Source: Nitrososphaeria archaeon
GTDB lineage: Archaea > Thermoproteota > Nitrososphaeria > Nitrososphaerales > JAAOZN01
Length of the DNA stretch: 64,000 bases
Direction of reading: 5' to 3'
NCBI GenBank assembly: GCA_029775855.1
Contig: JARVJZ010000005.1
Location: 1-64,000 of the forward strand
The notes below the pieces were generated by a model. The model worked only from the letters and a program-made list of their open reading frames with translations. It made no database searches and was not told the DNA's origin. The translations under genes and the position numbers were made by a program. Of this stretch, positions 1-64,000 are shown piece after piece (the stretch's first letter is position 1; each line of letters opens with the position of its first letter).

Positions 1-167
1 TGCCCATCCTCATGGTTGAGCAGAATGTTAGGAAAGCGCTGCAGATATCAGACTACACATATGTGCTAGGCTCAGGCAAATGCGTATACGAAGGCCCCTC
101 AGCTCAGCTACTCGAAGCAAAAGACTTCGGTAAAATCTTTTTGGGTATAGCTAAATCTTCATCCTAA
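1..167 (+). CDS. livF: Branched-chain amino acid ABC transporter ATP-binding protein, C-terminal end (partial)
   Basis: The reading frame enters from outside the window and ends at a TAA at 165-167, so only the last 54 residues are visible. They begin PILMVEQNV, the segment just after the Walker B/D-loop region that carries the motif [VI]EQN typical of LivF subunits, followed by a degenerate GSGKCVYEGP stretch matching the usual 'G.iv..G' end of ABC ATPases. LivF pairs with LivG on the cytoplasmic face of a Liv-type importer. Its partner genes must lie upstream of the window. A general ABC ATPase is the alternative, but the EQN motif favours LivF. Confidence 0.8.
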   Translation, partial: PILMVEQNVRKALQISDYTYVLGSGKCVYEGPSAQLLEAKDFGKIFLGIAKSSS

Positions 168-344
168 CAGGCATAGAAGTCGGACTATGCGCGCAAAAGA
201 TATTTTTTAACATCAAACCTATGATATCGAACAATTAACATAAAAATCACCTAATCTTAGCCATTATACTTTCACACACATATATCTTCTTCTATCTTAC
301 TGTATCAAAACAGTAAAATGTGTGTTCATAAAAAATAGTGAACT

Positions 345-1046
345 ATGGGCAGCTTAACTGAGCATTTAGCTGAAGCTTGGAAGCAAGTGGAAGATAGGTG
401 TAGAAGCCACGGTAGGCCTGAGCGCCTTTTTAGAGTAGAAGCTGATAAGACTGCGTTGTTAGTGATAGATATGCAGAGAGCTTGGATGGAGCCAGGGTGG
501 GGATGGGGTGAATTGTTTATGAAGGCTAGGGATATCGTGCATAACATAAATCGATTAGCAAAAGTATGCAGGCTTAGGGGAGTACCAGTCATCTGGATCA
601 AGTCAGTGTATAAACGTGATGGAAGTGATGCAGGCCTATGGCCTCTGTTCAGACCTAAAAGTTTCAATGGAGACAAACTTACTCCGTTGGAGGGGCTGTC
701 TGATCCGCGTGGAACAGAGCTTTGGTCTGAACTTGATGTCGATGAAGAGAAGGATTTGGTGATTGTTAAGAAGAGGTTCAGCGCCTTCATCAAAGGCTCA
801 TCACGCTTAGATGCAGTTCTGAGGAAAATGGGGATTAACACCATCATTATAACTGGTATAGTTTCTAATGTTTGTTGCGAGAGCACAGCTAGGGACGCTA
901 TGATGCTAGGCTACAGAGTCATCTTTGTTAGCGATGCAACGGCTTCTCCTAATGAGTTGCTTCACCAAACTACGCTGATGAACATGAAGCTAATCTTCGC
1001 AGATGTCGCCACAACATCAGATGTTGTATCTGAACTCAACGGTTAG
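345..1046 (+). CDS. Isochorismatase-family cysteine hydrolase
   Basis: This 233-residue protein belongs to the cysteine hydrolase family that includes isochorismatase, nicotinamidase and N-carbamoylsarcosine amidase. The three catalytic positions are visible: Asp42 in LLVIDMQ, Lys142 in VKKRFSAF, and Cys176 in SNVCCESTARDA. A second cysteine (Cys177) follows the nucleophile directly. The family hydrolyses amide or vinyl-ether bonds in the cytoplasm, and the sequence does not reveal the substrate here. The N-terminal 30 residues ahead of the core are longer than in minimal family members. The gene stands alone; the next gene is convergent and ends 18 bases beyond its stop. Confidence 0.88.
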   Translation: MGSLTEHLAEAWKQVEDRCRSHGRPERLFRVEADKTALLVIDMQRAWMEPGWGWGELFMKARDIVHNINRLAKVCRLRGVPVIWIKSVYKRDGSDAGLWPLFRPKSFNGDKLTPLEGLSDPRGTELWSELDVDEEKDLVIVKKRFSAFIKGSSRLDAVLRKMGINTIIITGIVSNVCCESTARDAMMLGYRVIFVSDATASPNELLHQTTLMNMKLIFADVATTSDVVSELNG

Positions 1047-1063
1047 GGGCGCAGAAAAATCAG

Positions 1064-1969
1064 CTATGTTCTTATTTCTTGCTTCACAAAAATGATGTAT
1101 GAAAGTAGGAAGCAGACTAACACCATTCCGATTAGCGCTATTATGTGAGACCAAATGAGGTTTATGCTCTGTAGAAGGGGGAGAGGATTTGGAATTACAT
1201 ACTGCAGCTCGCTTAGTGAGACAGGATTTAGGAATCTTGCTGTCGGTGTTAAAATGACAAGCACAGCCTCCAAGTATAGTACGCTTGGCGAGATTCTAGA
1301 GAGGTTCTGCTCTAAACTGATTCTTTCCAAGCTGCTTGGGTCTGGTATGAGGTTGGCTGCAACAAGAGATGCTATGGGTGTCCAGAAGAATGTGAAGAAA
1401 CCCCAGATTGCAAATCCAGCTATAGCTGAAGTGGAGGTGTGTGTAAATAGGATTGATAGGAGCTGTGAGAGCGCAAGCCAGCCTGCGATATAGAGGACGG
1501 TTAAGGCGCCGAAGACCACTAACCTAGCTAACTCATCCAAATTAGGCACTAGACCAACCCTTATCGCCAACCCACTCGCTATACCCAATATACCAAAGAT
1601 CGATAAGCCAACTATAGCCACACCTGAAAGGAACTTCCCGTTAACAACAGAATCTCTATGCACAGGGTTAGAAAGCAGCCTCACCAAAGTGTTCTTAGCC
1701 CTCTCCTTATTAATCGAATCAAAACCCAAAGCCACACCAAGCAGTGGACCAAAGTAAAGCGTAAAGAATAAGAAAGGTGGCAAAACACCAGTAGTAGCTC
1801 TAAAGAGCAGCAGAAAGCTCCTTTCAACCCTAGCTTGCACAAGCCCCTGTATGCCTAAGTAGGCTGCCGCTAATCCCGCAACATAGATTATGGCAAAGAA
1901 GAACCAGAACCTCTTTGTTCCGAGGTAGTCTGAAAGCTCTTTACCAGCCACTGTAAGTGTGCCTGTCAA
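1064..1969 (-). CDS. ABC-2 type transporter permease
   Basis: A 301-residue integral membrane protein with about six predicted membrane segments (near residues 22-42, 66-84, 109-132, 147-173, 182-205 and 276-295) and a long extracytoplasmic loop before the last one. The architecture matches ABC-2 permeases used for export or drug/lipid transport. It starts with TTG at 1969, overlapping the stop of the upstream ATPase gene by four bases (TTGA), so the two are probably translationally coupled. It is the last gene of a three-gene run that begins with a NEW3-repeat surface protein. The transported substrate is unknown. Confidence 0.85.
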   Translation of the reverse strand: MTGTLTVAGKELSDYLGTKRFWFFFAIIYVAGLAAAYLGIQGLVQARVERSFLLLFRATTGVLPPFLFFTLYFGPLLGVALGFDSINKERAKNTLVRLLSNPVHRDSVVNGKFLSGVAIVGLSIFGILGIASGLAIRVGLVPNLDELARLVVFGALTVLYIAGWLALSQLLSILFTHTSTSAIAGFAIWGFFTFFWTPIASLVAANLIPDPSSLERISLEQNLSRISPSVLYLEAVLVILTPTARFLNPVSLSELQYVIPNPLPLLQSINLIWSHIIALIGMVLVCFLLSYIIFVKQEIRT

Positions 1970-2904
1970 CTTTTCGATTCACCCTCAAAATATCTCGAGT
2001 ATATTTCGTCTAAAGCATACTCGTGGCTTCTAATCTGGGTAAGCGTGTATCCAGATGAAACTATGGCTTTAGCGACTTTACCGCGTATATCTGACCTACA
2101 TTCAATAGTTAAGGTTGAGCCAGATCTGCTTACTTTAACCACACCTTCAACTCTCCCTATGATCTCTTCTAGAGCTGGTGTAGCGTCTGGAACCTCCGCC
2201 TCAACTACATATTTGTCGCCAGCGATGACCTCTTTGCCTAAATGCTGTATGCTTCCCGAGGCGATAAGCCTTCCCTTCACGAAGATTCCGACTCTATCAC
2301 ACACCTTCTGAACTTGGTAGAGGAGGTGAGATGAAAGAAGCACAGTCTTACCTTTTTCCCTACTCTCCACTATCAAATTCAAGATGTGTCTCACTCCTTC
2401 TGGATCTATACCGGTGGTTGGTTCATCTAGCAGCATAAGCTTAGGGTCCTTAAGTAGCACATCCGCCATCCCAAGCCTCTGCTTCATCCCCTTGGAAAAT
2501 GTTGAAACCTTCTTGTCAACAGCATCGGATAAGCCTACATCCTCAAGCAGCTTTCTTATTCTGTCTTCAGCATCAACCATACTGATACCATTGAGCCTAG
2601 CGGTGTAAAGCAGGTTCTGTCTAGCAGTCATATCATCATAAAACCCCAAATTCTCAGGCAGATACCCTACTAGCCTCTTAAGCTTAAGAGGTTCACGAAG
2701 CGGGTTAAAGCCTAACACGCTTAACCTACCTGATGTAGGCTCTGTCAAACCCAGAAGCATCAGTATCGTTGTAGTCTTACCAGCCCCATTAGGGCCTAAG
2801 AAACCATAGATTTCACCTTGCTGCACCTCAAGGTTGAGCGAATCAACTGCTACCAAATCACCGTACTTCTTTGTTAGGTCAAAGGTTTGTATCGCTGGCT
2901 TCAT
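1966..2904 (-). CDS. ABC transporter ATP-binding protein (ABC-2 exporter type)
   Basis: A 312-residue ATPase. Walker A is GPNGAGKT at residues 37-44, the signature is FSKGMKQ at 136-142 in place of the canonical LSGGQ (normal for this exporter subfamily), and Walker B is LMLLDEP at 156-162. A C-terminal extension of about 90 residues after the H-loop region is typical of CcmA/NatA-like ATPases that pair with ABC-2 permeases. It lies 15 bases downstream of the NEW3-repeat gene and overlaps the permease gene by four bases, indicating one operon. Confidence 0.92.
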   Translation of the reverse strand: MKPAIQTFDLTKKYGDLVAVDSLNLEVQQGEIYGFLGPNGAGKTTTILMLLGLTEPTSGRLSVLGFNPLREPLKLKRLVGYLPENLGFYDDMTARQNLLYTARLNGISMVDAEDRIRKLLEDVGLSDAVDKKVSTFSKGMKQRLGMADVLLKDPKLMLLDEPTTGIDPEGVRHILNLIVESREKGKTVLLSSHLLYQVQKVCDRVGIFVKGRLIASGSIQHLGKEVIAGDKYVVEAEVPDATPALEEIIGRVEGVVKVSRSGSTLTIECRSDIRGKVAKAIVSSGYTLTQIRSHEYALDEIYSRYFEGESKS

Positions 2905-2919
2905 ATATCACCGCCTAGA

Positions 2920-4077
2920 TTATCTTCGACCGAATCTGAGGAATATGAGGGCTAAAGCAACCGCAACAGCGGCAACCACAGCTAACCCGAGAGCAGTAAG
3001 CCCTGGTGGCGAGGTGACTGTTACCCTTATCTCAACCGTTTTCGAAACTCTGCTGCCGTAGGCTGAAAACGTCACCATATAATCTCCCGGAAGGGTGGTG
3101 CTTGAAGGCTTCACCTTTACACTGATCTGCTGGCTTGCTTCAGGCGCTAAGCTAGGTATCAGCGCAGGCTCAAAGGTTACGCTCCAGCCGCTGGGGTGAT
3201 TTGAGGAAATAGACACATCTCTTAGCGCTGATGTTCCAGTGTTCTTCGCTATAAGTGTTAGATAGGTTTCTTCGCCAGCCACAGCTTCTGCGCTTAACCT
3301 CTCATCCACAGTTGTCAAGGAGAGTGAATATGTGCCGGTTATCTCAACCGCCAGCTTAACACTACCTTCTGTCTTCGAGGAAGCCGCTGTGAGGGTTATG
3401 TTGTAGATTCCGGAGTCGGTTTTCGGAGGCGGGTTGACTGAAACCGTTATCGTCTTGCTTTCCCCAGCCTTTAAACTTAGGCTTGTAATCTGGCTGGTCT
3501 CAAACTGTGGGCGGAATGTAACAGTCCAACCTGCTGGCGGATTTGAGATCAACGTGAAGGTGTCATCTTCGCCGCCTGTGTTCTTCACGTTAACCGTGAA
3601 CTCGAAGTTTGTCCCACTTGGCCCGCTTAAAGTAGGGTAGACGGTTGTTAAAGATACTCCAGGAGGCGGTACTGGGGGAGCTGCGTATTCAACTGTGAGG
3701 TCTAATGTTGCTGCAACTCCTTGAATGCTGTACGCTACCACAGAGACTGTGTTGTTTCCTCTTGAGGCGTCTGCTGGAACGCTTACCTTCAAGCTGAGTT
3801 CGACGCTCTGCCCTGATTGAATATTCAGCTCCTTCACATTATACCCTTTGTAGGTAAGTGTGGTATCCCAGCCTTTTGGTGCATCTATTCTAAACGCAGC
3901 TTTGGTCGCTGGACCAAGGTTAGTGACGTTTACAGGTATGTAGAGGGTTGTAGCCCTATCTACTAATATGTGAGAGTAGACGCTTGTCAAAAGAATCTGT
4001 TGAGCCGTAGATGGCGCAATCTGAGAGGTTAAGACTAAGGTTAAAGCTAAGGCTAACAATAGATGATGTTTCAGCAT
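2920..4077 (-). CDS. Secreted NEW3/CARDB-like repeat protein with C-terminal membrane anchor
   Basis: A 385-residue surface protein. It has an N-terminal signal peptide (residues 1-25), then three tandem beta-sandwich repeats (about 30-130, 143-240 and 250-355). Each repeat carries the NEW3 hallmarks: a 'NxG' turn (NLGP, NTGGED, NTGTSA), a 'P.GW' motif (PKGW, PAGW, PSGW) and a closing G/S-x-Y strand. A hydrophobic helix near 358-380 followed by RFGRR anchors the C-terminus. The start is ATG with a purine-rich GGTGAGG site just upstream. It is the first gene of the ABC-2 exporter operon and could be the exporter's extracellular partner; that role is inference. Confidence 0.85.
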   Translation of the reverse strand: MLKHHLLLALALTLVLTSQIAPSTAQQILLTSVYSHILVDRATTLYIPVNVTNLGPATKAAFRIDAPKGWDTTLTYKGYNVKELNIQSGQSVELSLKVSVPADASRGNNTVSVVAYSIQGVAATLDLTVEYAAPPVPPPGVSLTTVYPTLSGPSGTNFEFTVNVKNTGGEDDTFTLISNPPAGWTVTFRPQFETSQITSLSLKAGESKTITVSVNPPPKTDSGIYNITLTAASSKTEGSVKLAVEITGTYSLSLTTVDERLSAEAVAGEETYLTLIAKNTGTSALRDVSISSNHPSGWSVTFEPALIPSLAPEASQQISVKVKPSSTTLPGDYMVTFSAYGSRVSKTVEIRVTVTSPPGLTALGLAVVAAVAVALALIFLRFGRR

Positions 4078-4143
4078 GAAACCTCACCTTCCTTCCCTTA
4101 CCGCAACTGTTATTTTAAAGTTGTCTCTTATTTTGAGTGTTCT

Positions 4144-4833
4144 TTAGGACTCATGAAACTGGTATAAGTTGCCATAAAAAGCAAGATGCTTTTCTCTGCT
4201 CCAACTTATTATTTTTATCGAATCATTAACTTCTATCGAAGGTCTCGCATGTCTTACGTGTTCTGTGAAGAAAACAGCAGCATCCTGATTGATGCTCTGG
4301 AAGTATTTAATTGTAAAGCGCTTTAAGTCGCTTATATATCATTGATGGCAGGTAGTTTTCTGACGGCTACTAGTCAAAAAACTTGGATTCGTCAGACGGA
4401 CTTCGTTTGGTTTAAAGAGGTCGTTGAGGCTTGATATGTTCTTGGGATTTCCCTTAGAAACTATTATTGCTGGAACTAGGTAAGCCAGTGCCCGCACACT
4501 AGTCGGGTCTATAACTCCCTTATCTATTGCCTCCCTTAACTCATAAATTGTGCCAACACCTAGGTAGAGGCCTCCGGACTTACTGAGTGATATCGATGTT
4601 AACAGCTGGCCAGCGCCGGCGAATGTTGCTTCCACATTTACATTTGTTGCCTCCTCGTATGTATTTATGATCTCCGTTCCAGGAAGCCTAGTCGCTACGC
4701 CCCAGAATATCTTTAAGGTCTTTTGAGGATTTGATGTAAAGTAGCTTCCCCCTAGAAAACCTAAGAGACCTGAAGACAAACCTACTAAAATAATTAACGT
4801 TATAGCAACCTTTCCCCGCATAAAATCTCTCAC
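4144..4833 (-). pseudogene. Decayed second molybdate/tungstate-type substrate-binding protein
   Basis: From a GTG at 4833, which overlaps the stop of the upstream ATPase gene, the frame encodes a signal/anchor segment and about 140 residues resembling the intact binding protein at 6750-7595. The clearest match is LAYLVPAIIVSKGNPKNISSL against LTYLVPAIIVQKGNPLNISSL. It stops at a TGA (4339-4341) after a short unrelated tail, where the paralogue continues for about 130 more residues. In the same frame beyond the TGA the sequence stays open to 4144 and contains IKYFQSINQDAAVFF. That segment resembles the paralogue's late region LEFLASKDAAPIW. The simplest reading is an internal deletion of roughly 80-90 codons plus a nonsense codon. 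Confidence 0.65.
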
Positions 4834-5951
4834 ACCGCATTTAACTCGCTTACTTGCTCTCCTTCTAGCCTTAAGAGTTTGTTCTGCTTGATCAATTTTA
4901 CGCTATCTGCCTTAAACTGGACGTATACTCTGTCTCCCTCCTTGAAGGTGAATTCGTCTGGTGTGTTTAAGGCGGCATCTACTCTGAGTTTTATACCTGC
5001 GTCGATTGATACTCTTGCGACCGCGCCTATCTTGGATACTTCTGTGATTGTGCCTATGATTATGTTGCATCGGCAGTGCTGCCACTTCTTTACCAACTCA
5101 TTTTTATGTGATAAAATGATGTTTTGAGGCCTTAGAGCTAAAGCTACTTTTTCGCCTGGTTGGGTGTCTTCGGCTTTAACGTGTATGAGCGCTCCTTCCG
5201 CTTCTACGGTGGCTGTGTCTTCTTTAGATTCGACTACCACCCCTTCGAAGGTGTTGTATCCTAAGAACTCTGCTACGAATCTTGAGGCGGGCTCTTCGAA
5301 GACTTCTTCCTTAAGCCCTATCTGCTCTATCCTACCTCCGTTCATCACCGCCAAGTAGTCGCTAATTAGCTCTGCTTCAGAAAGGTCGTGGGTTACATAG
5401 ATCACGGGGATGCTTAATGTGTTGAGTATCTTGGAGATTAGCTCCTTCAACTCTTTGCGAAGCCTTTCCCTTGATAAGGGGTCCAAGGCTGCTAGAGGTT
5501 CATCGAGTAGGAGTACCTTTGGATTCACCGCTAAAGCTCTAGCTAAGGCTACCTTCTGCTTCTCTCCGCCGCTTAAACTTCTGACGTTTCTGTTGGCTAG
5601 ATTGTGTATGTTAAGCCAATTCATGATTTCTCTAGCCTTATTTAACCCATCCTTATTCTTTAACCCGAATGCAACATTCTCCTCGACGTTCAGATGGGGG
5701 AAGAGCACGTAGTCCTGTGGTACGTATCCGATTCTTCTCTTTTCAGGTGGCAGGTGAGTCGCGTCTATTTCACCTATCACTATCTTTCCCTGCTGCGGTC
5801 TGCGTAGGCCTGCGATACACTCTAAGAGTGTTGTTTTGCCTGAGCCGTTAGGCCCTACTATGGTTAGGCACTCCCCTCCTTTTACAGCAAAGTTTACGTC
5901 GCGTAGGGAGAAGCCGTCCAGCTTTATACTTAGATTTGAAACGCTTATCAT
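4830..5951 (-). CDS. modC: Molybdate/tungstate-type ABC transporter ATP-binding protein with TOBE domain
   Basis: A 373-residue ATPase. Walker A is GPNGSGKT at 33-40, the Q-loop is YVPQD at 76-80, the signature LSGGE is at 126-130, Walker B is VLLLDEP at 146-152 and the H-loop His is at 188. The C-terminal 100 residues form a TOBE/Mop-like beta domain (IIGTITEVSKIGAVARVSI), used in this family for regulation by bound oxyanion. The ATG overlaps the permease stop by four bases (ATGA). Archaeal WtpC, ModC and TupC are hard to separate by eye, so the substrate could be molybdate, tungstate or sulfate. Confidence 0.88.
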   Translation of the reverse strand: MISVSNLSIKLDGFSLRDVNFAVKGGECLTIVGPNGSGKTTLLECIAGLRRPQQGKIVIGEIDATHLPPEKRRIGYVPQDYVLFPHLNVEENVAFGLKNKDGLNKAREIMNWLNIHNLANRNVRSLSGGEKQKVALARALAVNPKVLLLDEPLAALDPLSRERLRKELKELISKILNTLSIPVIYVTHDLSEAELISDYLAVMNGGRIEQIGLKEEVFEEPASRFVAEFLGYNTFEGVVVESKEDTATVEAEGALIHVKAEDTQPGEKVALALRPQNIILSHKNELVKKWQHCRCNIIIGTITEVSKIGAVARVSIDAGIKLRVDAALNTPDEFTFKEGDRVYVQFKADSVKLIKQNKLLRLEGEQVSELNAV

Positions 5952-6742
5952 ACTGTGAGACCTCGTGTAAAGACTCTACGTGTTATTAAGAGGGTAGATA
6001 CGGTTAATGCTAAGAGTATGAGTATGATAGCCATCGCTTTCTCAAGGTCTGCAACAGCAAGGCTAAGGTACATAGCAATAGATAGTGTCTCGGTTTTAAA
6101 TCTGGTTGCGCCGGCTAGTGTTATTGTTGCTCCGAATTCACCCATAGCTCTAGCCCAACTCAGGACTGCTGCGCTAAATATTCCACCTTTGGCTAATGGT
6201 AATGTGACCCTTAAGAATGCTCTTGCCTCGCTTTCGCCTAATGTTCTTGCGATCTTTACATATCTTGGGTCGATACTCTCAAAGACCGGTTTCAGAAGCC
6301 TAACCGCGAGCACACTAACTACAGAGAACTGCGCCAGTATTATGCCCGGAACTTCAAAGACGAACTTTATGAGTGAATTGTTGATAAATATACCTATAGG
6401 TGTGTTTGTGAAGAAGATTAATAGGGCTGTGCCGAGCGCTACTGGGGGTAAAGCTATTGGGATATCGATTAATGTGTCGACTATGCTCTTGCCAGGGAAG
6501 TTTGCTTGAGAGAGCGCGTAGGCTGCTGGAGTAGCGATAATTAGCGCTATCGCTGTGGCTGTTGTAGCTGTGATTAGTGTTAGGATAATTGCGAATATAA
6601 CCTCATCTGAAAAAAACGCTAGTCCTAATTCTTGAGGGTTAGTGAAGATGCTTGTTGATACAACAACCGCCACTACAAAAAGTGAAAGAAATATTAGGCA
6701 ACCGTATGCCAGAGCTTTAAGCATACTCAACCTAAAGAGCAC
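5948..6742 (-). CDS. modB: Molybdate/tungstate-type ABC transporter permease
   Basis: A 264-residue permease with about six membrane helices. A cytoplasmic EAA loop near residues 168-205 (EARAFLRVTLPLAKGGI) is followed by RAMGEFGATITLAG, the conserved ModB/WtpB stretch. The GTG start at 6742 lies 7 bases after the stop of the binding-protein gene, and its stop overlaps the ATPase start. Gene order (binding protein, permease, ATPase) is the standard one for this importer family. Confidence 0.9.
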   Translation of the reverse strand: MLFRLSMLKALAYGCLIFLSLFVVAVVVSTSIFTNPQELGLAFFSDEVIFAIILTLITATTATAIALIIATPAAYALSQANFPGKSIVDTLIDIPIALPPVALGTALLIFFTNTPIGIFINNSLIKFVFEVPGIILAQFSVVSVLAVRLLKPVFESIDPRYVKIARTLGESEARAFLRVTLPLAKGGIFSAAVLSWARAMGEFGATITLAGATRFKTETLSIAMYLSLAVADLEKAMAIILILLALTVSTLLITRRVFTRGLTV

Positions 6743-6749
6743 CGGATCT

Positions 6750-7595
6750 TTAACCCACCACCAATTCTTCCACTACTGCATTTGGCGCGTGTTGTCTTGC
6801 TTCCTCCTCTGTAGCAAAGTATCCATACTTCGCCCAAATAGGAGCGGCATCTTTTGACGCTAGAAATTCGAGAAACTTCATAGCTAAATCTTTGTCCACA
6901 GCAAATACCGATACTCCGCCAGCAATATACCCAATCTTAGTTATCTTAGACGGTGTTATCCATATTCTCTCAGCTTTGTCTGGATACCAGTCTTTGAAGA
7001 CGTGCCAACCTAAAACTACGTCAACCGCCTTTGTTGGTATTAGGGATGCTGTTGCGTCGCAGCTCTGTGCATAGACAACTATGTTGTTTTTAACTTTCTC
7101 CCATAACCCATTCTTCTCTAAGAGTTCTTTTGCGTAAAGCCCGACGCATACTGATGCTGGGTCTGCGATACCTACTCGCAACCCGGGTCTAGCGAGGTCT
7201 TCTAGAGACGAGATGTTAAGTGGATTGCCTTTCTGAACGATTATTGCTGGCACTAGATATGTTAGCTTCTTTACTGTATTCAAATCTACTAGGTTTGACC
7301 TTGCAGCTTCAAGTAGATATTCTGGTGAGCCCGGTATGAATAGGTCGCCTATCTTTGTGATCTTCATTGCTGAGAGAACGCTTCCTGAGCCGCCTAGTTT
7401 AAGTTCAACTTTCACATTATATTTAGATTCAAATATTTTTGCCGTTTCCTCGTAGACAGGCTGCGCTGCCGCTCCAGCGAATACGATTAGTGATTTGTTT
7501 GATTTTGCGGGTTGGATTAATGGGTTTAGTGCTGACATAGCGATTGCCCCTATTATGAAGCTTGTTGCCAGCATCAAGTAAGTTCTTCTTTGCAA
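6750..7595 (-). CDS. modA: Molybdate/tungstate-type ABC transporter substrate-binding protein
   Basis: A 281-residue extracytoplasmic binding protein with an N-terminal hydrophobic signal/anchor (about residues 5-28). Family features include the oxyanion-binding early strand VFAGAAAQPVYEE, the GGSGSVLSAMK loop, and GDLFIPGSPEYL. The start is TTG at 7595. It is the first gene of the importer operon and has a decayed relative at the operon's 3' end (4144-4833). Whether it binds molybdate or tungstate cannot be told from sequence; tungstate is common in thermophilic archaea. Confidence 0.85.
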   Translation of the reverse strand: MQRRTYLMLATSFIIGAIAMSALNPLIQPAKSNKSLIVFAGAAAQPVYEETAKIFESKYNVKVELKLGGSGSVLSAMKITKIGDLFIPGSPEYLLEAARSNLVDLNTVKKLTYLVPAIIVQKGNPLNISSLEDLARPGLRVGIADPASVCVGLYAKELLEKNGLWEKVKNNIVVYAQSCDATASLIPTKAVDVVLGWHVFKDWYPDKAERIWITPSKITKIGYIAGGVSVFAVDKDLAMKFLEFLASKDAAPIWAKYGYFATEEEARQHAPNAVVEELVVG

Positions 7596-7698
7596 GGTAA
7601 TCCATTATGGATACATCTGCGCTTACTTTAAGTATTGCGGTAAACCTGTTTGTTTACTCTAATTGTATGACTTTTTGCGTTGAAGCTATGGGGTTTCG

Positions 7699-7932
7699 TT
7701 AACCTTCTGCCGCTATGAGGGTTATTGAAGAGCGTAAGTCTTTGAGCTTACGTATCTTAGATGTTATGATTTCTTTAACCTCTTCAAGCGATTTGGCTTC
7801 CACTTTGACGATAAAGTCATATATGCCGTATACTGATGTGGCTTCTACTACACCTTTTATCTTCCTCAGCTCCTCAAGGAATTCTTCTTCGACCTCAGGC
7901 TCCGTGTTTATAAGCACGTATGCTTTAGGCAT
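7699..7932 (-). CDS. Lrp/AsnC-type ligand-binding (RAM) domain protein
   Basis: A 77-residue stand-alone RAM domain, the effector-binding half of Lrp/AsnC regulators, without the helix-turn-helix. The sequence starts MPKAYVLINTEP and contains GVVEATSVYGIYDFIVKVEA, the classic 'v.....vtG.yD.ll.v' signature. I chose the ATG at 7932 over the upstream GTG at 7941 because GTGATC, complementary to the 16S 3' end, sits four bases before the ATG. It lies about 100 bases upstream of the oxyanion importer operon on the same strand. Solo RAM proteins bind amino acids or act with full-length Lrp proteins; no target can be named here. Confidence 0.85.
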   Translation of the reverse strand: MPKAYVLINTEPEVEEEFLEELRKIKGVVEATSVYGIYDFIVKVEAKSLEEVKEIITSKIRKLKDLRSSITLIAAEG

Positions 7933-8006
7933 TAAGATCACACGTCTATGAACAGATTTCTTAAAGGCTCTTATTTAAACCTAGATGTCTTCTTTTAAAT
8001 CGTCCT

Positions 8007-8984
8007 CTAAATTTCAATAGATTGACCCATCTGTTTTTCTTGGGCTTTGTTGTATGCTAGTTTGGCTGCTGCTGCGTCTGCTACTCCTACACCAACGCTC
8101 TTCCAGAGTGTTATTTCTTCTTCGCTTTCTCTACCTTTTTTGCTGCCTGAGATGAGGTCTTTTAGTTCACACCATATATGTCTCTCATCTATAGCTCCCT
8201 CTTTTATCGGTATTATTATGTCTCCTGATTCGGACAAAGCTCCTTCTAGTGTGTCGACAACGATCTTAGAGCGCTTCACTGTTGTGGTGTCTAGTTCTCT
8301 TCCCTCTGGCCCAACCCAGCCTATGGATGCTATATGCACTCCTTTACTTAACCGTTCACCGTCAAATACAGGTTGCTTAGATGTTGTTGCCACTATCAGT
8401 ATGTCAGATGTCGAGGCGACTTCATCTGCTGAATTTAGGGTCGATGTTGTTAACCCAGTCTCCTCCTTTATCCGCTCTGCAAATCTTCGGCTCCTTTCTG
8501 GTATGAGGTCGTGCACATATACTCTTTTTGCGGGTCTAACTGTTAGAACACCTTTAAGCTGGAATTCTGCTTGCACGCCAGCGCCTACTACACCTATCGA
8601 ATCTATGGTTCTCCTCGCCAGGTAGTCTGCCGCTAAAGCCGTCATCGCAGCGGTCCTCATAGCTGTTAGATACTTGCCGTCAATAATAGCGAGGGGTAGA
8701 CCGCTCTCTGGGTCGATGAAGCATAGGATTGATGATATGGTTTCCAACCCCTTTGACGGATTATTAGGGTAGAATCCGACTATCTTGAGAGAGAGGCTTT
8801 TCATCCTCTGTAGGTAGGCTGGCATAAAGAGCATAGTCCCGTTATATTCAGGGACTTCAAGTAAAGTCCTTTTAGGGCTTTTTGCGCCTAAGTGTGCGAG
8901 CTCCAGAAAGGCTTCTTTTACAGCGTTTATCACATCCTTCATCTCCAAGATCTGCTTAAGCTCGCTTTGTGTAAGTATGAGCAT
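8007..8984 (-). CDS. Ornithine cyclodeaminase / mu-crystallin family protein
   Basis: A 325-residue NAD(P)-dependent enzyme of the OCD/alanine dehydrogenase/ketimine reductase family. The Rossmann fingerprint is IGVVGAGVQAEFQLKG, and the family stretches KYLTAMRTAAMTALAADYLAR and SIGWVGPEGRELD are present. Full length matches the family (about 320-330 residues). The start is ATG at 8984, preceded by GAGATC. Possible activities are ornithine deamination to proline, alanine dehydrogenation or ketimine reduction; the sequence alone does not decide. It is divergent from the RNase J-like gene across a 57-base gap. Confidence 0.88.
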   Translation of the reverse strand: MLILTQSELKQILEMKDVINAVKEAFLELAHLGAKSPKRTLLEVPEYNGTMLFMPAYLQRMKSLSLKIVGFYPNNPSKGLETISSILCFIDPESGLPLAIIDGKYLTAMRTAAMTALAADYLARRTIDSIGVVGAGVQAEFQLKGVLTVRPAKRVYVHDLIPERSRRFAERIKEETGLTTSTLNSADEVASTSDILIVATTSKQPVFDGERLSKGVHIASIGWVGPEGRELDTTTVKRSKIVVDTLEGALSESGDIIIPIKEGAIDERHIWCELKDLISGSKKGRESEEEITLWKSVGVGVADAAAAKLAYNKAQEKQMGQSIEI

Positions 8985-9012
8985 ATGATCTCAAATACTG
9001 TATGTGCACACA

Positions 9013-9019
9013 TTTAAAG
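9013..9019 (+). promoter_or_regulatory. Probable TATA box for the RNase J-like gene
   Basis: The sequence TTTAAAG lies about 27 bases before the GTG start at 9042, in the 57-base gap between divergent genes. The spacing fits archaeal TBP/TFB promoters with transcription starting at or next to the start codon, and no Shine-Dalgarno motif precedes the GTG. Confidence 0.45.
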
Positions 9020-9041
9020 AGCTGGGTTACTCTAACTGTAT

Positions 9042-10358
9042 GTGTTGGCTTCGCTAACCTTCTACGGTGGGGTTGGTGAGATAGGTGGCAACTGTATCCT
9101 GGTAGAGGATAGGGATGCGAGAATACTTTTAGACTTCGGTGTGCCCTTCGCCTCGAGAAGCAGATACTATTCACCACCTTATCTGAGCCCAAGGAGCATA
9201 AACGCCCTATTGAAACTAAACCTCCTACCTAATATTGAGGGTGCATATGAATCTGATAAAATGGGTAGAAGCATAGACGCCGCTGTGCTAACACACGCAC
9301 ACATGGATCACGTTGGCTACATAGGCTTCTTGAAGGATAGTATACCGATCTACTGCGGGGAAGCAGCTGCTACTATACTCAACTACCTATCTGAAGTAAC
9401 TCATCCAACGATAGAGTTCAGCGTCGAAGGAAAGAAGATAAACAGATTTAGAACTGGGCAGAGGCTGAAGATAGGCTCTGTAACCTTAGAGCCGATCCAC
9501 GTCGACCACTCGATCCCAGGGGCATACGGCATCATAGTATACACATCAGAAGGCGCGGTGGTCTACACAGGAGATTTAAGGAGGCATGGGCCGCTATGGC
9601 GTATGACTGATGACTTCGTGGAGAGAGTAGCTGCTTGTGAGCCTGAGGTGTTTATCTGCGAGGCTACCAATATGCTCGGCGCAACCGTCTCGTCAGAGGA
9701 GGAGGTTTTGAATAAGCTAAATACGATAGTCAAGGAGAGCAGCGGGCTAATAATAGCGGACTTCTCTAAAACGGATGTAGATCGTCTGCGCTCCTTCTAC
9801 ACCGTGGCTGAGAAATGTGGCCGAACCCTAACTATAAATTTGAAGCAGGCTAGGCTTCTGTGGCATCTGCAGAAGGATCCAGGCATCAGACTTACGGATC
9901 TGGGGAAGGTTGCTGTATATAGGAAGCGTAAGAAGAGGTATGAGCGTTGGGAGCAGGATGTTTTGAACTCTATGAATTGTGTGGATTCTGAAGAGGTAGC
10001 TAGGAGGCAGCGTGAACTCATCTTAGTCTCGTCATTCTACGATTTTGAAGAGTTTATCGACGTTGAACCCGAGGCTGGGAGCTGCTTCATACTCTCAGCT
10101 TCTGAGCCATTCAACGAGGAGATGGAGATCGACTTCGAGAGACTCAGCAACTGGCTGAACCACTTAGGCCTACCACATTACCACATACACGTTTCAGGGC
10201 ACATTATGCCCACGCAACTCAGAGAAGTGGTTAAGAAGGTTGGCGCCAAGAAGATCTACCCAATCCACACAGAGCACCCACACCTATTCTCAAAGTATGT
10301 AGCAGATGTATGTGAGCAAACCATACCTCCTGAAAAAGGGGTTAAATACAGCGTATAG
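9042..10358 (+). CDS. Metallo-beta-lactamase/beta-CASP ribonuclease (RNase J-like)
   Basis: A 438-residue RNA-processing nuclease candidate. The Zn-binding HxHxDH motif is HAHMDH at residues 85-90, followed by His153/His156 (PIHVDHS) and Asp178 (YTGDLRR). The beta-CASP half carries CEATN near 206-210 and a C-terminal HVSGH...IYPIHTEH pair supplying the late histidines. Length and motifs match archaeal RNase J and CPSF-like exonucleases. The GTG at 9042 is preferred because the conserved first strand (LTFYGGVGEIGGN) follows at once and a TATA-like box lies 27 bases upstream. Its 3' 315 bases were copied, inverted, to 14191-14503. Confidence 0.88.
   Translation: MLASLTFYGGVGEIGGNCILVEDRDARILLDFGVPFASRSRYYSPPYLSPRSINALLKLNLLPNIEGAYESDKMGRSIDAAVLTHAHMDHVGYIGFLKDSIPIYCGEAAATILNYLSEVTHPTIEFSVEGKKINRFRTGQRLKIGSVTLEPIHVDHSIPGAYGIIVYTSEGAVVYTGDLRRHGPLWRMTDDFVERVAACEPEVFICEATNMLGATVSSEEEVLNKLNTIVKESSGLIIADFSKTDVDRLRSFYTVAEKCGRTLTINLKQARLLWHLQKDPGIRLTDLGKVAVYRKRKKRYERWEQDVLNSMNCVDSEEVARRQRELILVSSFYDFEEFIDVEPEAGSCFILSASEPFNEEMEIDFERLSNWLNHLGLPHYHIHVSGHIMPTQLREVVKKVGAKKIYPIHTEHPHLFSKYVADVCEQTIPPEKGVKYSV
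10035..10349 (+). repeat. Inverted repeat, intact arm (3' end of the RNase J-like gene)
   Basis: These 315 bases recur as the reverse complement at 14191-14503 with high nucleotide identity by eye, including long perfect blocks across the FILSASEPFNEEMEIDF-coding stretch. The arm ends within the last few codons of the nuclease gene. The two arms face each other across the exported-protein cassette. Confidence 0.85.
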
Positions 10359-10486
10359 CGTCGAAGAACACACTACTTACTGCTGAGCACATATTGCTGG
10401 CAGCGTATGTGGTAAATGTAGCGCAGAACACATCCTACTTAATCAAACCACCCGGTTCTGTTGAATCTGATGAACTTATAAGCAGA

Positions 10487-10693
10487 TCACTTTAACGCTA
10501 GCTTCTCTGCTGCACGACATTTTAGGCAGGCTTCTCTTCTTGCTCGTATGTAGAATTGAAGGCCGACTTCAACCTTGTTTTTATTGCAAGTATCGCAGTA
10601 GCCTGATATTCGTCTGAGGGGCCAGCGGGCGAGAAGGTTATCGACAACATTCTTGAAGAGTTTTATGGTATCGGTGGTATTCAAAGACTTCAT
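10487..10693 (-). CDS. Solo copy of the radical SAM protein's N-terminal Cys4 domain
   Basis: A 68-residue frame that aligns throughout with residues 1-63 of the radical SAM protein at 17785-19284. Both have TTDTIKLFKNVVDN, followed by an RRIS-x-YC region, CxxC, a basic helix and CLKCRAAEK. All four cysteines (YCDTC and CLKC) and the frame are kept although the DNA has diverged clearly. The radical SAM and SPASM domains are absent; the frame ends in a normal stop after AEKLALK. It may be a functional zinc-ribbon fragment or a relic still in frame. It is convergent with the RNase J-like gene and divergent from the large exported-protein gene. Confidence 0.6.
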   Translation of the reverse strand: MKSLNTTDTIKLFKNVVDNLLARWPLRRISGYCDTCNKNKVEVGLQFYIRARREACLKCRAAEKLALK

Positions 10694-10748
10694 TTTTAGT
10701 TTATTCTCTATTAATGCCTAAAAGCAGAGTGTAGTCTATGATTAAACG

Positions 10749-10757
10749 TTTAAATAA
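10749..10757 (+). promoter_or_regulatory. Probable TATA box for the exported-protein pair
   Basis: TTTAAATAA preceded by an A-rich/ACG element (possible BRE) is centred about 24-26 bases before the tandem TTG start codons at 10776 and 10779. This is the spacing expected of a leaderless archaeal mRNA. Confidence 0.5.
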
Positions 10758-10775
10758 CGGCATTAGACAACTAAT

Positions 10776-13397
10776 TTGTTGGTTAGAGACAGTAGTAGAG
10801 CTACAGTTAAGTTTACTTCTGTGCTTTCAATTGTTATATTGGTTGCTTCTGCACTTCTGTCCCTCCCGATACTCTACGCTTCCACAGCACCGCCAATAGA
10901 CATTCAAGCACCCGATGTGAACTACTTTTGGCAGCCTTTCAAGATCGAAATAATCATAAATGACCCAGTAATCAGACAACATACAAACTTGATCTGGTTG
11001 TTTTATTTTAATGTTGAAGGAGCGGAAATTAGCGGTGCGCACCTTCTGTCTGGAGCCTCTGACATTTTTAACTATGATGCTGCATATCTCAAGTATGAAG
11101 GAGCAAGCAAGGTCACTATCTTTTTTCCAACCGGTTACGCAATTGCTGTTAGCGAGCCTACAACGAAGCGCGTAAGTGCATACTTTAGGTGGATTGATTT
11201 CGTTGGTAACTATGGAAAGGATGAGGCTCCAGAAATCTGGACCTATAAGGTTCCGAAGGAAGATGGGACAGTAGACTACTACAAATTCCGCCATGAGATT
11301 GGATACGCTTCTAGAACATTCACTATAATTCCAGTAGGATTTGAATATACACTCCCTCAGCGCTCAGATTGGAAAACTGAATATATTTACGTTAGTGATC
11401 CATGGGGCGGAGAATTTGATTTCAAATGGTCAAAAGGTTATGATGCTGAATATTATTATTTCGAAGTAGGCTCTAGAAGTATAAACCAAAGCTACATTGA
11501 TGAGATAGTCGCTGAGAAAGCTAAGGGAGCCAGGGAGCAGAAGGTGCTTTTCGGGCAACTCTCAGTTTCTACAACAGCAGCAGATTCGGACATTCTCAGC
11601 TACTTTGGCGCAACATATGGTTTAAAGTTGGTAGAACAGTATGTCTGGGGCTACGTTAATCGCACAGAAGATGTTGTTGGCGCTGATAGATCTGTAACTC
11701 ATTATGTTTATGTTCAGCCACGTGTGCGCCTTGAAGTCGATATATACGCATACAAGAATGCGAGACTCGTATATATTCACTATGAACGCTATTTTACGAC
11801 ATCTGACATGTTTAAGATGACTTCCGAGGAGTATAGGAAGTGGAGAGATACTACAACTGTTCCTTCTGATATTTGGGAGGCTGGTAAACAAGCTATGGAT
11901 AAGCTTTGGGGTGAGGCGAAAGACGTTATCAAGAGCTTTAGGGTTAAGCCGAAGCAGGTTGAAGTAAAGCCAGCCTCCACAGAAGTGAAAATCAACGATA
12001 AAGTCTATAACCAACTCGCTGAGAAGACAACAACCACCACATCGACTACAGAAACAACAACTAAAACTGAGGTTAAGCCTCTTAAATATACGCTTTCTCT
12101 GCAGAGGTCAAGCAGAACCGTTTATAATAATGGTGTTTTCAACACAGGCACAACAAGGGATTCGAACTTCAACGTGTTGGTGAATGTTAGGGCTGAAGGT
12201 GGAGAACCCAACATCGACCCCTATAAACTAGTGTATGTCGTAGGGCGAATCCTAGAAGGAGAGAATGCGCCTATAGGCTTTCACATAGAAGGCTCATCGA
12301 CCTTAAGAGCAACACTTAGGGTTAGACCTGAGTCTGGTTTGGCTGAGTTCCAAGTTATGACCAAAGGACCATTTGGACCGAACAAAGGCTTAGCATTCAA
12401 TCCAATTCAAAAGATAGAGTTTGAGGCGGTTAACGCAACCACAGGAGCGTCAGTCTCGAACAAAGTAATATATACGGTAAACCTACTAGAAGCGGCACCA
12501 ACCATACTCATCAGCCCAAGTCAAGCAGAGCAAGTCCAACAAGGCGCTGAAAGAGCATTCAAACTCAAAGTATTAGATCCAGACAACAAAGATAACCCTA
12601 TCAAAGTTAGGCTCTCAGTAAACATAGGGTTGATAAAGAGTCAAGGAGGCGACTGGTCAACCAGCCTTTATCTAACTCTTAAGCCGGGAGAGGAGGTTAT
12701 AATAGGCTATAAGGCGCCTGAAGTAGGAAACTTTGACCTACCAGCAGAGATCGATGGGCTCTCAATGTGGAGCATACAGAAAGATACCACCTTAACTCCG
12801 TTAGTAAAGGATGCGATAAGCCTAGGACTGGAGTCTAAACTCAATAAAGCTGAACAATCTTTGAAAAGCTCCCAAACAATCTTCAACCTAAAAAGATACT
12901 TTGGCGAGAAAGGTGTTGGAGACGCGTATGCAGCCCTCAAAGCAGCCAACAAAACCTACTCAAACTGGAAGAAGGTCTCCAATGTTTGGAATGGCATTCA
13001 ATTCATCGACAGCCAAACCGGCACATACACTTCGGCAAGTTCAGACCTACCCGAAGGGTGGATGCAGGCTGCACATACACAGGGTAAAACGACCCTAGAG
13101 AAGGTCTCAGACTGGGGGGTCTTCGGAATAAATATTGTTCAAACAGCTGTAGGTGTGGTTACGACAGTTACTGATAAGATTCCTATTGTAGGTCAGGTTA
13201 CTGGTAAATTTAACTTAGTATTCAATGTTGCAACGAACGTCTGGAAGGGTGTCTTAACCTACTTAGGTAAAGTTGAGAAGATAAACCGAGCTGAAGAGAG
13301 GTTCATACCCATCTTGGTAAAGATATCTGCTTTCGACGACACGGGTTTCGAGGTTAGAGATGGGAAAATTTACTTGATAGCATACTTCTGGGTGTAA
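10776..13397 (+). CDS. Large exported protein of unknown function (873 residues)
   Basis: I do not recognise the family. The protein opens with a signal peptide (hydrophobic core about residues 14-30, ending LPILYASTAPP). A long region rich in Tyr, Trp and beta-forming residues follows (about 35-340). Near 410-425 there is a Thr-rich linker (KTTTTTSTTETTTKTE), then a second beta-rich region with NxG/ILISPSQAEQV motifs of the Ig-like kind (to about 650), then a more helical segment with Gly/Val-rich stretches near 790-835. No C-terminal anchor is evident. Tandem TTG codons at 10776/10779 are the only plausible starts. The gene lies 7 bases before a second exported-protein gene, so the two are probably one operon. 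An S-layer-associated or sugar-binding role is possible but unproven. Confidence 0.75.
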   Translation: MLVRDSSRATVKFTSVLSIVILVASALLSLPILYASTAPPIDIQAPDVNYFWQPFKIEIIINDPVIRQHTNLIWLFYFNVEGAEISGAHLLSGASDIFNYDAAYLKYEGASKVTIFFPTGYAIAVSEPTTKRVSAYFRWIDFVGNYGKDEAPEIWTYKVPKEDGTVDYYKFRHEIGYASRTFTIIPVGFEYTLPQRSDWKTEYIYVSDPWGGEFDFKWSKGYDAEYYYFEVGSRSINQSYIDEIVAEKAKGAREQKVLFGQLSVSTTAADSDILSYFGATYGLKLVEQYVWGYVNRTEDVVGADRSVTHYVYVQPRVRLEVDIYAYKNARLVYIHYERYFTTSDMFKMTSEEYRKWRDTTTVPSDIWEAGKQAMDKLWGEAKDVIKSFRVKPKQVEVKPASTEVKINDKVYNQLAEKTTTTTSTTETTTKTEVKPLKYTLSLQRSSRTVYNNGVFNTGTTRDSNFNVLVNVRAEGGEPNIDPYKLVYVVGRILEGENAPIGFHIEGSSTLRATLRVRPESGLAEFQVMTKGPFGPNKGLAFNPIQKIEFEAVNATTGASVSNKVIYTVNLLEAAPTILISPSQAEQVQQGAERAFKLKVLDPDNKDNPIKVRLSVNIGLIKSQGGDWSTSLYLTLKPGEEVIIGYKAPEVGNFDLPAEIDGLSMWSIQKDTTLTPLVKDAISLGLESKLNKAEQSLKSSQTIFNLKRYFGEKGVGDAYAALKAANKTYSNWKKVSNVWNGIQFIDSQTGTYTSASSDLPEGWMQAAHTQGKTTLEKVSDWGVFGINIVQTAVGVVTTVTDKIPIVGQVTGKFNLVFNVATNVWKGVLTYLGKVEKINRAEERFIPILVKISAFDDTGFEVRDGKIYLIAYFWV

Positions 13398-13404
13398 AAG
13401 AGAT

Positions 13405-14142
13405 ATGACTAAGATTAACATTATAATGATAACAACGGTCCTTCTGCTGCTAACCCCCTTAGCTAACGCTGCGCAGACACCGGAGCAAGCATTGGTAAAC
13501 TACTATGAGGCATCTAAGGCTGGAGACGCAGAAGCCTTCTTCAAAGCAGTCGATTTAGACTATGTGCACAATAACATAGCTGAACCCGAAGACTACGAAA
13601 ACTTTGTCAAAGCAGCCCTAGCAGAATACGATCTAACCACCTATGCTCTACATAATCTGGCAATCAAAGAAGTTAAAGAAGCAAACATCGCAGTAGCCTT
13701 CTTTGATGTGTCAGCCAAGGTTGTGCCCGCTGAAACTGGAGGAACACTAGATATCTACAGGGAGATGGCGGCCCTACTGACATACACCAAAGGAGAGTGG
13801 AAGGTCGCCTTCGTAATAGATAGAAGACTATTTTGGACACAGCAAGAAGCAGCCATGACACTACTCACGCTAAACGAAACCTTAGATATAATGGAGGAGC
13901 AGATACAACGCGTTGGATCTGTGTATATAGTAGAAGAAACAACACAGACGCCGCAAACAACCACCGCACAAACAAAGACAACTACAACAACACAAGAGAC
14001 AAAACCACCGGAAACTCCACAGCTACCTGAGCTGCCAATATCAATACCGGACATAAGCTGGCTAGACCTAAGACTCATACTTCCACTTATTATACTCATA
14101 ATCATAATAGTGGCTGCGTCAAGAAGACGAAAAAGGAAGTAG
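13405..14142 (+). CDS. Exported NTF2-like-domain protein with Thr-rich stalk and C-terminal membrane anchor
   Basis: A 245-residue protein with a signal peptide (residues 1-22) and a cone-shaped NTF2/SnoaL-like domain at about 23-170. That fold is suggested by TPEQALVNYYEASKAGDAEAFFKAV at the front and by a later GEWKVAFVIDRRLF strand pair. A Thr/Gln/Pro-rich stalk follows (about 180-215), then a membrane helix of Leu and Ile (about 217-238) and an RRRKRK stop-transfer tail. The protein would sit on the outer face of the membrane. It is the second gene of a two-gene unit with the 873-residue exported protein and could anchor it; that is inference. Confidence 0.75.
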   Translation: MTKINIIMITTVLLLLTPLANAAQTPEQALVNYYEASKAGDAEAFFKAVDLDYVHNNIAEPEDYENFVKAALAEYDLTTYALHNLAIKEVKEANIAVAFFDVSAKVVPAETGGTLDIYREMAALLTYTKGEWKVAFVIDRRLFWTQQEAAMTLLTLNETLDIMEEQIQRVGSVYIVEETTQTPQTTTAQTKTTTTTQETKPPETPQLPELPISIPDISWLDLRLILPLIILIIIIVAASRRRKRK

Positions 14143-14190
14143 AACAACATCCGCTTTGTTCTTTAGCTGAGTTGTTTGATTTTAAGTCTA

Positions 14191-14503
14191 GTATTTGACA
14201 CTTTTCAAGGAGGTATGGTTTGTTCACATATATCTGCTACATACTTTGCGAATAGGTTTGGTGTTCTATGTGGATTGGGTAGATCTTCTTAGCTTTACTC
14301 CCCTTTTTGCTGCTTCTCTGAGTTGCGTGGGCATAATGTGCCCTGAAACGTGGATGTGGTAATGTGGTAGGCAAGCGGTTCAGCCAGTTGCTCAGCCTTT
14401 CAAAGTCGATCTCCATCTCCTCGTTGAATGGCTCAGAAGCTGAGAGTATGAAGCAGCTTCCAGCCTCGGGTTCAACATCAATAAACTCTTCAAAATCGTA
14501 GAA
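14191..14503 (-). pseudogene. Inverted, truncated copy of the RNase J-like gene 3' end
   Basis: The reverse strand encodes FYDFEEFIDVEPEAG and the following 40 residues exactly as in the nuclease at 9042-10358. A two-base deletion near the HHLGLPHYH-coding stretch then throws the frame off, so the catalytic HVSGH is lost, and the frame partly recovers at KKIYPIHIEH. There is no start, no metallo-beta-lactamase half and no way to fold an enzyme. It marks the far boundary of the exported-protein cassette. Confidence 0.85.
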
Positions 14504-14638
14504 GTTTAGTGAAACCCTTAACTTCACCGCTACCCCTTTGTACACTGCTAAGCATAGGAGGAAATGAGGAATTACAGTAGAGAGTTAAGAGGGATGAGTT
14601 GGAAGAAAGATTGGGTGTAGTGTAGATTTGATGGGAGC

Positions 14639-15394
14639 CTACTTTTCTTCTACTCTTGGTGCGAGGTAGAATCCGATTTTGCCGCCTTGTTCTCCTAGTT
14701 TGAACTCTAGTTTGAGTGGCATCTTTGTTGAATACTCTAGGGTCATGGGTTGGTTTGATGCTGCTGCTTTGGTTATGTTGAGTAGGTAGTCTATGCTGTA
14801 GGTTGCTTTGGATGGCTCGTTTAATGTGAGCTCGAGGACTTCTGGGCTTCTTCGGTCTAGTGTTGCTGAGGCTGAGCCTTGCTCGCTTCTACCTGCGAAG
14901 GAGACTTTATCTTTAGAGGCTTCTATGGTGATGTGGTCTGACACTACTGATATGTCGCTTAAGATCTGCTGGAAGGTTGATGATGTCATAAGCAGCTTGG
15001 CGTTAAAGGTTATCTTGGGTAGAGGTGTGGGTTGAGCTGTGGATTCGACTAGGTTTATGGTGAACTCTCTAGTGTAGGAGTTAGAGAACTTTATCGTTAA
15101 TCTACCCTCATCTGAAGAGGAGACCTCGACGCTATCCTTAGCGTCAGCCCTACCTAGAAGCTTAGAGAACTCAGCAACCCTAACCGTGAACCTAAACTGC
15201 TTATCACACTCATACCTTTCAAAAGCGGAGTTAGGCCAAAACAAGTCTATCAACGCAACGTGACTAGGATCCATAGCCCTAAACGAAATCCCTTCAGCAG
15301 AAGCCTCAAAAGTAGCCTCCTCAACCAACGTGGAAACAGCCTTAGCAACCGTCTTCCACTCAGCAGCCGAAGCAGACCTAGCCAAAAAACCCAA
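14639..15394 (-). CDS. pcn: DNA polymerase sliding clamp (PCNA)
   Basis: A 251-residue PCNA, the trimeric DNA clamp that tethers polymerase, FEN1 and ligase to DNA. Typical features are FRAMDPSHVALIDLFWP near the N-terminus, the inter-domain region around STAQPTPLPKI, and the C-terminal KIGFYLAPRVEEK strand. The length is normal for archaeal PCNA (about 245-250). The start is TTG at 15394; the strong upstream site GGAAGGTGAG at 15400-15409 supports it. The next gene upstream on this strand is the E1-like gene, 54 bases away. Confidence 0.97.
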   Translation of the reverse strand: MGFLARSASAAEWKTVAKAVSTLVEEATFEASAEGISFRAMDPSHVALIDLFWPNSAFERYECDKQFRFTVRVAEFSKLLGRADAKDSVEVSSSDEGRLTIKFSNSYTREFTINLVESTAQPTPLPKITFNAKLLMTSSTFQQILSDISVVSDHITIEASKDKVSFAGRSEQGSASATLDRRSPEVLELTLNEPSKATYSIDYLLNITKAAASNQPMTLEYSTKMPLKLEFKLGEQGGKIGFYLAPRVEEK

Positions 15395-15399
15395 TTAAA

Positions 15400-15409
15400 C
15401 TCACCTTCC
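15400..15409 (-). promoter_or_regulatory. Ribosome binding site deciding a TTG start for PCNA
   Basis: On the minus strand GGAAGGTGAG lies five bases before the TTG at 15394. It matches the complement of the archaeal 16S 3' end, and no ATG is available nearby. Confidence 0.7.
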
Positions 15410-15448
15410 ACAGACTACAAACAAGGTTGCTAAAAGAGTTTTTCCCCG

Positions 15449-16522
15449 CTATGATGTATTGACCAAATCCAAAGCCTTCAAGTAGGCTTGATATGCCTCC
15501 TCCCTATCCCCATCTTCCCTAGGAGGGGAAACCTGAACAACCGCCGCCCCGCTTCTGAGAATATGAAACCTCAACCTAGGGCTGTGGTCAAACGAAACCG
15601 CCATCAGGCTCCTCTTAACATTTCGATATCCTTTAAGCGTAAGAGCGCTCTCTAATGAGTCAAGGTCTAAGACTCTTGTTTGACTTGGAGTTATGAAGAA
15701 TGTTCCACGCCCATCTCTGGCGCAAGACTCTTCAACCCAAACCTCAGATCTAGGCTCCTCAAGGCGCCGATTAGAGCCGCAAACCCCACAGACTTCAGAT
15801 CTAGATACTTCAATAAAGTCAAATGAAGGAGCAGATAGATCAGCGAAGAGGAGCTTCGACGCCAAATGTGGTTTCTTACCAGTAATGACTCTAACAGCTT
15901 CTGAAACCTGTATACTTGAGACTATGCTTAAGATAGAGGGGTGCACACCGACAACCGCACACTTATCTAAACTATCATCGCTCACAGATGGGTAAATGCA
16001 CTCTAAACAAGCTGTTTCATTTGGGATGATAGTCGTAGCGCTTCCCATAAGCTCAATAGCAGCACCAAACACATAGGGTATCTTCAAATCTACACATGCA
16101 CGATTCAGAACATACCGATACGAGATCCTATCTAACCCATCAACAACCACATCCACACCGTCAATCAAACGCTTAGCGTTCCAAGGCGTTAAAGCCTCAG
16201 GTATAGGCTCCACTTCCACATCTGGGTTAAGTGCCTTGAGTCTTCTATGAGCGGCTTCAACCTTCGGCAACCCAACATCTGAAGTTGTATAGAGGTATTG
16301 GCGGTGCAGATCAGTCTTAGAAACCGTATCCCTGTCAACAATCCTGAGATAACCCACACCTAATCCAGTGAGCTGTAGAGCGGTTGGGCAACCAAGCCCA
16401 CCCACTCCAATCAAACAGACCCTAGCATCCCTTATCTTGAGCTGCCCCTCTAAACCTATATCATAAAGTGAGATCTGCCTAGCGTAGCGCTCTATATCCA
16501 AATTGTCGGACAACTCCCACAA
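15449..16522 (-). CDS. E1-like adenylating enzyme (ThiF/MoeB/HesA family) with extra C-terminal domain
   Basis: A 357-residue protein. The adenylation domain has the nucleotide motif GVGGLGCPTA at 39-48, the Asp/Arg region RIVDRDTVSKTDLHRQYLY at 60-78, and Zn-binding pairs CLEC (172/175) and CGVC (245/248). Cys188 (DKCAVVGVHPS) lies where related enzymes carry the acceptor cysteine. The family adenylates the C-terminal glycine of ThiS, MoaD or ubiquitin-like proteins. About 100 residues (258-357) follow the second Zn pair, where ordinary MoeB/ThiF proteins end. This extension has an alpha/beta pattern (LRFHILRSGAAVVQV then a charged helix) that could be a small recognition domain. The start is TTG. 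Confidence 0.88.
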   Translation of the reverse strand: MWELSDNLDIERYARQISLYDIGLEGQLKIRDARVCLIGVGGLGCPTALQLTGLGVGYLRIVDRDTVSKTDLHRQYLYTTSDVGLPKVEAAHRRLKALNPDVEVEPIPEALTPWNAKRLIDGVDVVVDGLDRISYRYVLNRACVDLKIPYVFGAAIELMGSATTIIPNETACLECIYPSVSDDSLDKCAVVGVHPSILSIVSSIQVSEAVRVITGKKPHLASKLLFADLSAPSFDFIEVSRSEVCGVCGSNRRLEEPRSEVWVEESCARDGRGTFFITPSQTRVLDLDSLESALTLKGYRNVKRSLMAVSFDHSPRLRFHILRSGAAVVQVSPPREDGDREEAYQAYLKALDLVNTS

Positions 16523-16561
16523 TAATTATAGCAGACCTATTTAAAAAACGTAAACCACATA

Positions 16562-17575
16562 TTAATCCTCAGCCAACAGCCTAACTTTAGAAGCTATAGC
16601 TTCAGACCCGTCGGTGAACACAGGAGGTTCTGGCGTCTCGTCCAACACCTCCTTCACATACTTCAGCAGAACCTCTTCATCAACCCTATCAAGCGGTATA
16701 ACTCTATACCCAGATCTACCCTCAAACATTCTAGCGTTATCACGCTGTTCAAAATCACGCCCCAGAGGTGTAATGACCGCTCTCCTCTTAAACCGAGCCA
16801 CCTCTAAAAGTGTCGAATATCCACCTAAGGTCAATACCAATTTTGAAGACGCAAGGTAAGATAAGGGGTCAACTACAAAGTGAGGCTCAGGACCTAAGAT
16901 CTTATAATCAACTCCTAAACGCTTAAGAACTGGAACTGCCTTTTCCAGCAGCACATTACCAGCAGAAGTGCCGCCCAAATTGATTACAGCACCATCCCAA
17001 CCACCTACTTCAACCTCATAGTCGTGAGTGAATATCTGACCATAGAATTCGAAATCATCAGTTTTCAACCTAGGATCTAACCCAACATAGATCTTAAGAT
17101 CAAATTTGCGTAAAGCCTTAGCCAACTCTCTGTTAACGAACGGTAAAGCAAGATACTGTAATAGCGAAGCTTGAGGCTTAAACCTAACAAAATCAGTTAT
17201 AAACACAGATTTGCAGCCAATGCCATCAGAGGCAACAAAGTCCCAAGATTCGTCAGCAAGCACCACATCATATTCACTAAGGTTAACGGAACTCAAAATA
17301 GTCTCAGCGTTGCGTCTACCAGCATCAACTAACTTCACCAATCCACTGTAGCTCGGTTTAAGTACACCGTTTACAAAAAGTGCTTCAACATATCTCCCAA
17401 GATCCTCTCGAAGATAGGATGCTGGGTGAATTTCAACACCCTTAGCCTCCAAGTATCTAAGAGCCAAACCGCTTGTAAGCCATGTTATTCTAGCCCAAGT
17501 CATCCGCTTTGCTAAATAGAGGTCTCTTGTTATATGCCCTAAACCGACTTCTGACGATGCAAACAATATGCGCAA
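16562..17575 (-). CDS. Glycosyltransferase family 28-like protein
   Basis: A 337-residue MurG/UGT-like GT-B glycosyltransferase. The N-terminal half begins MRILFASSEVGLGHITRDLYLAK, the Gly-rich GxGH acceptor-side loop of this class. The C-terminal half has the donor-site run VINLGGTSAGNVLLE and LVLTLGGYSTLLEVARF, corresponding to the conserved GG..st..E motif. No membrane helix is evident. It is 14 bases after the tautomerase gene and the third member of the radSAM/tautomerase/GT run. Sugar and acceptor are unknown. Confidence 0.82.
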   Translation of the reverse strand: MRILFASSEVGLGHITRDLYLAKRMTWARITWLTSGLALRYLEAKGVEIHPASYLREDLGRYVEALFVNGVLKPSYSGLVKLVDAGRRNAETILSSVNLSEYDVVLADESWDFVASDGIGCKSVFITDFVRFKPQASLLQYLALPFVNRELAKALRKFDLKIYVGLDPRLKTDDFEFYGQIFTHDYEVEVGGWDGAVINLGGTSAGNVLLEKAVPVLKRLGVDYKILGPEPHFVVDPLSYLASSKLVLTLGGYSTLLEVARFKRRAVITPLGRDFEQRDNARMFEGRSGYRVIPLDRVDEEVLLKYVKEVLDETPEPPVFTDGSEAIASKVRLLAED

Positions 17576-17589
17576 TAAGCTGCCTCGGC

Positions 17590-17778
17590 TTACTTCTCCC
17601 TCGAAACTAGTACACCAGCTCTAGCGATGTTAGTGTCTGGTAGTTCGATTATCGCAACTACAACCTTCTCTTTTTGCGTGTTGAGTATTCTGCAGGTTGC
17701 CTCGGTTATTTCTTTTACGAGCTGAGCCTTCTGCTCCTCGCTCCTACCTTGTCTGATGTAAATGGTTATGATAGGCAT
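17590..17778 (-). CDS. 4-oxalocrotonate tautomerase family protein
   Basis: A 62-residue tautomerase subunit with the catalytic N-terminal proline exposed after Met removal (MPIITIYIRQGRSEEQK). Arg11 of the family is kept in QGRSEEQK. The second active-site arginine of 4-OT (Arg39) is replaced by valine in KVVVAIIE, so the substrate probably differs from 2-hydroxymuconate. The protein forms hexamers in characterised relatives. It lies six bases downstream of the radical SAM gene. Confidence 0.9.
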   Translation of the reverse strand: MPIITIYIRQGRSEEQKAQLVKEITEATCRILNTQKEKVVVAIIELPDTNIARAGVLVSREK

Positions 17779-17784
17779 ACTGCT

Positions 17785-19284
17785 CTAAGCCTCCCTTACT
17801 TTGATGGCTTCTGTTATACCCTGCCAGTACGCTAGGTTCGCTTTGCACCCTGGGTCTGGGGCTAGTATGTCCCCAAAGTAGTTGTATGCTCTTGCTCTGC
17901 AGCCGCCGCATATGTAGAGGTATTCGCAGCCCTTGCATCCTCCCCCTATGAGATCCTTCTCTCTAGTCTTATGCAATAAATTGGACTTCACCCAGAGCTG
18001 CTCGAAGTCATCTCGTATCAGGTTACCTATCTTCACCTCATCCACGTGTGGGAAGAAGACACACGGATAGATGTCACCATTAGGCTCCACCGAAACATAG
18101 AACCTTCCGGCACCACATCCACCAATAAAGTCTGCTAGCTTAGACAACTCACCTTGAAGCTTAGGGTTGTAGAAGTGTGTTGGGATAACTACACCATCAC
18201 ATTCAAGCGGCGCTGTGCCATTTGAACCTTGCATCTTCTCGGCAAGTTCCTTTTCAACTTCCTTCGCAACCCTAGCGTATTGAGGCGCTGTAGATAAAAT
18301 CTCAACCTTCTTTGTAGTCTTCCTCTTTAACCAAAGCGTCCTTAGTAGATGCTCACGCTCATCTGGTGTTAGGTCAGCAGCTACAATATCCCTCCCCCTA
18401 CCAGTGGGTATGAAGTTGTAGAGCATAAACCAATCCACACCCAGCTCATCACATAGATCGACTATTGCAGGAATCTCTTTGTAGTTGAAGTGTGTGCCTA
18501 CGCAAGCAACCTCAGTAAACATCCCTTCTGCTACACAGTTCTTTATACCCTGAATCGTCTTCTCAAATGCTCCTGGAACACCTCTGAACTCATCATGAGT
18601 AGCTGGGTTTAAACCATCAAGGCTTATCTGAACAAAGTTAAGACCAGCTTCTTTAAACTCCTTAACTCTATCTCGTGAAGCAAACACTAAGGCGTTGGTT
18701 GCGATAGCAACATATATTCCCTTATTTGAAGCGTATTTAATGAGTTTTAGAATGTCTGGTCTTACAGTAGGCTCTCCGCCTGAGAAGGCTATGCTCACCA
18801 CACCCGCTTTACTGAGCCTTTCTATGCCCATGAGTGCTTCCTCAGTTGTGAGTTCATCTGGCGCCGGTCTACCTGCGTTCTCGTAGCAGTGCTTACACCT
18901 TAGGTTGCAGAGCTTAGTAACATTCCACACTATTTGGAAAGGCGCTCCTGGTATGAACGGTCTGTGCACGCCGAAGTGGCTTATCCCCTTTATTACGTTA
19001 ACAAGTCCTCTACGCCAGTATGCGTCGCTGAACTTGCTCTTCATCTGCTCTTCGCTGGCTCCGAAGGCGTTTGCTCCACTTTTAACTACTCTTGAGACTA
19101 TCTTTTCTGCTGCTCGACACTTTAGGCAAGCGTCTTTTCTTACACCTATGTAGAGTTGCAGCGCGACTTCAAGCCTGTTTTCACTACACGTATAACAGTA
19201 GCTTGATATTCTTCTTAGAACCCAGCGGGCAAGAGGGTTATCAACAACGTTCTTGAAGAGTTTTATAGTATCGGTGGTACTCAT
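17785..19284 (-). CDS. Radical SAM/SPASM protein with N-terminal Cys4 domain
   Basis: A 499-residue protein from the ATG at 19284, preceded by GAGGG; an upstream in-frame TTG at 19293 is less likely. Residues 1-63 form a Cys4 unit (Cys30, 33, 53, 56). The radical SAM cluster is CNLRCKHC with Cys126, 130 and 133, followed by SIAFSGGEP and the TIM-barrel core. The C-terminal SPASM region has many cysteines (CGAG, YPCVFF, GGGCKGCEYLYICGGCRA and a final Cys in PDPGCK), enough for auxiliary [4Fe-4S] clusters. Relatives modify peptides or make cofactors such as PQQ and haem d1. The neighbours, a tautomerase and a GT28-type glycosyltransferase, do not reveal the product. Confidence 0.9.
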   Translation of the reverse strand: MSTTDTIKLFKNVVDNPLARWVLRRISSYCYTCSENRLEVALQLYIGVRKDACLKCRAAEKIVSRVVKSGANAFGASEEQMKSKFSDAYWRRGLVNVIKGISHFGVHRPFIPGAPFQIVWNVTKLCNLRCKHCYENAGRPAPDELTTEEALMGIERLSKAGVVSIAFSGGEPTVRPDILKLIKYASNKGIYVAIATNALVFASRDRVKEFKEAGLNFVQISLDGLNPATHDEFRGVPGAFEKTIQGIKNCVAEGMFTEVACVGTHFNYKEIPAIVDLCDELGVDWFMLYNFIPTGRGRDIVAADLTPDEREHLLRTLWLKRKTTKKVEILSTAPQYARVAKEVEKELAEKMQGSNGTAPLECDGVVIPTHFYNPKLQGELSKLADFIGGCGAGRFYVSVEPNGDIYPCVFFPHVDEVKIGNLIRDDFEQLWVKSNLLHKTREKDLIGGGCKGCEYLYICGGCRARAYNYFGDILAPDPGCKANLAYWQGITEAIKVREA

Positions 19285-19491
19285 AACCCTCAAATTTTAT
19301 GATGACTCTCTTATATTTTAGCTTATTCCCTAATATTGGATTCGTGCTTTGTTCCGCATTATGGTTAAGTAAATGTTAAGTTGCAGAGTTTAACTTGCAT
19401 TACGTTGAATCAGGTAATCTTTAGACGTAAGTGTGTTGAACCGGCGTATCAATATTTGAGGATTTGGGGTATTTGGCGAACGTTGGAGGAG

Positions 19492-19740
19492 TCAGGTATA
19501 GGCTTCGACTACACGCTTTTTTCTTCTGAATTCAAGCCACGCTTTTATGTATTCCTCCACAGCCTTCTTGTATACTGGGTCGCTCCACATTTCCTCTAGC
19601 CTTTCACACTCTCTATAGGAGCCTATAAAGCTGAAGTTTCTGGCAAGCTCTGCATATAGCTCTCGCTTGCTAAGCTCAGTCAGTTCGATACCTAACTCCA
19701 GCAGAATCCTACCTAACACCTTGATGGACAAAACCCACAA
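19492..19740 (-). CDS. Small hypothetical protein
   Basis: An 82-residue frame, unrecognised. The predicted protein is helical and charged, with no cysteines, signal peptide or membrane segment (KRELYAELARNF, then YKKAVEEYIKAWLEFRRKKR). The longest frame uses TTG at 19740; TTG and GTG alternatives follow within eight codons, so the start is uncertain. It lies in an otherwise gene-free gap upstream of the radical SAM gene and could be spurious. Confidence 0.4.
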   Translation of the reverse strand: MWVLSIKVLGRILLELGIELTELSKRELYAELARNFSFIGSYRECERLEEMWSDPVYKKAVEEYIKAWLEFRRKKRVVEAYT

Positions 19741-19815
19741 ATAGTAGAATTAGTATAGGGCTATAAACTTGCGTGTTCAAATCTTAGTTAAATACCGCTT
19801 TTCAGCCGAGGTTGT

Positions 19816-20634
19816 TTAAGTTGCTTCCCCTAAGTATACATCTATTACCTGCTTGTTCTGGATAATTTCAGCCGGTGGACCTGAGGCGATGACCCTCCCC
19901 TTATGCATAGCGTAAACCCAATCGACGTAGTTTAAGATAACTTCCATTCTATGTTCAATGATGAATATTGTTAGGTTTTGTTCTCTTCTTAACTCGTATA
20001 TCTTCTTAAACATGTTCTCGACAAGTAATGGGCTGACGCCTGCTGCAGGCTCATCTACTAAAAGGGTTATCGGATCAGACATGAGGGCTCTTGCCAACTC
20101 AAGAAGCTTCATCTGTCCACCGGATAGATTTGATGCCGGTTGTGTCAGCACTTCGCTTAAACCAAGTAGCTCAGCTATGCTAAGCGCTTTTTCGATAAGA
20201 CTCTTTTCTTGCTCTATCCACGCGCTTCTTTTTAAGAAGACTTTAGTGAAAGTGTCCCCTATTTGATTTCTACCGGCAAGTAATATATTATCTATTACGG
20301 GTAGTTTGAAGAAGAGTCTAGGTACCTGAAAGGTCCTTACAAGACCTCGCTCGTAAACTTCATAGGGTTTAAGTCCGTCTATTCGCTCTCCCTTAAACCA
20401 GACCTCTCCAGAATCGGGTTTTAAAGCGCCTGCTATGACATTAAAGAGCGTAGTCTTTCCGCTACCATTTGGTCCTATAAGCCCAACTATCTTACCCTTC
20501 TCCACAGACAAAGTTGCGCCATCTAGAGCCTTCAGTCCACCAAAGCTTTTGTGCACATCTTTAATGGCGAGTATTGGCATAGACTGTCCAACTTCGTCGG
20601 GTTGATGTAAGGTTTTGCTGCCTTCTTTACTCAT
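19816..20634 (-). CDS. livG: Branched-chain amino acid-type ABC transporter ATP-binding protein
   Basis: A 272-residue LivG-type ATPase. Walker A is GPNGSGK at 54-60, the LivG-specific RTFQVPRLF Q-loop stretch is present, the signature is NLSGGQMK, and Walker B is ITLLVDEPAAGVSP. The C-terminus FIIEHRMEVILN carries the LivG H-loop. A 20-residue polar N-terminal extension precedes the core; the Met of MPILAIKDV could also be a start. It is divergent from livK with a 140-base shared control region. The LivF partner is not adjacent. Confidence 0.92.
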   Translation of the reverse strand: MSKEGSKTLHQPDEVGQSMPILAIKDVHKSFGGLKALDGATLSVEKGKIVGLIGPNGSGKTTLFNVIAGALKPDSGEVWFKGERIDGLKPYEVYERGLVRTFQVPRLFFKLPVIDNILLAGRNQIGDTFTKVFLKRSAWIEQEKSLIEKALSIAELLGLSEVLTQPASNLSGGQMKLLELARALMSDPITLLVDEPAAGVSPLLVENMFKKIYELRREQNLTIFIIEHRMEVILNYVDWVYAMHKGRVIASGPPAEIIQNKQVIDVYLGEAT

Positions 20635-20740
20635 AGATAAGCCTCTAATTTTTCAACATATAAGTATTAACTTTTTTGAATGTTTGAATTGCCATTTCGG
20701 TTTAATCGCTTATCTAGATTGTTGAACTAGATTTTAGGAA

Positions 20741-20750
20741 GATTTAAGTA
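20741..20750 (+). promoter_or_regulatory. Probable TATA box for livK
   Basis: GATTTAAGTA is centred about 28-30 bases upstream of the ATG at 20775 in the divergent livG/livK control region, fitting an archaeal promoter with a very short or absent leader. Confidence 0.45.
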
Positions 20751-20774
20751 GGAGCGTTTTGCACAAAGCAATCG

Positions 20775-22208
20775 ATGTATATGGTTAAGGGAAGTTTTTC
20801 AGCTGTAACGAGGTTAGAGTCCGCTTTGGTGATAGTAGTCATAATCTTGGCTATTCTAGCTGGTGTAGGGTATTGGCAGGCTGCTACAGTAGCGCCAGCA
20901 ATAACGACTTCGACGCAGACCATACACCATACAATAACTCAAACATCAACCGTCACACAGACTACAACATTAGCTCCTGGTGCCACAGCTACAGTAACCC
21001 AAACCGTAACTCAGCCACCCACAACACTAACAGCTACAGTAACCCAAACCGCAACATCAACAGTCACCACTACAGTTACAGCCAAAGAAGCTGCTTTGCC
21101 GCCCGTGATAAAGATAGGTGTGTTGATGCCTCTAAGCGGCCCCTTAGCTGGTCCAGGCTCAGGTATGGCTTTAGCTGCTCACGTTGCTGCAAAGCAGGTG
21201 AATGATACAGGCGGAATAGCTGGTAGACCAATTAAGCTGATTGTTGAAGATGTGGCTGTAGATCCTAAGATGGCTTCAGACGCTGTGCAGAAGCTTGTTG
21301 AGATAGATGGTGTGCAGGTGGTGATAGGTCCCCCTACTTCCGCTCAAGTCCTCTCTATTGCACCCTACGTTAACGCTAGGAAGGTTGTCCTCATAACCCC
21401 TTCAGCCACTTCTGGTCAGATAACAGAACTAGGAGATGATTATATCTTCCGTACCGTCGCATCAGACAGGCTACAGGCTAGAGCGGTGAGTGAATACATC
21501 AAATTTATGGGATTTAAGAGGGTCGCACTCTTTGTTAGAAATGACGCGTATGGTAGAGGGCTTGCAAGCGACATTCAAGCTTACGTGCCTGATAGAGTAG
21601 TTAAAGAAGGTGTAGTGTTTTATGAGACTGGGAAGAGCGATTATACAACAGAGCTGCAGCAAATAAAAGCTAGTGCTCCTGATGCGGTCTTTTACGCCAC
21701 TTTCGTTGCTGACGGCTTCGTCGCCTTTAAACAAGCTCTTACACTCGGATTAGATAAGATACCTAGCTTAGCCCCACAGGAAGAGCGTGATATCTCATTT
21801 TATAAAGATCCTCTGGCGGCTGAGTTCATGGTTACAACCAAAATGACAGGCTTCGCACCAGTATCCCTAAGTGGGACACCATCCTATGTGAGGTTCGCAG
21901 AAGCCTACAAGAAAATAGTAGGTAAAGAAGCGGGCCTCTACACAGGTCAGACCTACGACGCAACTATGCTTGCTATCCTAGCAATAGCGAAGGCTGGAGT
22001 CTATGAAGGGCCGAAGATCAAGGAGGCCCTTCAATTGGTAAGCCAGACCTATAACGGTCCAGCTGGCTACTTAGCATTTGACAAAAATGGTGATGTGACA
22101 GAAATATCGTGGGAGATGTGGCGAGCAGTTAAGACACCTCAAGGCGAATACACATTTGAAGTTATAGGCAGATTTGACCCGGTTCAAGGTATAATATTAA
22201 CCAAATAG
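20775..22208 (+). CDS. livK: Branched-chain amino acid-type ABC transporter substrate-binding protein
   Basis: A 477-residue binding protein of periplasmic type I. An N-terminal membrane anchor (about residues 17-34) is followed by a Thr/Val/Gln-rich linker with repeated TVTQT units (about 44-101), probably an O-glycosylated stalk. The two-lobed domain starts IKIGVLMPLSGPLAGPGSG and contains the GGIAGRPIKL and VVIGPPTSAQV motifs of the LivJ/LivK family. It is first in the livK-livH-livM run. The ligand could be branched-chain amino acids, urea or another amide compound. Confidence 0.92.
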   Translation: MYMVKGSFSAVTRLESALVIVVIILAILAGVGYWQAATVAPAITTSTQTIHHTITQTSTVTQTTTLAPGATATVTQTVTQPPTTLTATVTQTATSTVTTTVTAKEAALPPVIKIGVLMPLSGPLAGPGSGMALAAHVAAKQVNDTGGIAGRPIKLIVEDVAVDPKMASDAVQKLVEIDGVQVVIGPPTSAQVLSIAPYVNARKVVLITPSATSGQITELGDDYIFRTVASDRLQARAVSEYIKFMGFKRVALFVRNDAYGRGLASDIQAYVPDRVVKEGVVFYETGKSDYTTELQQIKASAPDAVFYATFVADGFVAFKQALTLGLDKIPSLAPQEERDISFYKDPLAAEFMVTTKMTGFAPVSLSGTPSYVRFAEAYKKIVGKEAGLYTGQTYDATMLAILAIAKAGVYEGPKIKEALQLVSQTYNGPAGYLAFDKNGDVTEISWEMWRAVKTPQGEYTFEVIGRFDPVQGIILTK

Positions 22209-22292
22209 ATAGGGGCTAAATCGAGCTAGGTTGCGTCGAGGGTGGGACTCACCTACTGTTAAGCCTTTAATACAAATTAGAAGAAAGGTGAA

Positions 22293-23219
22293 GTGTTGGT
22301 TCAAGTCGACGTATTACAGCTATTGTTGAATAGCGCCTTCACAGCCTCAATCTACATTCTTTCGACGACTGGTTTTTCACTAGTCTATAGCCTTGAGCGT
22401 TTCCCAAATATTGCTCACGTGCAGTTCTTTACACTGGGGGCCTATGCTGGACTCCTCTCTGTAAATGTTTTGAAATGGGGTTTTATCAGCGGATTGCTTC
22501 TCAGTTTTGTATTATGTGGAGCTATAGCGCTATTATCATACTATGTAATCTTCAGAAGCCTAAAGGCTAGAGAAGCAGGGCTTGTACATCTCATCGTTGC
22601 GTCAGTAGGCTACGGGACTGTTCTGATGTATCTCATGCAGCAAATCTTTGGTAGAGACATACATATAATCCAGTACCCATTTTACCCCATTGAAGTTGGG
22701 TCTGTGCGCTTTACATGGCTTTGGATCTACACAATCTTATTTGCAGCTCTCACTTCAATCGCGCTGCATCTTGTCTTCACCAAAACTAAGATTGGACGCG
22801 CGATAAGGGCGTTATCTAACAACCCACCGTTAGCTATGGCATCAGGCATAAATGCGGATAAGATATCTGGGATAGTCTGGTTTATAGGCGGTGCTTTAGC
22901 TGGGATAGGTGGCGTGCTTCAGGGTGCAAATATAAGAGTCGTTCCAACCCTAGGCTTTGAACTGCTTGTTCCCACGATAGCTGTTGCTGTGCTTGGTGGA
23001 CTTGGAAGCTTTTATGGGGTGCTCGCAGCTGCTTTAGTGCTGGGGCTTGCAGAAAACTTCAGTGTGCCTCTGCTGCTCTATCTAACATTACCTACAGATT
23101 TAAGGTTTGTAATAGGGTATATTGTTGTAGTAGCAGTTTTGGTGAGAGCCACAACTTCTAAGCAGCTTAGGATACGTATATTCACAAGCCTAAAGAGGCG
23201 AATATTATGGTTAACATAG
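22293..23219 (+). CDS. livH: Branched-chain amino acid-type ABC transporter permease
   Basis: A 308-residue permease with about eight membrane helices and the LivH-type motif IRALSNNPPLAMASGINADKI. The characteristic Gly-rich helix AVLGGLGSFYGVLAAALVLG is also present. The start is GTG at 22293, preceded by AGGTGAA. Its 3' end overlaps livM by 13 bases. Confidence 0.93.
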   Translation: MLVQVDVLQLLLNSAFTASIYILSTTGFSLVYSLERFPNIAHVQFFTLGAYAGLLSVNVLKWGFISGLLLSFVLCGAIALLSYYVIFRSLKAREAGLVHLIVASVGYGTVLMYLMQQIFGRDIHIIQYPFYPIEVGSVRFTWLWIYTILFAALTSIALHLVFTKTKIGRAIRALSNNPPLAMASGINADKISGIVWFIGGALAGIGGVLQGANIRVVPTLGFELLVPTIAVAVLGGLGSFYGVLAAALVLGLAENFSVPLLLYLTLPTDLRFVIGYIVVVAVLVRATTSKQLRIRIFTSLKRRILWLT

Positions 23220-24169
23220 TAGCATATGGGTTAGATGTGGTCTTTTACATAGGCTTGTATTCAATTCTGACTTTAAGTCTTAACCTAGAATACGGCTTCA
23301 CAGGTCTATCAAACTTTGGAGTTGTAGCTTTCTTTATGGTTGGTGCCTACACTTGGGCGGTTACAACGATGGCTGGTACCCCGGCTATATTGGCTTTCAT
23401 CGCATCTATGCTCGCCGCCGGCGTAATCGGTTTTTTGGTTTCGCTTCCAGCTTTAAGGCTTAGGGGGGACTACCTTGCTCTCGCAACGTTTGTCTTCGCT
23501 GAGATTATGAGGCTAATAATTATGAATATAAAGGCTTTAGGCGGTGCGGTAGGGATGCCGTTCGTCCCACAGATTTTTCCTATGCAGGAGATCAGTCGAG
23601 AAGCGTATGTAGTGGCGAATACGATCTTAGTTTACTCTGTGCTTTTGACCTTTATGCTTCTAACCTACACCTTACTTCATTCACCATTTGGCAGAACTAT
23701 ATTAGCTTTAAGAGAGGATGAGGAGGCTGCTCAGGCATTAGGTAAGAATAGCACACGCTATAAATATCAAATCTTCTTTCTAGGCTCAGTTATGTGTGGT
23801 GCTGCTGGTGCGCTCTACGCACAGTATCTAGGCTTCACAGGTGTAGACCTATTTACATTAACAGTAACATTTTCTGTGTGGATAATGTGTATAATCGGCG
23901 GCTCGGATAGCCTACTTGGTGCTGTTGTAGGCGCTGCTATCGTTGAGTTGCTCTCCCGAAGCTTAAGGGTGGCCAAAGACTACTTTATGGTACCTATCGA
24001 CCCAAATAACCTGATGCTAATACTTACAGGCGTACTTATGGTTTTATTCATACTTTATAAACCAACAGGCATAATTCCAGCTATAAGAGTTAAGCTTAGG
24101 CATAGCGGTGTACTGGTTGAGAAAGGTGGAAGACGGTTAATACACTCCTCGGTAAAAAAGGATGAGTAA
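23207..24169 (+). CDS. livM: Branched-chain amino acid-type ABC transporter permease
   Basis: A 320-residue permease. It begins with the LivM hallmark LTLSLNLEYGFTGLSNFGVVAFFMVGAY and carries the conserved LALREDEEAAQALGKN cytoplasmic loop. About nine to ten membrane helices are apparent. It overlaps the end of livH and completes the membrane part of the importer whose ATPase (livG) is divergently encoded; no livF is present nearby. Confidence 0.93.
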   Translation: MVNIVAYGLDVVFYIGLYSILTLSLNLEYGFTGLSNFGVVAFFMVGAYTWAVTTMAGTPAILAFIASMLAAGVIGFLVSLPALRLRGDYLALATFVFAEIMRLIIMNIKALGGAVGMPFVPQIFPMQEISREAYVVANTILVYSVLLTFMLLTYTLLHSPFGRTILALREDEEAAQALGKNSTRYKYQIFFLGSVMCGAAGALYAQYLGFTGVDLFTLTVTFSVWIMCIIGGSDSLLGAVVGAAIVELLSRSLRVAKDYFMVPIDPNNLMLILTGVLMVLFILYKPTGIIPAIRVKLRHSGVLVEKGGRRLIHSSVKKDE

Positions 24170-24192
24170 TTAGCTTTCTTTCATTCGTAAGA

Positions 24193-25194
24193 CTAAACGT
24201 TTTCTTTGAAGTAAGGTATAACCTTCTTACCTACTATTTGAATAGCTTCTTCTGGGTCTGGTCCTAACGGTCCTCCTATCGATATCTGCGATATGCCTAC
24301 TTTTCTGAGTTTATCCACGGCTTCAATCAACTCTTTAGCTCCACCGATTATGGCAAGCCTCAGCATGCTGTCATTAACCAAACATATAGCTTTGTCGATG
24401 TATCCTCTGCTAACTAGCTTTTTGATCTCGTCAAAGTCGTGTGGTGTTAAGTTGATTTTAGCGAGTGCTTCTGCTTCAAGGTATGGGCCGAAGTAAGCTA
24501 TCATTCTCTTTAGCGTTTCTTCTGCAACTTTACTGCTTTCAGATATCGATGCCCAACATAGGCCAGCAATGTCAATCTCATCAAATCTCTTACCAGCCTT
24601 CTCTGCACCCTCCTTTACACAGCGCACAACGTAGTCAGCTGCATCAGGGGGTGTAAGCATTGGAAGGCTACCATCGCCTAGTTCACCGCTTAAAGCGTGT
24701 GTGCTTCTGCTGTAGCCTGCTACGTATATTGGTGTCTTTGTTTGCGGTGTAAATCTTAGGTAGCATTCGTCAGACCATTTATAGAACTTCCCTTTATAAC
24801 CAGCGTTTTCACCGCGAAATAGAGCTCTAAGAATGCTTACGCCTTCTCTCAACCTTCCTTCTATATCAGAGGCATCGTAGCCTAACCATCTAACCATCTC
24901 CTCAGTATGCAACCCAAAGCCCAGCACACCTCTCCCTGCTGAAAGTTCTTGTAGAGTTGCCATATGTGTAGCGATCTCAGAGAGATCAGTGGTGTAAGGG
25001 TTTGTTCCTACAACGCCAAGTTTTATCTTATTCGTCAACTTTGCTAAAGCTGCCATAAGAGTCCAAGGGTTTCTCATGAAAGGGTCGTGAGGAAACCAAC
25101 AGAAGTCGAAGCCGCTCTTTTCAGCTAGGACGCCTAACTCTATTAACCTATTGGCATCACCAAGGTAGCCGATGAGGCGTATTCCGAATAGCAA
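24193..25194 (-). CDS. LLM-class flavin/F420-dependent oxidoreductase (copy 1)
   Basis: A 333-residue luciferase-like TIM-barrel enzyme of the F420-dependent group that includes methylene-H4MPT reductase. Family features are the AEKSGFDFCWFPHDPF stretch, GTNPYTTDLSEIATHMATL and the C-terminal ISIGGPLGPDPEEAI. It lies six bases downstream of a paralogue with the same motifs. The start is TTG. The exact reaction is unknown; candidates are F420H2-dependent reductases or dehydrogenases of C1 or alcohol substrates. Confidence 0.88.
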   Translation of the reverse strand: MLFGIRLIGYLGDANRLIELGVLAEKSGFDFCWFPHDPFMRNPWTLMAALAKLTNKIKLGVVGTNPYTTDLSEIATHMATLQELSAGRGVLGFGLHTEEMVRWLGYDASDIEGRLREGVSILRALFRGENAGYKGKFYKWSDECYLRFTPQTKTPIYVAGYSRSTHALSGELGDGSLPMLTPPDAADYVVRCVKEGAEKAGKRFDEIDIAGLCWASISESSKVAEETLKRMIAYFGPYLEAEALAKINLTPHDFDEIKKLVSRGYIDKAICLVNDSMLRLAIIGGAKELIEAVDKLRKVGISQISIGGPLGPDPEEAIQIVGKKVIPYFKENV

Positions 25195-25199
25195 ACTAC

Positions 25200-26207
25200 T
25201 TACCTCTTTTGTTCTTTAAAATATGGAATTATTCTCTGCCCTATCAGTTTCACAGCTTCTTCAGGTTCAGGACCAAGAGGGCCTCCTATAGAGATGTGTG
25301 TGATACCCTTCTTCTCTAACCAGCAGATCTTCTCCAGACATTCATCAGGTTTACCCACTATAGCAAGCTTAAACATGTTATCGCTTACAAGCCTTTTTGC
25401 GCCTTCTAAATCTCCTTTTGAGAGCTTGGCCTTGATCGGCGTAAAGTCAGCTGCGCTAAGCCCCACATAGTTTAACGCTTCTTCTTCAAGGTATGGGCCG
25501 AAATGCGCTATAACCGATTTAAGAACATCTCCAGCTACTCGACCGTCTTTTGATATAGAAGTCCAGATGAGCCCTACAACGTCTACATCTTCTATCCTTC
25601 TTCTAGCCTTGGCGATGCCTGCGTGGATGTGTTTAAGCACATAATCCACTGACTCTGGTGGTGTAAGCATAGGTAGGCTGCCGTCTCCTATTTCGCCTGA
25701 AAGCTCTAGAAGCTCTTTCCCAAATGCTGAGATGTAAATTGGTACTTTGCTTCTGTAGGGTTTGAAGCGTAGGTAGCATTCGGATGTCCAGTTGAACTGT
25801 GAGCCTTTAAATTCGCAGCTTTCTCCGCTTAATGCCCTGCGGATAAGTAATACATATTCACGTAGAATGGGTGTTATCTTTTTGCTACCTAGACCTATCC
25901 AGTCAAACATGCGGTCTGAATGTGTGCCTAAGCCTATAACACATCTGCCGCGGCTATATTCATCTAACGTAGCGGCTAGCGTTATAACCTCTGAGGGGTC
26001 GATTGTATAGGGCTTGAAGTTTAAGCCGAGTCTTATCCTCCTTGTTAGGGAAGATAGGGCTGTTGCGGTCACCCAACTGTTCCTCATGAATGGGTCGTGT
26101 GCAAACCAGCAGAACTCGAAACCCATCTTTTCCGCCAAAGCACCTAAGTTAACTAACTTCGTCGTGTCACCGATGTATCCGCCTAAGAGCCTTAGACCAA
26201 AGATCAA
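25200..26207 (-). CDS. LLM-class flavin/F420-dependent oxidoreductase (copy 2)
   Basis: A 335-residue paralogue of the downstream gene, sharing FCWFAHDPFMRNSW, the DGSLPMLTPPES turn and ISIGGPLGPEPEEAV. The two clearly arose by tandem duplication; they differ most in the region 55-75 (no GTNP in this copy). The start is TTG at 26207. Co-transcription with copy 1 is likely from the five-base gap. Confidence 0.88.
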   Translation of the reverse strand: MIFGLRLLGGYIGDTTKLVNLGALAEKMGFEFCWFAHDPFMRNSWVTATALSSLTRRIRLGLNFKPYTIDPSEVITLAATLDEYSRGRCVIGLGTHSDRMFDWIGLGSKKITPILREYVLLIRRALSGESCEFKGSQFNWTSECYLRFKPYRSKVPIYISAFGKELLELSGEIGDGSLPMLTPPESVDYVLKHIHAGIAKARRRIEDVDVVGLIWTSISKDGRVAGDVLKSVIAHFGPYLEEEALNYVGLSAADFTPIKAKLSKGDLEGAKRLVSDNMFKLAIVGKPDECLEKICWLEKKGITHISIGGPLGPEPEEAVKLIGQRIIPYFKEQKR

Positions 26208-26601
26208 GGCGCATCATTTGCTATATAGTTTCTTACTTTTAAGCGGTTTGATCCTATACCTTCTCTTCTAGCCTTATCATGTTTGTTTTTCATAAAACGG
26301 ATCTGTATGCATCTTTTTTTCAGGTTGAAAGATTGGCTCCGTCAGAGAGTTGATTACAACTTCAAGTTTGAATTTGAGCTACGCATATATTTTGTATTAT
26401 TGTAGAAGAGGTGTTGAGGAAACTTGCTACCTCTCTAATGAGATTAGATATACTATTCTTAGCTACGCGGGTAAGGAGTATCATAAAGTTCAGAGAATGA
26501 TGCGGCAACGGCTATAGGTTAGTGGTATCTCTTATCACATAGGGCTATAGTGCTAAGCGCTTGAAATCAGCACTCAGCGTGTCTATTCTTGAACTTGCTC
26601 T
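26208..26601 (-). other. Intergenic stretch, no convincing gene
   Basis: This 394-base gap lies between two minus-strand genes. On the plus strand a short open frame ending at 26517 (about 60 codons, with YAYILYYCRRGVEE near its middle) has no good start and no recognisable family. The interval upstream of the LLM operon must hold its promoter; I could not fix a TATA box with confidence. Confidence 0.5.
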
Positions 26602-27927
26602 TCAGCCGCATTGTAGCCCATTAACTCTTATGAACGGTCCTCCCTCAGATATCCTGCTTCCCTTCTCAAAGTTTGGTCTCAGACGCACCACTCTGCCTAC
26701 GGCGTCGATGCGCTTTAAAATCGTCGTCAGTTCTCCTCTTAGCCTCAGCCATCTTATTGGCTTCTTCAGCTCCTTATCCTCCACAAGATACGCTATCTCA
26801 GGTATGAGCTCAAATGTGCCGTCTGATAGGTCTATGTCAGCTCTAACAACACCCTCAGCATATATGCCGCTTCTCATATCTTGTATCATTTCATCAAACC
26901 TCCAATCTGAGGATGCGAAGAAGATGTTGCTCATCGAAGGTGTTGGAAGGGTGCGTTCGCCTCTTGCATTACCAGCTTCTCTTCCATCGGATGTGGTTAA
27001 ACGTGTATGTAGCCCCTTCACTTCGTCTCTTGAAAGCAGAACCTTCCTCCTACCACTAACACCTTCACAATCCCAGGCGAAGGAGCCGTAGCCGGTTGGT
27101 AGAGTGGGGTCGTCAACCACCTTAACATCTTCAGCGATGTCGAGACCCATCATTTTGTTCACCCAAGCCCTGCTCTCCAAGAGGTGTGCAACTTCGTGCG
27201 CTAATGCGCCGGCAGCCTCCTCGTTTAAAACGACTTTGAGGTGTCTACCCCTTAGCAGTGGAGGTAGCAGCGTTGTTTGAAGCTGGTTTACAGCCCTAAC
27301 CGCTAGCTCTTCGATGATCTTACCCCAGTCCTTTGACGCAAATACTTCAAACCCTCCGAGCCCTCCAACTATGGAGCTTGCATAGCCTGTTCTGAAGCCT
27401 CTTGAAGCCAAATAGATGACTATATCTGTTAGAGGCACCTCTTCGTAGACATCCGTCCCCTCACAGGTTACTAGATGAGAGCGTATTATGCTATGTGAGA
27501 TCACGATCTCTGAGCGCGCGTAGGAGGAGCCTAGCTTCTCCTTTAACTCACTTCTGATCTGCGTAAGCAGCGTAGCGGCTTCATCCTCCTCAAACACTTT
27601 AGCGCAGAGGTGTCTTCTTCTCCCATACTCTATGTCAACAGGCGCTAAGTTGACAGACTCTTTTTGGAGGCGTGAGAGCTTCTGGGCCAAGGCGATGATG
27701 GATCTAATGCTTCCCTCGTCGGCTTTAGTTGATGAAGCTACACCATAACCATGTTGAGCAGCTCTACATGTTATAAATTCTTCCTCGCCCTTAATATTTT
27801 CGAAAGATTCTTCTCTAAGCGCAAGCTGCCAAGAAGATTCCCTTTGGTAACGTAGATCTATGTAGCCCCCGCTAACTGCTTCGCTAAGATACTTACTTAG
27901 ATCTACTCTATGGCTCTCGCTAAGCAT
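26602..27927 (-). CDS. TldD/PmbA-family metallopeptidase-like protein
   Basis: A 441-residue TldD-like protein. The motif region is AAGALAHEVAHLLESRAW, with HEVAH at 244-248. A later FAWDCEGVSGRRKVLLSRDEVKG stretch places Cys287 where TldD has its DDEG motif, and an NARG segment follows. In characterised TldD the metal motif is HExxxH; here one residue is missing, giving a standard HExxH. TldD/TldE pairs trim modified peptides (for example microcin precursors), but no partner gene is adjacent. The start is ATG. Confidence 0.85.
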   Translation of the reverse strand: MLSESHRVDLSKYLSEAVSGGYIDLRYQRESSWQLALREESFENIKGEEEFITCRAAQHGYGVASSTKADEGSIRSIIALAQKLSRLQKESVNLAPVDIEYGRRRHLCAKVFEEDEAATLLTQIRSELKEKLGSSYARSEIVISHSIIRSHLVTCEGTDVYEEVPLTDIVIYLASRGFRTGYASSIVGGLGGFEVFASKDWGKIIEELAVRAVNQLQTTLLPPLLRGRHLKVVLNEEAAGALAHEVAHLLESRAWVNKMMGLDIAEDVKVVDDPTLPTGYGSFAWDCEGVSGRRKVLLSRDEVKGLHTRLTTSDGREAGNARGERTLPTPSMSNIFFASSDWRFDEMIQDMRSGIYAEGVVRADIDLSDGTFELIPEIAYLVEDKELKKPIRWLRLRGELTTILKRIDAVGRVVRLRPNFEKGSRISEGGPFIRVNGLQCG

Positions 27928-28133
27928 AGAGGTATATTATAGAGGATTAAAGCTGCTTATCAACATTAGGTTAGCCTTGGGAAACTACAAACTCTACCTC
28001 TACAGCAGATACATCGAGGCGAGTAATCTTAAGAGGCGCTGAACCTTTCGATTTACCTTTTTTGTGAAAAGAGGTGTAAGTATGGCAAGGATGTAGCTAA
28101 ACCGGTGCCTGTAAATAGAGACGCATCAAAGCT

Positions 28134-28557
28134 TCAGAGAGATTCGAACACTATAGGTTTGGTTAGTATATGCACATTAAGCGTTAGAGTTGGTGTACTT
28201 CCAAGATGAGCAGCCAATTCGGCTTTAATCCGCAGCGAATAGCCAGAGCGACCAGAGGATGTATATCTTGCCGGAAGATCTAGCGCTAGATGTGAAGCCA
28301 CGGATAGCAGACCCAAGAAACCATATCTTCTGAGTCTGGAGTTAAGGCTTGTGTAACGCTAGCAGCGTTGGCGCTACTACTGTGCATAAACAGGATAGAG
28401 TAAATGATCTATGCACAAGGAACAAGGCGTCTATCTCAGGTGTCATGGCTAGAAGCGATAACGCTAATGCCTTCTTTGAATCGATGTGTAAGAGCGTTAA
28501 AGCAACAAATAGTACAACAAAGTGGACAAGGAGTTCAAAACCTTGACTAGCACCTAC
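28134..28557 (-). pseudogene. Decayed DUF457-type membrane metal-dependent hydrolase
   Basis: On the minus strand, about 28557-28342 encodes KKALALSLLAMTPEIDALFLVHRSFT, matching the PDiDh...HRgfTHS signature of the YdjM/DUF457 membrane hydrolases, but with Leu in place of the second motif His. After a frame change, 28316-28134 encodes GLLSVASHLALDLPARYTSSG, matching the family's SHlllD...G segment. No single frame spans both halves and no good start is seen, so the gene is broken. The family assignment rests on these two motifs only. Confidence 0.55.
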
Positions 28558-28650
28558 CGTAAGAAAACGACTTAAAAAACATTTAGTAAACGTGTGCACT
28601 ATCCGCAATCGAACAGTTAATATAATTCGGTGGGTAGAGAGAGGCTTGGG

Positions 28651-29217
28651 ATGGATAGGGCAAGGATAGTCGTGGAGGGTGAGGTTCAAGGCGTAGGCTA
28701 CCGCTACTATGTGAGGAAGGCGGCTTGGAAGCTTGGGCTCAAAGGCTACGTGGAAAACCTAGTGGACGGCTCAGTTGAAGTAGTGGTTGAGGGTGATAGG
28801 AGAAGCATAGAGGAGTTCATAAAGGCGATAAACATCGTGAAGCCACCTATTAACGTTATGAAAGTGGGTGTAGAATACCAGCCACCGACAGGAGAATTCA
28901 AAACATTCAGGATAAAGACAGGTACATTAGAAGAGGAGATGGTTGAAGGCTTCTCAACGGGTGCATCGTACTTTGAAGTTATGTTTACAAAGCAGGACCA
29001 GATGCTTGCAAAGCAAGACCAGATGCTTGCGAAGCAAGATAAAATGCTGGAAAAGCAGGACCAGATGCTGGTAAAGCAAGACCAGATGATTGAGCTTCAG
29101 AAGCAGACCCTTAACGAAGTGAAGGCTTTAAGGGTGGAGTTAAGGACGATATTAGATGAGAGGCTAAGAGTTATAGAGCAGGATGTAGCATTAATTAAAG
29201 CGAGGCTAGGCCTATAA
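28651..29217 (+). CDS. Acylphosphatase with C-terminal heptad-repeat coiled coil
   Basis: A 188-residue fusion. Residues 1-90 are an acylphosphatase domain with the acyl-phosphate loop GEVQGVGYR (Arg18) and catalytic Asn36 in GYVEN, spaced exactly as in known enzymes; the family hydrolyses carboxyl-phosphate bonds. Residues 114-148 are five tandem seven-residue repeats of KQDQMLA type, continuing to a charged helix up to residue 188. The ATG at 28651 is preferred to the GTG at 28630 because GAGAGG precedes it and the first beta strand follows directly. The tail should drive oligomerisation; such tails are unusual on this enzyme. Confidence 0.88.
   Translation: MDRARIVVEGEVQGVGYRYYVRKAAWKLGLKGYVENLVDGSVEVVVEGDRRSIEEFIKAINIVKPPINVMKVGVEYQPPTGEFKTFRIKTGTLEEEMVEGFSTGASYFEVMFTKQDQMLAKQDQMLAKQDKMLEKQDQMLVKQDQMIELQKQTLNEVKALRVELRTILDERLRVIEQDVALIKARLGL
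28990..29094 (+). repeat. Five tandem 21-base repeats encoding heptads
   Basis: Units start at 28990, 29011, 29032, 29053 and 29074. Each encodes K-Q-D-Q/K-M-L/I-x, and they differ mainly at the last codon and at third positions. They are in frame within the acylphosphatase gene, so copy-number changes would lengthen or shorten the coiled coil without frameshift. Confidence 0.9.
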
Positions 29218-29222
29218 ATTTT

Positions 29223-29327
29223 TGTAGGCTTAGGGATGACCTTACTATCGCCGCACAAATGAAGCGCTTAGGTATTAACGAAATTTACTCGTTCAACCGT
29301 AGGCTTTTAAATAATTACAAACGTTAA
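29223..29327 (+). pseudogene. PIN-domain (VapC-type) toxin, C-terminal relic
   Basis: The frame ending at the TAA 29325-29327 reads RDDLTIAAQMKRLGINEIYSFNRRL. This matches the end of VapC/PIN nucleases, with the late acidic Asp in a D..I.A helix and a strand-turn ending in a 'fd.df'-like element. The N-terminal two thirds, with the first catalytic aspartates, are absent, and the preceding gene ends just upstream. It is non-functional debris. Confidence 0.55.
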
Positions 29328-29481
29328 AAGCTTCTTTTAAGTAAAATGCTTAGGTAGTAATCTAAATTTCCTACTTGAGGCTCCGCGTCTAACTCATCTT
29401 TTCATCCCACAGTCAATATTATAGTTGTGTATGCTTGTGCAGATAAGGTGTTATTGTCTTATTGCCATATGTCCTTCAGGC

Positions 29482-29755
29482 ATGATCAAGGTGAAGGTTG
29501 ACGAGAGGCTTGACCGTAAGTTTAGGGAGTTAGCTATGTGGGTTCGGGTTCGTTAAGGGTGCCCTTAGCAGAGCGGCTGAAGAAGCCATGGTATTGTGGA
29601 TGCCAACCGTGGAAAAGGCGTAAATAGTCTTCGAGGAGAATACGTTGGAAGCCATAGACGGCTTGCTCAGCGATGTTGAAATCGACGCTGCGGAGCCTCA
29701 GCATAAAATTACGGACCTTTAGCTGATAAAGAATGCCCAGAAGATACCGGATTGA
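29482..29755 (+). pseudogene. Decayed VapB-like antitoxin
   Basis: From an ATG at 29482 the sequence reads MIKVKVDERLDRKFRELAM, then after one frame change GFVKGALSRAAEEAMVLW, and then NTLEAIDGLLSDVEI and a tail ending at the TGA 29753-29755. The pattern (short KVxVDE strand, FRELAM..RFG..KGALS..EEA helices) is that of archaeal antitoxins partnered with PIN toxins. At least two frameshifts and one in-frame TAG (DL-stop-LIKNAQ) interrupt it. Confidence 0.55.
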
Positions 29756-29959
29756 CACAAAATTTTCCGAGAAGCTATGCTTCCCCAAAAGAAGAAAGGA
29801 AGAATGCAAGAAGCTTCTATACCGGTTCAAGAATGGAAAAGCTGATGGTGTTGCAAGAGATTTCTCAATTCTTCAGCGTCATCCACTATTGTTCTGCTGC
29901 ATATAAAGCTCTATAAAAATAAAAATCTTACAATATCCGCCCTCTAGGTTGATAAAAAA

Positions 29960-29988
29960 GGAGGTGGTAAAGGGGAAAGACCGCCTCC
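29960..29988 (+). terminator. Hairpin followed by a T run
   Basis: GGAGGTGGT (29960-29968) can pair with ACCGCCTCC (29980-29988) across an 11-base purine loop, with one G-T wobble. A T-rich run (ATTTTTTG) follows within 15 bases. It resembles an intrinsic terminator, but no intact gene leads into it, so it may be the end of a lost element. Confidence 0.4.
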
Positions 29989-30831
29989 ACCACCATATTT
30001 TTTGCATAATATAATCTAGTGGCTCCTCAATCCTAGAAGCCTTTGTTCTTCAAAGATACTGCGGAGTATGTTATGTTTATTACGCTATCATAAGTCGATG
30101 AGACACACCTTCAATAGTCTATTTAGCGGATTGGAGAAGAATGTCTTCGAGTTAAATGATGTGAAGGTAGCAAGGCTCAACCTAGAATAGTGAAACAGAT
30201 GCTCGCACCAAGCGAGAAGAGCCTAAACCTCAAGGCTAATTTTACTTATGGTTTTGAATGTGAGTTTCTAGAAAAGGTGCAACTTAGCAAGAAGTGAAAT
30301 AAAAGCTAAAGTAGTAGAAAAGTAGACAGATCGATGCACTTAAAAGGTAACTCAATCTATTAGGCAGAGCTGGTATCATCCTTCTTGAACTTGGATTCAT
30401 CTACGGCTATACAACTCCTTAACCTTACATGGTTCATCACAGATCAACCCCTTCAACCTATGGAACCAGTATTGGACAGCTACATGGCTGCTCTATCAGC
30501 CCTATTCTAAAGCTCATGACTTCATAAGGGAGTTCAGCTATGTAGAGCATGCAGCAAGACCCTTCCCCTTAAAGGCAATTTGTTATGTTGAGAGATACTC
30601 CTGCTACGAACGCGTTGAGAAGGAGCGCATAAGCTCCCATCTTGGATTATGTGAGAGCAGCCTCTCAAGACCGCTCAGCTTATCAAGCAAAACCCCTAGA
30701 CAAGGAACTTAAACCTTACTTTAACGGTACAGATCAAGCAACCAGCAAGTTTATAGTTAGGCAATTTCCAACAACCTGAACGTTAAAGTGTTTGGGGAGA
30801 ACTTGAAGAACGAAAAGGAGGAGGGATAAAA
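29989..30831. other. Gene debris without an intact reading frame
   Basis: About 840 bases hold only short interrupted frames. One plus-strand frame from near 30060 encodes MRHTFNSLFSGLEKNVFELND before a stop. Another (about 30470-30710) encodes IREFSYVEHAARPFPLKAICYVE and continues in a second frame as KPLDKELKPYFNGTDQA. They look like remains of real proteins, but I recognise no family. The segment ends in an AAAAGGAGGAGGG ribosome-binding-type sequence feeding the SIR2-like gene. Confidence 0.45.
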
Positions 30832-31884
30832 ATCACAAAATGTTATATTTTAGGAGCAGGAGCTTCATATGGCTATGACGAAAGTTTACCAAATAATTCG
30901 CGTCCACCTTTATCTGATGAGTTCTTTATTAAAGGTAGTCAGTTACAGATCTTCACCGAGGAAGCTTTCCCAGAATTATTCGAAAGCTTAAAAGAGTATC
31001 TTGCGGTAGTAAGAAGTATTAATAATTTTGACTTGCTTAACCTGAAGTGTGACATTGAAGAATTTCTAGCGTGGCTCGCTAACGAGTTTTATAAAATAAC
31101 ACCACAGACAAGTGATGATTTTAAGCGAAGTCAATATTTGCAAAAAGCTTTAGGACAATCCTTTTACTTCATATACGAGCTTCTTAGGCACTACACACTT
31201 ACTTACATACCTAAATTTGACAATTATAGAAGACTCGCTCTTCATTATCATGACTGTAGGTATAATGTAATAACTCTGAACTATGATACACTTTTTGAGG
31301 CGGCTATACAAAGTGTTAAACTTAATTTTCACTATTTCCAAGGACCGCATCACCCGAAAAGCATACCAATTGCAAAGCTCCATGGCTCCATAAATTGGGT
31401 GAATCCATGCCGAGGGGGAATAGCTTATGAAGGTGTTATGGAAGATGCTTTCTCAGTGATTACAAGTTCTATTTTCTCTAATAAATTCTGGGTTATGCCA
31501 CTTAAGATTTTGCCACCTGCTGCTATTAGGGATATATGTTACAAAGACTTTGTTCGCTCTGGAATAGATTACGACGAACCAGCTTTAATTCCACCGTTTG
31601 CAGATTATAAAGACTATGAAAAAGTGGAGAGGTATAAGGAGGTTTGGGCTTTCGCGGAATCAATGCTCCGCGAAGCTTCAGAATTGATTGTTATTGGGTG
31701 TTCGGTTCGCCCACAGGATAGAAAATTTAATGAGTTGCTTAGAAAAAGCCTAAAAGATGGTATTGCCGTAACGGTGGTTAGCAGGCATCCTGATGTAGTT
31801 TTGGACAGATTAAAAATTATCCTTACTAACCCGCAATTTGAATCACCATTTGAATCCTTTGAGGACTACGCTAAAACTTTATGA
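30832..31884 (+). CDS. SIR2-like domain protein with non-canonical start
   Basis: The frame is open from the TAA at about 30784 and encodes, from ATC at 30832, a 350-residue protein. Its N-terminus KCYILGAGASYGYD is the NAD-binding Rossmann loop of SIR2-like proteins. The motifs NYDTLFE (Asn150, Asp152) and KLHGSINW (His184) complete the SIR2 catalytic set. No ATG, GTG or TTG occurs in frame before 31033, which would delete the NAD loop. A GGAGG site sits about 11-16 bases before ATC and 5-10 before an ATA at 30826, so one of these may serve as the start. SIR2-like NADases of this size act in prokaryotic antiviral systems; that role is inferred from family and setting. Confidence 0.7.
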   Translation: MTKCYILGAGASYGYDESLPNNSRPPLSDEFFIKGSQLQIFTEEAFPELFESLKEYLAVVRSINNFDLLNLKCDIEEFLAWLANEFYKITPQTSDDFKRSQYLQKALGQSFYFIYELLRHYTLTYIPKFDNYRRLALHYHDCRYNVITLNYDTLFEAAIQSVKLNFHYFQGPHHPKSIPIAKLHGSINWVNPCRGGIAYEGVMEDAFSVITSSIFSNKFWVMPLKILPPAAIRDICYKDFVRSGIDYDEPALIPPFADYKDYEKVERYKEVWAFAESMLREASELIVIGCSVRPQDRKFNELLRKSLKDGIAVTVVSRHPDVVLDRLKIILTNPQFESPFESFEDYAKTL

Positions 31885-32316
31885 ACTTTTTGCCTATCAT
31901 CTGACTTCTAAGTGGTCGTTGCGATTTTAACTTCCCCTAAAAAGGTGACCAAAGAATGAAGTGAAAAATACGAATCTACTAGCTTTTCAGAAATAATGTA
32001 GAGAACAGCTGTAAAATAGTTTAAGCATATTGAAGTGAAAGTTGCATCAACAAACATCAAAACAACGCAAAGTTTATGTTCCAACTCCAGGAGGACCATA
32101 AACATAAAGGACTCTTTTCCTACCTTTAAAACACTCTCCAAGCTATTGCAACAGACTCGGTTCTCTTCTTGTACTATGGACGACGAGTTCCTTCTCCTGC
32201 TCGAACAAGGCATGCTCAGAGTACGGAGTCAATGGGGAGGTTAACGTAAGGTTGAAGCAGTGGTATGTGAGGAATCAAGTGGCAGAGTTCATCTGTAGAA
32301 TTTCTGGCAAGACCTT
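31885..32316. other. Intergenic stretch with a possible transposase relic
   Basis: About 430 bases without an intact gene. On the plus strand a frame ending near 32323 reads ...RLKQWYVRNQVAEFICRISGKTFQ, reminiscent of the zinc-ribbon 'C..CGktF' start of IS-type transposases, with a cysteine lost. Support is weak. No terminal inverted repeats were found. Confidence 0.3.
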
Positions 32317-33253
32317 TCAATGATAACGGCGATTGACATGCGTGTAGATGTTGTTTGCTGTGTTTGCCCATATTAGGTATGTTGGGTTTAGTCTTCTGTG
32401 TTTGAGTGCTTCTGCCATCGCTTCTCTATCCCCTTTCTCAACCGCTTCTTGTAGTCTTTTGTCTTCGTGGAATTTTGGTGCGAAGATCTGTGTTAGTATG
32501 ATTCTCTGTAGCTCTTTGAGCTGTTTTCCGCTCAGCGTGTTTATCGTCTTCAGGTTCTGCTGCTTTGATGCTAGTAGGTTTATGTTGAAGCCTAGTGCTT
32601 CGAGCTTCATCAACGCTTTCCGATATTTCTTGTCTTCTTCATAGTCTATCTTCTTCATGCCTGCTTTTTCGAAGAATGGGTTGTACTTCGCCATGACCGC
32701 TAGTGTTTCGACGTATTTTTTGCCTGTTAGTGGCATCGTCTCCTTCACGAGTTTTACGCTTAATCCCTATTCCTCTGTATTTTGGTGCTACGATGACTCT
32801 TGCTATTCTTGTGAAGTCTCTGTTTAAGCGTTTTAGGTATTCGGTGTATGGTTTTGTAGGCTTGTATTCTGGTGCGGCTTTGCTTCTTCCTCTGCACGCG
32901 AATATTGGTGGTGTGTATGCTATTGCCCCGGCTAATTCGCCGTTTATGTATGCTGCGTAGATCTTTGTGGTGTTTGCTGGTGTGTTGGCTTTGTAGTGTA
33001 GGTGCTCTAGCCTTTTGAGTTCTTCTCTCGACGCTTCTTTGATCTCTGCTTGCTTAAGTAGTGTGCATTCTCTTGCTTTGTATTGGTAGGTTTTAACATC
33101 AACTTCATCTCTAGGTTTGAATGTGTTCACGTATTCTCTGTTTGGGTCGTCGAATGTCGCTTCGAATGTTGAAGCCTTCTCAACGCTTAAGAATACGTCC
33201 GCTGAGACGAGCTCACTCGATATTGTGTAGATCCATGCCTCCGTGTTTGATTT
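32317..33253 (-). pseudogene. GNAT acetyltransferase-type gene, 5'-truncated and frameshifted
   Basis: The minus strand encodes two overlapping halves of one protein. The first (33253 to about 32760) has IYAAYINGELAGAIAYTPP and IARVIVAPKYRGIGI, the GNAT acetyl-CoA loop. After a one-base frameshift near 32755-32765 the frame continues VKLVKETMPLTGKKYVETLAVMAKYNPFFEKAGM, the following GNAT helix and strand, down to 32317. The combination with a long helical tail resembles the GNAT part of archaeal proteins in which such a domain is fused to an ABC-type ATPase (COG2401-like). No ATPase and no start codon remain upstream, so the gene is non-functional. Confidence 0.7.
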
Positions 33254-33679
33254 TTAGCTGAGCTAGCAGCGAGGAGTAGCGTTAATAGAGCCTCAAACAG
33301 AAGCAAAACAGCAGAAGACCGATTTAAGAAGACCAGCTGACAGAATACTATACGAGAAGTGGGTCAGAGAGAAGGCTACATAACACAAGCCCCTCCTAAG
33401 AATGTTGTGTTTAGGTTCTGGATTGCTGATAGTATGTTTGCTGCCGATATATGAGGCGTCATGGTTCGGGCTGTTTGAGATGTTGGGTTCCTTATGCGAA
33501 GACTGAAGCTGTCGCTGTTAAAGGTATACTTATGAAACAGCTCAGGTTCAGTATGTAGGTCAGTAGAGTTATTGAAGCAGTATGGCTATGGTCTTCACGT
33601 ACTCTATACAATTTAGTTTGAATCACATCTTTATAGGTGGAGAATATGGTTGCGAGTAGGGATGCGGTGAAGCCTGTTC
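33254..33679. other. Intergenic stretch, short broken frames only
   Basis: About 425 bases between the broken GNAT gene and the rhamnose operon. Plus-strand fragments such as RPADRILYEKWVREKAT and NVVFRFWIADSMFAADI each end in stops and change frame. They look like remains of a protein-coding region, but no family is recognisable. Confidence 0.4.
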
Positions 33680-34549
33680 TCAGCTGCTTGCTGATTTGAT
33701 GTGCCCCTTCTCAATTAAGTAATCACGAAGTGCGTGCTTCCAATCTCTAACTTTTATCCCGTATTCCTTGAGTTTTATGCTTTTTAACGCAGAAAATAGT
33801 GGGCGCTTAGCTTTAATTTGGAGCTGATCTGTTTTAATCGGTTTTAAATCCGCATTAATTCCTGTGAGTTTGAAGATCACATCGGCAAATTGGAACCATG
33901 TGCAGTAGCCCTTATTGGTTGCATGGTAGATTCCATATGGTAATTGTAGTTCCAGAACTTTCTTGATTATTAGCGCGGCATCTTTTGTGTAGGTGGGGCT
34001 TATCCACATGTCATCCACAACACTTATGGGCTCGTTTTTCTTGGCTTTAGCTATCATTGTTTCAACGAAGTTCCCGCCTTTCCCGCTGGCACCAACCACT
34101 CCGAAAAGGCTTGCCACCCTGAGAATGTAATGTTTTGGATTCTGTTTCGTGAAAAATTCTCCTGCTAATTTAGAGATTCCATAAGTGTTAAGAGGGTTTG
34201 GCGTGTCTTCTTCCGTATAGGGCTGACCCTTTAAACCGTTGAAAACATAGTCTGTGCTTATAAAAACGGTTGTGGCTCCGACTTCCATCGATGCTTCAGT
34301 TACATTTTTTGCTCCAATGGCATTTACAGCGAATGCCTTTTCAGGTTCTACTTCACATTGATCAACTTTTACATAAGCAGCCGTGTTTATGACTATGTGC
34401 GGATTGTGCATTTTTAGTACTTTGCAGCTATGCGGGCAGGTAACTTCTATTTCCTTATGAGTTAAGCCAACGACCTCATGATCTTGTCCTAAAACTCTCA
34501 TGAGGTCTGTACCAAGCTGCCCGGTTGAGCCTATAACGATTATTTTCAT
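33680..34549 (-). CDS. rmlD: dTDP-4-dehydrorhamnose reductase
   Basis: A 289-residue extended SDR enzyme for the last step of dTDP-L-rhamnose synthesis. The NAD(P) loop is GSTGQLGTDL at the N-terminus, ISTDYVFNG carries the family's STDYVFdG motif, and YGISKLAGE supplies the catalytic Tyr-x-x-x-Lys. It is last in the rmlA-rmlC-rmlB-rmlD run, 44 bases after rmlB. The start is ATG. Confidence 0.93.
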   Translation of the reverse strand: MKIIVIGSTGQLGTDLMRVLGQDHEVVGLTHKEIEVTCPHSCKVLKMHNPHIVINTAAYVKVDQCEVEPEKAFAVNAIGAKNVTEASMEVGATTVFISTDYVFNGLKGQPYTEEDTPNPLNTYGISKLAGEFFTKQNPKHYILRVASLFGVVGASGKGGNFVETMIAKAKKNEPISVVDDMWISPTYTKDAALIIKKVLELQLPYGIYHATNKGYCTWFQFADVIFKLTGINADLKPIKTDQLQIKAKRPLFSALKSIKLKEYGIKVRDWKHALRDYLIEKGHIKSASS

Positions 34550-34593
34550 AACTACAACCCTTAATTACAATGTAATGGAAACGATGAGCAATG

Positions 34594-35592
34594 TCATGTG
34601 AATTTGTGGTGGAAGTCGATTTCCTGTGCTTGGATTATCGTGGTCCACCACCATCTGTTTGTTTTATACCACTCAATTGTTTTTCTTATACCGTCTTCAA
34701 ATTTTGTTTTAGGCTTCCATCCAAGCTGTTTTATTTTTTGAATATCTAGAGAGTAGCGTATGTCGTGTCCAGGCCTGTCCTTGACAAATTGGATTAGGCT
34801 TTCAGGTTTGTCCATAATTCTTAGTATCGTTTGTACGACTTGGATGTTTGTGAATTCTTGTTTGCCAGCTATGTTGTAGACTTGTCCAGTTTCGCCTTTA
34901 TGCAGTATGAGGCTTAGGGCTTCGCAGGTATCCTCTACAAAGATCCAGTCTCTAACGTTTTCTCCCTGCGCATACACTGGAATTTCGCGGTTTAACAAAG
35001 CGTAGATAATGGTTTTTGGAACAAGTTTCTCAGGATGCTGGTAATAGCCATAATTGTTTGTGGACCTTGCAATAACTATAGGTAAATTGTAAGTTTCAAA
35101 AAAGGCTTTGCAAAGCAGGTCCGCTGAGGCTTTAGAAGCAGCATAAGGGTTTCTAGGGGAAAGCCTATCCTCTTCTTTAAAGCTGCCTTCCAAAATGTGG
35201 CCGTAAACCTCATCTGTACTTATATGCACAAACTTTTCCACATCATGTTTTCTACACGCTTCCAATAAGGTGTATGTTCCAAAAACGTTTGTCAAAACAA
35301 AGCTGCCCGCCTCAATCACACTTCTATCAACATGGGTTTCAGCTGCAAAATTCACCACAAAGCTGCATCCTTGAATGGCTTTATCCACATCCTCTCTACG
35401 GCAGATGTCGCCTTCAATTAAAGTTATTTCGGTTTCAACGTCCTGCAGGTTTTCTCTTCGCCCAGCATAAGTCAACTTATCAAGAACAACACACTCCATA
35501 GAATGTTCATTAACTAAGTGGCGGACAAAGTTGCTACCAATAAAGCCAGCTCCGCCTGTGACAAGCACTTTCAACGCTTTATCAACCCTCAC
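34594..35592 (-). CDS. rmlB: dTDP-glucose 4,6-dehydratase
   Basis: A 332-residue extended SDR. The NAD loop is TGGAGFIGSN, HISTDEVYGHI gives the Ser/Thr-Asp-Glu catalytic region, and YAASKASAD the Tyr/Lys pair. RSTNNYGYYQHPEKLVPK is diagnostic for RmlB. It converts dTDP-glucose to dTDP-4-keto-6-deoxyglucose. The GTG start overlaps the rmlC stop by four bases (GTGA). Confidence 0.95.
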   Translation of the reverse strand: MRVDKALKVLVTGGAGFIGSNFVRHLVNEHSMECVVLDKLTYAGRRENLQDVETEITLIEGDICRREDVDKAIQGCSFVVNFAAETHVDRSVIEAGSFVLTNVFGTYTLLEACRKHDVEKFVHISTDEVYGHILEGSFKEEDRLSPRNPYAASKASADLLCKAFFETYNLPIVIARSTNNYGYYQHPEKLVPKTIIYALLNREIPVYAQGENVRDWIFVEDTCEALSLILHKGETGQVYNIAGKQEFTNIQVVQTILRIMDKPESLIQFVKDRPGHDIRYSLDIQKIKQLGWKPKTKFEDGIRKTIEWYKTNRWWWTTIIQAQEIDFHHKFT

Positions 35593-36092
35593 TTATACGG
35601 CGGGTAAAACCAGTCCCATGGTTTGCCAACTCTTGGGTCGTCTTTCTTGCCATTGAGAGATTCGGGTATTATATTTTGGTCGTTCCATGGCCTACGTTCT
35701 TCATCAGGATCTTTGTAATCATATAATTTTGAGACGAAGTAGATGGTTAATGAAGGGTTGTTTCCGATCGTTTTAGTTCCATGCCAATAATGGCCTGGAA
35801 TCCTGACGATTTGTAATTTATGTTCGCTTGCTATGATCTCATCTAGTTCTTTTGTTTTCTCATCGTAGGCGCATATTTTCATGGCACCTTTAACTACTAT
35901 AAAGTAGTCTGTTTGGCCTCTGAGGTGTCTGTGCCAAGCTCTCACAATGTTAGGGTAGCTGTATGAAAGGTTTGCCTGGGCTATCCATTCATCACCTAAA
36001 ATTTCCTTCCAATCTTGGCGGAAAATTTCGCAGAAGAATCCTCTCTCATCAGAAATCTTCTTTAACTCAAATATTTTCACTCCATCTAACAT
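35589..36092 (-). CDS. rmlC: dTDP-4-dehydrorhamnose 3,5-epimerase (RmlC-type cupin)
   Basis: A 167-residue cupin. ISDERGFFCEIF at the front, the catalytic-His segment RAWHRHLRGQTDYF and the later IPGHYWHGTKTIG follow the RmlC pattern of the divergent archaeal type. Its place between rmlA and rmlB supports the assignment. It epimerises C3 and C5 of the keto-sugar. The family is broad, and an isomerase of another keto-sugar is the alternative. Confidence 0.85.
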   Translation of the reverse strand: MLDGVKIFELKKISDERGFFCEIFRQDWKEILGDEWIAQANLSYSYPNIVRAWHRHLRGQTDYFIVVKGAMKICAYDEKTKELDEIIASEHKLQIVRIPGHYWHGTKTIGNNPSLTIYFVSKLYDYKDPDEERRPWNDQNIIPESLNGKKDDPRVGKPWDWFYPPYK

Positions 36093-36127
36093 TATTCTCC
36101 CCTTTTCAACAAGTGGAATTTATTTCT

Positions 36128-37186
36128 TTATACTTCTACTTCTGAGTAGTCTCCCAAATGTAGCCTTATGGTGTTTTTTCTGTTGTTTTTTGTTACTTTT
36201 GCATATCTACCTATGAGGCTCTCTTCTATGCGGTCAACGTCTATTATTTGGGCGTTTTCCATGATTACACAGTATTCTATGTTAGAATTTTTTATCTTAG
36301 TGTTTTTTCCAACGCTCGTATATGGGCCGATAAAAGAATTTTCGATTTGGCAACTTCCACCTACTACAGCGGGGCCTCTTATGGTGCTGTTAACTATTTT
36401 TGCATCTTTTTCTATTTTAACCCTCCCCTCTACAGTGCTGTTGACTGTTTCACCTTCTATTTCACGTTTTATGTATTCGTCGAGGATTTTTGCGTTAGCC
36501 GCCAAAACGTCGTCCTTTTTACCCGTGTCAAGCCACCATGTTTTTAGGATTTCAGCCTTTACTTTATAGCCCAAGTTTATCATTTCTTGTATTGCATCAG
36601 TTATCTCAAGTTCACCACGCCAAGAAGGTTTGATGCGCTCTATTGCATCGTGAATTTTGTTTGAGAATAAATAAGTTCCGACTATAGCAAGGTTGCTGAT
36701 AGGTTCCTTGGGCTTTTCCACAAGTTTTATAATATTTCCTTTTTCATCTAGCATAGCCACACCGAACTTTGATGGATCATCCACCTCTTTCAGCAGTATT
36801 AGCGCATCCAAGCCTTCTTTTTCAAATTTTTCCACGAAGCTTACAATTCCTTGGCCCTGAAGGTTGTCTCCCAAACACATGACAAAATCTTCCTTACGCA
36901 AGAACTCGTTAGCGGTTTTAACAGCGTGCGCTAATCCTAAAGGCTCTTGTAAAATATACGTAACGTTAAACCCCCAATGTGCCCCATCTTTAACATACTC
37001 TTTAACATAGCCGCCAGTTTCTGGAGCAATTATGACACCGACGTCCTTGACCCCTGCTTCGGCCACTTGGTCTAGAACGTACCCTAAGATAGGTCTATTA
37101 GCTACTGGAATAAGCTGCTTAGCCAAAGTGAAGGTTAATGGACGGAGCCTGCTCCCTCTGCCGCCGCTTAATACAAGGGCCTTCAT
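36128..37186 (-). CDS. rmlA: Glucose-1-phosphate thymidylyltransferase, long archaeal type
   Basis: A 352-residue nucleotidyltransferase. It starts MKALVLSGGRGSRLRPLT, the pyrophosphorylase signature, and contains the EKPKEP and ITDAIQEMI motifs. After residue 245 a left-handed beta-helix region follows (repeats around NSTIRGPAVVGGSCQIENSFIG), as in the long RmlA form of archaea. It makes dTDP-glucose (or UDP-glucose) and is first in the rhamnose operon. A TATA-like element lies about 25-30 bases upstream. Confidence 0.93.
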   Translation of the reverse strand: MKALVLSGGRGSRLRPLTFTLAKQLIPVANRPILGYVLDQVAEAGVKDVGVIIAPETGGYVKEYVKDGAHWGFNVTYILQEPLGLAHAVKTANEFLRKEDFVMCLGDNLQGQGIVSFVEKFEKEGLDALILLKEVDDPSKFGVAMLDEKGNIIKLVEKPKEPISNLAIVGTYLFSNKIHDAIERIKPSWRGELEITDAIQEMINLGYKVKAEILKTWWLDTGKKDDVLAANAKILDEYIKREIEGETVNSTVEGRVKIEKDAKIVNSTIRGPAVVGGSCQIENSFIGPYTSVGKNTKIKNSNIEYCVIMENAQIIDVDRIEESLIGRYAKVTKNNRKNTIRLHLGDYSEVEV

Positions 37187-37207
37187 GGCACTAATTTAGC
37201 GTGGTTT

Positions 37208-37220
37208 ATTTTAAAAATTT
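37208..37220 (-). promoter_or_regulatory. Probable TATA box for the rml operon
   Basis: On the minus strand AAATTTTTAAAATAA lies about 22-36 bases before the rmlA ATG at 37186. It is the only AT-rich core in the gap and is well placed for an archaeal promoter. Confidence 0.4.
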
Positions 37221-37280
37221 AATTACTTTACCGTTTATTACGTGTGTATAATGGTGGATGGAAATGCTTATTGTAACCGC

Positions 37281-39155
37281 TTATCTATAGGCTGGGACGA
37301 ATATGACGCCAACTTCTCTTAACGTGTAGCTTATAAGTGATGTTATGATTGTTGTGTGTAATAGGGTTGCTGATACTTTGCTAAGCATCCCTGAACCAAT
37401 ATATGTTGTTAGTGTATTAACTATTATTTCTGTACCGAATGCTGCTAGTATGTGGAATGGTATGATGTATATAAATCTTGCTTGATACAGATTTGGTAGG
37501 GTCGAGTTTGTGAAGAGTGCGCTTGTTGTGCATACTATTGTTAGTGCTAGTAGGGTTGTGAAGAATCTATTATTGCTAGAAGCTATATAGAAGAGGCCTA
37601 TAATGGCTAATATGATGGCTAGTGGGTTTGAGTATGCTCCTCCTATGAATGTTGTGAATGTTGCGTTTAAATTTTGAACAACTGAAGTTATATTTGCTGG
37701 TGTGACAAGTGGTGCGATTTCCAGAATTGCTGCAGCTGTTGTCTTGTTTCCTAAGAATAGGCTCCTAACGGCCTCGCCAACTATGTTTATTCCGATTAGC
37801 GCTGCTGAAAACTTAACTTCCCTTAACAGTAGATTTCTTCTAAGAATGGTTATTATGGGAATGAGTGCAAATGCTACCATGAGAATGGTCCAGGTTGCAG
37901 GGTGTGTGTATAACACGGCAAGCGTTAAGGCTGATGCGCTAATCAAATGTTTCCTACAACCTTTTTCTAACCCCTTTATGTATTGTGTTAGGGCTAGATT
38001 CACTTCTACTAAAGCAAGGAGGTTTGTATAGAAGCCTGCGTTTACTCCAGCTATAGCTTGGAATGAGAGCGGCGTGTACATTGCTGCAAGCAACGCTAGT
38101 CGCTTACTGTGTATCGACACCAAGCAGTATGTTGATATGCTCAGCAGTGAGATCAGTATTGATGGCATTATCCTTATAGTGAGGTCTACATTGAGTAGTG
38201 AAGCAATTCCTTGTTGAAATAATATGTAGATGGGTCTATCCGTTCTTAGAGACTCTGAGATTAGTGATTGTGTATCCAGGCTGCTGTAGGTTTCCATATA
38301 ACTGTAGTATAAACGTGAGTCAACACCTACTAACATTGAAGTAGGGTTTAAAGTTGGTAAGTAAGGGTAGATACCAACATACACCGATAGCAGTACTGAG
38401 ACAAGCAAAAGTATCTTTTCTCTAAACCCCTTGATAGTCTCGTCATTAGAGTCAGCTACTAAAGTCCTCCTCCAAAAAGCTAATCTAACAACCCATATCA
38501 CAGCGAAGATTAGGAACAGCCTTGGGGTGAGGGGTCGGAGTGCATTTGATAGCTGGAAGTCTGTGAACGAGAAGATCCAGCTTATGTCTGAAAAGGGCGG
38601 TGAACCGTCTATACCATTCGCAAGCCATCTTAGGGCTGAAGGTAAGGTTATTGAAGCTGTGAATATGAGCCAAAGGGATGTAGCGATGCCTAGGATTCTC
38701 CTCCTCAAAGGCACATCTGATCTCGATATTGTACCATAAAGTAGTATGGCTGAAGCGACCATAACCCCAAGCAAAGCTACATTTGCTATGAGGTAGAGGG
38801 CTGCAGAGCATATTAGCAGGATAAGAGCTGCTTTATTTAGTAAACGCCGTGGGGTATCCAATCTATAAGAGAGTAGGGCTGTAGAAACAAGGCTTGCGAG
38901 CCAAACCGCTAAGTCGAATTCTGGAGTTATGAGGTGGATATCGATTAAGTAGCGGATTAACCCTACACCCCTAACCAGCGCATAGAAGCTTGAGCCATTG
39001 AAGAAGTGGATGGCACTGAGCCATATGAGGAACGATGCTGAAATCGTCTGTGCCAAAATCTTTGGCTCTACATAAAGTTTATCTCGAAGTAGGTTATGCA
39101 AGCTTTTTAATTCACTATTCTCTTTCACACTACTTTCTACGACTACAATCAGCAC
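37281..39155 (-). CDS. Polytopic membrane protein, glycosyltransferase-like (624 residues)
   Basis: A 624-residue membrane protein with at least twelve hydrophobic helices spread along its length. A larger extracytoplasmic loop near 270-310 contains GVDSRLYYSYMETY and TDRPIYILFQQGI. This layout, with an acidic and Tyr-rich first loop, is found in GT-C type membrane glycosyltransferases and lipid-linked sugar transferases, but no definitive motif is visible. Starts are GTG at 39155 or GTG ten codons later. It lies between the rml operon and the aminotransferase/epimerase pair. Confidence 0.7.
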   Translation of the reverse strand: MLIVVVESSVKENSELKSLHNLLRDKLYVEPKILAQTISASFLIWLSAIHFFNGSSFYALVRGVGLIRYLIDIHLITPEFDLAVWLASLVSTALLSYRLDTPRRLLNKAALILLICSAALYLIANVALLGVMVASAILLYGTISRSDVPLRRRILGIATSLWLIFTASITLPSALRWLANGIDGSPPFSDISWIFSFTDFQLSNALRPLTPRLFLIFAVIWVVRLAFWRRTLVADSNDETIKGFREKILLLVSVLLSVYVGIYPYLPTLNPTSMLVGVDSRLYYSYMETYSSLDTQSLISESLRTDRPIYILFQQGIASLLNVDLTIRIMPSILISLLSISTYCLVSIHSKRLALLAAMYTPLSFQAIAGVNAGFYTNLLALVEVNLALTQYIKGLEKGCRKHLISASALTLAVLYTHPATWTILMVAFALIPIITILRRNLLLREVKFSAALIGINIVGEAVRSLFLGNKTTAAAILEIAPLVTPANITSVVQNLNATFTTFIGGAYSNPLAIILAIIGLFYIASSNNRFFTTLLALTIVCTTSALFTNSTLPNLYQARFIYIIPFHILAAFGTEIIVNTLTTYIGSGMLSKVSATLLHTTIITSLISYTLREVGVIFVPAYR

Positions 39156-39301
39156 GTTTAAAGCATTGCTGCGATGGGACTAACGAGACAATGAGTAATA
39201 GGTTTATTTGTTGTAGCAATCATTTGTTTAAGGGTCCTTAAAAGTTAAATTTGCATAGCTAGTTGCAACGCCATGAAGAAGAATGCCTTTTATAGAGACT
39301 T

Positions 39302-40201
39302 CTATTTTTTGCTAGAAGGGGCCATAACTGATTCTATGTACCTCTTTAAGCCTTCACTAAACTCTACTTTAGGCTCCCATCCAAATAACTTTTTAGCCTT
39401 ATCTATACTTACAACAACTCCTTTGAAGTCTCCAGGTCTCGGAGGTTCATAATTAACTTTTAGTTCTCCGAATGTCTTCTTTAATTCTTTAATTATTCTA
39501 TTTATTGTTATAAATTCTTTACCAGCCAGATTTACTATTTGATTTTTACCATTATTGTGCATTGCAGCAATGCAACCATCAGACAGATCAGATATATTTA
39601 TGAAGCATCTACCTTGCTCCCCATCACCATATATTGTTATACTTTCTCTGTTTATAGCTCTCTTAACGAAGATAGCGATAGCCATATTCGCTCTCATTCT
39701 CTCACCATATGGAATGTCAAACCTTAGTATCGTATAAGGTATCCCAAAATGCTTATTCCAGGCAATAAGTAGATTTTCTTGCCCTATCTTAGAAGCTGTA
39801 TATAGATGATCCGGAGGGGGTATAGGTGTCTCTTCCGTAACAATACCCTCAGCCCTGTTGTAGACCCAAGTCGTAGAAGCTAATATGACCCTAGTTACTT
39901 CAAATGAATGAGCTGCTCTTAATAGATTTAGTGTTCCAACTTCATTTACCTGCAAACATAGTTCAGGCCTTGTTAGCGCTATGTTTACATCAGCTATGGC
40001 AGCTAGATGATACACATATTCAACATCCTTAAAGGCTTTAAATAGATCATCCATATTCAGTAGGTCTCCTTTTACCCACTCAACATCTGACCGATGTGGC
40101 TCTGCCAAATCGAACACTCTTACTGTATATCCTTTCTCACATAACTTATCTACTATGTGGCTGCCTATAAAACCCGCGCCGCCAGTAACTAAGATGACCA
40201 T
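39302..40201 (-). CDS. NAD-dependent sugar epimerase/dehydratase
   Basis: A 299-residue extended SDR of the UDP-glucose 4-epimerase group. TGGAGFIGSHIVDKL is the NAD loop, VILASTTWVYN takes the place of the usual S-S-x-x-Y region, and YTASKIGQENLL supplies the Tyr/Lys pair. The Ser-Thr-Thr triad (STT) is retained. It is downstream of the DegT aminotransferase gene, separated by three bases, so the two may act in one amino-sugar pathway. Confidence 0.88.
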   Translation of the reverse strand: MVILVTGGAGFIGSHIVDKLCEKGYTVRVFDLAEPHRSDVEWVKGDLLNMDDLFKAFKDVEYVYHLAAIADVNIALTRPELCLQVNEVGTLNLLRAAHSFEVTRVILASTTWVYNRAEGIVTEETPIPPPDHLYTASKIGQENLLIAWNKHFGIPYTILRFDIPYGERMRANMAIAIFVKRAINRESITIYGDGEQGRCFINISDLSDGCIAAMHNNGKNQIVNLAGKEFITINRIIKELKKTFGELKVNYEPPRPGDFKGVVVSIDKAKKLFGWEPKVEFSEGLKRYIESVMAPSSKK

Positions 40202-40204
40202 TAT

Positions 40205-41359
40205 CTAAACCTCCGCTAACGCTTCCTTGAATTTTGCAACTACATATTCAGCGTCTTCGATGCTCATGTCCGGGTAGATCGGTGGGCATATCATTCTCCT
40301 ACATATGTCTTCTGCTATAGGGTAGTCTCCTTTTTTAGTGCTTAACAATCTTTGATAAAGTGGTTGCAGATGTAAGGGTGGCCAATACACTTCACCACCA
40401 CATCTTACACCTTTTTCCTTAAGCTTTTCTTTCAGTACATCTCTATCATAGCCGTCTTCTGCTACTAGTACGTACTTATAGTAGTTATTGCGAAGATTTA
40501 AGGGTGTAAATATGGGAGTTAAAGCTTTTAGTTTACTGAATTCTCTGTCATAAACTCTTGCAATCGCATTTCTTTTGTCAATTATTTCATTTAACCTTCT
40601 GAGTTGAATAATACCTATAGCCGCGTTTATCTCATTCATCCTCCAATTATAACCTAGCTCTATGATGATGTTACTTCCAAAATTTTCTTTGCCTTGATCT
40701 CTTAAAACTCTGGCTCTTGTGTTTATATCATCGTCGTCCGTAGTAATTATGCCCCCTTCTGCAGTCGTTATAACTTTGGTCGGATAAAAGCTAAATGCTC
40801 CTACATCTCCTAAAGAACCAGCTGGTTCACCATCAATTGTGGAGCCGTGCGCGTGAGCAGCATCCTCTATTAAGAAGAGCTTATGATCTTCGCATATTTC
40901 TCTTATTTTTTTAATGTCTGGGCATACCAACCCTCCTATGTGAACAGCTATAATGCCCTTCGTCTTACTTGTAATCTTATTTTGAACATTCTCAGCATCC
41001 AAACATAATGTCTTGGGGTTTATGTCTGTAAAAACAGGCCTTCCACCAGCAAATATTACTGCAGCCGCTGTTGCGGTAAACGTGTTTGTTGGAATTAAAA
41101 CTTCATCACCTTCTTGCAACTTAAGACATCTAAGAGCTATTTCAAGAGCGGCAGTCCCAGAGCTAACTGCGATCGCATATTTTACTTTGTGAATCTTTGC
41201 AAACTCGTTCTCAAACTTTCGTGTATATTCATGCAAAGTTAGCATTCCAGATAATAAAATCTCTTCGATACTATTTTTTATATCCTCAATATCTTCTTTT
41301 TGAAAGTATGGTTTTACGGGAGGAATGATTCTCATCTGCATTGACTGCGCTTCAAACAT
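40205..41359 (-). CDS. DegT/DnrJ/EryC1-family sugar aminotransferase
   Basis: A 384-residue PLP enzyme. SSGTAALEIALRCL is the cofactor-phosphate segment, IEDAAHAHGS carries the PLP-pyridine Asp, and FSFYPTKVITTAEGG has the Schiff-base Lys. The C-terminal PPLHLQP and PIAEDICRRMICPPIYPDM are family-typical. It transfers an amino group to a nucleotide keto-sugar. Start choice is among ATG codons 1, 7 and 9. The downstream sugar epimerase is its likely pathway partner. Confidence 0.93.
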   Translation of the reverse strand: MFEAQSMQMRIIPPVKPYFQKEDIEDIKNSIEEILLSGMLTLHEYTRKFENEFAKIHKVKYAIAVSSGTAALEIALRCLKLQEGDEVLIPTNTFTATAAAVIFAGGRPVFTDINPKTLCLDAENVQNKITSKTKGIIAVHIGGLVCPDIKKIREICEDHKLFLIEDAAHAHGSTIDGEPAGSLGDVGAFSFYPTKVITTAEGGIITTDDDDINTRARVLRDQGKENFGSNIIIELGYNWRMNEINAAIGIIQLRRLNEIIDKRNAIARVYDREFSKLKALTPIFTPLNLRNNYYKYVLVAEDGYDRDVLKEKLKEKGVRCGGEVYWPPLHLQPLYQRLLSTKKGDYPIAEDICRRMICPPIYPDMSIEDAEYVVAKFKEALAEV

Positions 41360-41823
41360 GTTATTTATAAACCTTGTGATAAATAAAAACCGCGAGAAGA
41401 TACTTAACTGACTAGGAGGTTTAAATTAACAATATGTTCGTTGATAAGATGCTCTACTCGAATGCTTACCTCAAACTTTAATATAGATGCAACATGAAGT
41501 ATTAGTTATCTCTTACCCGGATTACCCGTCTGTTAAAAGAGCGTGGGACTCTACACTAAATCTGTGGAAAGACTTCAGTAAAAACTTGGAGGACATATTA
41601 CAGAGTCATAATGGTAAAATCGTTGATTAAAAAACACATTTAAGAATAACGTAAGCCATTAACCGTAATGAATGTTAGACTTTAGCCAAACGATATAAAG
41701 AACGCCAGGAAACAGTATGGAATATAGAAAAGTCAAAAGCATGTCCGTAATAACGCGCTACAAGTTAATTTTGCGATAAAGCAGAGAATCTCTTTTCTAC
41801 ACGTGACTCATTTTGATATTTGC
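41360..41823. other. Intergenic stretch with one small plus-strand frame
   Basis: About 460 AT-rich bases between two minus-strand genes. The only noteworthy content is the 47-codon frame at 41487-41630, described separately. The sequence upstream of 41359 should contain the promoter for the aminotransferase gene. Confidence 0.5.
41487..41630 (+). CDS. Possible small protein (47 residues)
   Basis: An ATG-started frame encoding a 47-residue, mixed-charge protein (begins MQHEVLVISYPDYPSVK, then a helical WDSTLNLWKDFSKNLEDIL). It opposes the surrounding minus-strand genes. A TTTAATATA element lies right next to the ATG rather than 25 bases away, which argues against expression. No family is recognised. 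Confidence 0.25.
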   Translation: MQHEVLVISYPDYPSVKRAWDSTLNLWKDFSKNLEDILQSHNGKIVD

Positions 41824-42756
41824 TCAAGGTTTGAGCAACTTCATTATCCTCCTCTCCATCCTTTTCAATAAGAGCAACATAGTGGCAGTTGAAAATCCTT
41901 GAAGACCAATAACTAAAAGAACTAAACCGAGCCATGCTAAGCCCAAAGACCAATATTTATCTCCAAAGATGTATCTAATGTAAAGTTGCCACAAGATGAT
42001 TACTAAACCTGGAATAGCTAAAACTGATGAGAAAGAGGATAGAAGAAATATGGGATTATATAACCACACCATTTTGAATATAGTTATCAAGATGCGAAAA
42101 CCGCTCTTTAAGCTAATCTTCTTCTTCCCAATTCTTCTCCTGTAAGTTATAGGAACTTCGGTTATTTTACCTAGGGAAATTAACTGAGCCACAATCTCAG
42201 CTTCGATATCAAAACTACTTGATGTTAACTCTAAAGTCTTAGCAGTTTCTACTTTAAGTAGATACATCCCACTACATGGGTCTCCAATCCTTTGGCCCAT
42301 AAGCAAGCTAAGAACTGTGCTGATTATGCGGTTCCCAATTCTGTGAAGAGCCGGAATGTTAGCCCTATTTTTCCTAAATCCTATCACTTCGTCATAATGT
42401 GGTATACGCTCTAACAATAAGGCTATGTCCTTTGGATCATATGTGTAGTCTGCATCCATAACTAACACATAAGGTGTTTTAACTAATTCTATAGCCATTC
42501 TTACCGCACTAGCTTTTCCAACACTGTTCTGTATAATCACGTTCACACCTTTTGATTTGGCAATTTCAACAGTCTTATCTGACGAGTGACCATCGATTAC
42601 TAGGATGTTGTTATAACCTTCGCCCTTAATTTCATCTATAACCTTACCTATTGCTTCTTCCTCGTTCAAAGTAGGTAAAACAATAGTAACAAAGTTCTTA
42701 AGCTCAGAACCTTTGGAGGAATCAAGGGCTGAATTATTCACAGATATACCGCTCAT
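41824..42756 (-). CDS. Family 2 glycosyltransferase with C-terminal membrane helices (dolichol-phosphate sugar transferase-like)
   Basis: A 310-residue protein. The GT-A domain has VTIVLPTLNEEEAIGKVI, the metal-binding VMDADYTYDP (DAD) and CSGMYLLK. Two hydrophobic helices near 230-255 and 270-295 follow it, so the enzyme would sit at the membrane. The domain order resembles DPM1/AglJ-type enzymes that charge a lipid carrier with sugar. The nucleotide sugar is unknown. Confidence 0.88.
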   Translation of the reverse strand: MSGISVNNSALDSSKGSELKNFVTIVLPTLNEEEAIGKVIDEIKGEGYNNILVIDGHSSDKTVEIAKSKGVNVIIQNSVGKASAVRMAIELVKTPYVLVMDADYTYDPKDIALLLERIPHYDEVIGFRKNRANIPALHRIGNRIISTVLSLLMGQRIGDPCSGMYLLKVETAKTLELTSSSFDIEAEIVAQLISLGKITEVPITYRRRIGKKKISLKSGFRILITIFKMVWLYNPIFLLSSFSSVLAIPGLVIILWQLYIRYIFGDKYWSLGLAWLGLVLLVIGLQGFSTATMLLLLKRMERRIMKLLKP

Positions 42757-42850
42757 GTACTAAAGTTCTATTTAGAGGTTCTTTTTTATTTGAACATTAA
42801 TCTCAGATAATAGGTAAGGTGTGAAAGGTTAGTTTGAAGATATTTACATA

Positions 42851-43510
42851 CTATCGTTTGTATTTGCTAACATAAAGAAGGAATCTTTCAGAAAGAAGAC
42901 GGAATCTGGCGCCATTGTAGATCTTGAAAGAAAGGTCAACAAAAGGTCGGAAGATTTGCTTCGGAGTGCGATAATATAGTGGATAAGTCGATTTACCTAA
43001 AACCGCAAATATCAAATATTTCAGAAAATGAAGTATCCAAAGTATAAGATTCTTAGGGTTAATGAGATTAATATGCTCTAATATTAGTATACCTCTAGAA
43101 ACTCTTATCATTTCAGAACAAACCCTAGTATAGTTAGGCACATACCAAAGGTTTCCTACATTTAAAACAGCATCAAATTGTCTCTCTTTAAACGGAAGAT
43201 ACTGCATATCAGCTAAAACGATTTGAATTTTTTCGATTAAATTATATAGTTTAACCCTTTCTTTTATCTTTTCCACCATTCTTTTATTCATATCTAAGGA
43301 AATAACCCTCACATTTTGGATATTTTTAGCTAATTGTAGTGAAAAGCGACCATTTCCTGCACCACAATCCAGAACAAAAGTTGGAGTGACTTGCGCTAAT
43401 AACTTGAAAGCTAAGCTCTCAAGAGGTGCAGATGGAGGCGGGTATCTAATCCACTTATCGATTTCCCTATCCAAGCTTGACAACTTATAAGACATAGACT
43501 TAATAATCAT
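42851..43510 (-). CDS. SAM-dependent methyltransferase (class I)
   Basis: A 219-residue methyltransferase with motif I VLDCGAGNGRFSLQLA, motif II VISLDMNKRM and motif IV LNVGNLWYVPN, in the order of the class I Rossmann fold. It probably methylates a sugar or glycan within the cluster. It lies directly after the 1,500-residue membrane protein gene with a seven-base gap. The start is ATG at 43510. Confidence 0.85.
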   Translation of the reverse strand: MIIKSMSYKLSSLDREIDKWIRYPPPSAPLESLAFKLLAQVTPTFVLDCGAGNGRFSLQLAKNIQNVRVISLDMNKRMVEKIKERVKLYNLIEKIQIVLADMQYLPFKERQFDAVLNVGNLWYVPNYTRVCSEMIRVSRGILILEHINLINPKNLILWILHFLKYLIFAVLGKSTYPLYYRTPKQIFRPFVDLSFKIYNGARFRLLSERFLLYVSKYKR

Positions 43511-43517
43511 CTTTTTT

Positions 43518-46500
43518 CTAATACTTTGATTTCCTATAAAAAGAGACTATAATAAAAATAAGTCCCACCACAGTTATGTAGTTAAGAAGAACAAATTCTC
43601 TACTATCTAATATAGATCTTGGTATCCACCATTCATTCCAACTACTCTTAGCCAAAGAAATTGCTTTATATTCTCCTTTAATCAATAGCTCAGAAAGAAC
43701 AACCATAGAGTCGTCTGCTCCATCAATTATAAAATTCACGGGACCGTCTATGTAGAAAGGAGTATCTACAGCATTAATGCCCAAAGTCCAGTCTACCTGA
43801 ACTCTTTCAAATTCAGAATGAGTAGTACTAGAAACATTCACACGCGTGGCAATTATTCTAAGGTCCTGCGAAGGCAAAAATTCAATTTTGATATCTCCTC
43901 TGCTAATGTTAAAATTCATAGTTTTTTCATCGTGTAATATGGTAAGTCTCGCATACCCTTTGTCAAATATTCGGATTACGAGTGTAAATCCTTCAGGAAA
44001 GGTGATCGTGGAATATCTTCCTGTGTTTTCCGAAACAATGTTTATTCTAGAAGAAGTAATGATAGGCGTTGCGTTTTCACTTAATTCAAGACTTAGTAAC
44101 TTAATGTTTCTGAGGATATCCTCAGACTGGTTATTCTCACTTAGTGGGAGTTCTAAGTTAACGGCAAACTTGCTCATTGAAGGAATAAAGAAAGACTTCG
44201 GCATTAGCGTAGCGTTTGTAATTGAATTTAACCCAAATAACAACACCCTATCTGTTCCTCGAAGTTCATCTCTATATGGTAATATGACCTCTGTCGGAAT
44301 AGCTGGTGATATTAATTCATAATATGTGTTTGAACTTCGCGTCTGAAGTAGGTAATTAAGATACGGATAAAGCTCAACAAAATAAATAGTTCCGTTATAA
44401 AATTTTCCAGCAAATATATGGGAAGAAACTGCATTCCCATCATTAGAATAATAACTTATCGTATTAGATCTATTATTTAGCGACAAGAATATCGGAAGTT
44501 TAAGAGTATGTAGTGGTATAATCTTACCGTTAACAATAATGCCGTTAGCTGTTGTAGTCTGGTTGATATGAATAGCAAGTTCTTTGGCGAAAAATTTATG
44601 ACCTGATGCACCTTCTCCGTTTAAAATAATTAATTTCCCACCTTCTTTAATCCATTCTAGGATATTATCCTGTATGTAAGGTGGCGGATAAGCTTCTGAA
44701 AAGTCGTAGGGGGTAAGTAGTACCTTAACTTTATTTGTCTTCAATTTACTTAGAAACTCAAAATCTTCAGAATAATATGTTGTATAATTTAGATTTTTGA
44801 GTGAAAGTGCTTTAATAATAAAGCTATATGTTCTCTCTCGCGCTATTAATGGTTCACTAGTTCTGCCAATTACTCTTCCGTTGATTATTTTGCCGTTATT
44901 ATTGTAGCCGCTCATGTCTAAGGCGTCTCCAGAGTTAAAGTTGATATCCAAAATTAAGTCGCTTCTGTCAACTTCATAACCAAGCGCTCTACTTTTAATC
45001 TCTTCTAATGATAAACTCCTCTTATAAATCCTTACATCATCAACTTGGCCATAGAATGGATAATTGTTTTTTCCGCGCATGCCAATTTGTAGACTACCTT
45101 CGCAAACTACTTTTCCTTTAAAAAAGGATTTAGCCACTTCTTGACCATTCACATAAAGTTTGCCAACTGTACCATTATAAGTCAGCGCTATATGAAGCCA
45201 TTCATATAGGGGAACCGGCGTTGTAGACCATAAAACATGCTCAACCCTGTCTTCTGTAATTAGATTAAAATATAATCGTCCGTCATTTTTTATGTAGAAA
45301 TGTGAACTTATAAGTGGGAAATTACCAAATTCAAGAATACATCTCCAATCATCTTCGTTTCCTTCTATCTTTATCCAAACTTCCCAAGTCATACTTGTTT
45401 TTGCTTCGTTCAAGATTTCAGAAGGTGGAATGGCTATGTAGCTATCTCTGCCATTGAGTGAGACCGCAAAATCTTCTGTTTCTAGTGTAGTGGAGTGTTG
45501 TGGCTTTAAAACCGCTAATATCGAATTCGCAGTAGGCGGAGAGCTTTGAGGTATCTCAAGCAGAATAATGCGTTTATTTTCTATTTTGATAGGTAGAATA
45601 TTCATAAGTTCTGATAGTAATCCAACATTGGCTGGTAACCCACCGTTTATTTGGTTCTTATCAAGTAACAAATATTTTACTTCTTTACCTAGACTTGAGT
45701 ATATATTACGTCTGATTGTATCGAAGAATAATTCAGGATTTATTGTCATAAAGGGTCTAGCTAAAGTAGGGAGATCAAAGCCCACAGACTCATGCTCTGC
45801 GAACTGATATATGAATGAGTTCCAAGGCCATGGGGCTAAGATAACTTCGGTATGTTTTGTAAGATTTCTTATCTGATCTATAATTTCCATGTCATTTCCA
45901 GAAAGTACTTGACCAAGTCTTACATCAGATCCGTACCTAACCGAATAATATTCAAAGTATGCGCGTGCAAAAAGTAAGGTTGAAGAGATGCCGCTAATAA
46001 ACATCATAATTATAAAGAGAAAAGCAATTACCCCATGCCTCATTGATTTGTTTTGCTTTAAAGCAAGTGTTCTAATCAATTTTAGCGGCAAGATAGGTGA
46101 TAATATTGCCAAACCAATATTAACATGCATAGTAATACGAGCATCAGGAATAGGGCTTTCCCAGATTGAGTATATAAAAAGAAGGTCGGAGACCACTGCT
46201 ATAATAATCGGAGAAATCGCTAAGATAACACCGATAATTAACGCATTATAAGATATAAATTTTCTCATAAATAAAACAGTAATTAAAGCAAGCAAGAATA
46301 TTGTCCCAAATCTGAGGGGATAAATATACCAGGGGGTCATATATGAGGCTGCGCTCAATGTAAATTTGTCAGCGACGTTATTCCAAACAATAAATGAAAG
46401 CATATACAGATAAATCGTTAGAACCGTAAGAGATAGACGTAGCACATTAGACCTAGAAAGAGAAGTAAAAGTTTTTAAATATTTACTAAAATTAAATTTA

Positions 46501-48005
46501 GTTCTGATAAATAATAATATACTGCAAAATCCTACTACAGCAGCTATCCCTATTAACATATGGAAGAACTTACCACCCGCATATATTTCAAAAAACAGCT
46601 TCGGAGATGGTAAAGTCGAATAGGACATAAGGAAGAAGACTAACACTAATAGTATAGCGACAACAAACGAAATAAGGATGTCCCACGGCTTAGATAAATA
46701 TTTATTATAGAAAATGTACACAAAGAGAACTATGACAAATAAAAGAACAATCTCACTAAAATGTATGTAGATGCCAAGAGTAACAAACGCTGCGATCATT
46801 AAGATTCTAAGCAATCTTGATTGAAAATCTCGAAGCACTAAATAAAATGTCAAAAGTAGAATAAAAAGACCGAACTGTTGCGGATGAAGCCAAAAAGACA
46901 ATCCATGTACACCAGTAAAAACATCACCTAAAGATTGTGTCTGGTAAGTTGCTTCGTAGATGGGTATTCCACGTGTGAGATTTAGATAAATTGCATATAA
47001 TCCTCCAAAACCTGAAAATAGAGAGAAAACTATAGTCGCAACTATAGACTCTTCATTCTTAAGTAATAGTTTACTTACTAGGTAAAAAGACAAGATCGGA
47101 AGAACTAGAAGAGGATATAAAGCCATATATGAATTAAGAGAAGGAAGTCCAGACGAAAACAAAAATAGACCTGTAAACATGTATAATGCAATATAATTCC
47201 ATACACGGGGGATTAAAATATGTGCATTAATAGTTCTTAGAGTTTCTCCATAATGCCGCCAATGGTCATATCCAGCAACGAACCTATCAGGAAAGTGCAT
47301 TAGGAAAAACACCACAATATAGAATAAAACCAACGCACACATTATAACTAATGTGATTAGATCAGTTAATCTGAAGTTAGAATGACTTAAGGTTTCACGT
47401 CTATGATTCTTTATAAATCGGCAAAATACAGCCACAAACAGAGATAAATTTAAAATCAAAAGGTAGTAATAACTGTTTGTAAAATTACCTTGCATTAGTC
47501 CGATAAATCCTAGAAGTGTAGCCAGAAAGAGACTTAAACCAACAGATAGAATACCTTTCTCAAGGCGCGATAACTTATCATTCCTAGATACAAGAGTTAA
47601 TATGCCATAACCCGGATAAACGAAAACTACAAGAAAAGCTCCACACGCTTTAACCCAATTAAGTATCGGTATATCAGCCCAATTAATGAATGACTGTGTA
47701 GATATCGATGGTACTATTAACAAGACAACCATAAATATTGGCCATGTTAGTAACGAGACGTAATATATTCTACTGGAAATTCTCAATTCTGTAGAATTTT
47801 CAAACATGACTAGATAAAATAGAAAGTAAACAATGATAAATATCAAAAAGAAAGTAAGGATAAAAGGCATACTAAAAATATAGTATGTAGGCAATCCTGT
47901 AGTAAGTAACCAAAATGACACAAAACTAACTATAACAGAAGCTAAGCTAACCAAGAAAATGTTGAATAGTTTCTTAAAATTAGATATTTCGTTGTCTTTG
48001 GTCAT
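43518..48005 (-). CDS. Giant membrane protein with LamG domain (about 1,495 residues)
   Basis: From the ATG at 48005 (a TTG at 48020 is also possible) the protein has an N-terminal half of about a dozen or more membrane helices reaching residue ~680. Between helices there is a loop with HFPDRFVAGYDHWRHYGETLRTI, the acidic His-rich type found in GT-C oligosaccharyltransferase-like proteins. Residues about 845-1025 form a LamG/concanavalin-like beta-sandwich (SYIAIPPSEI, WLHIALTYNGTVGKLYVNGQEV, QVDDVRIYKRSLSLEEI). Beta-rich extracytoplasmic segments and one last membrane helix near the C-terminus follow. It probably acts on surface glycans; no catalytic motif is certain. Confidence 0.75.
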   Translation of the reverse strand: MTKDNEISNFKKLFNIFLVSLASVIVSFVSFWLLTTGLPTYYIFSMPFILTFFLIFIIVYFLFYLVMFENSTELRISSRIYYVSLLTWPIFMVVLLIVPSISTQSFINWADIPILNWVKACGAFLVVFVYPGYGILTLVSRNDKLSRLEKGILSVGLSLFLATLLGFIGLMQGNFTNSYYYLLILNLSLFVAVFCRFIKNHRRETLSHSNFRLTDLITLVIMCALVLFYIVVFFLMHFPDRFVAGYDHWRHYGETLRTINAHILIPRVWNYIALYMFTGLFLFSSGLPSLNSYMALYPLLVLPILSFYLVSKLLLKNEESIVATIVFSLFSGFGGLYAIYLNLTRGIPIYEATYQTQSLGDVFTGVHGLSFWLHPQQFGLFILLLTFYLVLRDFQSRLLRILMIAAFVTLGIYIHFSEIVLLFVIVLFVYIFYNKYLSKPWDILISFVVAILLVLVFFLMSYSTLPSPKLFFEIYAGGKFFHMLIGIAAVVGFCSILLFIRTKFNFSKYLKTFTSLSRSNVLRLSLTVLTIYLYMLSFIVWNNVADKFTLSAASYMTPWYIYPLRFGTIFLLALITVLFMRKFISYNALIIGVILAISPIIIAVVSDLLFIYSIWESPIPDARITMHVNIGLAILSPILPLKLIRTLALKQNKSMRHGVIAFLFIIMMFISGISSTLLFARAYFEYYSVRYGSDVRLGQVLSGNDMEIIDQIRNLTKHTEVILAPWPWNSFIYQFAEHESVGFDLPTLARPFMTINPELFFDTIRRNIYSSLGKEVKYLLLDKNQINGGLPANVGLLSELMNILPIKIENKRIILLEIPQSSPPTANSILAVLKPQHSTTLETEDFAVSLNGRDSYIAIPPSEILNEAKTSMTWEVWIKIEGNEDDWRCILEFGNFPLISSHFYIKNDGRLYFNLITEDRVEHVLWSTTPVPLYEWLHIALTYNGTVGKLYVNGQEVAKSFFKGKVVCEGSLQIGMRGKNNYPFYGQVDDVRIYKRSLSLEEIKSRALGYEVDRSDLILDINFNSGDALDMSGYNNNGKIINGRVIGRTSEPLIARERTYSFIIKALSLKNLNYTTYYSEDFEFLSKLKTNKVKVLLTPYDFSEAYPPPYIQDNILEWIKEGGKLIILNGEGASGHKFFAKELAIHINQTTTANGIIVNGKIIPLHTLKLPIFLSLNNRSNTISYYSNDGNAVSSHIFAGKFYNGTIYFVELYPYLNYLLQTRSSNTYYELISPAIPTEVILPYRDELRGTDRVLLFGLNSITNATLMPKSFFIPSMSKFAVNLELPLSENNQSEDILRNIKLLSLELSENATPIITSSRINIVSENTGRYSTITFPEGFTLVIRIFDKGYARLTILHDEKTMNFNISRGDIKIEFLPSQDLRIIATRVNVSSTTHSEFERVQVDWTLGINAVDTPFYIDGPVNFIIDGADDSMVVLSELLIKGEYKAISLAKSSWNEWWIPRSILDSREFVLLNYITVVGLIFIIVSFYRKSKY

Positions 48006-48048
48006 TTCTACCAAGAGCAAGATGGCCTAATTAGTAATCATTTAATTT

Positions 48049-48684
48049 CTATGAGATAGTTGCTTTCAATAATGTGACGTATCCAAAAAATGGTATGTGC
48101 AAAAGGTTTAGAGATTTGCTGGTAATATAGGTGGCAACATAAACATTTTTAAAATATTTTCTGAAAATACTATACCATTTGATAGGGCTGAATACGGATT
48201 GATGTGTAGGATCGCGGTCCCTTAAATTCAATGGACTCCAAGGGTTGTTTGTAGCAACGAGAACAACACCACACCTCTTCAAAGATTTTTTTACATTATT
48301 AATAACGGATTCCGGGTCTTTAAAGTGTTCAATTGTATTAATGAGGGTTACTAAATCGAAGAAATGCAGGGGGAGTGTTTCTTTCTCGACATTTAATACG
48401 AAACAACGAGACCAGTTATGAAGGGTATTAGCTGTCCTAACCGCGTATTCTGAGACATCGCAACCATAAGCATCATATCCTTGTTCCGCTAATATTTCAA
48501 CTCCATATCCGTATGCGCATCCAACATCAAGTGCCTTCTTATTCTTTCCGCCTTTTAATCTAAATTTTCTTAGAACACCTCTGTAGAAATGTCGAACTAT
48601 ATTGGCTCTAGTATAGTATCCTCCTTCATATACACCTAACTTTCCTTCAAAGTAACTCTGATCGAAAGACCCTCTTCCAGACAT
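48049..48684 (-). CDS. SAM-dependent methyltransferase (class I)
   Basis: A 211-residue methyltransferase with motif I ALDVGCAYGYGVEILAEQGY, then VTLINTIEHFKDPESV (motif IV region with the IEHF segment) and GVVLVATNNPWSP. These features match the methyltransferase type 11/23 group. It is 12 bases after another methyltransferase gene and 29 bases before the giant membrane protein gene. Confidence 0.87.
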   Translation of the reverse strand: MSGRGSFDQSYFEGKLGVYEGGYYTRANIVRHFYRGVLRKFRLKGGKNKKALDVGCAYGYGVEILAEQGYDAYGCDVSEYAVRTANTLHNWSRCFVLNVEKETLPLHFFDLVTLINTIEHFKDPESVINNVKKSLKRCGVVLVATNNPWSPLNLRDRDPTHQSVFSPIKWYSIFRKYFKNVYVATYITSKSLNLLHIPFFGYVTLLKATIS

Positions 48685-48696
48685 TATATCAAGTCC

Positions 48697-49383
48697 CTAC
48701 TTCTTTATAGAAAGAACACAGTAGCCAGTCGTGTAGTCCCTCTTAACGTCTAGTAAGTCGAAAAATCGAAAGAGTTTTGTGATTAAGATAAGGAGCACGT
48801 ATAAGATGAAAAGCAATGAATATTTGATCCAACGATTTCCTCTACCCCGTACTATGTAGTAAGGAGCATGCCTCATGGTTTCTCCTATCACACAGAAGAT
48901 TCCACCATTTTTCTCAAGTTCAAGTATTTCAAAACAATATTTCTCAAGATACAATCTTAAGCCTCTCTCAGTCCACCTATAGTAGTCGGCTTGAGCATGA
49001 ACACCAAACAAAAAAGGAACAGTCAAAATAAAGTAGCCTCCACCTCGTAAAACATGCCTAATTTCTGTCAGCGCTTTGCTTGTATCTGGTACGTGCTCTA
49101 ATGTTTCAATACATAAAACTGCGTCTGTGCTCTCACAGCGTATGGGTAAGTTGCATATATCCCCTATCAAGTCTGGCTTGCGCCGTTTATCAATATCAAT
49201 ACGTACAAAAGAGTTACATTGGAAAAGACTTCTATAAGGAGACTCCCCACTTCCAACATCTAATATCACCTTTCTAAAACCAATTACAGAACTAAAGTGT
49301 CTCAAGTGTTTCAACAAGTGTACATAATGTAAGCTTGATGCATTCATTACTTTTCTAAAAACTCCTTCTAACTTTGCATACAT
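48697..49383 (-). CDS. SAM-dependent methyltransferase (class I)
   Basis: A 228-residue protein with VILDVGSGESPYRSLF as motif I, FVRIDIDKRRKPDLIGDI as motif II, and VLCIETLEHVPDTSKAL as motif IV. A hydrophobic helix near 195-213 suggests membrane association. The ATG shares one base with the stop of the upstream glycosyltransferase (TAATG), a translational-coupling junction. Confidence 0.87.
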   Translation of the reverse strand: MYAKLEGVFRKVMNASSLHYVHLLKHLRHFSSVIGFRKVILDVGSGESPYRSLFQCNSFVRIDIDKRRKPDLIGDICNLPIRCESTDAVLCIETLEHVPDTSKALTEIRHVLRGGGYFILTVPFLFGVHAQADYYRWTERGLRLYLEKYCFEILELEKNGGIFCVIGETMRHAPYYIVRGRGNRWIKYSLLFILYVLLILITKLFRFFDLLDVKRDYTTGYCVLSIKK

Positions 49384-50591
49384 TAACTCTTACATCTCCG
49401 TAGATCGTTAAACTTCATCTGTTGTTGCAGCATCTCACAATAAACACTTAATATTTTCTCCCCTAAGCTTTCAAAATCTAACTTTAACTCTTTTATTAGC
49501 TTTACGCACTCCTCTCTAACTACTTCTGCATTTACATTTAGCATATCTATAATAGCTTCAGCGAATTTTTTTTCGTCTTCTTCGACGATCCTCCCAACAT
49601 ACTTATTCCTAATTATCATTTTAACGTCGCCGACATCCGTGGAGACAACAGGAACCCCACACGCTAACGCTTCTCTTACTACTGTAGGTGAACCCTCGGT
49701 TAAAGAGCAAAGCGCCATAACATCAGCACAGTTAAGTATTTCGGGAATTTCGTCATATCTTCTTTCGCCAAGAAATATTATTTCTTCTCCTATGTTAAGA
49801 TTCTTTGCAAGCTTCTGCAAATGTTTAATGTAAGAAGGTGATCCTCTTCCCACAATTACCAACTTTGCATTTGGAAGTTTGCCCTTTACCAAAGCAAAAG
49901 ACCTTATCAAAAACTCCAAGTTTTTTATCTTCTCAACTCTGCCTACAAAGATTACCAATTTACTTTCCTGATTTATTCTATATTTTCTACGCAAGAGCAC
50001 TTTGTTCATAGGTTTAAACAATTCTGTGGGAACAGCTGATGTTGGCATAACTTCTGTCTTATACTTTATTTGAGGGTAAATAGCAGCATAATAATCTACA
50101 GTGCTCTTAGCTGCTAAAAACTTATTAATATGCCGAAGAACGAACTTCATGAACTCAACCAAAAATGGTCGTGCTACTCTAAATAACAAAGGGTGTTTTG
50201 TTTGAAAAGTTTTGAGCTGCGCGTCTAACGTCACTACCTTAAGGTTTCTTGGATAGTAGATAATAAACGGAATCAAGTATTCAAGACGGCAAGTGTGTAT
50301 TATAGTACTCTTAGGCAGCTTAAGAAAAGGTGCTCTCAGAAGTAGCCCCATAAAGTATACTTGCCAGGAACATGAACTAGCAAAACCATCAATCGGGACA
50401 AAAGTAAAAACGTACGGCTTCTTATGTTTACCGTAAGATGCGCCCACTAATGTTGTAGTGTAACCATGCTTCACCAAATAATTGAGTAAGTTCAAGGTAT
50501 ATCTTACTGCCCCACCTTGCACAGAAAAAGATGGATCGATAGGGTGTGCTAAACACACACTTATAGAAGCCGAAACTATTTCTTTAATCAA
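49383..50591 (-). CDS. Family 4 (GT-B) glycosyltransferase
   Basis: A 402-residue glycosyltransferase. The N-terminal acceptor domain contains GGAVRYTLNLLNYLVKHGY. The C-terminal donor domain has KLVIFVGRVEKIKNLEFLI and the E(x7)E motif SLTEGSPTVVREALACGVPVVSTDVG. The start is TTG at 50591 with little spacing to the preceding gene. It transfers a sugar retaining the anomeric configuration; the acceptor is unknown. Confidence 0.9.
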   Translation of the reverse strand: MIKEIVSASISVCLAHPIDPSFSVQGGAVRYTLNLLNYLVKHGYTTTLVGASYGKHKKPYVFTFVPIDGFASSCSWQVYFMGLLLRAPFLKLPKSTIIHTCRLEYLIPFIIYYPRNLKVVTLDAQLKTFQTKHPLLFRVARPFLVEFMKFVLRHINKFLAAKSTVDYYAAIYPQIKYKTEVMPTSAVPTELFKPMNKVLLRRKYRINQESKLVIFVGRVEKIKNLEFLIRSFALVKGKLPNAKLVIVGRGSPSYIKHLQKLAKNLNIGEEIIFLGERRYDEIPEILNCADVMALCSLTEGSPTVVREALACGVPVVSTDVGDVKMIIRNKYVGRIVEEDEKKFAEAIIDMLNVNAEVVREECVKLIKELKLDFESLGEKILSVYCEMLQQQMKFNDLRRCKS

Positions 50592-50592
50592 A

Positions 50593-51219
50593 TCAAGAAT
50601 TGTTAAGCTTAAGCGCTCTTCGATAAATGATTATGGGGCGCTCATCTAACTTTTCTATACATTGAAAATCATCACAAGTATAAATATCGAGAGGAATTCT
50701 CCTTAGTAGGGCTCTAACTCTCTCAAGGAAGGCAAAAGTACACGCTCTAACACCGTTAACAAAACCTTTAAGCCTAATTATTCGAATATCAAGATCCGAC
50801 CGTTCTGTCAATACGCCACGTGACAAGCTGCCCAAAACTAAAATGGCATCTATACTATTCTCGTTTTTAGCTCTTCTACTAAGGTCTTCTAAATACTCTA
50901 CAAAACAACTTAAACTAGTCCTAGAGAAACCCAAGTTCTTTAGTAATACATACAGGTGTCCATTAAAGAGCCAGTGTAAAGTATGCGATATTGCTAATGT
51001 ACAAAAGACAGCCGAAACTGGATTCATTAAGAGCGATAGCAGAAAGAAAAAGGGCAAAAAGAAAATAAGGTCCAGAAACAAAAAAATTATTTTCTCACTT
51101 CTTTCCATGTATAAAAAACCGTGAAAACACCAATTAGTAAAGATTATTATAGTAAATTTCACTAAACGGGGCAACTTCTTACTGTAGAGTATCTTTCTGT
51201 GGAAACTATTTGGTTTCAT
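50593..51219 (-). CDS. Membrane-anchored nucleotidyltransferase-fold protein
   Basis: A 208-residue protein. Two membrane helices (about residues 44-66 and 69-88) precede a minimal nucleotidyltransferase domain with LVLGSLSRGVLTERSDLDIR (Gly130-Ser131, Asp142, Asp144) and a third acidic position near Asp178 (IPLDIY). That is the full Pol beta-type catalytic set. The ATG at 51219 is chosen over the GTG at 51231 because it forms a TAATG junction with the stop of the GT-kinase fusion gene. The family adds nucleotides to proteins, RNA or small molecules; a surface-glycan tailoring role here is inference. Confidence 0.78.
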   Translation of the reverse strand: MKPNSFHRKILYSKKLPRLVKFTIIIFTNWCFHGFLYMERSEKIIFLFLDLIFFLPFFFLLSLLMNPVSAVFCTLAISHTLHWLFNGHLYVLLKNLGFSRTSLSCFVEYLEDLSRRAKNENSIDAILVLGSLSRGVLTERSDLDIRIIRLKGFVNGVRACTFAFLERVRALLRRIPLDIYTCDDFQCIEKLDERPIIIYRRALKLNNS

Positions 51220-53057
51220 TAAACATTGCACAAGATTCCCACAATAGTAGAATGCACGCTAACAACATCTCCTTCGGCATTTACCACATTTGGTCTAAGA
51301 ATTTTCGAAAGTTCGTCATAAAATCTTACTTTAAGTTCTAAATCCTTATCGTAGTAAACATCAATCCGCCTAGTTTTCAAAACCTGAGGTCTGGCAGTTA
51401 ACATAACAATTGCAGCTTTGTTCGCCACTCTTAACAGAAGCTTGCCAACGAATGAATGTAATAAATTTGGGTTTCTTGTTGACACCATAAGGTCAACTAA
51501 AGTGTCATATGGCGACCTATCGCATATAACGTATTTACCACGCCACAACCTCAGATAGATTTTAGTGAAAACAGAAAATAAAGTATCAAATACTACTGTA
51601 TAGCTGTATATCAAAGCTACTGGCTTGATTCTGTTAAAGTAGTGATATGCCAATCTTTTTCTATTACCTAGTCGCTCAATTCTAGTTAGAAATAAAAGTC
51701 TAGCTAAAGCTAGAATCATAAGTGACAATTTGTGGTTCCAGCGCATCCAAACATACTCAGCTGGGATACCATTATTTCTCAAAACCTTAACAAGTATCTT
51801 TGCTTGGGTAGTTTTGCCCACCCCATCTGGACCTATTATAAATATTAGTGATGGAATGTTATTTCTCAGTCTATTAATGGTCATCTGCACTAGTCCCACA
51901 AAAGCATCACAGATTTTGTTCCATCGAGGATAGTATTGGCTCATGTAATTCCTTGCACTATAACCGAGTTTCTTTGCCAATTCAGTGTTGGTAAGTAGTG
52001 CTATCAGAGAATTTCGTAATGCAATATAGTCATTGCTTTTAACGATTAACCCACGAGCATCAAGTAATTCCGGAATACCATTTAGATCCGTAGATATAAT
52101 GGGCTTTCCTAACAACATAGCCTCAAGTATCGTTATCGGAACATCAGAGATAACAAGTTTAAAAGGAAGACAAACGACATCTGCAGCCCTAACATATTTC
52201 CGTATTTCATTTGACGCAAGAAAATGCGTTATTATTCTTACCCGGTCATTTGCTTCAGTCTTGCTTATGATGTTTTTAAGATAAGCTATCTCTTTCGCTG
52301 ATGCTTTGTCTTCAACTCTCGCTAAAAGAATTAACTTAGAAAAAAAATTCTTACTCACATCTACAAAAGCTTTAATCAGTATGTCTGTACCCCGTAAAGT
52401 TAAAGGTGGCCCAAAATACAAGATTACAGATGCATCCTCAGGACTAATATCCTTTCTGATCTTATTAACCTCATTATCTTCTGGTAATTGTAAATCAGAC
52501 TCGCTAATTCCCTGCGGTATAACTTTTATTCTTGCAGAATGAACACCATAGTCAACTAACTTTCTTTTATTGGCTTCGCTTAAGACTACTATGTGGTCAA
52601 AAGAGTTTAATCTTCTCCTGATCAAAGAAGGCGGAATGATTGCACCTATGAAATGTATAAATAAATATCTAAAATGCCTTATCATCTCAATTAAGCCGGG
52701 TTTGAATACATCCTTCAGATCATAAATAGGGCTTGTAAGAACGCAGATAGCTGGCAAGCCTAATTTGAGTTTTGGCTTCAATAGACTGGCTACCCCCAAC
52801 ACAACAATAGCAACATCTGGTTTAATCGTCTTTAACTTTTCTAGGGCTTCTTTTGACCAACCGAACCATGAGCTTAACCTCTTTACTGAGTATACTGTTA
52901 AACCTTCAAATGTATTGGTTTCAAACTTGCTATTTGAAAGTATTATTAGCTCAAGACCTCTTTGGGCAATACCTTTACCAAGTTCGTAGATGAATCGCCA
53001 AGGTTGTTTGTTAATATTCTCCTTTTTGAAATCAAAACAGATTATACAGATCTTCAA
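51219..53057 (-). CDS. Glycosyltransferase family 4 fused to a thymidylate kinase-like domain
   Basis: A 612-residue fusion. Residues 1-395 form a GT-B glycosyltransferase with SVILYFGPPLTLRGTDILI and the donor-site region around FKLVISDVPITILEAMLLGKPIIS. Residues 400-612 form a P-loop kinase of the dTMP kinase class: Walker A GPDGVGKTT at 409-417, the DR-x-P-like CDRSPYDT near 508-515, and a C-terminal Arg-rich LID-like segment (KTRRIDVYYDKD). The start is TTG. Kinase domains of this class can phosphorylate nucleotides or sugars. The two activities may act in sequence in nucleotide-sugar use. Confidence 0.88.
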   Translation of the reverse strand: MKICIICFDFKKENINKQPWRFIYELGKGIAQRGLELIILSNSKFETNTFEGLTVYSVKRLSSWFGWSKEALEKLKTIKPDVAIVVLGVASLLKPKLKLGLPAICVLTSPIYDLKDVFKPGLIEMIRHFRYLFIHFIGAIIPPSLIRRRLNSFDHIVVLSEANKRKLVDYGVHSARIKVIPQGISESDLQLPEDNEVNKIRKDISPEDASVILYFGPPLTLRGTDILIKAFVDVSKNFFSKLILLARVEDKASAKEIAYLKNIISKTEANDRVRIITHFLASNEIRKYVRAADVVCLPFKLVISDVPITILEAMLLGKPIISTDLNGIPELLDARGLIVKSNDYIALRNSLIALLTNTELAKKLGYSARNYMSQYYPRWNKICDAFVGLVQMTINRLRNNIPSLIFIIGPDGVGKTTQAKILVKVLRNNGIPAEYVWMRWNHKLSLMILALARLLFLTRIERLGNRKRLAYHYFNRIKPVALIYSYTVVFDTLFSVFTKIYLRLWRGKYVICDRSPYDTLVDLMVSTRNPNLLHSFVGKLLLRVANKAAIVMLTARPQVLKTRRIDVYYDKDLELKVRFYDELSKILRPNVVNAEGDVVSVHSTIVGILCNV

Positions 53058-54173
53058 TTAACACAAATTTCTGTATATCGCTTCTATACGGTCTGTTATC
53101 TTACCCCAAGTATATTTTTCTTCAATCGTTTTTCTAGCATTGTCTCCAAGCATCTTCATTAGTTTCCTATCATCAAGTAGCATAGTGATAGCCCTAAACA
53201 TCTTTTCTGGAGATCTTGGAGGAACTATGAGCCCATTATACCCATCTCTAATAACATCTAAGCATCCTCCAATAGCGGTAGCAACTACTGGTAATCCGCA
53301 GCTCATAGCCTCCAGAAGGACGGTAGGCAAACCTTCATAATGCGATGGCAAAAGAAATATTGTAGCATTTTGATATATCTCAATTAACTTTTTGTAATTA
53401 ACGTGACCTATAAGCATAATTTTGTTTTCTAATCTGTGCTTTATTATCTTGCTTTTTATTGTTTTTTCTAATTCTCCTTTTCCTACGATGACAAATTTAA
53501 CATCTTGGCCTCTAACAATTTGCTTCGCGCATTCTAATAGATCAAATAGACCTTTCCTATAGCTCAAGCGACCTACATATAGAACGTAATTTCCTTCTTT
53601 CTTTTTTTGGATAGGGGTAAACTCCTTCTCATTAACACCATTCCCTACAACGACAGAGTTGCATAATCCGTAATATTTTTTTAATTCTTGAGCAACGGAA
53701 TTAGATACTGTAGTAACGACCTTCGAGTGTTCCATAAGATCCTTGACTATCGGATAGCAAACAACACGAGTTAGAACTTTTATTCCTAGCGATTTTAGAT
53801 CTACTATTTCTATGTACCGAGCGTCTTCGAGCAAAGAAGTATGTATTGTACTCACCACGGGGAGGTTTGTCTTAACACGTGGGGACAAAGGAGAGTGTAT
53901 ATGGACTACATCTAACTTAGCTTCTACTAACTTAAAGAGATCGTTAAGGAAGTAGCTAAATATGTTAATGTGGAAGGGATAGAGAGGAATAAAAGGCACC
54001 TTAAATACTTCAATACTCTCTATAGTCTCCTTTCTATTTTCGTTTAACCGGCCAGGGACGATAATGATAATATTATGTCCTCGTCTCATAAGCTCTTTTG
54101 ACAAATTATAAACGTGATATCCAATTCCTTCTTGAGGGGGGAAAGGGGTAGTCATGATCATACATATGTTCAT
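53058..54173 (-). CDS. Family 4 (GT-B) glycosyltransferase
   Basis: A 371-residue glycosyltransferase. The N-terminus MNICMIMTTPFPPQEGIGYHVYNLSKELMRRGH is the classic GT4 opening. The C-terminal half has NYVLYVGRLSYRKGLFDLL and PSHYEGLPTVLLEAMSCGLPVVATAIGG with the conserved E(x7)E. Its stop directly abuts the GT-kinase fusion start, indicating co-translation. Confidence 0.93.
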   Translation of the reverse strand: MNICMIMTTPFPPQEGIGYHVYNLSKELMRRGHNIIIIVPGRLNENRKETIESIEVFKVPFIPLYPFHINIFSYFLNDLFKLVEAKLDVVHIHSPLSPRVKTNLPVVSTIHTSLLEDARYIEIVDLKSLGIKVLTRVVCYPIVKDLMEHSKVVTTVSNSVAQELKKYYGLCNSVVVGNGVNEKEFTPIQKKKEGNYVLYVGRLSYRKGLFDLLECAKQIVRGQDVKFVIVGKGELEKTIKSKIIKHRLENKIMLIGHVNYKKLIEIYQNATIFLLPSHYEGLPTVLLEAMSCGLPVVATAIGGCLDVIRDGYNGLIVPPRSPEKMFRAITMLLDDRKLMKMLGDNARKTIEEKYTWGKITDRIEAIYRNLC

Positions 54174-54194
54174 GATTAATCACAACTTGGAACT

Positions 54195-55133
54195 CTATTG
54201 TAATATAGATTTCATAACTTTATTCGCAGAATAAAGTAGAAAGAAAAGAGAATAAATGATAATTCTTATAAGAGCTAGAAAAGGAAAAACTAACCAAGAT
54301 TTGTCTTTCAGGAAATTCTTAAACATTGCGTTTAAACCTAACATTATGTGTTCTGCGAACGCATATTTTATATAATCAATCATACGCAACTTACCTTTAC
54401 TTGCAGTCCATGTCAAGCAAGCATACAAAAGATTAAGTTCGGTAGCATTTCTTTTTTGGGCTTCAAATATAGTCTTAGCTCCTAAAAATTGTTTTCTTGC
54501 AAATTCCTTCATTGAACGCATCGTATTATGAATAATTGGCTCTTTATGTATGACCACTTTGTATCCTAAGCGGAGGATACGATACATAAGGTCAAAATCC
54601 TCACCATAATGTAAGGTCGAATTAAATCCTCCTGCTTCGGTAAAAGCCCGTCTGAGAACTAAACTGTTTCCCCCAGGAAGAATAGCTTTATTCTCTATCT
54701 GCCGTTTATTAAAAAATGTAGCCCATAAGTTAAAATAACATTTTGAGACGCAGCTGGCAGTATTTGGGGCTTTATTAATGGGCCAAACGATGCCAACTTT
54801 CGAATCATTCACGAATGGCTTGATTGCTTTGCTTAACCAATCTCTGGATGGTAATATTATATCTGAATCAAAAATTCCTAAGATTTCACCCTTTGAGTTA
54901 GCAGCGCCTACTTGACGGGCTTTCCCAATCCCTCCTTTTACAATTAGAATTTGAGATGTATATTTGAGTGCTATAGAGATTGTTGAGTCTTTAGAACCTC
55001 CATCTACAATTATGACCTCTTTGAAAGGGTAACTTTGGTTTACTATACTTTGTAAACATTCACCCAAAGTTCTTTCACTGTTAAGTGTAGGAATTATAAA
55101 TGAAACTTTAAGAAGTTCTTTTGCTAATTTCAT
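54195..55133 (-). CDS. Family 2 glycosyltransferase with C-terminal membrane segment
   Basis: A 312-residue GT-A protein. VSFIIPTLNSERTLGECLQSI opens the domain, EVIIVDGGSKDSTISIA follows, and LGIFDSDIILPS is the DxD metal site. EDFDLMYRILRLG carries the ED acidic catalytic pair. Hydrophobic stretches near the C-terminus (about 282-302) suggest membrane binding. It overlaps the preceding glycosyltransferase gene by 26 bases. Confidence 0.9.
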   Translation of the reverse strand: MKLAKELLKVSFIIPTLNSERTLGECLQSIVNQSYPFKEVIIVDGGSKDSTISIALKYTSQILIVKGGIGKARQVGAANSKGEILGIFDSDIILPSRDWLSKAIKPFVNDSKVGIVWPINKAPNTASCVSKCYFNLWATFFNKRQIENKAILPGGNSLVLRRAFTEAGGFNSTLHYGEDFDLMYRILRLGYKVVIHKEPIIHNTMRSMKEFARKQFLGAKTIFEAQKRNATELNLLYACLTWTASKGKLRMIDYIKYAFAEHIMLGLNAMFKNFLKDKSWLVFPFLALIRIIIYSLFFLLYSANKVMKSILQ

Positions 55134-56166
55134 AAATAAAAAGAACTCTTGAAAATAACTTGAAAAGTAGATTGAGTATCTTTAGAAGTTTTGTTGATTC
55201 GGCTAGAAATGGATGGTTGAATTTGTAAGTAAACTTGCTAATTATATATCTATCATTTACCCTTCTATTTGCTTGTATGTATTTTCTTCGCTTTAAGATA
55301 TAATGGGTAGAGCGTATAATATCTGCATAAGTCCTCACTTTTATTTTTAATGACTTATGAATAAGACAATAGAAAAGCGTAGACAATTCAGCTAATATCA
55401 AGATAGGTAAAAATAGGATTAGAGTGCGTGTCTCATAGTTGGTTAACAACAAGATTATTCTATTTCTCTCAACATAGTAAAGCTTATCTTGTCGTAAGTA
55501 GATTGAACCCCAAGATTGACCCCACTTATGATAAACCTTCGCTGAGGGAACATACCTAGGTCTCCAACCTTTTAGCAAAGCTCTCCACCCTATGTCTGTA
55601 TCTTCGTTAAATGCGACAAAAAATTCATCAAATAAACCAGTATCCTCAAGTGCCTCCTTTGATGCTAAAAAACATGCGCCGTGGACACTTGGTATTTCAG
55701 TTAAATTATCATATTGCCCCAGATCTACTTCTCCACCGCCTCTTAGTATTCCAAATCCCGCTAAGTGGATATCAAGACCTGTTGAATTTAGTATATTTGG
55801 TTTATCTAACAATAAGATTTTAGGTTGAAAAAAACCACTGTTCTTCGACCTTAGAGCTTCTTTCATGAGCTCGCTAATAGCCTCACGATCCAAGATTATG
55901 TCATGGTTAAGAAACATAATATACTTGCCTTTTGCTCTACGCACTCCAATGTTACTTCCTCTACAGAAATAGAGGTTTGTCTTGTTTTTAATTAACGTAA
56001 CGTCGTACTTCTTAGCAACCTCCAGATCACTGCCATCATTAGAACAATTATCAACAAGTATTACCTCCAAGGGATAGTATGATGAAGAAAAGATAGAAGA
56101 AACACATTTATCTAAAACTTCTTTTCCGTTATAATTTACTATTATGATGCTTACGTGTGGATTCAA
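55108..56166 (-). CDS. Family 2 glycosyltransferase (rhamnosyltransferase-like)
   Basis: A 352-residue GT-A protein. VSIIIVNYNGKEVLDKCVSSIF, GSNIGVRRAKGKYIMFLNHDIILD (the N-x-D metal site typical of the rhamnosyltransferase branch) and FNEDTDIGWRALLKGW are its landmarks. It has one hydrophobic helix near 250-268. The start is TTG at 56166. Similarity to rhamnosyltransferases would suit the adjacent dTDP-rhamnose genes, but donor specificity is not proven by motif. Confidence 0.87.
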   Translation of the reverse strand: MNPHVSIIIVNYNGKEVLDKCVSSIFSSSYYPLEVILVDNCSNDGSDLEVAKKYDVTLIKNKTNLYFCRGSNIGVRRAKGKYIMFLNHDIILDREAISELMKEALRSKNSGFFQPKILLLDKPNILNSTGLDIHLAGFGILRGGGEVDLGQYDNLTEIPSVHGACFLASKEALEDTGLFDEFFVAFNEDTDIGWRALLKGWRPRYVPSAKVYHKWGQSWGSIYLRQDKLYYVERNRIILLLTNYETRTLILFLPILILAELSTLFYCLIHKSLKIKVRTYADIIRSTHYILKRRKYIQANRRVNDRYIISKFTYKFNHPFLAESTKLLKILNLLFKLFSRVLFIYEISKRTS

Positions 56167-56237
56167 AGATTCAAAATTATTAAGTTTATCTTAGAAACTT
56201 GTGGGAGAACATATGTCAATATAACTGTTCGGTTGTT

Positions 56238-57146
56238 CTAGCTATAGCTGCGTAAAAGTTCGGTCAAGCCATCTACAATGCTCTTTTTAGGTTTAAAGTT
56301 GAGTTTTTTCTCAACTCTACTCGTGTCTGCGCAGCTTGCAAATATTTCAAATCTCTTGGCAGGCTTTCTTATTGGGCTAAGGTTAACATTACCAATTAGT
56401 TTAAGAACATGCTCAGCCAGCTCATTCACCTTAACAGCTTTTCCAGAACCTAGGTTCAATAATTCGAAACCGCTCTGTTCAGATTCAAGCGCCCTAATAA
56501 GACAATCCACAACATCACCCACGTATATGAAGTCTCTACTCTGCTCACCTGAACCATATATCACCGGAGGCTTACCGCCTTTAACCCTCTTAACAAACTC
56601 ACTTATCACACCAGCGTAATGATCACTCTGCCTAGGACCATACACGTTAAAGAGTCTAAACACAGTTACATTTACATCATAGCAGCTGGCATAAGATCGG
56701 CAAAACGCCTCAGCGCAAAGCTTGCTTGCGGCGTAAGGTGAAAGAGGCTTCAAAGGATGCTCCTCGTCAATAGGAAGCTTAACAGGCTCACCATAAACAG
56801 CACAAGAAGACGTATATATGAGATTCTTCACACCAACCCTTCTACAGCACTCCAGCACATTTAAGGTGCCATCACTATTTACCTTATGGTAAAGGAGAGG
56901 CTTTCTGACAGATTCCCTAACATCTGTCAACGCAGCAAGATGATAAACCGCATCAACACCGTTCAACGCATTCTCCAAAGCAGGCTTGAACCTCACATCA
57001 CCTTTAATCAACGTAGCACCATCTACCCCTAAACAAGATGCGTGAGAGAAGTTGTCGAAAATAATAACATTATAGCCGCGCTCAATAAGACTCCTAACAA
57101 GATGGCTACCAATAAATCCACAGCCACCTGTAACCAAAACTTTCAC
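56238..57146 (-). CDS. UDP-glucose 4-epimerase-like NAD-dependent enzyme
   Basis: A 302-residue extended SDR. TGGCGFIGSHLVRSL is the NAD loop, IYTSSCAVYGEP holds the catalytic Ser/Thr, and YAASKLCAEAF the Tyr-x-x-x-Lys. FRLFNVYGPRQSDHYAGVISEF and GSGEQSRDFIYVGDVVDCL are the substrate-site motifs of the GalE/WbpP group. It is probably an epimerase of UDP-sugars or UDP-N-acetyl sugars. The start is GTG. Confidence 0.9.
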   Translation of the reverse strand: MKVLVTGGCGFIGSHLVRSLIERGYNVIIFDNFSHASCLGVDGATLIKGDVRFKPALENALNGVDAVYHLAALTDVRESVRKPLLYHKVNSDGTLNVLECCRRVGVKNLIYTSSCAVYGEPVKLPIDEEHPLKPLSPYAASKLCAEAFCRSYASCYDVNVTVFRLFNVYGPRQSDHYAGVISEFVKRVKGGKPPVIYGSGEQSRDFIYVGDVVDCLIRALESEQSGFELLNLGSGKAVKVNELAEHVLKLIGNVNLSPIRKPAKRFEIFASCADTSRVEKKLNFKPKKSIVDGLTELLRSYS

Positions 57147-57208
57147 AGATCCTCGCCTTAGTTCACAATATCTACTGTAAGCCGATGAGGCCTAGAGGAG
57201 CTGCCTTC

Positions 57209-58162
57209 CTACACAGTTTGCGTAGAACGTAAAAACTCTCTGACCGCAAGTTTAACAGCTTCAACGCTTCTACTTCGAGGTCTCCAACCCATCTTTTTAA
57301 TTTTCGAAACGTCAAGTAACATCTCTTTAACATCACCCACCCATCCACGTCCCTCTAAACCACCGGCGCATCGAAAAGCAACATCCTTAAGACCCATCTC
57401 ATCTACCACAATCTTAGCGATCGAGAGCACATCGACCTGATCCTCAGAACCCACATTATACACTTGCAAGCGGTCTTGCTGAAGGTTTCTTGATGCTAAG
57501 AGAAAGGCGTCAACAACATCATCCACATAGAGGTAAGATTTACGTTGAGTCCCATCGCCAAGCACTTCAAGCACATTTGGATTAGAACGCAGCTTCATCA
57601 CAAAATCGTATATTACACCGTGAGCACACCTAGGACCAACAACGTTGGCCAACCTAAGTATAACGCTATTTAAGCCAAACATATGCGCATACCCAGATAT
57701 CAAAGCCTCGCACGCCAACTTAGAAGCGCCGTAAAGCGAAATAGGCTTTAAAGGACCATAATTCTCTGGTGTAGGAATAACATCAGCCTCGCCATAAACA
57801 GTCGAAGTTGATGCGAAAACAACACCAACCCCAAATTCTCTCACAGCCTCAAGGAGATTATAGGTCGCCAACACATTCTGCTCGTAATCTACTCTTGTAT
57901 CCAATGCACCGAGGCGAACTTCGGGATTCGCTGCAAGATGAAAAACAACCTCGCAGCCATCCATAGCCAGCCGAATATCACTGGGGTGAAGGAGATCACC
58001 CCTCATAAACTTAAAACGCTCATGCCCAAACCACTTAGCAACATTCTCAACCCTTCCTCTACTCAGATTATCCAAAACAGCAACCTCCTCTCCACGCTCC
58101 ATCAACGCATCAACCAAATGACTCCCGATAAAGCCGGCTCCACCAGTAACCAGAACCCTCAT
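57209..58162 (-). CDS. NAD-dependent sugar epimerase/dehydratase
   Basis: A 317-residue extended SDR with TGGAGFIGSHLVDALMERG, FASTSTVYGEAD, LYGASKLACEALI and the RLANVVGPRCAHGVIYDF motif. It resembles archaeal GalE-like enzymes and is a paralogue of the next gene. DNA composition is closer to the window's flanks than to the AT-rich island centre. It is the first gene of the glycan locus in transcription order. Confidence 0.9.
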   Translation of the reverse strand: MRVLVTGGAGFIGSHLVDALMERGEEVAVLDNLSRGRVENVAKWFGHERFKFMRGDLLHPSDIRLAMDGCEVVFHLAANPEVRLGALDTRVDYEQNVLATYNLLEAVREFGVGVVFASTSTVYGEADVIPTPENYGPLKPISLYGASKLACEALISGYAHMFGLNSVILRLANVVGPRCAHGVIYDFVMKLRSNPNVLEVLGDGTQRKSYLYVDDVVDAFLLASRNLQQDRLQVYNVGSEDQVDVLSIAKIVVDEMGLKDVAFRCAGGLEGRGWVGDVKEMLLDVSKIKKMGWRPRSRSVEAVKLAVREFLRSTQTV

Positions 58163-58310
58163 ACCGCCTCAGACACGCTCAGCAGTAAACCTACGCTTAA
58201 TGTTAGCGACGAGCATGCTTCTCTTTGATCTCATCTATAAGCATTGTAGCTAGATGCCAGATGTAAACCGCTAACGCCTACAGCGCTATCTAACAGTCGA
58301 TAGCCTACCT

Positions 58311-58769
58311 CTACCGCACACCAGTAAGGAAGCTAGGTATACTTCTCTTCAGCAACGCTAGGTAGGCTGCGAACCCTTTATCAAGCAGCCACTTAACAGC
58401 ATCAGGGTTACCCCAGGATGCAGCAACCCTACACACGTCAAGAAGAATGGGTTCACCTAAGTCAGCGAGTAAATCGGTGAACCTCTTAGCGAACGAGCAG
58501 GCCTTCATAAGAATAGAGCCGAGAACATTCAATAGGGCTCTGCTGATAACCTTAACCAACCCCTTCTCCGCCAAATCTATTGTAAGATTCAGTATACGCC
58601 TATCAACCAAGCCAAGTACCCTACGGTAGCACCTACTCCTCATAAGCCTACTCTGAAACCATTTTAGAAACTCAACCCTAGCCGCAGATTCACTAGCAGA
58701 AGACTGCTTAAGGCGCATATACGAGTTGAAGCACTCATTAAAGAATGCTACACCATCAGCAGGATGCAT
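58311..58769 (-). CDS. Hypothetical helical protein
   Basis: A 152-residue frame, unrecognised. The predicted protein is mostly helical and basic, with Leu-rich amphipathic segments (LGLVDRRILNLTIDLAEKGLVKVISRALLNVLGS) and a final LLDKGFAAYLALLKRSIPS. It has no signal peptide and no clear membrane span. A start at ATG 58769 is preferred to the TTG just before it. It lies between the glycan locus and a decayed nucleotidyltransferase. Confidence 0.5.
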   Translation of the reverse strand: MHPADGVAFFNECFNSYMRLKQSSASESAARVEFLKWFQSRLMRSRCYRRVLGLVDRRILNLTIDLAEKGLVKVISRALLNVLGSILMKACSFAKRFTDLLADLGEPILLDVCRVAASWGNPDAVKWLLDKGFAAYLALLKRSIPSFLTGVR

Positions 58770-58875
58770 CAAACCTTATCTGAACCCCTGAAGATGTGCG
58801 TAGGAAAGATGACTTTACAACACACTTCATCAACAGACAGAGTATACCAGTAGCTGAATACGTTGTGTACCACAA

Positions 58876-58895
58876 GGCTCAACTAGGTTGAGCTT
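58876..58895. repeat. Short perfect hairpin
   Basis: GCTCAAC (58877-58883) and GTTGAGC (58887-58893) form a seven-base-pair stem with a three-base loop. The hairpin sits in a non-coding gap without an evident gene to terminate. Its function is unknown. Confidence 0.35.
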
Positions 58896-58910
58896 AAACT
58901 TGATTAATAA

Positions 58911-59325
58911 ATGTTGCGCAGACCTATAAGAGAAGAGGTGAGCAAACCTTAACGTTAAACACAATAGAAGGTTGAGAGTCAGACGCTTAAGCGAAGATGT
59001 TTCAACCTATCTTGGGCATCTTCCTTCATTGAAGCTTCATACAAAGCTCGTCATTTAGAGATTTAGACGTCGCTTTGTGGGTGAAAGATAGCGGAAACGC
59101 GCTTCACTACACGGTTAACCTCTCAGCGGAGGTAAGCAGTGAACTAGGCACACCTGCGGACATCCAAGTCTTAAATGAAGCCCCATTTCTCTTCAAATTC
59201 CACGCCTTCACAGAGGGTAGGCTGTTATTCTCCAATGAAGAGGGTTAAGATTAAGGTTGCTGGATGAGGTTGTCAGACAGTATCTGGACGCAAGGTTCCT
59301 CTCAAACATACATCAGAAAGGCTAA
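58911..59325 (+). pseudogene. Decayed MNT-type minimal nucleotidyltransferase
   Basis: The clearest part, 59060-59248, encodes DLDVALWVKDSGNALHY and PADIQVLNEAPFLFKFHAFTEGRLLF. These match the second catalytic Asp pair, the 'DvvvLn.ap' strand and the later 'G.lly' turn of MNT antitoxin-type nucleotidyltransferases. Upstream, IEASYKARHLE in another frame resembles the GSxAxG region with the Gly-Ser lost. Downstream LRLLDEVVRQYLDARF in a third frame matches the C-terminal helix. At least two frameshifts break the gene. MNT genes usually pair with HEPN toxins; none is present. Confidence 0.6.
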
Positions 59326-59391
59326 GACAGGATATAATGCGAAGTATCCAAAGCTAAATCTGAATAAGCATGTTTGCCTGCGAAGAATTTA

Positions 59392-59748
59392 TTAGCGTAC
59401 GCTCCGGCTAAAAAAAGCCACATAATGAGCTTTTCCACTTTCTTGCCTTTTTATTAGATTTCAAAGTTGTTTATCTTGAGCGCCACCAGATTCCTTTATG
59501 CGCTTGACTTCAATAATTAAACATGTTCTTTGAGTTTAAGAACTAAATCCGGATACGTCAAAAGCATTCATGTAAGCCGTAAATTCTGAATAGTGGATGG
59601 CGTTTTGCTCTAATAAACTAATTAATCGGTAAACGTATCCTCGGTTTCTGGGACTCGCATATATATACCTTGTAGCAATCCTAATATCCTTGATTACTTT
59701 CATTTGCTGGTCTATTATTTCTACATCGACAAGATAACTTTCGTCTAT
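59392..59748 (-). pseudogene. Decayed PD-(D/E)XK restriction endonuclease
   Basis: Directly after the methyltransferase frame breaks, another minus-strand frame encodes ESYLVDVEIIDQQMKVIKDI and YVYRLISLLEQNAIHYSEF. A brief frame excursion then reads TYPDLVLKLKEHV, and the first frame resumes with CLIIEVKRIKESGGAQDKQL, a stop, and NLIKRQESGKAHYVAFFSR to the TAA at 59392. The PD...EVK arrangement with the following Gln-containing GGAQDKQ is the PD-(D/E)XK nuclease active site. The two frame changes and two in-frame stops mean it is not functional. It could be the partner or fused C-terminal half of the methyltransferase. Confidence 0.62.
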
Positions 59749-61201
59749 TTAGAGGCTTAGGGGTTTGTAGAGAGGTATCCCAATAACGTAGGTTGTTTTT
59801 AACATCCTTTACTTTTATTTCCTTTTTCGCTAAATAGTTTTCTATCCAAGGTTCTAATGAATGTATGTGTTTTACTTCTTCAACGTTGACATCACTTAAT
59901 GGGCATGTTTCTATTATTGCTCTTGCTTGTTTAAGTCCAAGATACTTTCTAGTATAGTATCTCGTTGACTCTCTATAAGTCGTCATGAAGTCGCTGTCAT
60001 ATTCTTTCCTAAGTTTGTTTAAGATGTAGTTAAACCAATCTTTAACAAAGACTTGTTCATCATAACTTAATCGGCTCTTGAAGAATATTTGAATGGGGTG
60101 TGTTCTGTATGTGTAATCTTTGGATACCATTATCCCATCAACGCCGAAGACTTTCTTACATTCGTATAACCCCGCTCTACCCTCAAACCTTCCAGTATCC
60201 AATGTCTTGAGGAAGAGTACATTACTTTTAATTCTGTCATGTAATTCTTTATTAACCTTCGCTACAACTTTACTGTAATTATTTACGTCAAGTAAAGTGA
60301 CCTCATATTCGCCTTTATTGGCTTCAACATCCTTTTTCAAGAGATAATACTCAAAATGTAGGGGGTTATCTGCTTTAAACTGTTCAATGAATTCATAGAA
60401 CTCAGAGCCAGCCCTCCACTTAAACTTCTTTGATAGTTTATAAGCCCTCTTCTTTTCACCGTCTTTTGAAATTTTGGTTGCGTATACTATTTGGTCTGCT
60501 TCAGATGGTATAGCCTTCTTTTCGAAGAAGCATACACAGGTATTGGTTCCAGTGTCTGAGAAGACTTTTTTCTCAAAGATAAATAAATCCACAAGGTTGT
60601 AATATTTGAAGATTAGTTGCCTTATGTGGTTAGCATTTGCATCCCCGAAGAGGAAGTTAGTTGGTATTATGTATATCATCTTGTCTAACCCTTTCATCAA
60701 ATCGTTAAATAATGCAACCTGGTACAGATCTTGAAGCGGCTCCCTCTTTCCTTTAAAGTATTGGAGTAGGTCTCTTGTCTTTTCTGTCTTAGGCATATAA
60801 CCCTTGTAGAGATAAGGCGGATTAGTTATATGGTATAGTGGGTAAGAGTATTCAAAACTCGGAAATTCTTTAAGGGTATCAAGCTGTATTAGATTCTTCT
60901 TTATTAACTCATCTTTTACGCCTATTTGTCTTAATCTATCTGCGAAGAGCGAAAGAGCATGTTCATCTATATCAAAGCATCTTATGTGCTCAGAGAAGAA
61001 TTTATTCCTATTATTCTCTTCAATAGCTTTGACTATTGGTATAATTAAATCGCCTTTACCGCAGTATAGGTCAATCCAAGTATAATCCCATAAACTATCC
61101 TTAAGTTTTGGCAAGACACACTTACGGAAGACTTCAGATGGAGTATAGAATAACCCCCTTTTCTTTTTAAGAATTTTTGCCCTCAAGTCTATTTTCAACA
61201 C
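59681..61201 (-). CDS. Type II-like N6-adenine DNA methyltransferase, C-terminus frameshifted
   Basis: The frame encodes 506 residues. The N-terminus RGLFYTPSEVFRKCV is typical of adenine methyltransferases of restriction systems. IDLYCGKGDLIIPIVK is SAM motif I, HITNPPYLYKGY is the catalytic NPPY motif, and a target-recognition-like region follows (about 290-400). The last 17 residues (RKLSCRCRNN...) do not look like protein, and the parallel frame carries a plausible continuation. A frameshift near 59745-59755 has therefore probably altered the C-terminus, while the catalytic part is intact. It may now act as an orphan methyltransferase. Confidence 0.82.
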   Translation of the reverse strand: MLKIDLRAKILKKKRGLFYTPSEVFRKCVLPKLKDSLWDYTWIDLYCGKGDLIIPIVKAIEENNRNKFFSEHIRCFDIDEHALSLFADRLRQIGVKDELIKKNLIQLDTLKEFPSFEYSYPLYHITNPPYLYKGYMPKTEKTRDLLQYFKGKREPLQDLYQVALFNDLMKGLDKMIYIIPTNFLFGDANANHIRQLIFKYYNLVDLFIFEKKVFSDTGTNTCVCFFEKKAIPSEADQIVYATKISKDGEKKRAYKLSKKFKWRAGSEFYEFIEQFKADNPLHFEYYLLKKDVEANKGEYEVTLLDVNNYSKVVAKVNKELHDRIKSNVLFLKTLDTGRFEGRAGLYECKKVFGVDGIMVSKDYTYRTHPIQIFFKSRLSYDEQVFVKDWFNYILNKLRKEYDSDFMTTYRESTRYYTRKYLGLKQARAIIETCPLSDVNVEEVKHIHSLEPWIENYLAKKEIKVKDVKNNLRYWDTSLQTPKPLNRRKLSCRCRNNRPANESNQGY

Positions 61202-61504
61202 ACCACCTTTCTACTTTATCTTCTTTGGAGCTTCTCTATGTCCTCAGCCGTTATTTCATGGTCTTTAAGCATTATAGTTTTACCAAAAGGATGCACCCCT
61301 AATAATAGAAGCCGCACTAATATCTGTAGCACGAGCAAACAGTCTTCCACTAAATGGGACGAATTGGGGTAGTTTTTCCACACCAATATCCCAAACTTCT
61401 AGTTATGCAACAGTCGATTATCTACTTACCCCATCGCACCGCATCGGCTCATCCTTTTTGGCTCATGTTTATAATGCAATAAAGGGCACTCTTAGAAACC
61501 TTAG

Positions 61505-61578
61505 AGCCTCGGGGGGGATTTGAACCCCCGGCGGCTTGCTTACAAGGCAAGTGCTCTGCCGGGCTGAGCTACCGAGGC
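61505..61578 (-). tRNA. tRNA-Thr (anticodon TGT)
   Basis: The minus strand folds as a standard cloverleaf. The acceptor GCCTCGG pairs with CCGAGGC, and the D arm is GCTC...GAGC. The anticodon arm CTTGC-CTTGTAA-GCAAG has TGT at positions 34-36, reading the Thr codon ACA. The T arm is GGGGG-TTCAAAT-CCCCC. The discriminator base is T and CCA is not encoded. No intron is present. Confidence 0.97.
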
Positions 61579-61604
61579 GCGTATTTTGGTTGTTTTGTTT
61601 TGCT

Positions 61605-61955
61605 CTATATCTTTTTCTTTTTTGCTGTGAGGTCTTTTATTATGGCTACTAGTATTTGTTGGTATTCTTCGTCGTTTAGGGTTGTTTCGGTGTATCTGTT
61701 TGTCTGCTTCGCGAGTCTAGCTGCTTCAATGTGATAGCATGTTCGGTTTGAGCTTCTTATCATGTGATAGTAGAAGTCTTTGCAGCTGCAGTATGGCTGC
61801 TCTAAGTCTATGTAGTGGTCGATTCTGCTTCCAACTACAGTCCAGAGCTCTCTACCACTGGGCTTGAATATATGCCTCTTGACCCTACCCGATGCAACCA
61901 CTTCATCAACTTTACTATGCTGAGCCAACGAGCCTTTAATATAACGAATATACAT
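61605..61955 (-). CDS. SWIM zinc-finger protein
   Basis: A 116-residue protein with one SWIM zinc finger, CSCKDFYYHMI...CYHIEA (CxCx(n)CxH). The domain is known to bind DNA or proteins and is common in small archaeal proteins linked to recombination (Rad55/SWSAP-like context). The C-terminus is basic (KKKKI). Its ATG overlaps, on the opposite strand, an ATG of the neighbouring phosphoesterase gene inside the palindrome CATG. Confidence 0.85.
   Translation of the reverse strand: MYIRYIKGSLAQHSKVDEVVASGRVKRHIFKPSGRELWTVVGSRIDHYIDLEQPYCSCKDFYYHMIRSSNRTCYHIEAARLAKQTNRYTETTLNDEEYQQILVAIIKDLTAKKKKI
61935..61944 (+). promoter_or_regulatory. Probable TATA box for the phosphoesterase gene
   Basis: TTTAATATAA lies inside the 5' part of the opposing SWIM gene, about 24 bases before the chosen ATG at 61963. 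The two divergent genes have no gap, so their promoters must lie within each other's coding sequence. Confidence 0.4.
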
Positions 61956-61962
61956 GCTTTTA

Positions 61963-62724
61963 ATGTTGGCGAAGAGTAAGATTACGCTTCTTCACCCACA
62001 CCCCGCACTCCTCATAGAAGAAGATGACATACACCACCTTATCATCGCTGACCTACACATAGGGTTTGAAGAGCGGTTCAAGGCTGCTGGGGTTAAACTA
62101 CGCCTCTCAACACAAGCCATGCTTAACGAAATCACAGAAATCTGCACACAGCAGAGAATCGATGAAATAATTATACTAGGCGATGTAAAGTTTACAGTAG
62201 GAAGGGTTAGCGCATTAGAGCGCAGAGAGGTTCCTATCTTCTTAGAGCAGGTATCGAGATTAGCTAAAACAACAATTGTATTGGGAAACCACGACGGCAC
62301 TCTTTCAACCCTTATACCTCGTGGAGTTTCTCTCCACACAGAGCCTCATATGATTATACGGGATATTTGCCTCCTTCACGGGCATACTAAGCTTCCAGAA
62401 CTGCTTACAGATGTAAGTAGGGTTGTGATGGGGCATATACACCCAACCTATCTGAGAGAAGGTAGTGTGTTATCTGGTAAACATGTCTGGCTGGTGCTCA
62501 AAGTTAGAAGAGAAGCCCTATGGAGCAAGCAGAGTGGAGTTATAGAGATCTATGTGTTGCCGCCTCTCAACAGGGAACTTTCATATGTGGGCTTCGCGGG
62601 GAGAACGGGCAAGATCATATCACCAATCATAAGGAGAGCTTTGAAGGGTATATGTGATGCCTTGGTCTTAACGGTTGAAGGTGAAATAGTTGGTTATGTT
62701 GACGCATTACCTTATGTCATCTAA
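61963..62724 (+). CDS. ICC-like metallophosphoesterase
   Basis: A 253-residue calcineurin-type phosphoesterase of the archaeal ICC-like (COG1407) group. The dimetal ligands are visible in IADLHIGFEE (DxH), IILGDVK (GD), GNHDG (GNHD), LLHGHTK (GH) and MGHIHPT (GHxH). I chose the ATG at 61963 because a TTTAATATAA box at 61935-61944 lies about 24 bases upstream, implying leaderless initiation. The ATG at 61954 is also in frame. The substrate is unknown. Confidence 0.88.
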   Translation: MLAKSKITLLHPHPALLIEEDDIHHLIIADLHIGFEERFKAAGVKLRLSTQAMLNEITEICTQQRIDEIIILGDVKFTVGRVSALERREVPIFLEQVSRLAKTTIVLGNHDGTLSTLIPRGVSLHTEPHMIIRDICLLHGHTKLPELLTDVSRVVMGHIHPTYLREGSVLSGKHVWLVLKVRREALWSKQSGVIEIYVLPPLNRELSYVGFAGRTGKIISPIIRRALKGICDALVLTVEGEIVGYVDALPYVI

Positions 62725-63461
62725 CCTCGCTCAAAATATACTTTAACACTAGCTTTAAGCACATCATCAGCCCTACCCCTACTCTTAGAGAGAGAACTAC
62801 AGCTGTCAATCTTAACTCCAGCGACTATATCAGCGCCTCTCTTAAAGAAGGGCTCAGGTGTCATACTTGAAGTAGGCCCAAGCACTATAACCTTCTCCGC
62901 ACCTTTAGCCAGCTTCAAGTAGCGCTCTAACCCACCGTAAACTAGACAGGAGCCTGTAATCAAAACGATGTCTGCTCCACTCAACACTTCTTCAGCCTTC
63001 TCAGGCGGGTAAACACCCTTCATTTTCTTCCTTTCAACGATCTTCAGACTTTTAGCTGACTTAAAGCGCCAGAATATAGGCTTAAAGTAGCCTACAACAC
63101 CAACACGCTTACCTTTAAAATCAAGCGAGTCAAGCGGGTCGCCAACCTTAAACGGAGGCGTCGGCTTAAGCGCCCAAGTAAGTGCATTTAACGCTGCTAC
63201 ACCTACAGCCCTTCTTCCAGCGACCCTACTCATACATAGTTTAGCAGCATCCAACGGATCTCTCAGCGCCAATTTAGGTGCGGTCGGTGTTAAATCATAA
63301 GGATAATATGCAACCCCGCAGACTCCTGTTGAGAGTTCAAGCAGAAGGTATCTCTTAAGCACCAGCCAACCTTTAACTTCAACCCCCTCGATGCAGCGCC
63401 CCGCGATTATCTTAAATGCTTCATCAAGTATCAATGTAAAGTAAGGTCCTTCAGATATCAA
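62721..63461 (-). CDS. DUF4213/DUF364 domain protein (putative heavy-metal chelation family)
   Basis: A 246-residue protein. The C-terminal half has VGVVGYFKPIFWRFK, VYPPEKAEEVLSGADIVLITGS, and VIVLGPTSSMTPEPFFKRGADIVAGVK. This is the DUF364 signature, a family annotated as a putative heavy-metal chelator. The N-terminal half corresponds to DUF4213. The start is TTG at 63461. It is convergent with the phosphoesterase, and their stop codons overlap. The precise role is unknown. Confidence 0.85.
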   Translation of the reverse strand: MISEGPYFTLILDEAFKIIAGRCIEGVEVKGWLVLKRYLLLELSTGVCGVAYYPYDLTPTAPKLALRDPLDAAKLCMSRVAGRRAVGVAALNALTWALKPTPPFKVGDPLDSLDFKGKRVGVVGYFKPIFWRFKSAKSLKIVERKKMKGVYPPEKAEEVLSGADIVLITGSCLVYGGLERYLKLAKGAEKVIVLGPTSSMTPEPFFKRGADIVAGVKIDSCSSLSKSRGRADDVLKASVKVYFERG

Positions 63462-63510
63462 CTTAAATTTTTACTTAAACCGCTAATATTACGAATGCTC
63501 TGTCAAAAAC

Positions 63511-63520
63511 TATTTAAAGT
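63511..63520 (+). promoter_or_regulatory. Probable TATA box for the second LivK-type gene
   Basis: TATTTAAAGT lies 26 bases before an in-frame GTG (63541) and 35 bases before the ATG (63550). The closer spacing to the GTG leaves a leaderless GTG start possible. Confidence 0.45.
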
Positions 63521-63549
63521 ATACTGGATAACAGTTAGATGTGAATCTT

Positions 63550-64000
63550 ATGCTGAGTAGAAAACATAGAGGTCTATCAAACACTATAGCAGGCGCAGCT
63601 ATGATTATACTTCTTTTCATAGGTGTAGGCATAGGCTACGTTATACCAAGAGAAGCCCCAGTAGCCCAAACCATCACAGTAACAAATGTAGTGACACAGA
63701 CCGTAACTCAGACAAGAGTTGAAACAACAACCGCAACAGTGACTGCAACACAGCCCGCTACACCTATCAAGATAGGCTTTTCAGCCCCGTTAACAGGTGC
63801 AGGCGCTTTCTATGGGCAGCAGGCGCTATGGGGTGCACAGATGGCGGTCGATGAAATCAACGCCAGAGGTGGTGTGCTTAATAGGCAGCTTACATTAATA
63901 GCTGAAGATCATCGTGGTGTGCCTGCTGAGGCTGTGTCTACTGTCGAAAAGCTGATAAACGTAGATCAAGTCAGCGTGATAATAGGGACGTTCTTCAGTT
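63550..64000 (+). CDS. Branched-chain amino acid-type ABC transporter substrate-binding protein (partial, second copy)
   Basis: The gene runs off the window after 150 residues. It has an N-terminal membrane anchor (about residues 12-30) and a Thr/Val-rich stalk with TVTQT-like units (about 40-70). The binding domain then begins IKIGFSAPLTGAGAFYG and continues with GGVLNRQLTLI, as in the LivK-type protein at 20775-22208. It is a separate Liv-type system. An in-frame GTG at 63541 could be the true start. Confidence 0.9.
   Translation, partial: MLSRKHRGLSNTIAGAAMIILLFIGVGIGYVIPREAPVAQTITVTNVVTQTVTQTRVETTTATVTATQPATPIKIGFSAPLTGAGAFYGQQALWGAQMAVDEINARGGVLNRQLTLIAEDHRGVPAEAVSTVEKLINVDQVSVIIGTFFS

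Follow-up and report, generated by a model that had tools for sequence, protein, structure and literature searches.

The catalytic domain of FKRP is described as having a nucleotidyltransferase (NTase) fold (PMC6965139), and LicD as a subgroup of the NTase superfamily that uses CDP conjugates (PMC11666461). For alpha-dystroglycan, these accounts place a glycan kinase, POMK, ahead of the ribitol-phosphate transferases (PMC6965139, PMC11666461). In Methanothermobacter wolfeii SIV6, a 'thymidylate kinase', MWSIV6_0728, is listed amid genes annotated for protein glycosylation (0722, 0726, and 0732; PMC7022856). Here, we analysed a window of 64,000 nucleotides (positions 1 to 64,000 of contig JARVJZ010000005.1, assembly GCA_029775855.1) from a Nitrososphaeria archaeon, in which a kinase domain resembling thymidylate kinase (TMPK) is joined to a family 4 glycosyltransferase (GT4). 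Neither a GT4-kinase fusion nor a TMPK-NTase pair was found in the open-access literature searched.

The fusion gene lies at 51219..53057 on the minus strand and encodes 612 aa from a TTG start that directly follows the stop codon TAA of GT4a, the GT4 gene upstream. Its N-terminal half (GT4b; 51879..53057, minus strand, residues ~1-393) was delimited by Pfam and by orthologues in the archaeal genome G013 and in Herpetosiphon. It exceeds the Pfam cut-offs for Glyco_transf_4 (residues 21-185, E 5e-12, 46.6 bits against 28.5) and Glycos_transf_1 (residues 201-370, E 5.9e-19, 68.7 bits against 26.4). By these domains, GT4b is a GT4/GT-B glycosyltransferase, with putative catalytic activity. The E-x7-E motif is absent; its first Glu is replaced and the counterpart follows SDxPxxxLEA, reading SDVPITILEA in the fusion, SDMPLTVLEA in G013, and SDAPLSLLEA in Herpetosiphon. 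Since not every GT4 retains E-x7-E, we read its loss as a mark of the subfamily. The C-terminal half (KIN; 51222..51848, minus strand, residues ~404-612), assigned by homology, an AlphaFold2 model, and clade, carries the Walker A/P-loop GPDGVGKTT (51807..51833, minus strand, residues 409-417) and CDRSPYDT, a D/E-R-x-x-x-D motif (51501..51524, minus strand, residues 512-519). The AlphaFold2 model of this half (218 residues, mean pLDDT 83, pTM 0.79) matched thymidylate kinases in Foldseek (best E 5.4e-7), and VIA-align gave its best Z of 19.6 (rmsd 2.7, 185 aligned) with the Sulfolobus tokodaii dTMP kinase ST1543 (5h70_B). As modelled, KIN is a complete TMPK-fold domain, more than a lone P-loop. 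The first-pass annotation had proposed a GT-B glycosyltransferase joined in frame to a dTMP-kinase-class P-loop domain bearing the same two motifs; the single 612-aa frame without internal stop, both Pfam matches, the located motifs, and the structural model all agree with it.

The neighbours on either side belong to the same cassette. GT4a (53058..54173, minus strand), directly upstream of the fusion and identified by Pfam and orthologues, is 41% identical to L028 12697-13839 of G013 and 37% identical to Haur_5094, which holds its relative position in Herpetosiphon. NTtm (50593..51231, minus strand, 212 aa) shares 13 bp with the end of the kinase ORF. It exceeds the NTP_transf_2 cut-off (25.4 bits against 21), and a hydropathy scan placed a hydrophobic segment at 45-82. 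Its GS, SDLD, and PLD are invariant between the window and G013, and GS, DLD, and PLD also occur in Herpetosiphon. By NTP_transf_2 and the GS...DxD...D pattern, NTtm is a Pol-beta nucleotidyltransferase, predicted to be membrane-anchored and of putative activity. A single-sequence PDB match of this NTase to mt-SAF37 (E 2.5e-5) disappeared with a two-sequence profile at E 0.1, so we took it as chance. On plasmid pHAU01 of Herpetosiphon aurantiacus, the order is Alg14-Alg13(GT28)-GT4a-GT4b-KIN-NTtm, with GT4a-GT4b-kinase-NTase as in the window and with GT4b (Haur_5093, 30% identity, E 2e-51) and the kinase as separate genes. G013 has KIN-NTtm-Alg14-Alg13-GT4b-GT4a, with a 14-bp overlap of KIN and NTtm; Alg14- and Alg13-type genes are present in both of these other carriers found. 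The kinases of the window, G013, and Herpetosiphon form one clade (support 99/81). Sequence and gene order identify the gene as two neighbouring members of a surface-glycan cassette joined in frame; the cassette consists of GT4a, GT4b, a TMPK-fold kinase, and a membrane NTase.

Each half of the fusion aligns with a separate gene on one contig of G013, the GT half (residues 1-386) with the GT gene at L028 11339-12625 (33% identity) and the kinase half (residues 404-606) with a stand-alone kinase of 219 aa (37% identity), which argues that the two-domain match is not due to chance. To find further fusions, kinase-matching frames of at least 400 aa were taken from the listed matches in overlapping genome samples. 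The 398 genomes of the phylum sample yielded four at E <= 1e-14: the source genome G000 (612), in which the partner is a GT4, and G689 (602), G723 (541), and G519 (537), which are fusions to NTP_transf_5. Among 400 genomes at E <= 1e-6, G000 was accompanied by two weak hits, each to part of the model: positions 5-68 for G208:C14 (frame 447) and positions 5-47 for G218:C49 (frame 464). Frames of this length were found in G689, G519, and G852 among 256 genomes at E <= 1e-14, the 403-aa frame of G852 having, by eye, an N-terminal hydrophobic extension and no GT match, and in G000 only among 201 genomes at E <= 0.001. With the full-length fusion as query against 61 genomes, GT and kinase were joined only in G000 and lay at separate places in G013 and G003. 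A scan of named genomes, covering at least 594 stretches and giving at least 14 loci, recovered the kinase frame in 12 (not in L068 or L076), 0/12 of them fused to a GT, and the one record from a plasmid search held an unfused kinase. No kinase match was obtained in the same-genus genomes G001 (72% complete) and G002 (99%), so a close relative for checking the junction is lacking.

The kinase half scores below the cut-offs for dTMP kinases. Pfam Thymidylate_kin (PF02223) matched only residues 409-432 of the fusion, at 21.4 bits and under the cut-off of 27, and TIGR00041 gave 18.4 bits against 83.25; some relatives in the family do exceed the PF02223 cut-off. After six canonical dTMP kinases were removed from 102 HMM hits, 96 family kinases remained. 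P-loop residues G409, G414, and K415 are kept in 91/91 rows with a residue there (94 rows aligned), and the DR motif is conserved across the 94 rows (D/E513 98%, R514 89%, D518 88%). A near-invariant arginine occurs at 563, in what we take from its position to be the lid. The family has motifs of its own, W-x-R-x-x-H and D/E-R-x-x-x-D, plus an insertion. Three motifs, [ED]P, A-x-R, and AY(Q)G, which we take to be acceptor-site motifs with a role in dTMP binding, occur together in eight of the nine dTMP kinases compared and in 0/96 family kinases. Singly, AY(Q)G is present in 9/9 dTMP kinases versus 0/96 family kinases, and [ED]P and A-x-R are found in 10/96 and 8/96 of the family. The one of the nine without the full set is encoded by G000 itself (G000:C5:145611-146150; 109 bits against the NCBIfam cut-off of 83.25) and, by the pattern used, shows AYG alone; motif loss alone is therefore no proof, and the other two motifs are weaker evidence. 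The fused kinase resembles thymidylate kinase yet is probably a different enzyme.

We then counted gene neighbourhoods over 89 loci (L094-L096, 3 of 11 stretches of one set, were left out), with gene labels from HMMs built on small seeds and unlabelled ORFs below 130 aa dropped. The permutation covered 93 unfused kinases, the three NTase-fused ones being excluded. An NTase was the immediate same-strand neighbour of 34 of these 93, compared with 9.8 +/- 2.8 when placement was randomised within these loci (maximum 21 in 10,000 trials), counts that are not independent because the NTP_transf_5 HMM seeds were first noticed near kinases and close-relative genomes are included. The other 59 had no such neighbour. 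The NTase excess around kinases is confined to immediate adjacency; within four genes, an NTase was no commoner for kinases (52/96) than for GT4 genes of the same loci (62/118), and GT neighbours were likewise no commoner beside kinases (43/96) than beside GT4s (55/118). Most partners belong to NTP_transf_5, an NTase family other than NTtm, and keep their active-site residues (n=47; D 96%, D 100%, D/E 96%). One of the three KIN-NTP_transf_5 fusions is NTase-first and two are kinase-first. A PDB sequence search with the NTP_transf_5 of L064 gave nothing at E 1, and PADLOC produced marginal hits, the best being that of L102 to VakA (E 3.2e-6). A hydropathy scan found N-terminal hydrophobic segments in eight family kinases; it detected a membrane segment neither in the fused kinase domain nor in its G013 counterpart. 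Of the 398 phylum-sample genomes, a single one, G000 itself, was reported to carry NTtm; G013 was absent from these hits, and viral contigs gave none. Comparison thus places the kinase in a branch of the TMPK fold, devoid of a dTMP-kinase motif, that recurs beside or fused to Pol-beta-fold nucleotidyltransferases.

We propose, giving it slightly less than an even chance, that the cassette is a glycan-phosphorylation module with a putative substrate, in which the fusion hands the product from transferase to kinase. GT4b would work on the cytoplasmic side of the membrane and extend a lipid-linked oligosaccharide by a sugar. This sugar, or a small alcohol that is to be attached to it, would be phosphorylated by the tethered kinase, after which the membrane NTase would modify the glycan with a nucleotidyl or phospho-alcohol group, much as NTase-fold enzymes of the LicD/FKRP type do. 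Through the fusion, the transferase product would reach the kinase directly. In favour of this model are the synteny in Herpetosiphon and G013, the common clade, the NTase adjacency, the KIN-NTP_transf_5 fusions, the hydrophobic segments in eight kinases, the active-site residues kept in the kinase and its NTP_transf_5 partners, and the published placing of FKRP and LicD among NTase-type enzymes. Against it are the rarity of NTtm, the kinases without an adjacent NTase, the counts of NTases within four genes and of GT neighbours, no higher than for GT4s, the lack of a predicted membrane segment in the fusion and G013 kinases, and the presence of the fusion in one genome.

An alternative, which we consider unlikely, is that the joined protein has no function of its own: misassembly, a recent indel, or the recent loss of a stop would have merged neighbours whose proteins work or are made separately. 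The fusion is known from one genome, so a recent accident or assembly error is conceivable, and at several other loci a GT gene overlaps a kinase gene or lies almost against it. The two homologous regions are ~54 nt apart (codons 386-404), and both alternative frames close in between, one of them with ATGA at codon 392. This ATG might serve as a separate start for the kinase, and the join could come from one indel, in assembly or in evolution, or from the loss of a stop. However, GT homology continues in frame to 386 and kinase homology restarts at 404, which leaves little space for a lost spacer and requires a single error to lie within those ~54 nt. The retained active-site residues and the adjacent, overlapping genes of Herpetosiphon make a functional pairing likelier than a meaningless join. 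A kinase that supplies a donor is rather unlikely: it would make a soluble precursor (alditol phosphate, sugar phosphate, or non-dTMP nucleotide) from which the NTase would form an activated donor, as happens in kinase-cytidylyltransferase pairs like LicA/LicC, and the GT fusion would only set stoichiometry or location. The recurrent adjacent kinase-NTase pair, the three kinase-NTase fusions, and five pairs without a labelled GT, SDR, or methyltransferase within four genes (two near-identical loci, one locus edge) are consistent with it, but the membrane segments in the window NTase and eight kinases and the overlap or fusion of GT4b with the kinase favour a membrane-bound acceptor, and known donor-making cytidylyltransferases are mostly of another fold.

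Two further substrates were considered. The long, hydrophobic-rich helices that lead from the P-loop helix to the DR motif, together with the N-terminal segments of eight members, could suit a kinase of the polyprenol carrier instead of the sugar; this is quite improbable, as polyprenol phosphorylation alone leaves the NTase partner unexplained and no membrane segment is predicted in the window's kinase half. The first-pass annotation had the kinase supply or recycle a dTDP-linked donor for a nearby dTDP-rhamnose operon. The operon is indeed in the region, ~14 kb from the fusion (33680..37186, minus strand; context only): rmlD, rmlB, and rmlA exceed NCBIfam cut-offs, and the 167-aa gene at the rmlC position had no NCBIfam match at 1e-10. 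A dTMP kinase making or recycling dTDP for dTDP-rhamnose, beside a dTDP-sugar-using transferase, would fit these genes, the TMPK fold, and the deviant motifs of the genome's own dTMP kinase. That enzyme, however, is separate and above its cut-off, AY(Q)G is absent from the family, the TIGR00041 score is low, and 1/96 family kinases has an RmlA-like gene no more than four genes away, so we dropped dTDP supply as the leading reading and hold it to be highly improbable. Of the two outcomes that the same annotation would have taken as refutation, loss of kinase active-site residues was not seen, and the GT4-kinase fusion was not found outside G000 in the samples searched.

The glycan-phosphorylation model may have a wider bearing. 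A kinase match at E <= 1e-14 was present in 94/398 genomes of the phylum sample, some canonical dTMP kinases included. Many of the archaeal proteins called 'thymidylate kinases' that are encoded in glycosylation islands probably do not serve to make DNA precursors. Tentatively, and with considerable doubt, we suggest an unrecognised two-enzyme glycan-phosphorylation system, widespread in Thermoproteota and scattered in bacteria, in which a TMPK-fold kinase annotated as thymidylate kinase and a Pol-beta-fold NTase would act on lipid-linked surface glycans; the window gene would be a physical link for the GT-to-kinase handoff and the KIN-NTP_transf_5 fusions a kinase-to-NTase link. These natural fusions, GT4-kinase here and kinase-NTP_transf_5 in three genomes, are testable predictions of enzyme partnership, and would open archaeal surface-glycan phosphate chemistry and the unassigned NTP_transf_5 family to experiment.

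Among known proteins, the 'thymidylate kinase-like' Haur_5092 of H. aurantiacus pHAU01 belongs to the clade of the fused kinase and is likewise accompanied by GT4a, GT4b, and NTtm, arranged in that order, whereas Haur_5092 is a separate gene overlapping GT4b by 25 bp and is 27% identical. With dTMP kinases (PF02223/TIGR00041), the fused kinase shares the fold, P-loop, D/E-R motif, and arginine 563; it differs in lacking AY(Q)G and in scoring far below the TIGR00041 cut-off, and it has its own motifs, an insertion, and a GT partner. The LicD/FKRP phospho-alcohol transferases offer a functional analogy only, as NTase-fold enzymes that, as described, act on glycans; the window NTase had no LicD among its Pfam matches at E 0.01, and POMK has a protein-kinase fold, unlike the P-loop fold of the fused kinase. 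MWSIV6_0728 is similar in its glycosylation neighbourhood and, annotated for DNA synthesis, is likened here by the published annotation and not by sequence (PMC7022856).

The in-frame fusion proposed in the first-pass annotation was borne out: 612 codons without a stop run through a glycosyltransferase half (GT4b) and a kinase half on the minus strand (51219..53057), from a TTG start codon that abuts the stop codon of the GT4 gene upstream. Pfam places the GT4 domains at residues 21-370, and Thymidylate_kin gives a sub-threshold match on the P-loop. The kinase half was modelled (218 residues, mean pLDDT 83, pTM 0.79). Thymidylate/dTMP kinases made up 49 of the 50 rows listed by Foldseek, the remaining row being a deoxyadenosine kinase, and 50 of the 50 listed by VIA-align (top match: Z 19.6, rmsd 2.7, 185 aligned). 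The fused domain is therefore a complete kinase of the thymidylate-kinase (TMPK) fold.

The first-pass assignment to the dTMP-kinase class holds for the fold, but identity as a dTMP kinase is unlikely. Against a cut-off of 83.25 bits, the fused domain scores 20.1 or 18.4, whereas a separate dTMP kinase of the same genome (G000:C5:145611-146150) scores 109. We compared three motifs between 9 dTMP kinases and 96 non-canonical TMPK-like kinases, hereafter family kinases. AY(Q)G is present in 9/9 dTMP kinases and 0/96 family kinases, [ED]P in 8/9 and 10/96, and A-x-R in 8/9 and 8/96; all three occur jointly in 8/9 and 0/96. The sole dTMP kinase with AYG alone is the genome's own, so [ED]P and A-x-R count as weaker evidence. 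This enzyme (L094 5600-6202, a locus on G000:C5) is divergent, with the P-loop GIDKAGKTT and with AANR and SNIAYG replacing the common motifs. W-x-R-x-x-H and D/E-R-x-x-x-D are common to the family rows, which also carry an insertion. In fusion numbering, G409, G414, and K415 are invariant in the 91 family rows having a residue there, and among 94 aligned members D/E513 (98%), R514 (89%), D518 (88%), and R563 (97%) are conserved. Taken from sequence, the fused domain is probably not a dTMP kinase, and since its P-loop and motif residues are kept across the family, it is probably catalytically active on a different acceptor.

Unfused counterparts were found in an archaeal relative (G013), of the same order and a different family, and in Herpetosiphon aurantiacus DSM 785. 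One contig of the former carries kinase, NTase (nucleotidyltransferase), Alg14-like, Alg13-like, GT4b, and GT4a genes in this order, with identities to the window of 37% (kinase), 33% (GT4b), 36% (membrane NTase), and 41% (GT4a). For kinase and NTase alike, plasmid pHAU01 of Herpetosiphon is the one matching record in 72,556 plasmids. The genes there run Alg14, a GT28-domain gene of Alg13 type, GT4a (37% identical to window 53058-54173), GT4b (30% identical to the fused GT half, E 2e-51), kinase (27%), and NTase (32%). The PLSDB gene table, a listing with known gaps, lacks the membrane NTase ORF (L163 8566-9222), which lies directly after the kinase gene Haur_5092. The kinases of the window, G013, and Herpetosiphon group as one clade (support 99/81), and all three GT4b proteins (window 51879-53057; L028 11339-12625 in G013; L163 6808-7974 in pHAU01) carry SDxPxxxLEA, in which the first Glu of the usual E-x7-E is replaced. 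The window order GT4a - GT4b::kinase - NTase is thus the Herpetosiphon order with one join. The GT4b and kinase genes of pHAU01 overlap by 25 bp. The GT4-kinase fusion itself was seen in one genome only, G000, and the two frames may have been joined by a single indel or lost stop within ~54 nt.

G000 is 1.5 Mb and 98% complete, and Alg14 was not found in it. The dTDP-rhamnose genes that the first-pass annotation placed close to the fusion, and whose donor the kinase was thought perhaps to supply, lie ~14 kb away (rmlD, rmlB, and rmlA, over their cut-offs). GC is 0.366 in the glycan stretch (43.5-58.2 kb) versus 0.415 window-wide, and the kinase is absent from both same-genus genomes searched; this stretch is therefore perhaps an accessory island gained laterally. 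The cluster also contains a 1500-aa ORF (43518-48020) without an NCBIfam match at 1e-10.

In the wider family, the kinase profile (E <= 1e-14) matched 94/398 genomes of a phylum sample and 80/256 of another class, both counts including some canonical dTMP kinases. The 89 loci analysed, window included, with named-genome loci drawn from among the matches listed, contain 102 kinase ORFs, of which 96 are non-canonical. Of the 93 unfused family kinases, 34 have an NTase (NTP_transf_5 or membrane type) directly next to them on the same strand; random placement in the same loci, which were selected for kinase presence, labelled with small HMMs built here and drawn from partly related genomes, gave 9.8 +/- 2.8 (maximum 21 in 10,000 trials). 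Control adjacencies were 20/118 for GT4, 8/78 for GT2, 1/41 for SDR, and 21/643 for unlabelled ORFs. Within four genes, an NTase is similarly frequent for kinases (52/96) and GT4 (62/118; GT2 39/78, SDR 13/41, unlabelled 174/643), so the excess is confined to immediate adjacency. Around five kinase-NTase pairs, the four genes to either side include none labelled as GT, SDR, or methyltransferase. Three further kinases, from three archaeal genomes, are fused to NTP_transf_5 in both domain orders, as confirmed by Pfam: NTase first in L101 7771-9558 (kinase half just below the cut-off, 26.4 versus 27), and kinase first in L102 6809-8419 and L103 7085-8707, whose kinases are sisters (100/99) in a tree without L101. 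These fusions naturally link a TMPK-like kinase to an uncharacterised nucleotidyltransferase. NTP_transf_5 partners keep the acidic triad (D 96%, D 100%, D/E 96%; 47 rows). At L126 7804-9306, two tandem family kinases precede an NTP_transf_5 gene.

For 64/96 family kinases there is a GT no more than four genes away, and GT adjacency is no higher for kinases (43/96) than for GT4 genes (55/118). An RmlA-like gene lies that close to 1/96 kinases, versus 8/78 GT2, 17/41 SDR, and 27/643 unlabelled ORFs. Hydrophobic segments precede the kinase domain in 8 kinases and, by eye, apparently in a ninth (L164). The kinases of L106-L112, L114, and L164 have two or three such N-terminal segments, and few labelled glycan genes lie near several of them. 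The same scan found none in the kinase half of the window fusion; one is predicted in its NTase neighbour (50593..51231).

We propose that the acceptor of the kinase would be a lipid-linked sugar, or a small alcohol destined for such a sugar, and that the NTase-fold partner would transfer a nucleotidyl or phospho group. For one methanogen, 'Thymidylate kinase, DNA synthesis' is tabulated between protein-glycosylation genes (PMC7022856), suggesting that kinases of this kind are annotated by fold. According to PMC6965139, POMK phosphorylates the O-mannose of alpha-dystroglycan, ribitol-phosphate transferases act afterwards, and FKRP has an NTase fold. This pathway, POMK then FKRP, may offer a working likeness to the kinase and NTase, as may the LicD enzymes (PMC11666461); the proposed likeness in both cases is one of working, not of family membership.
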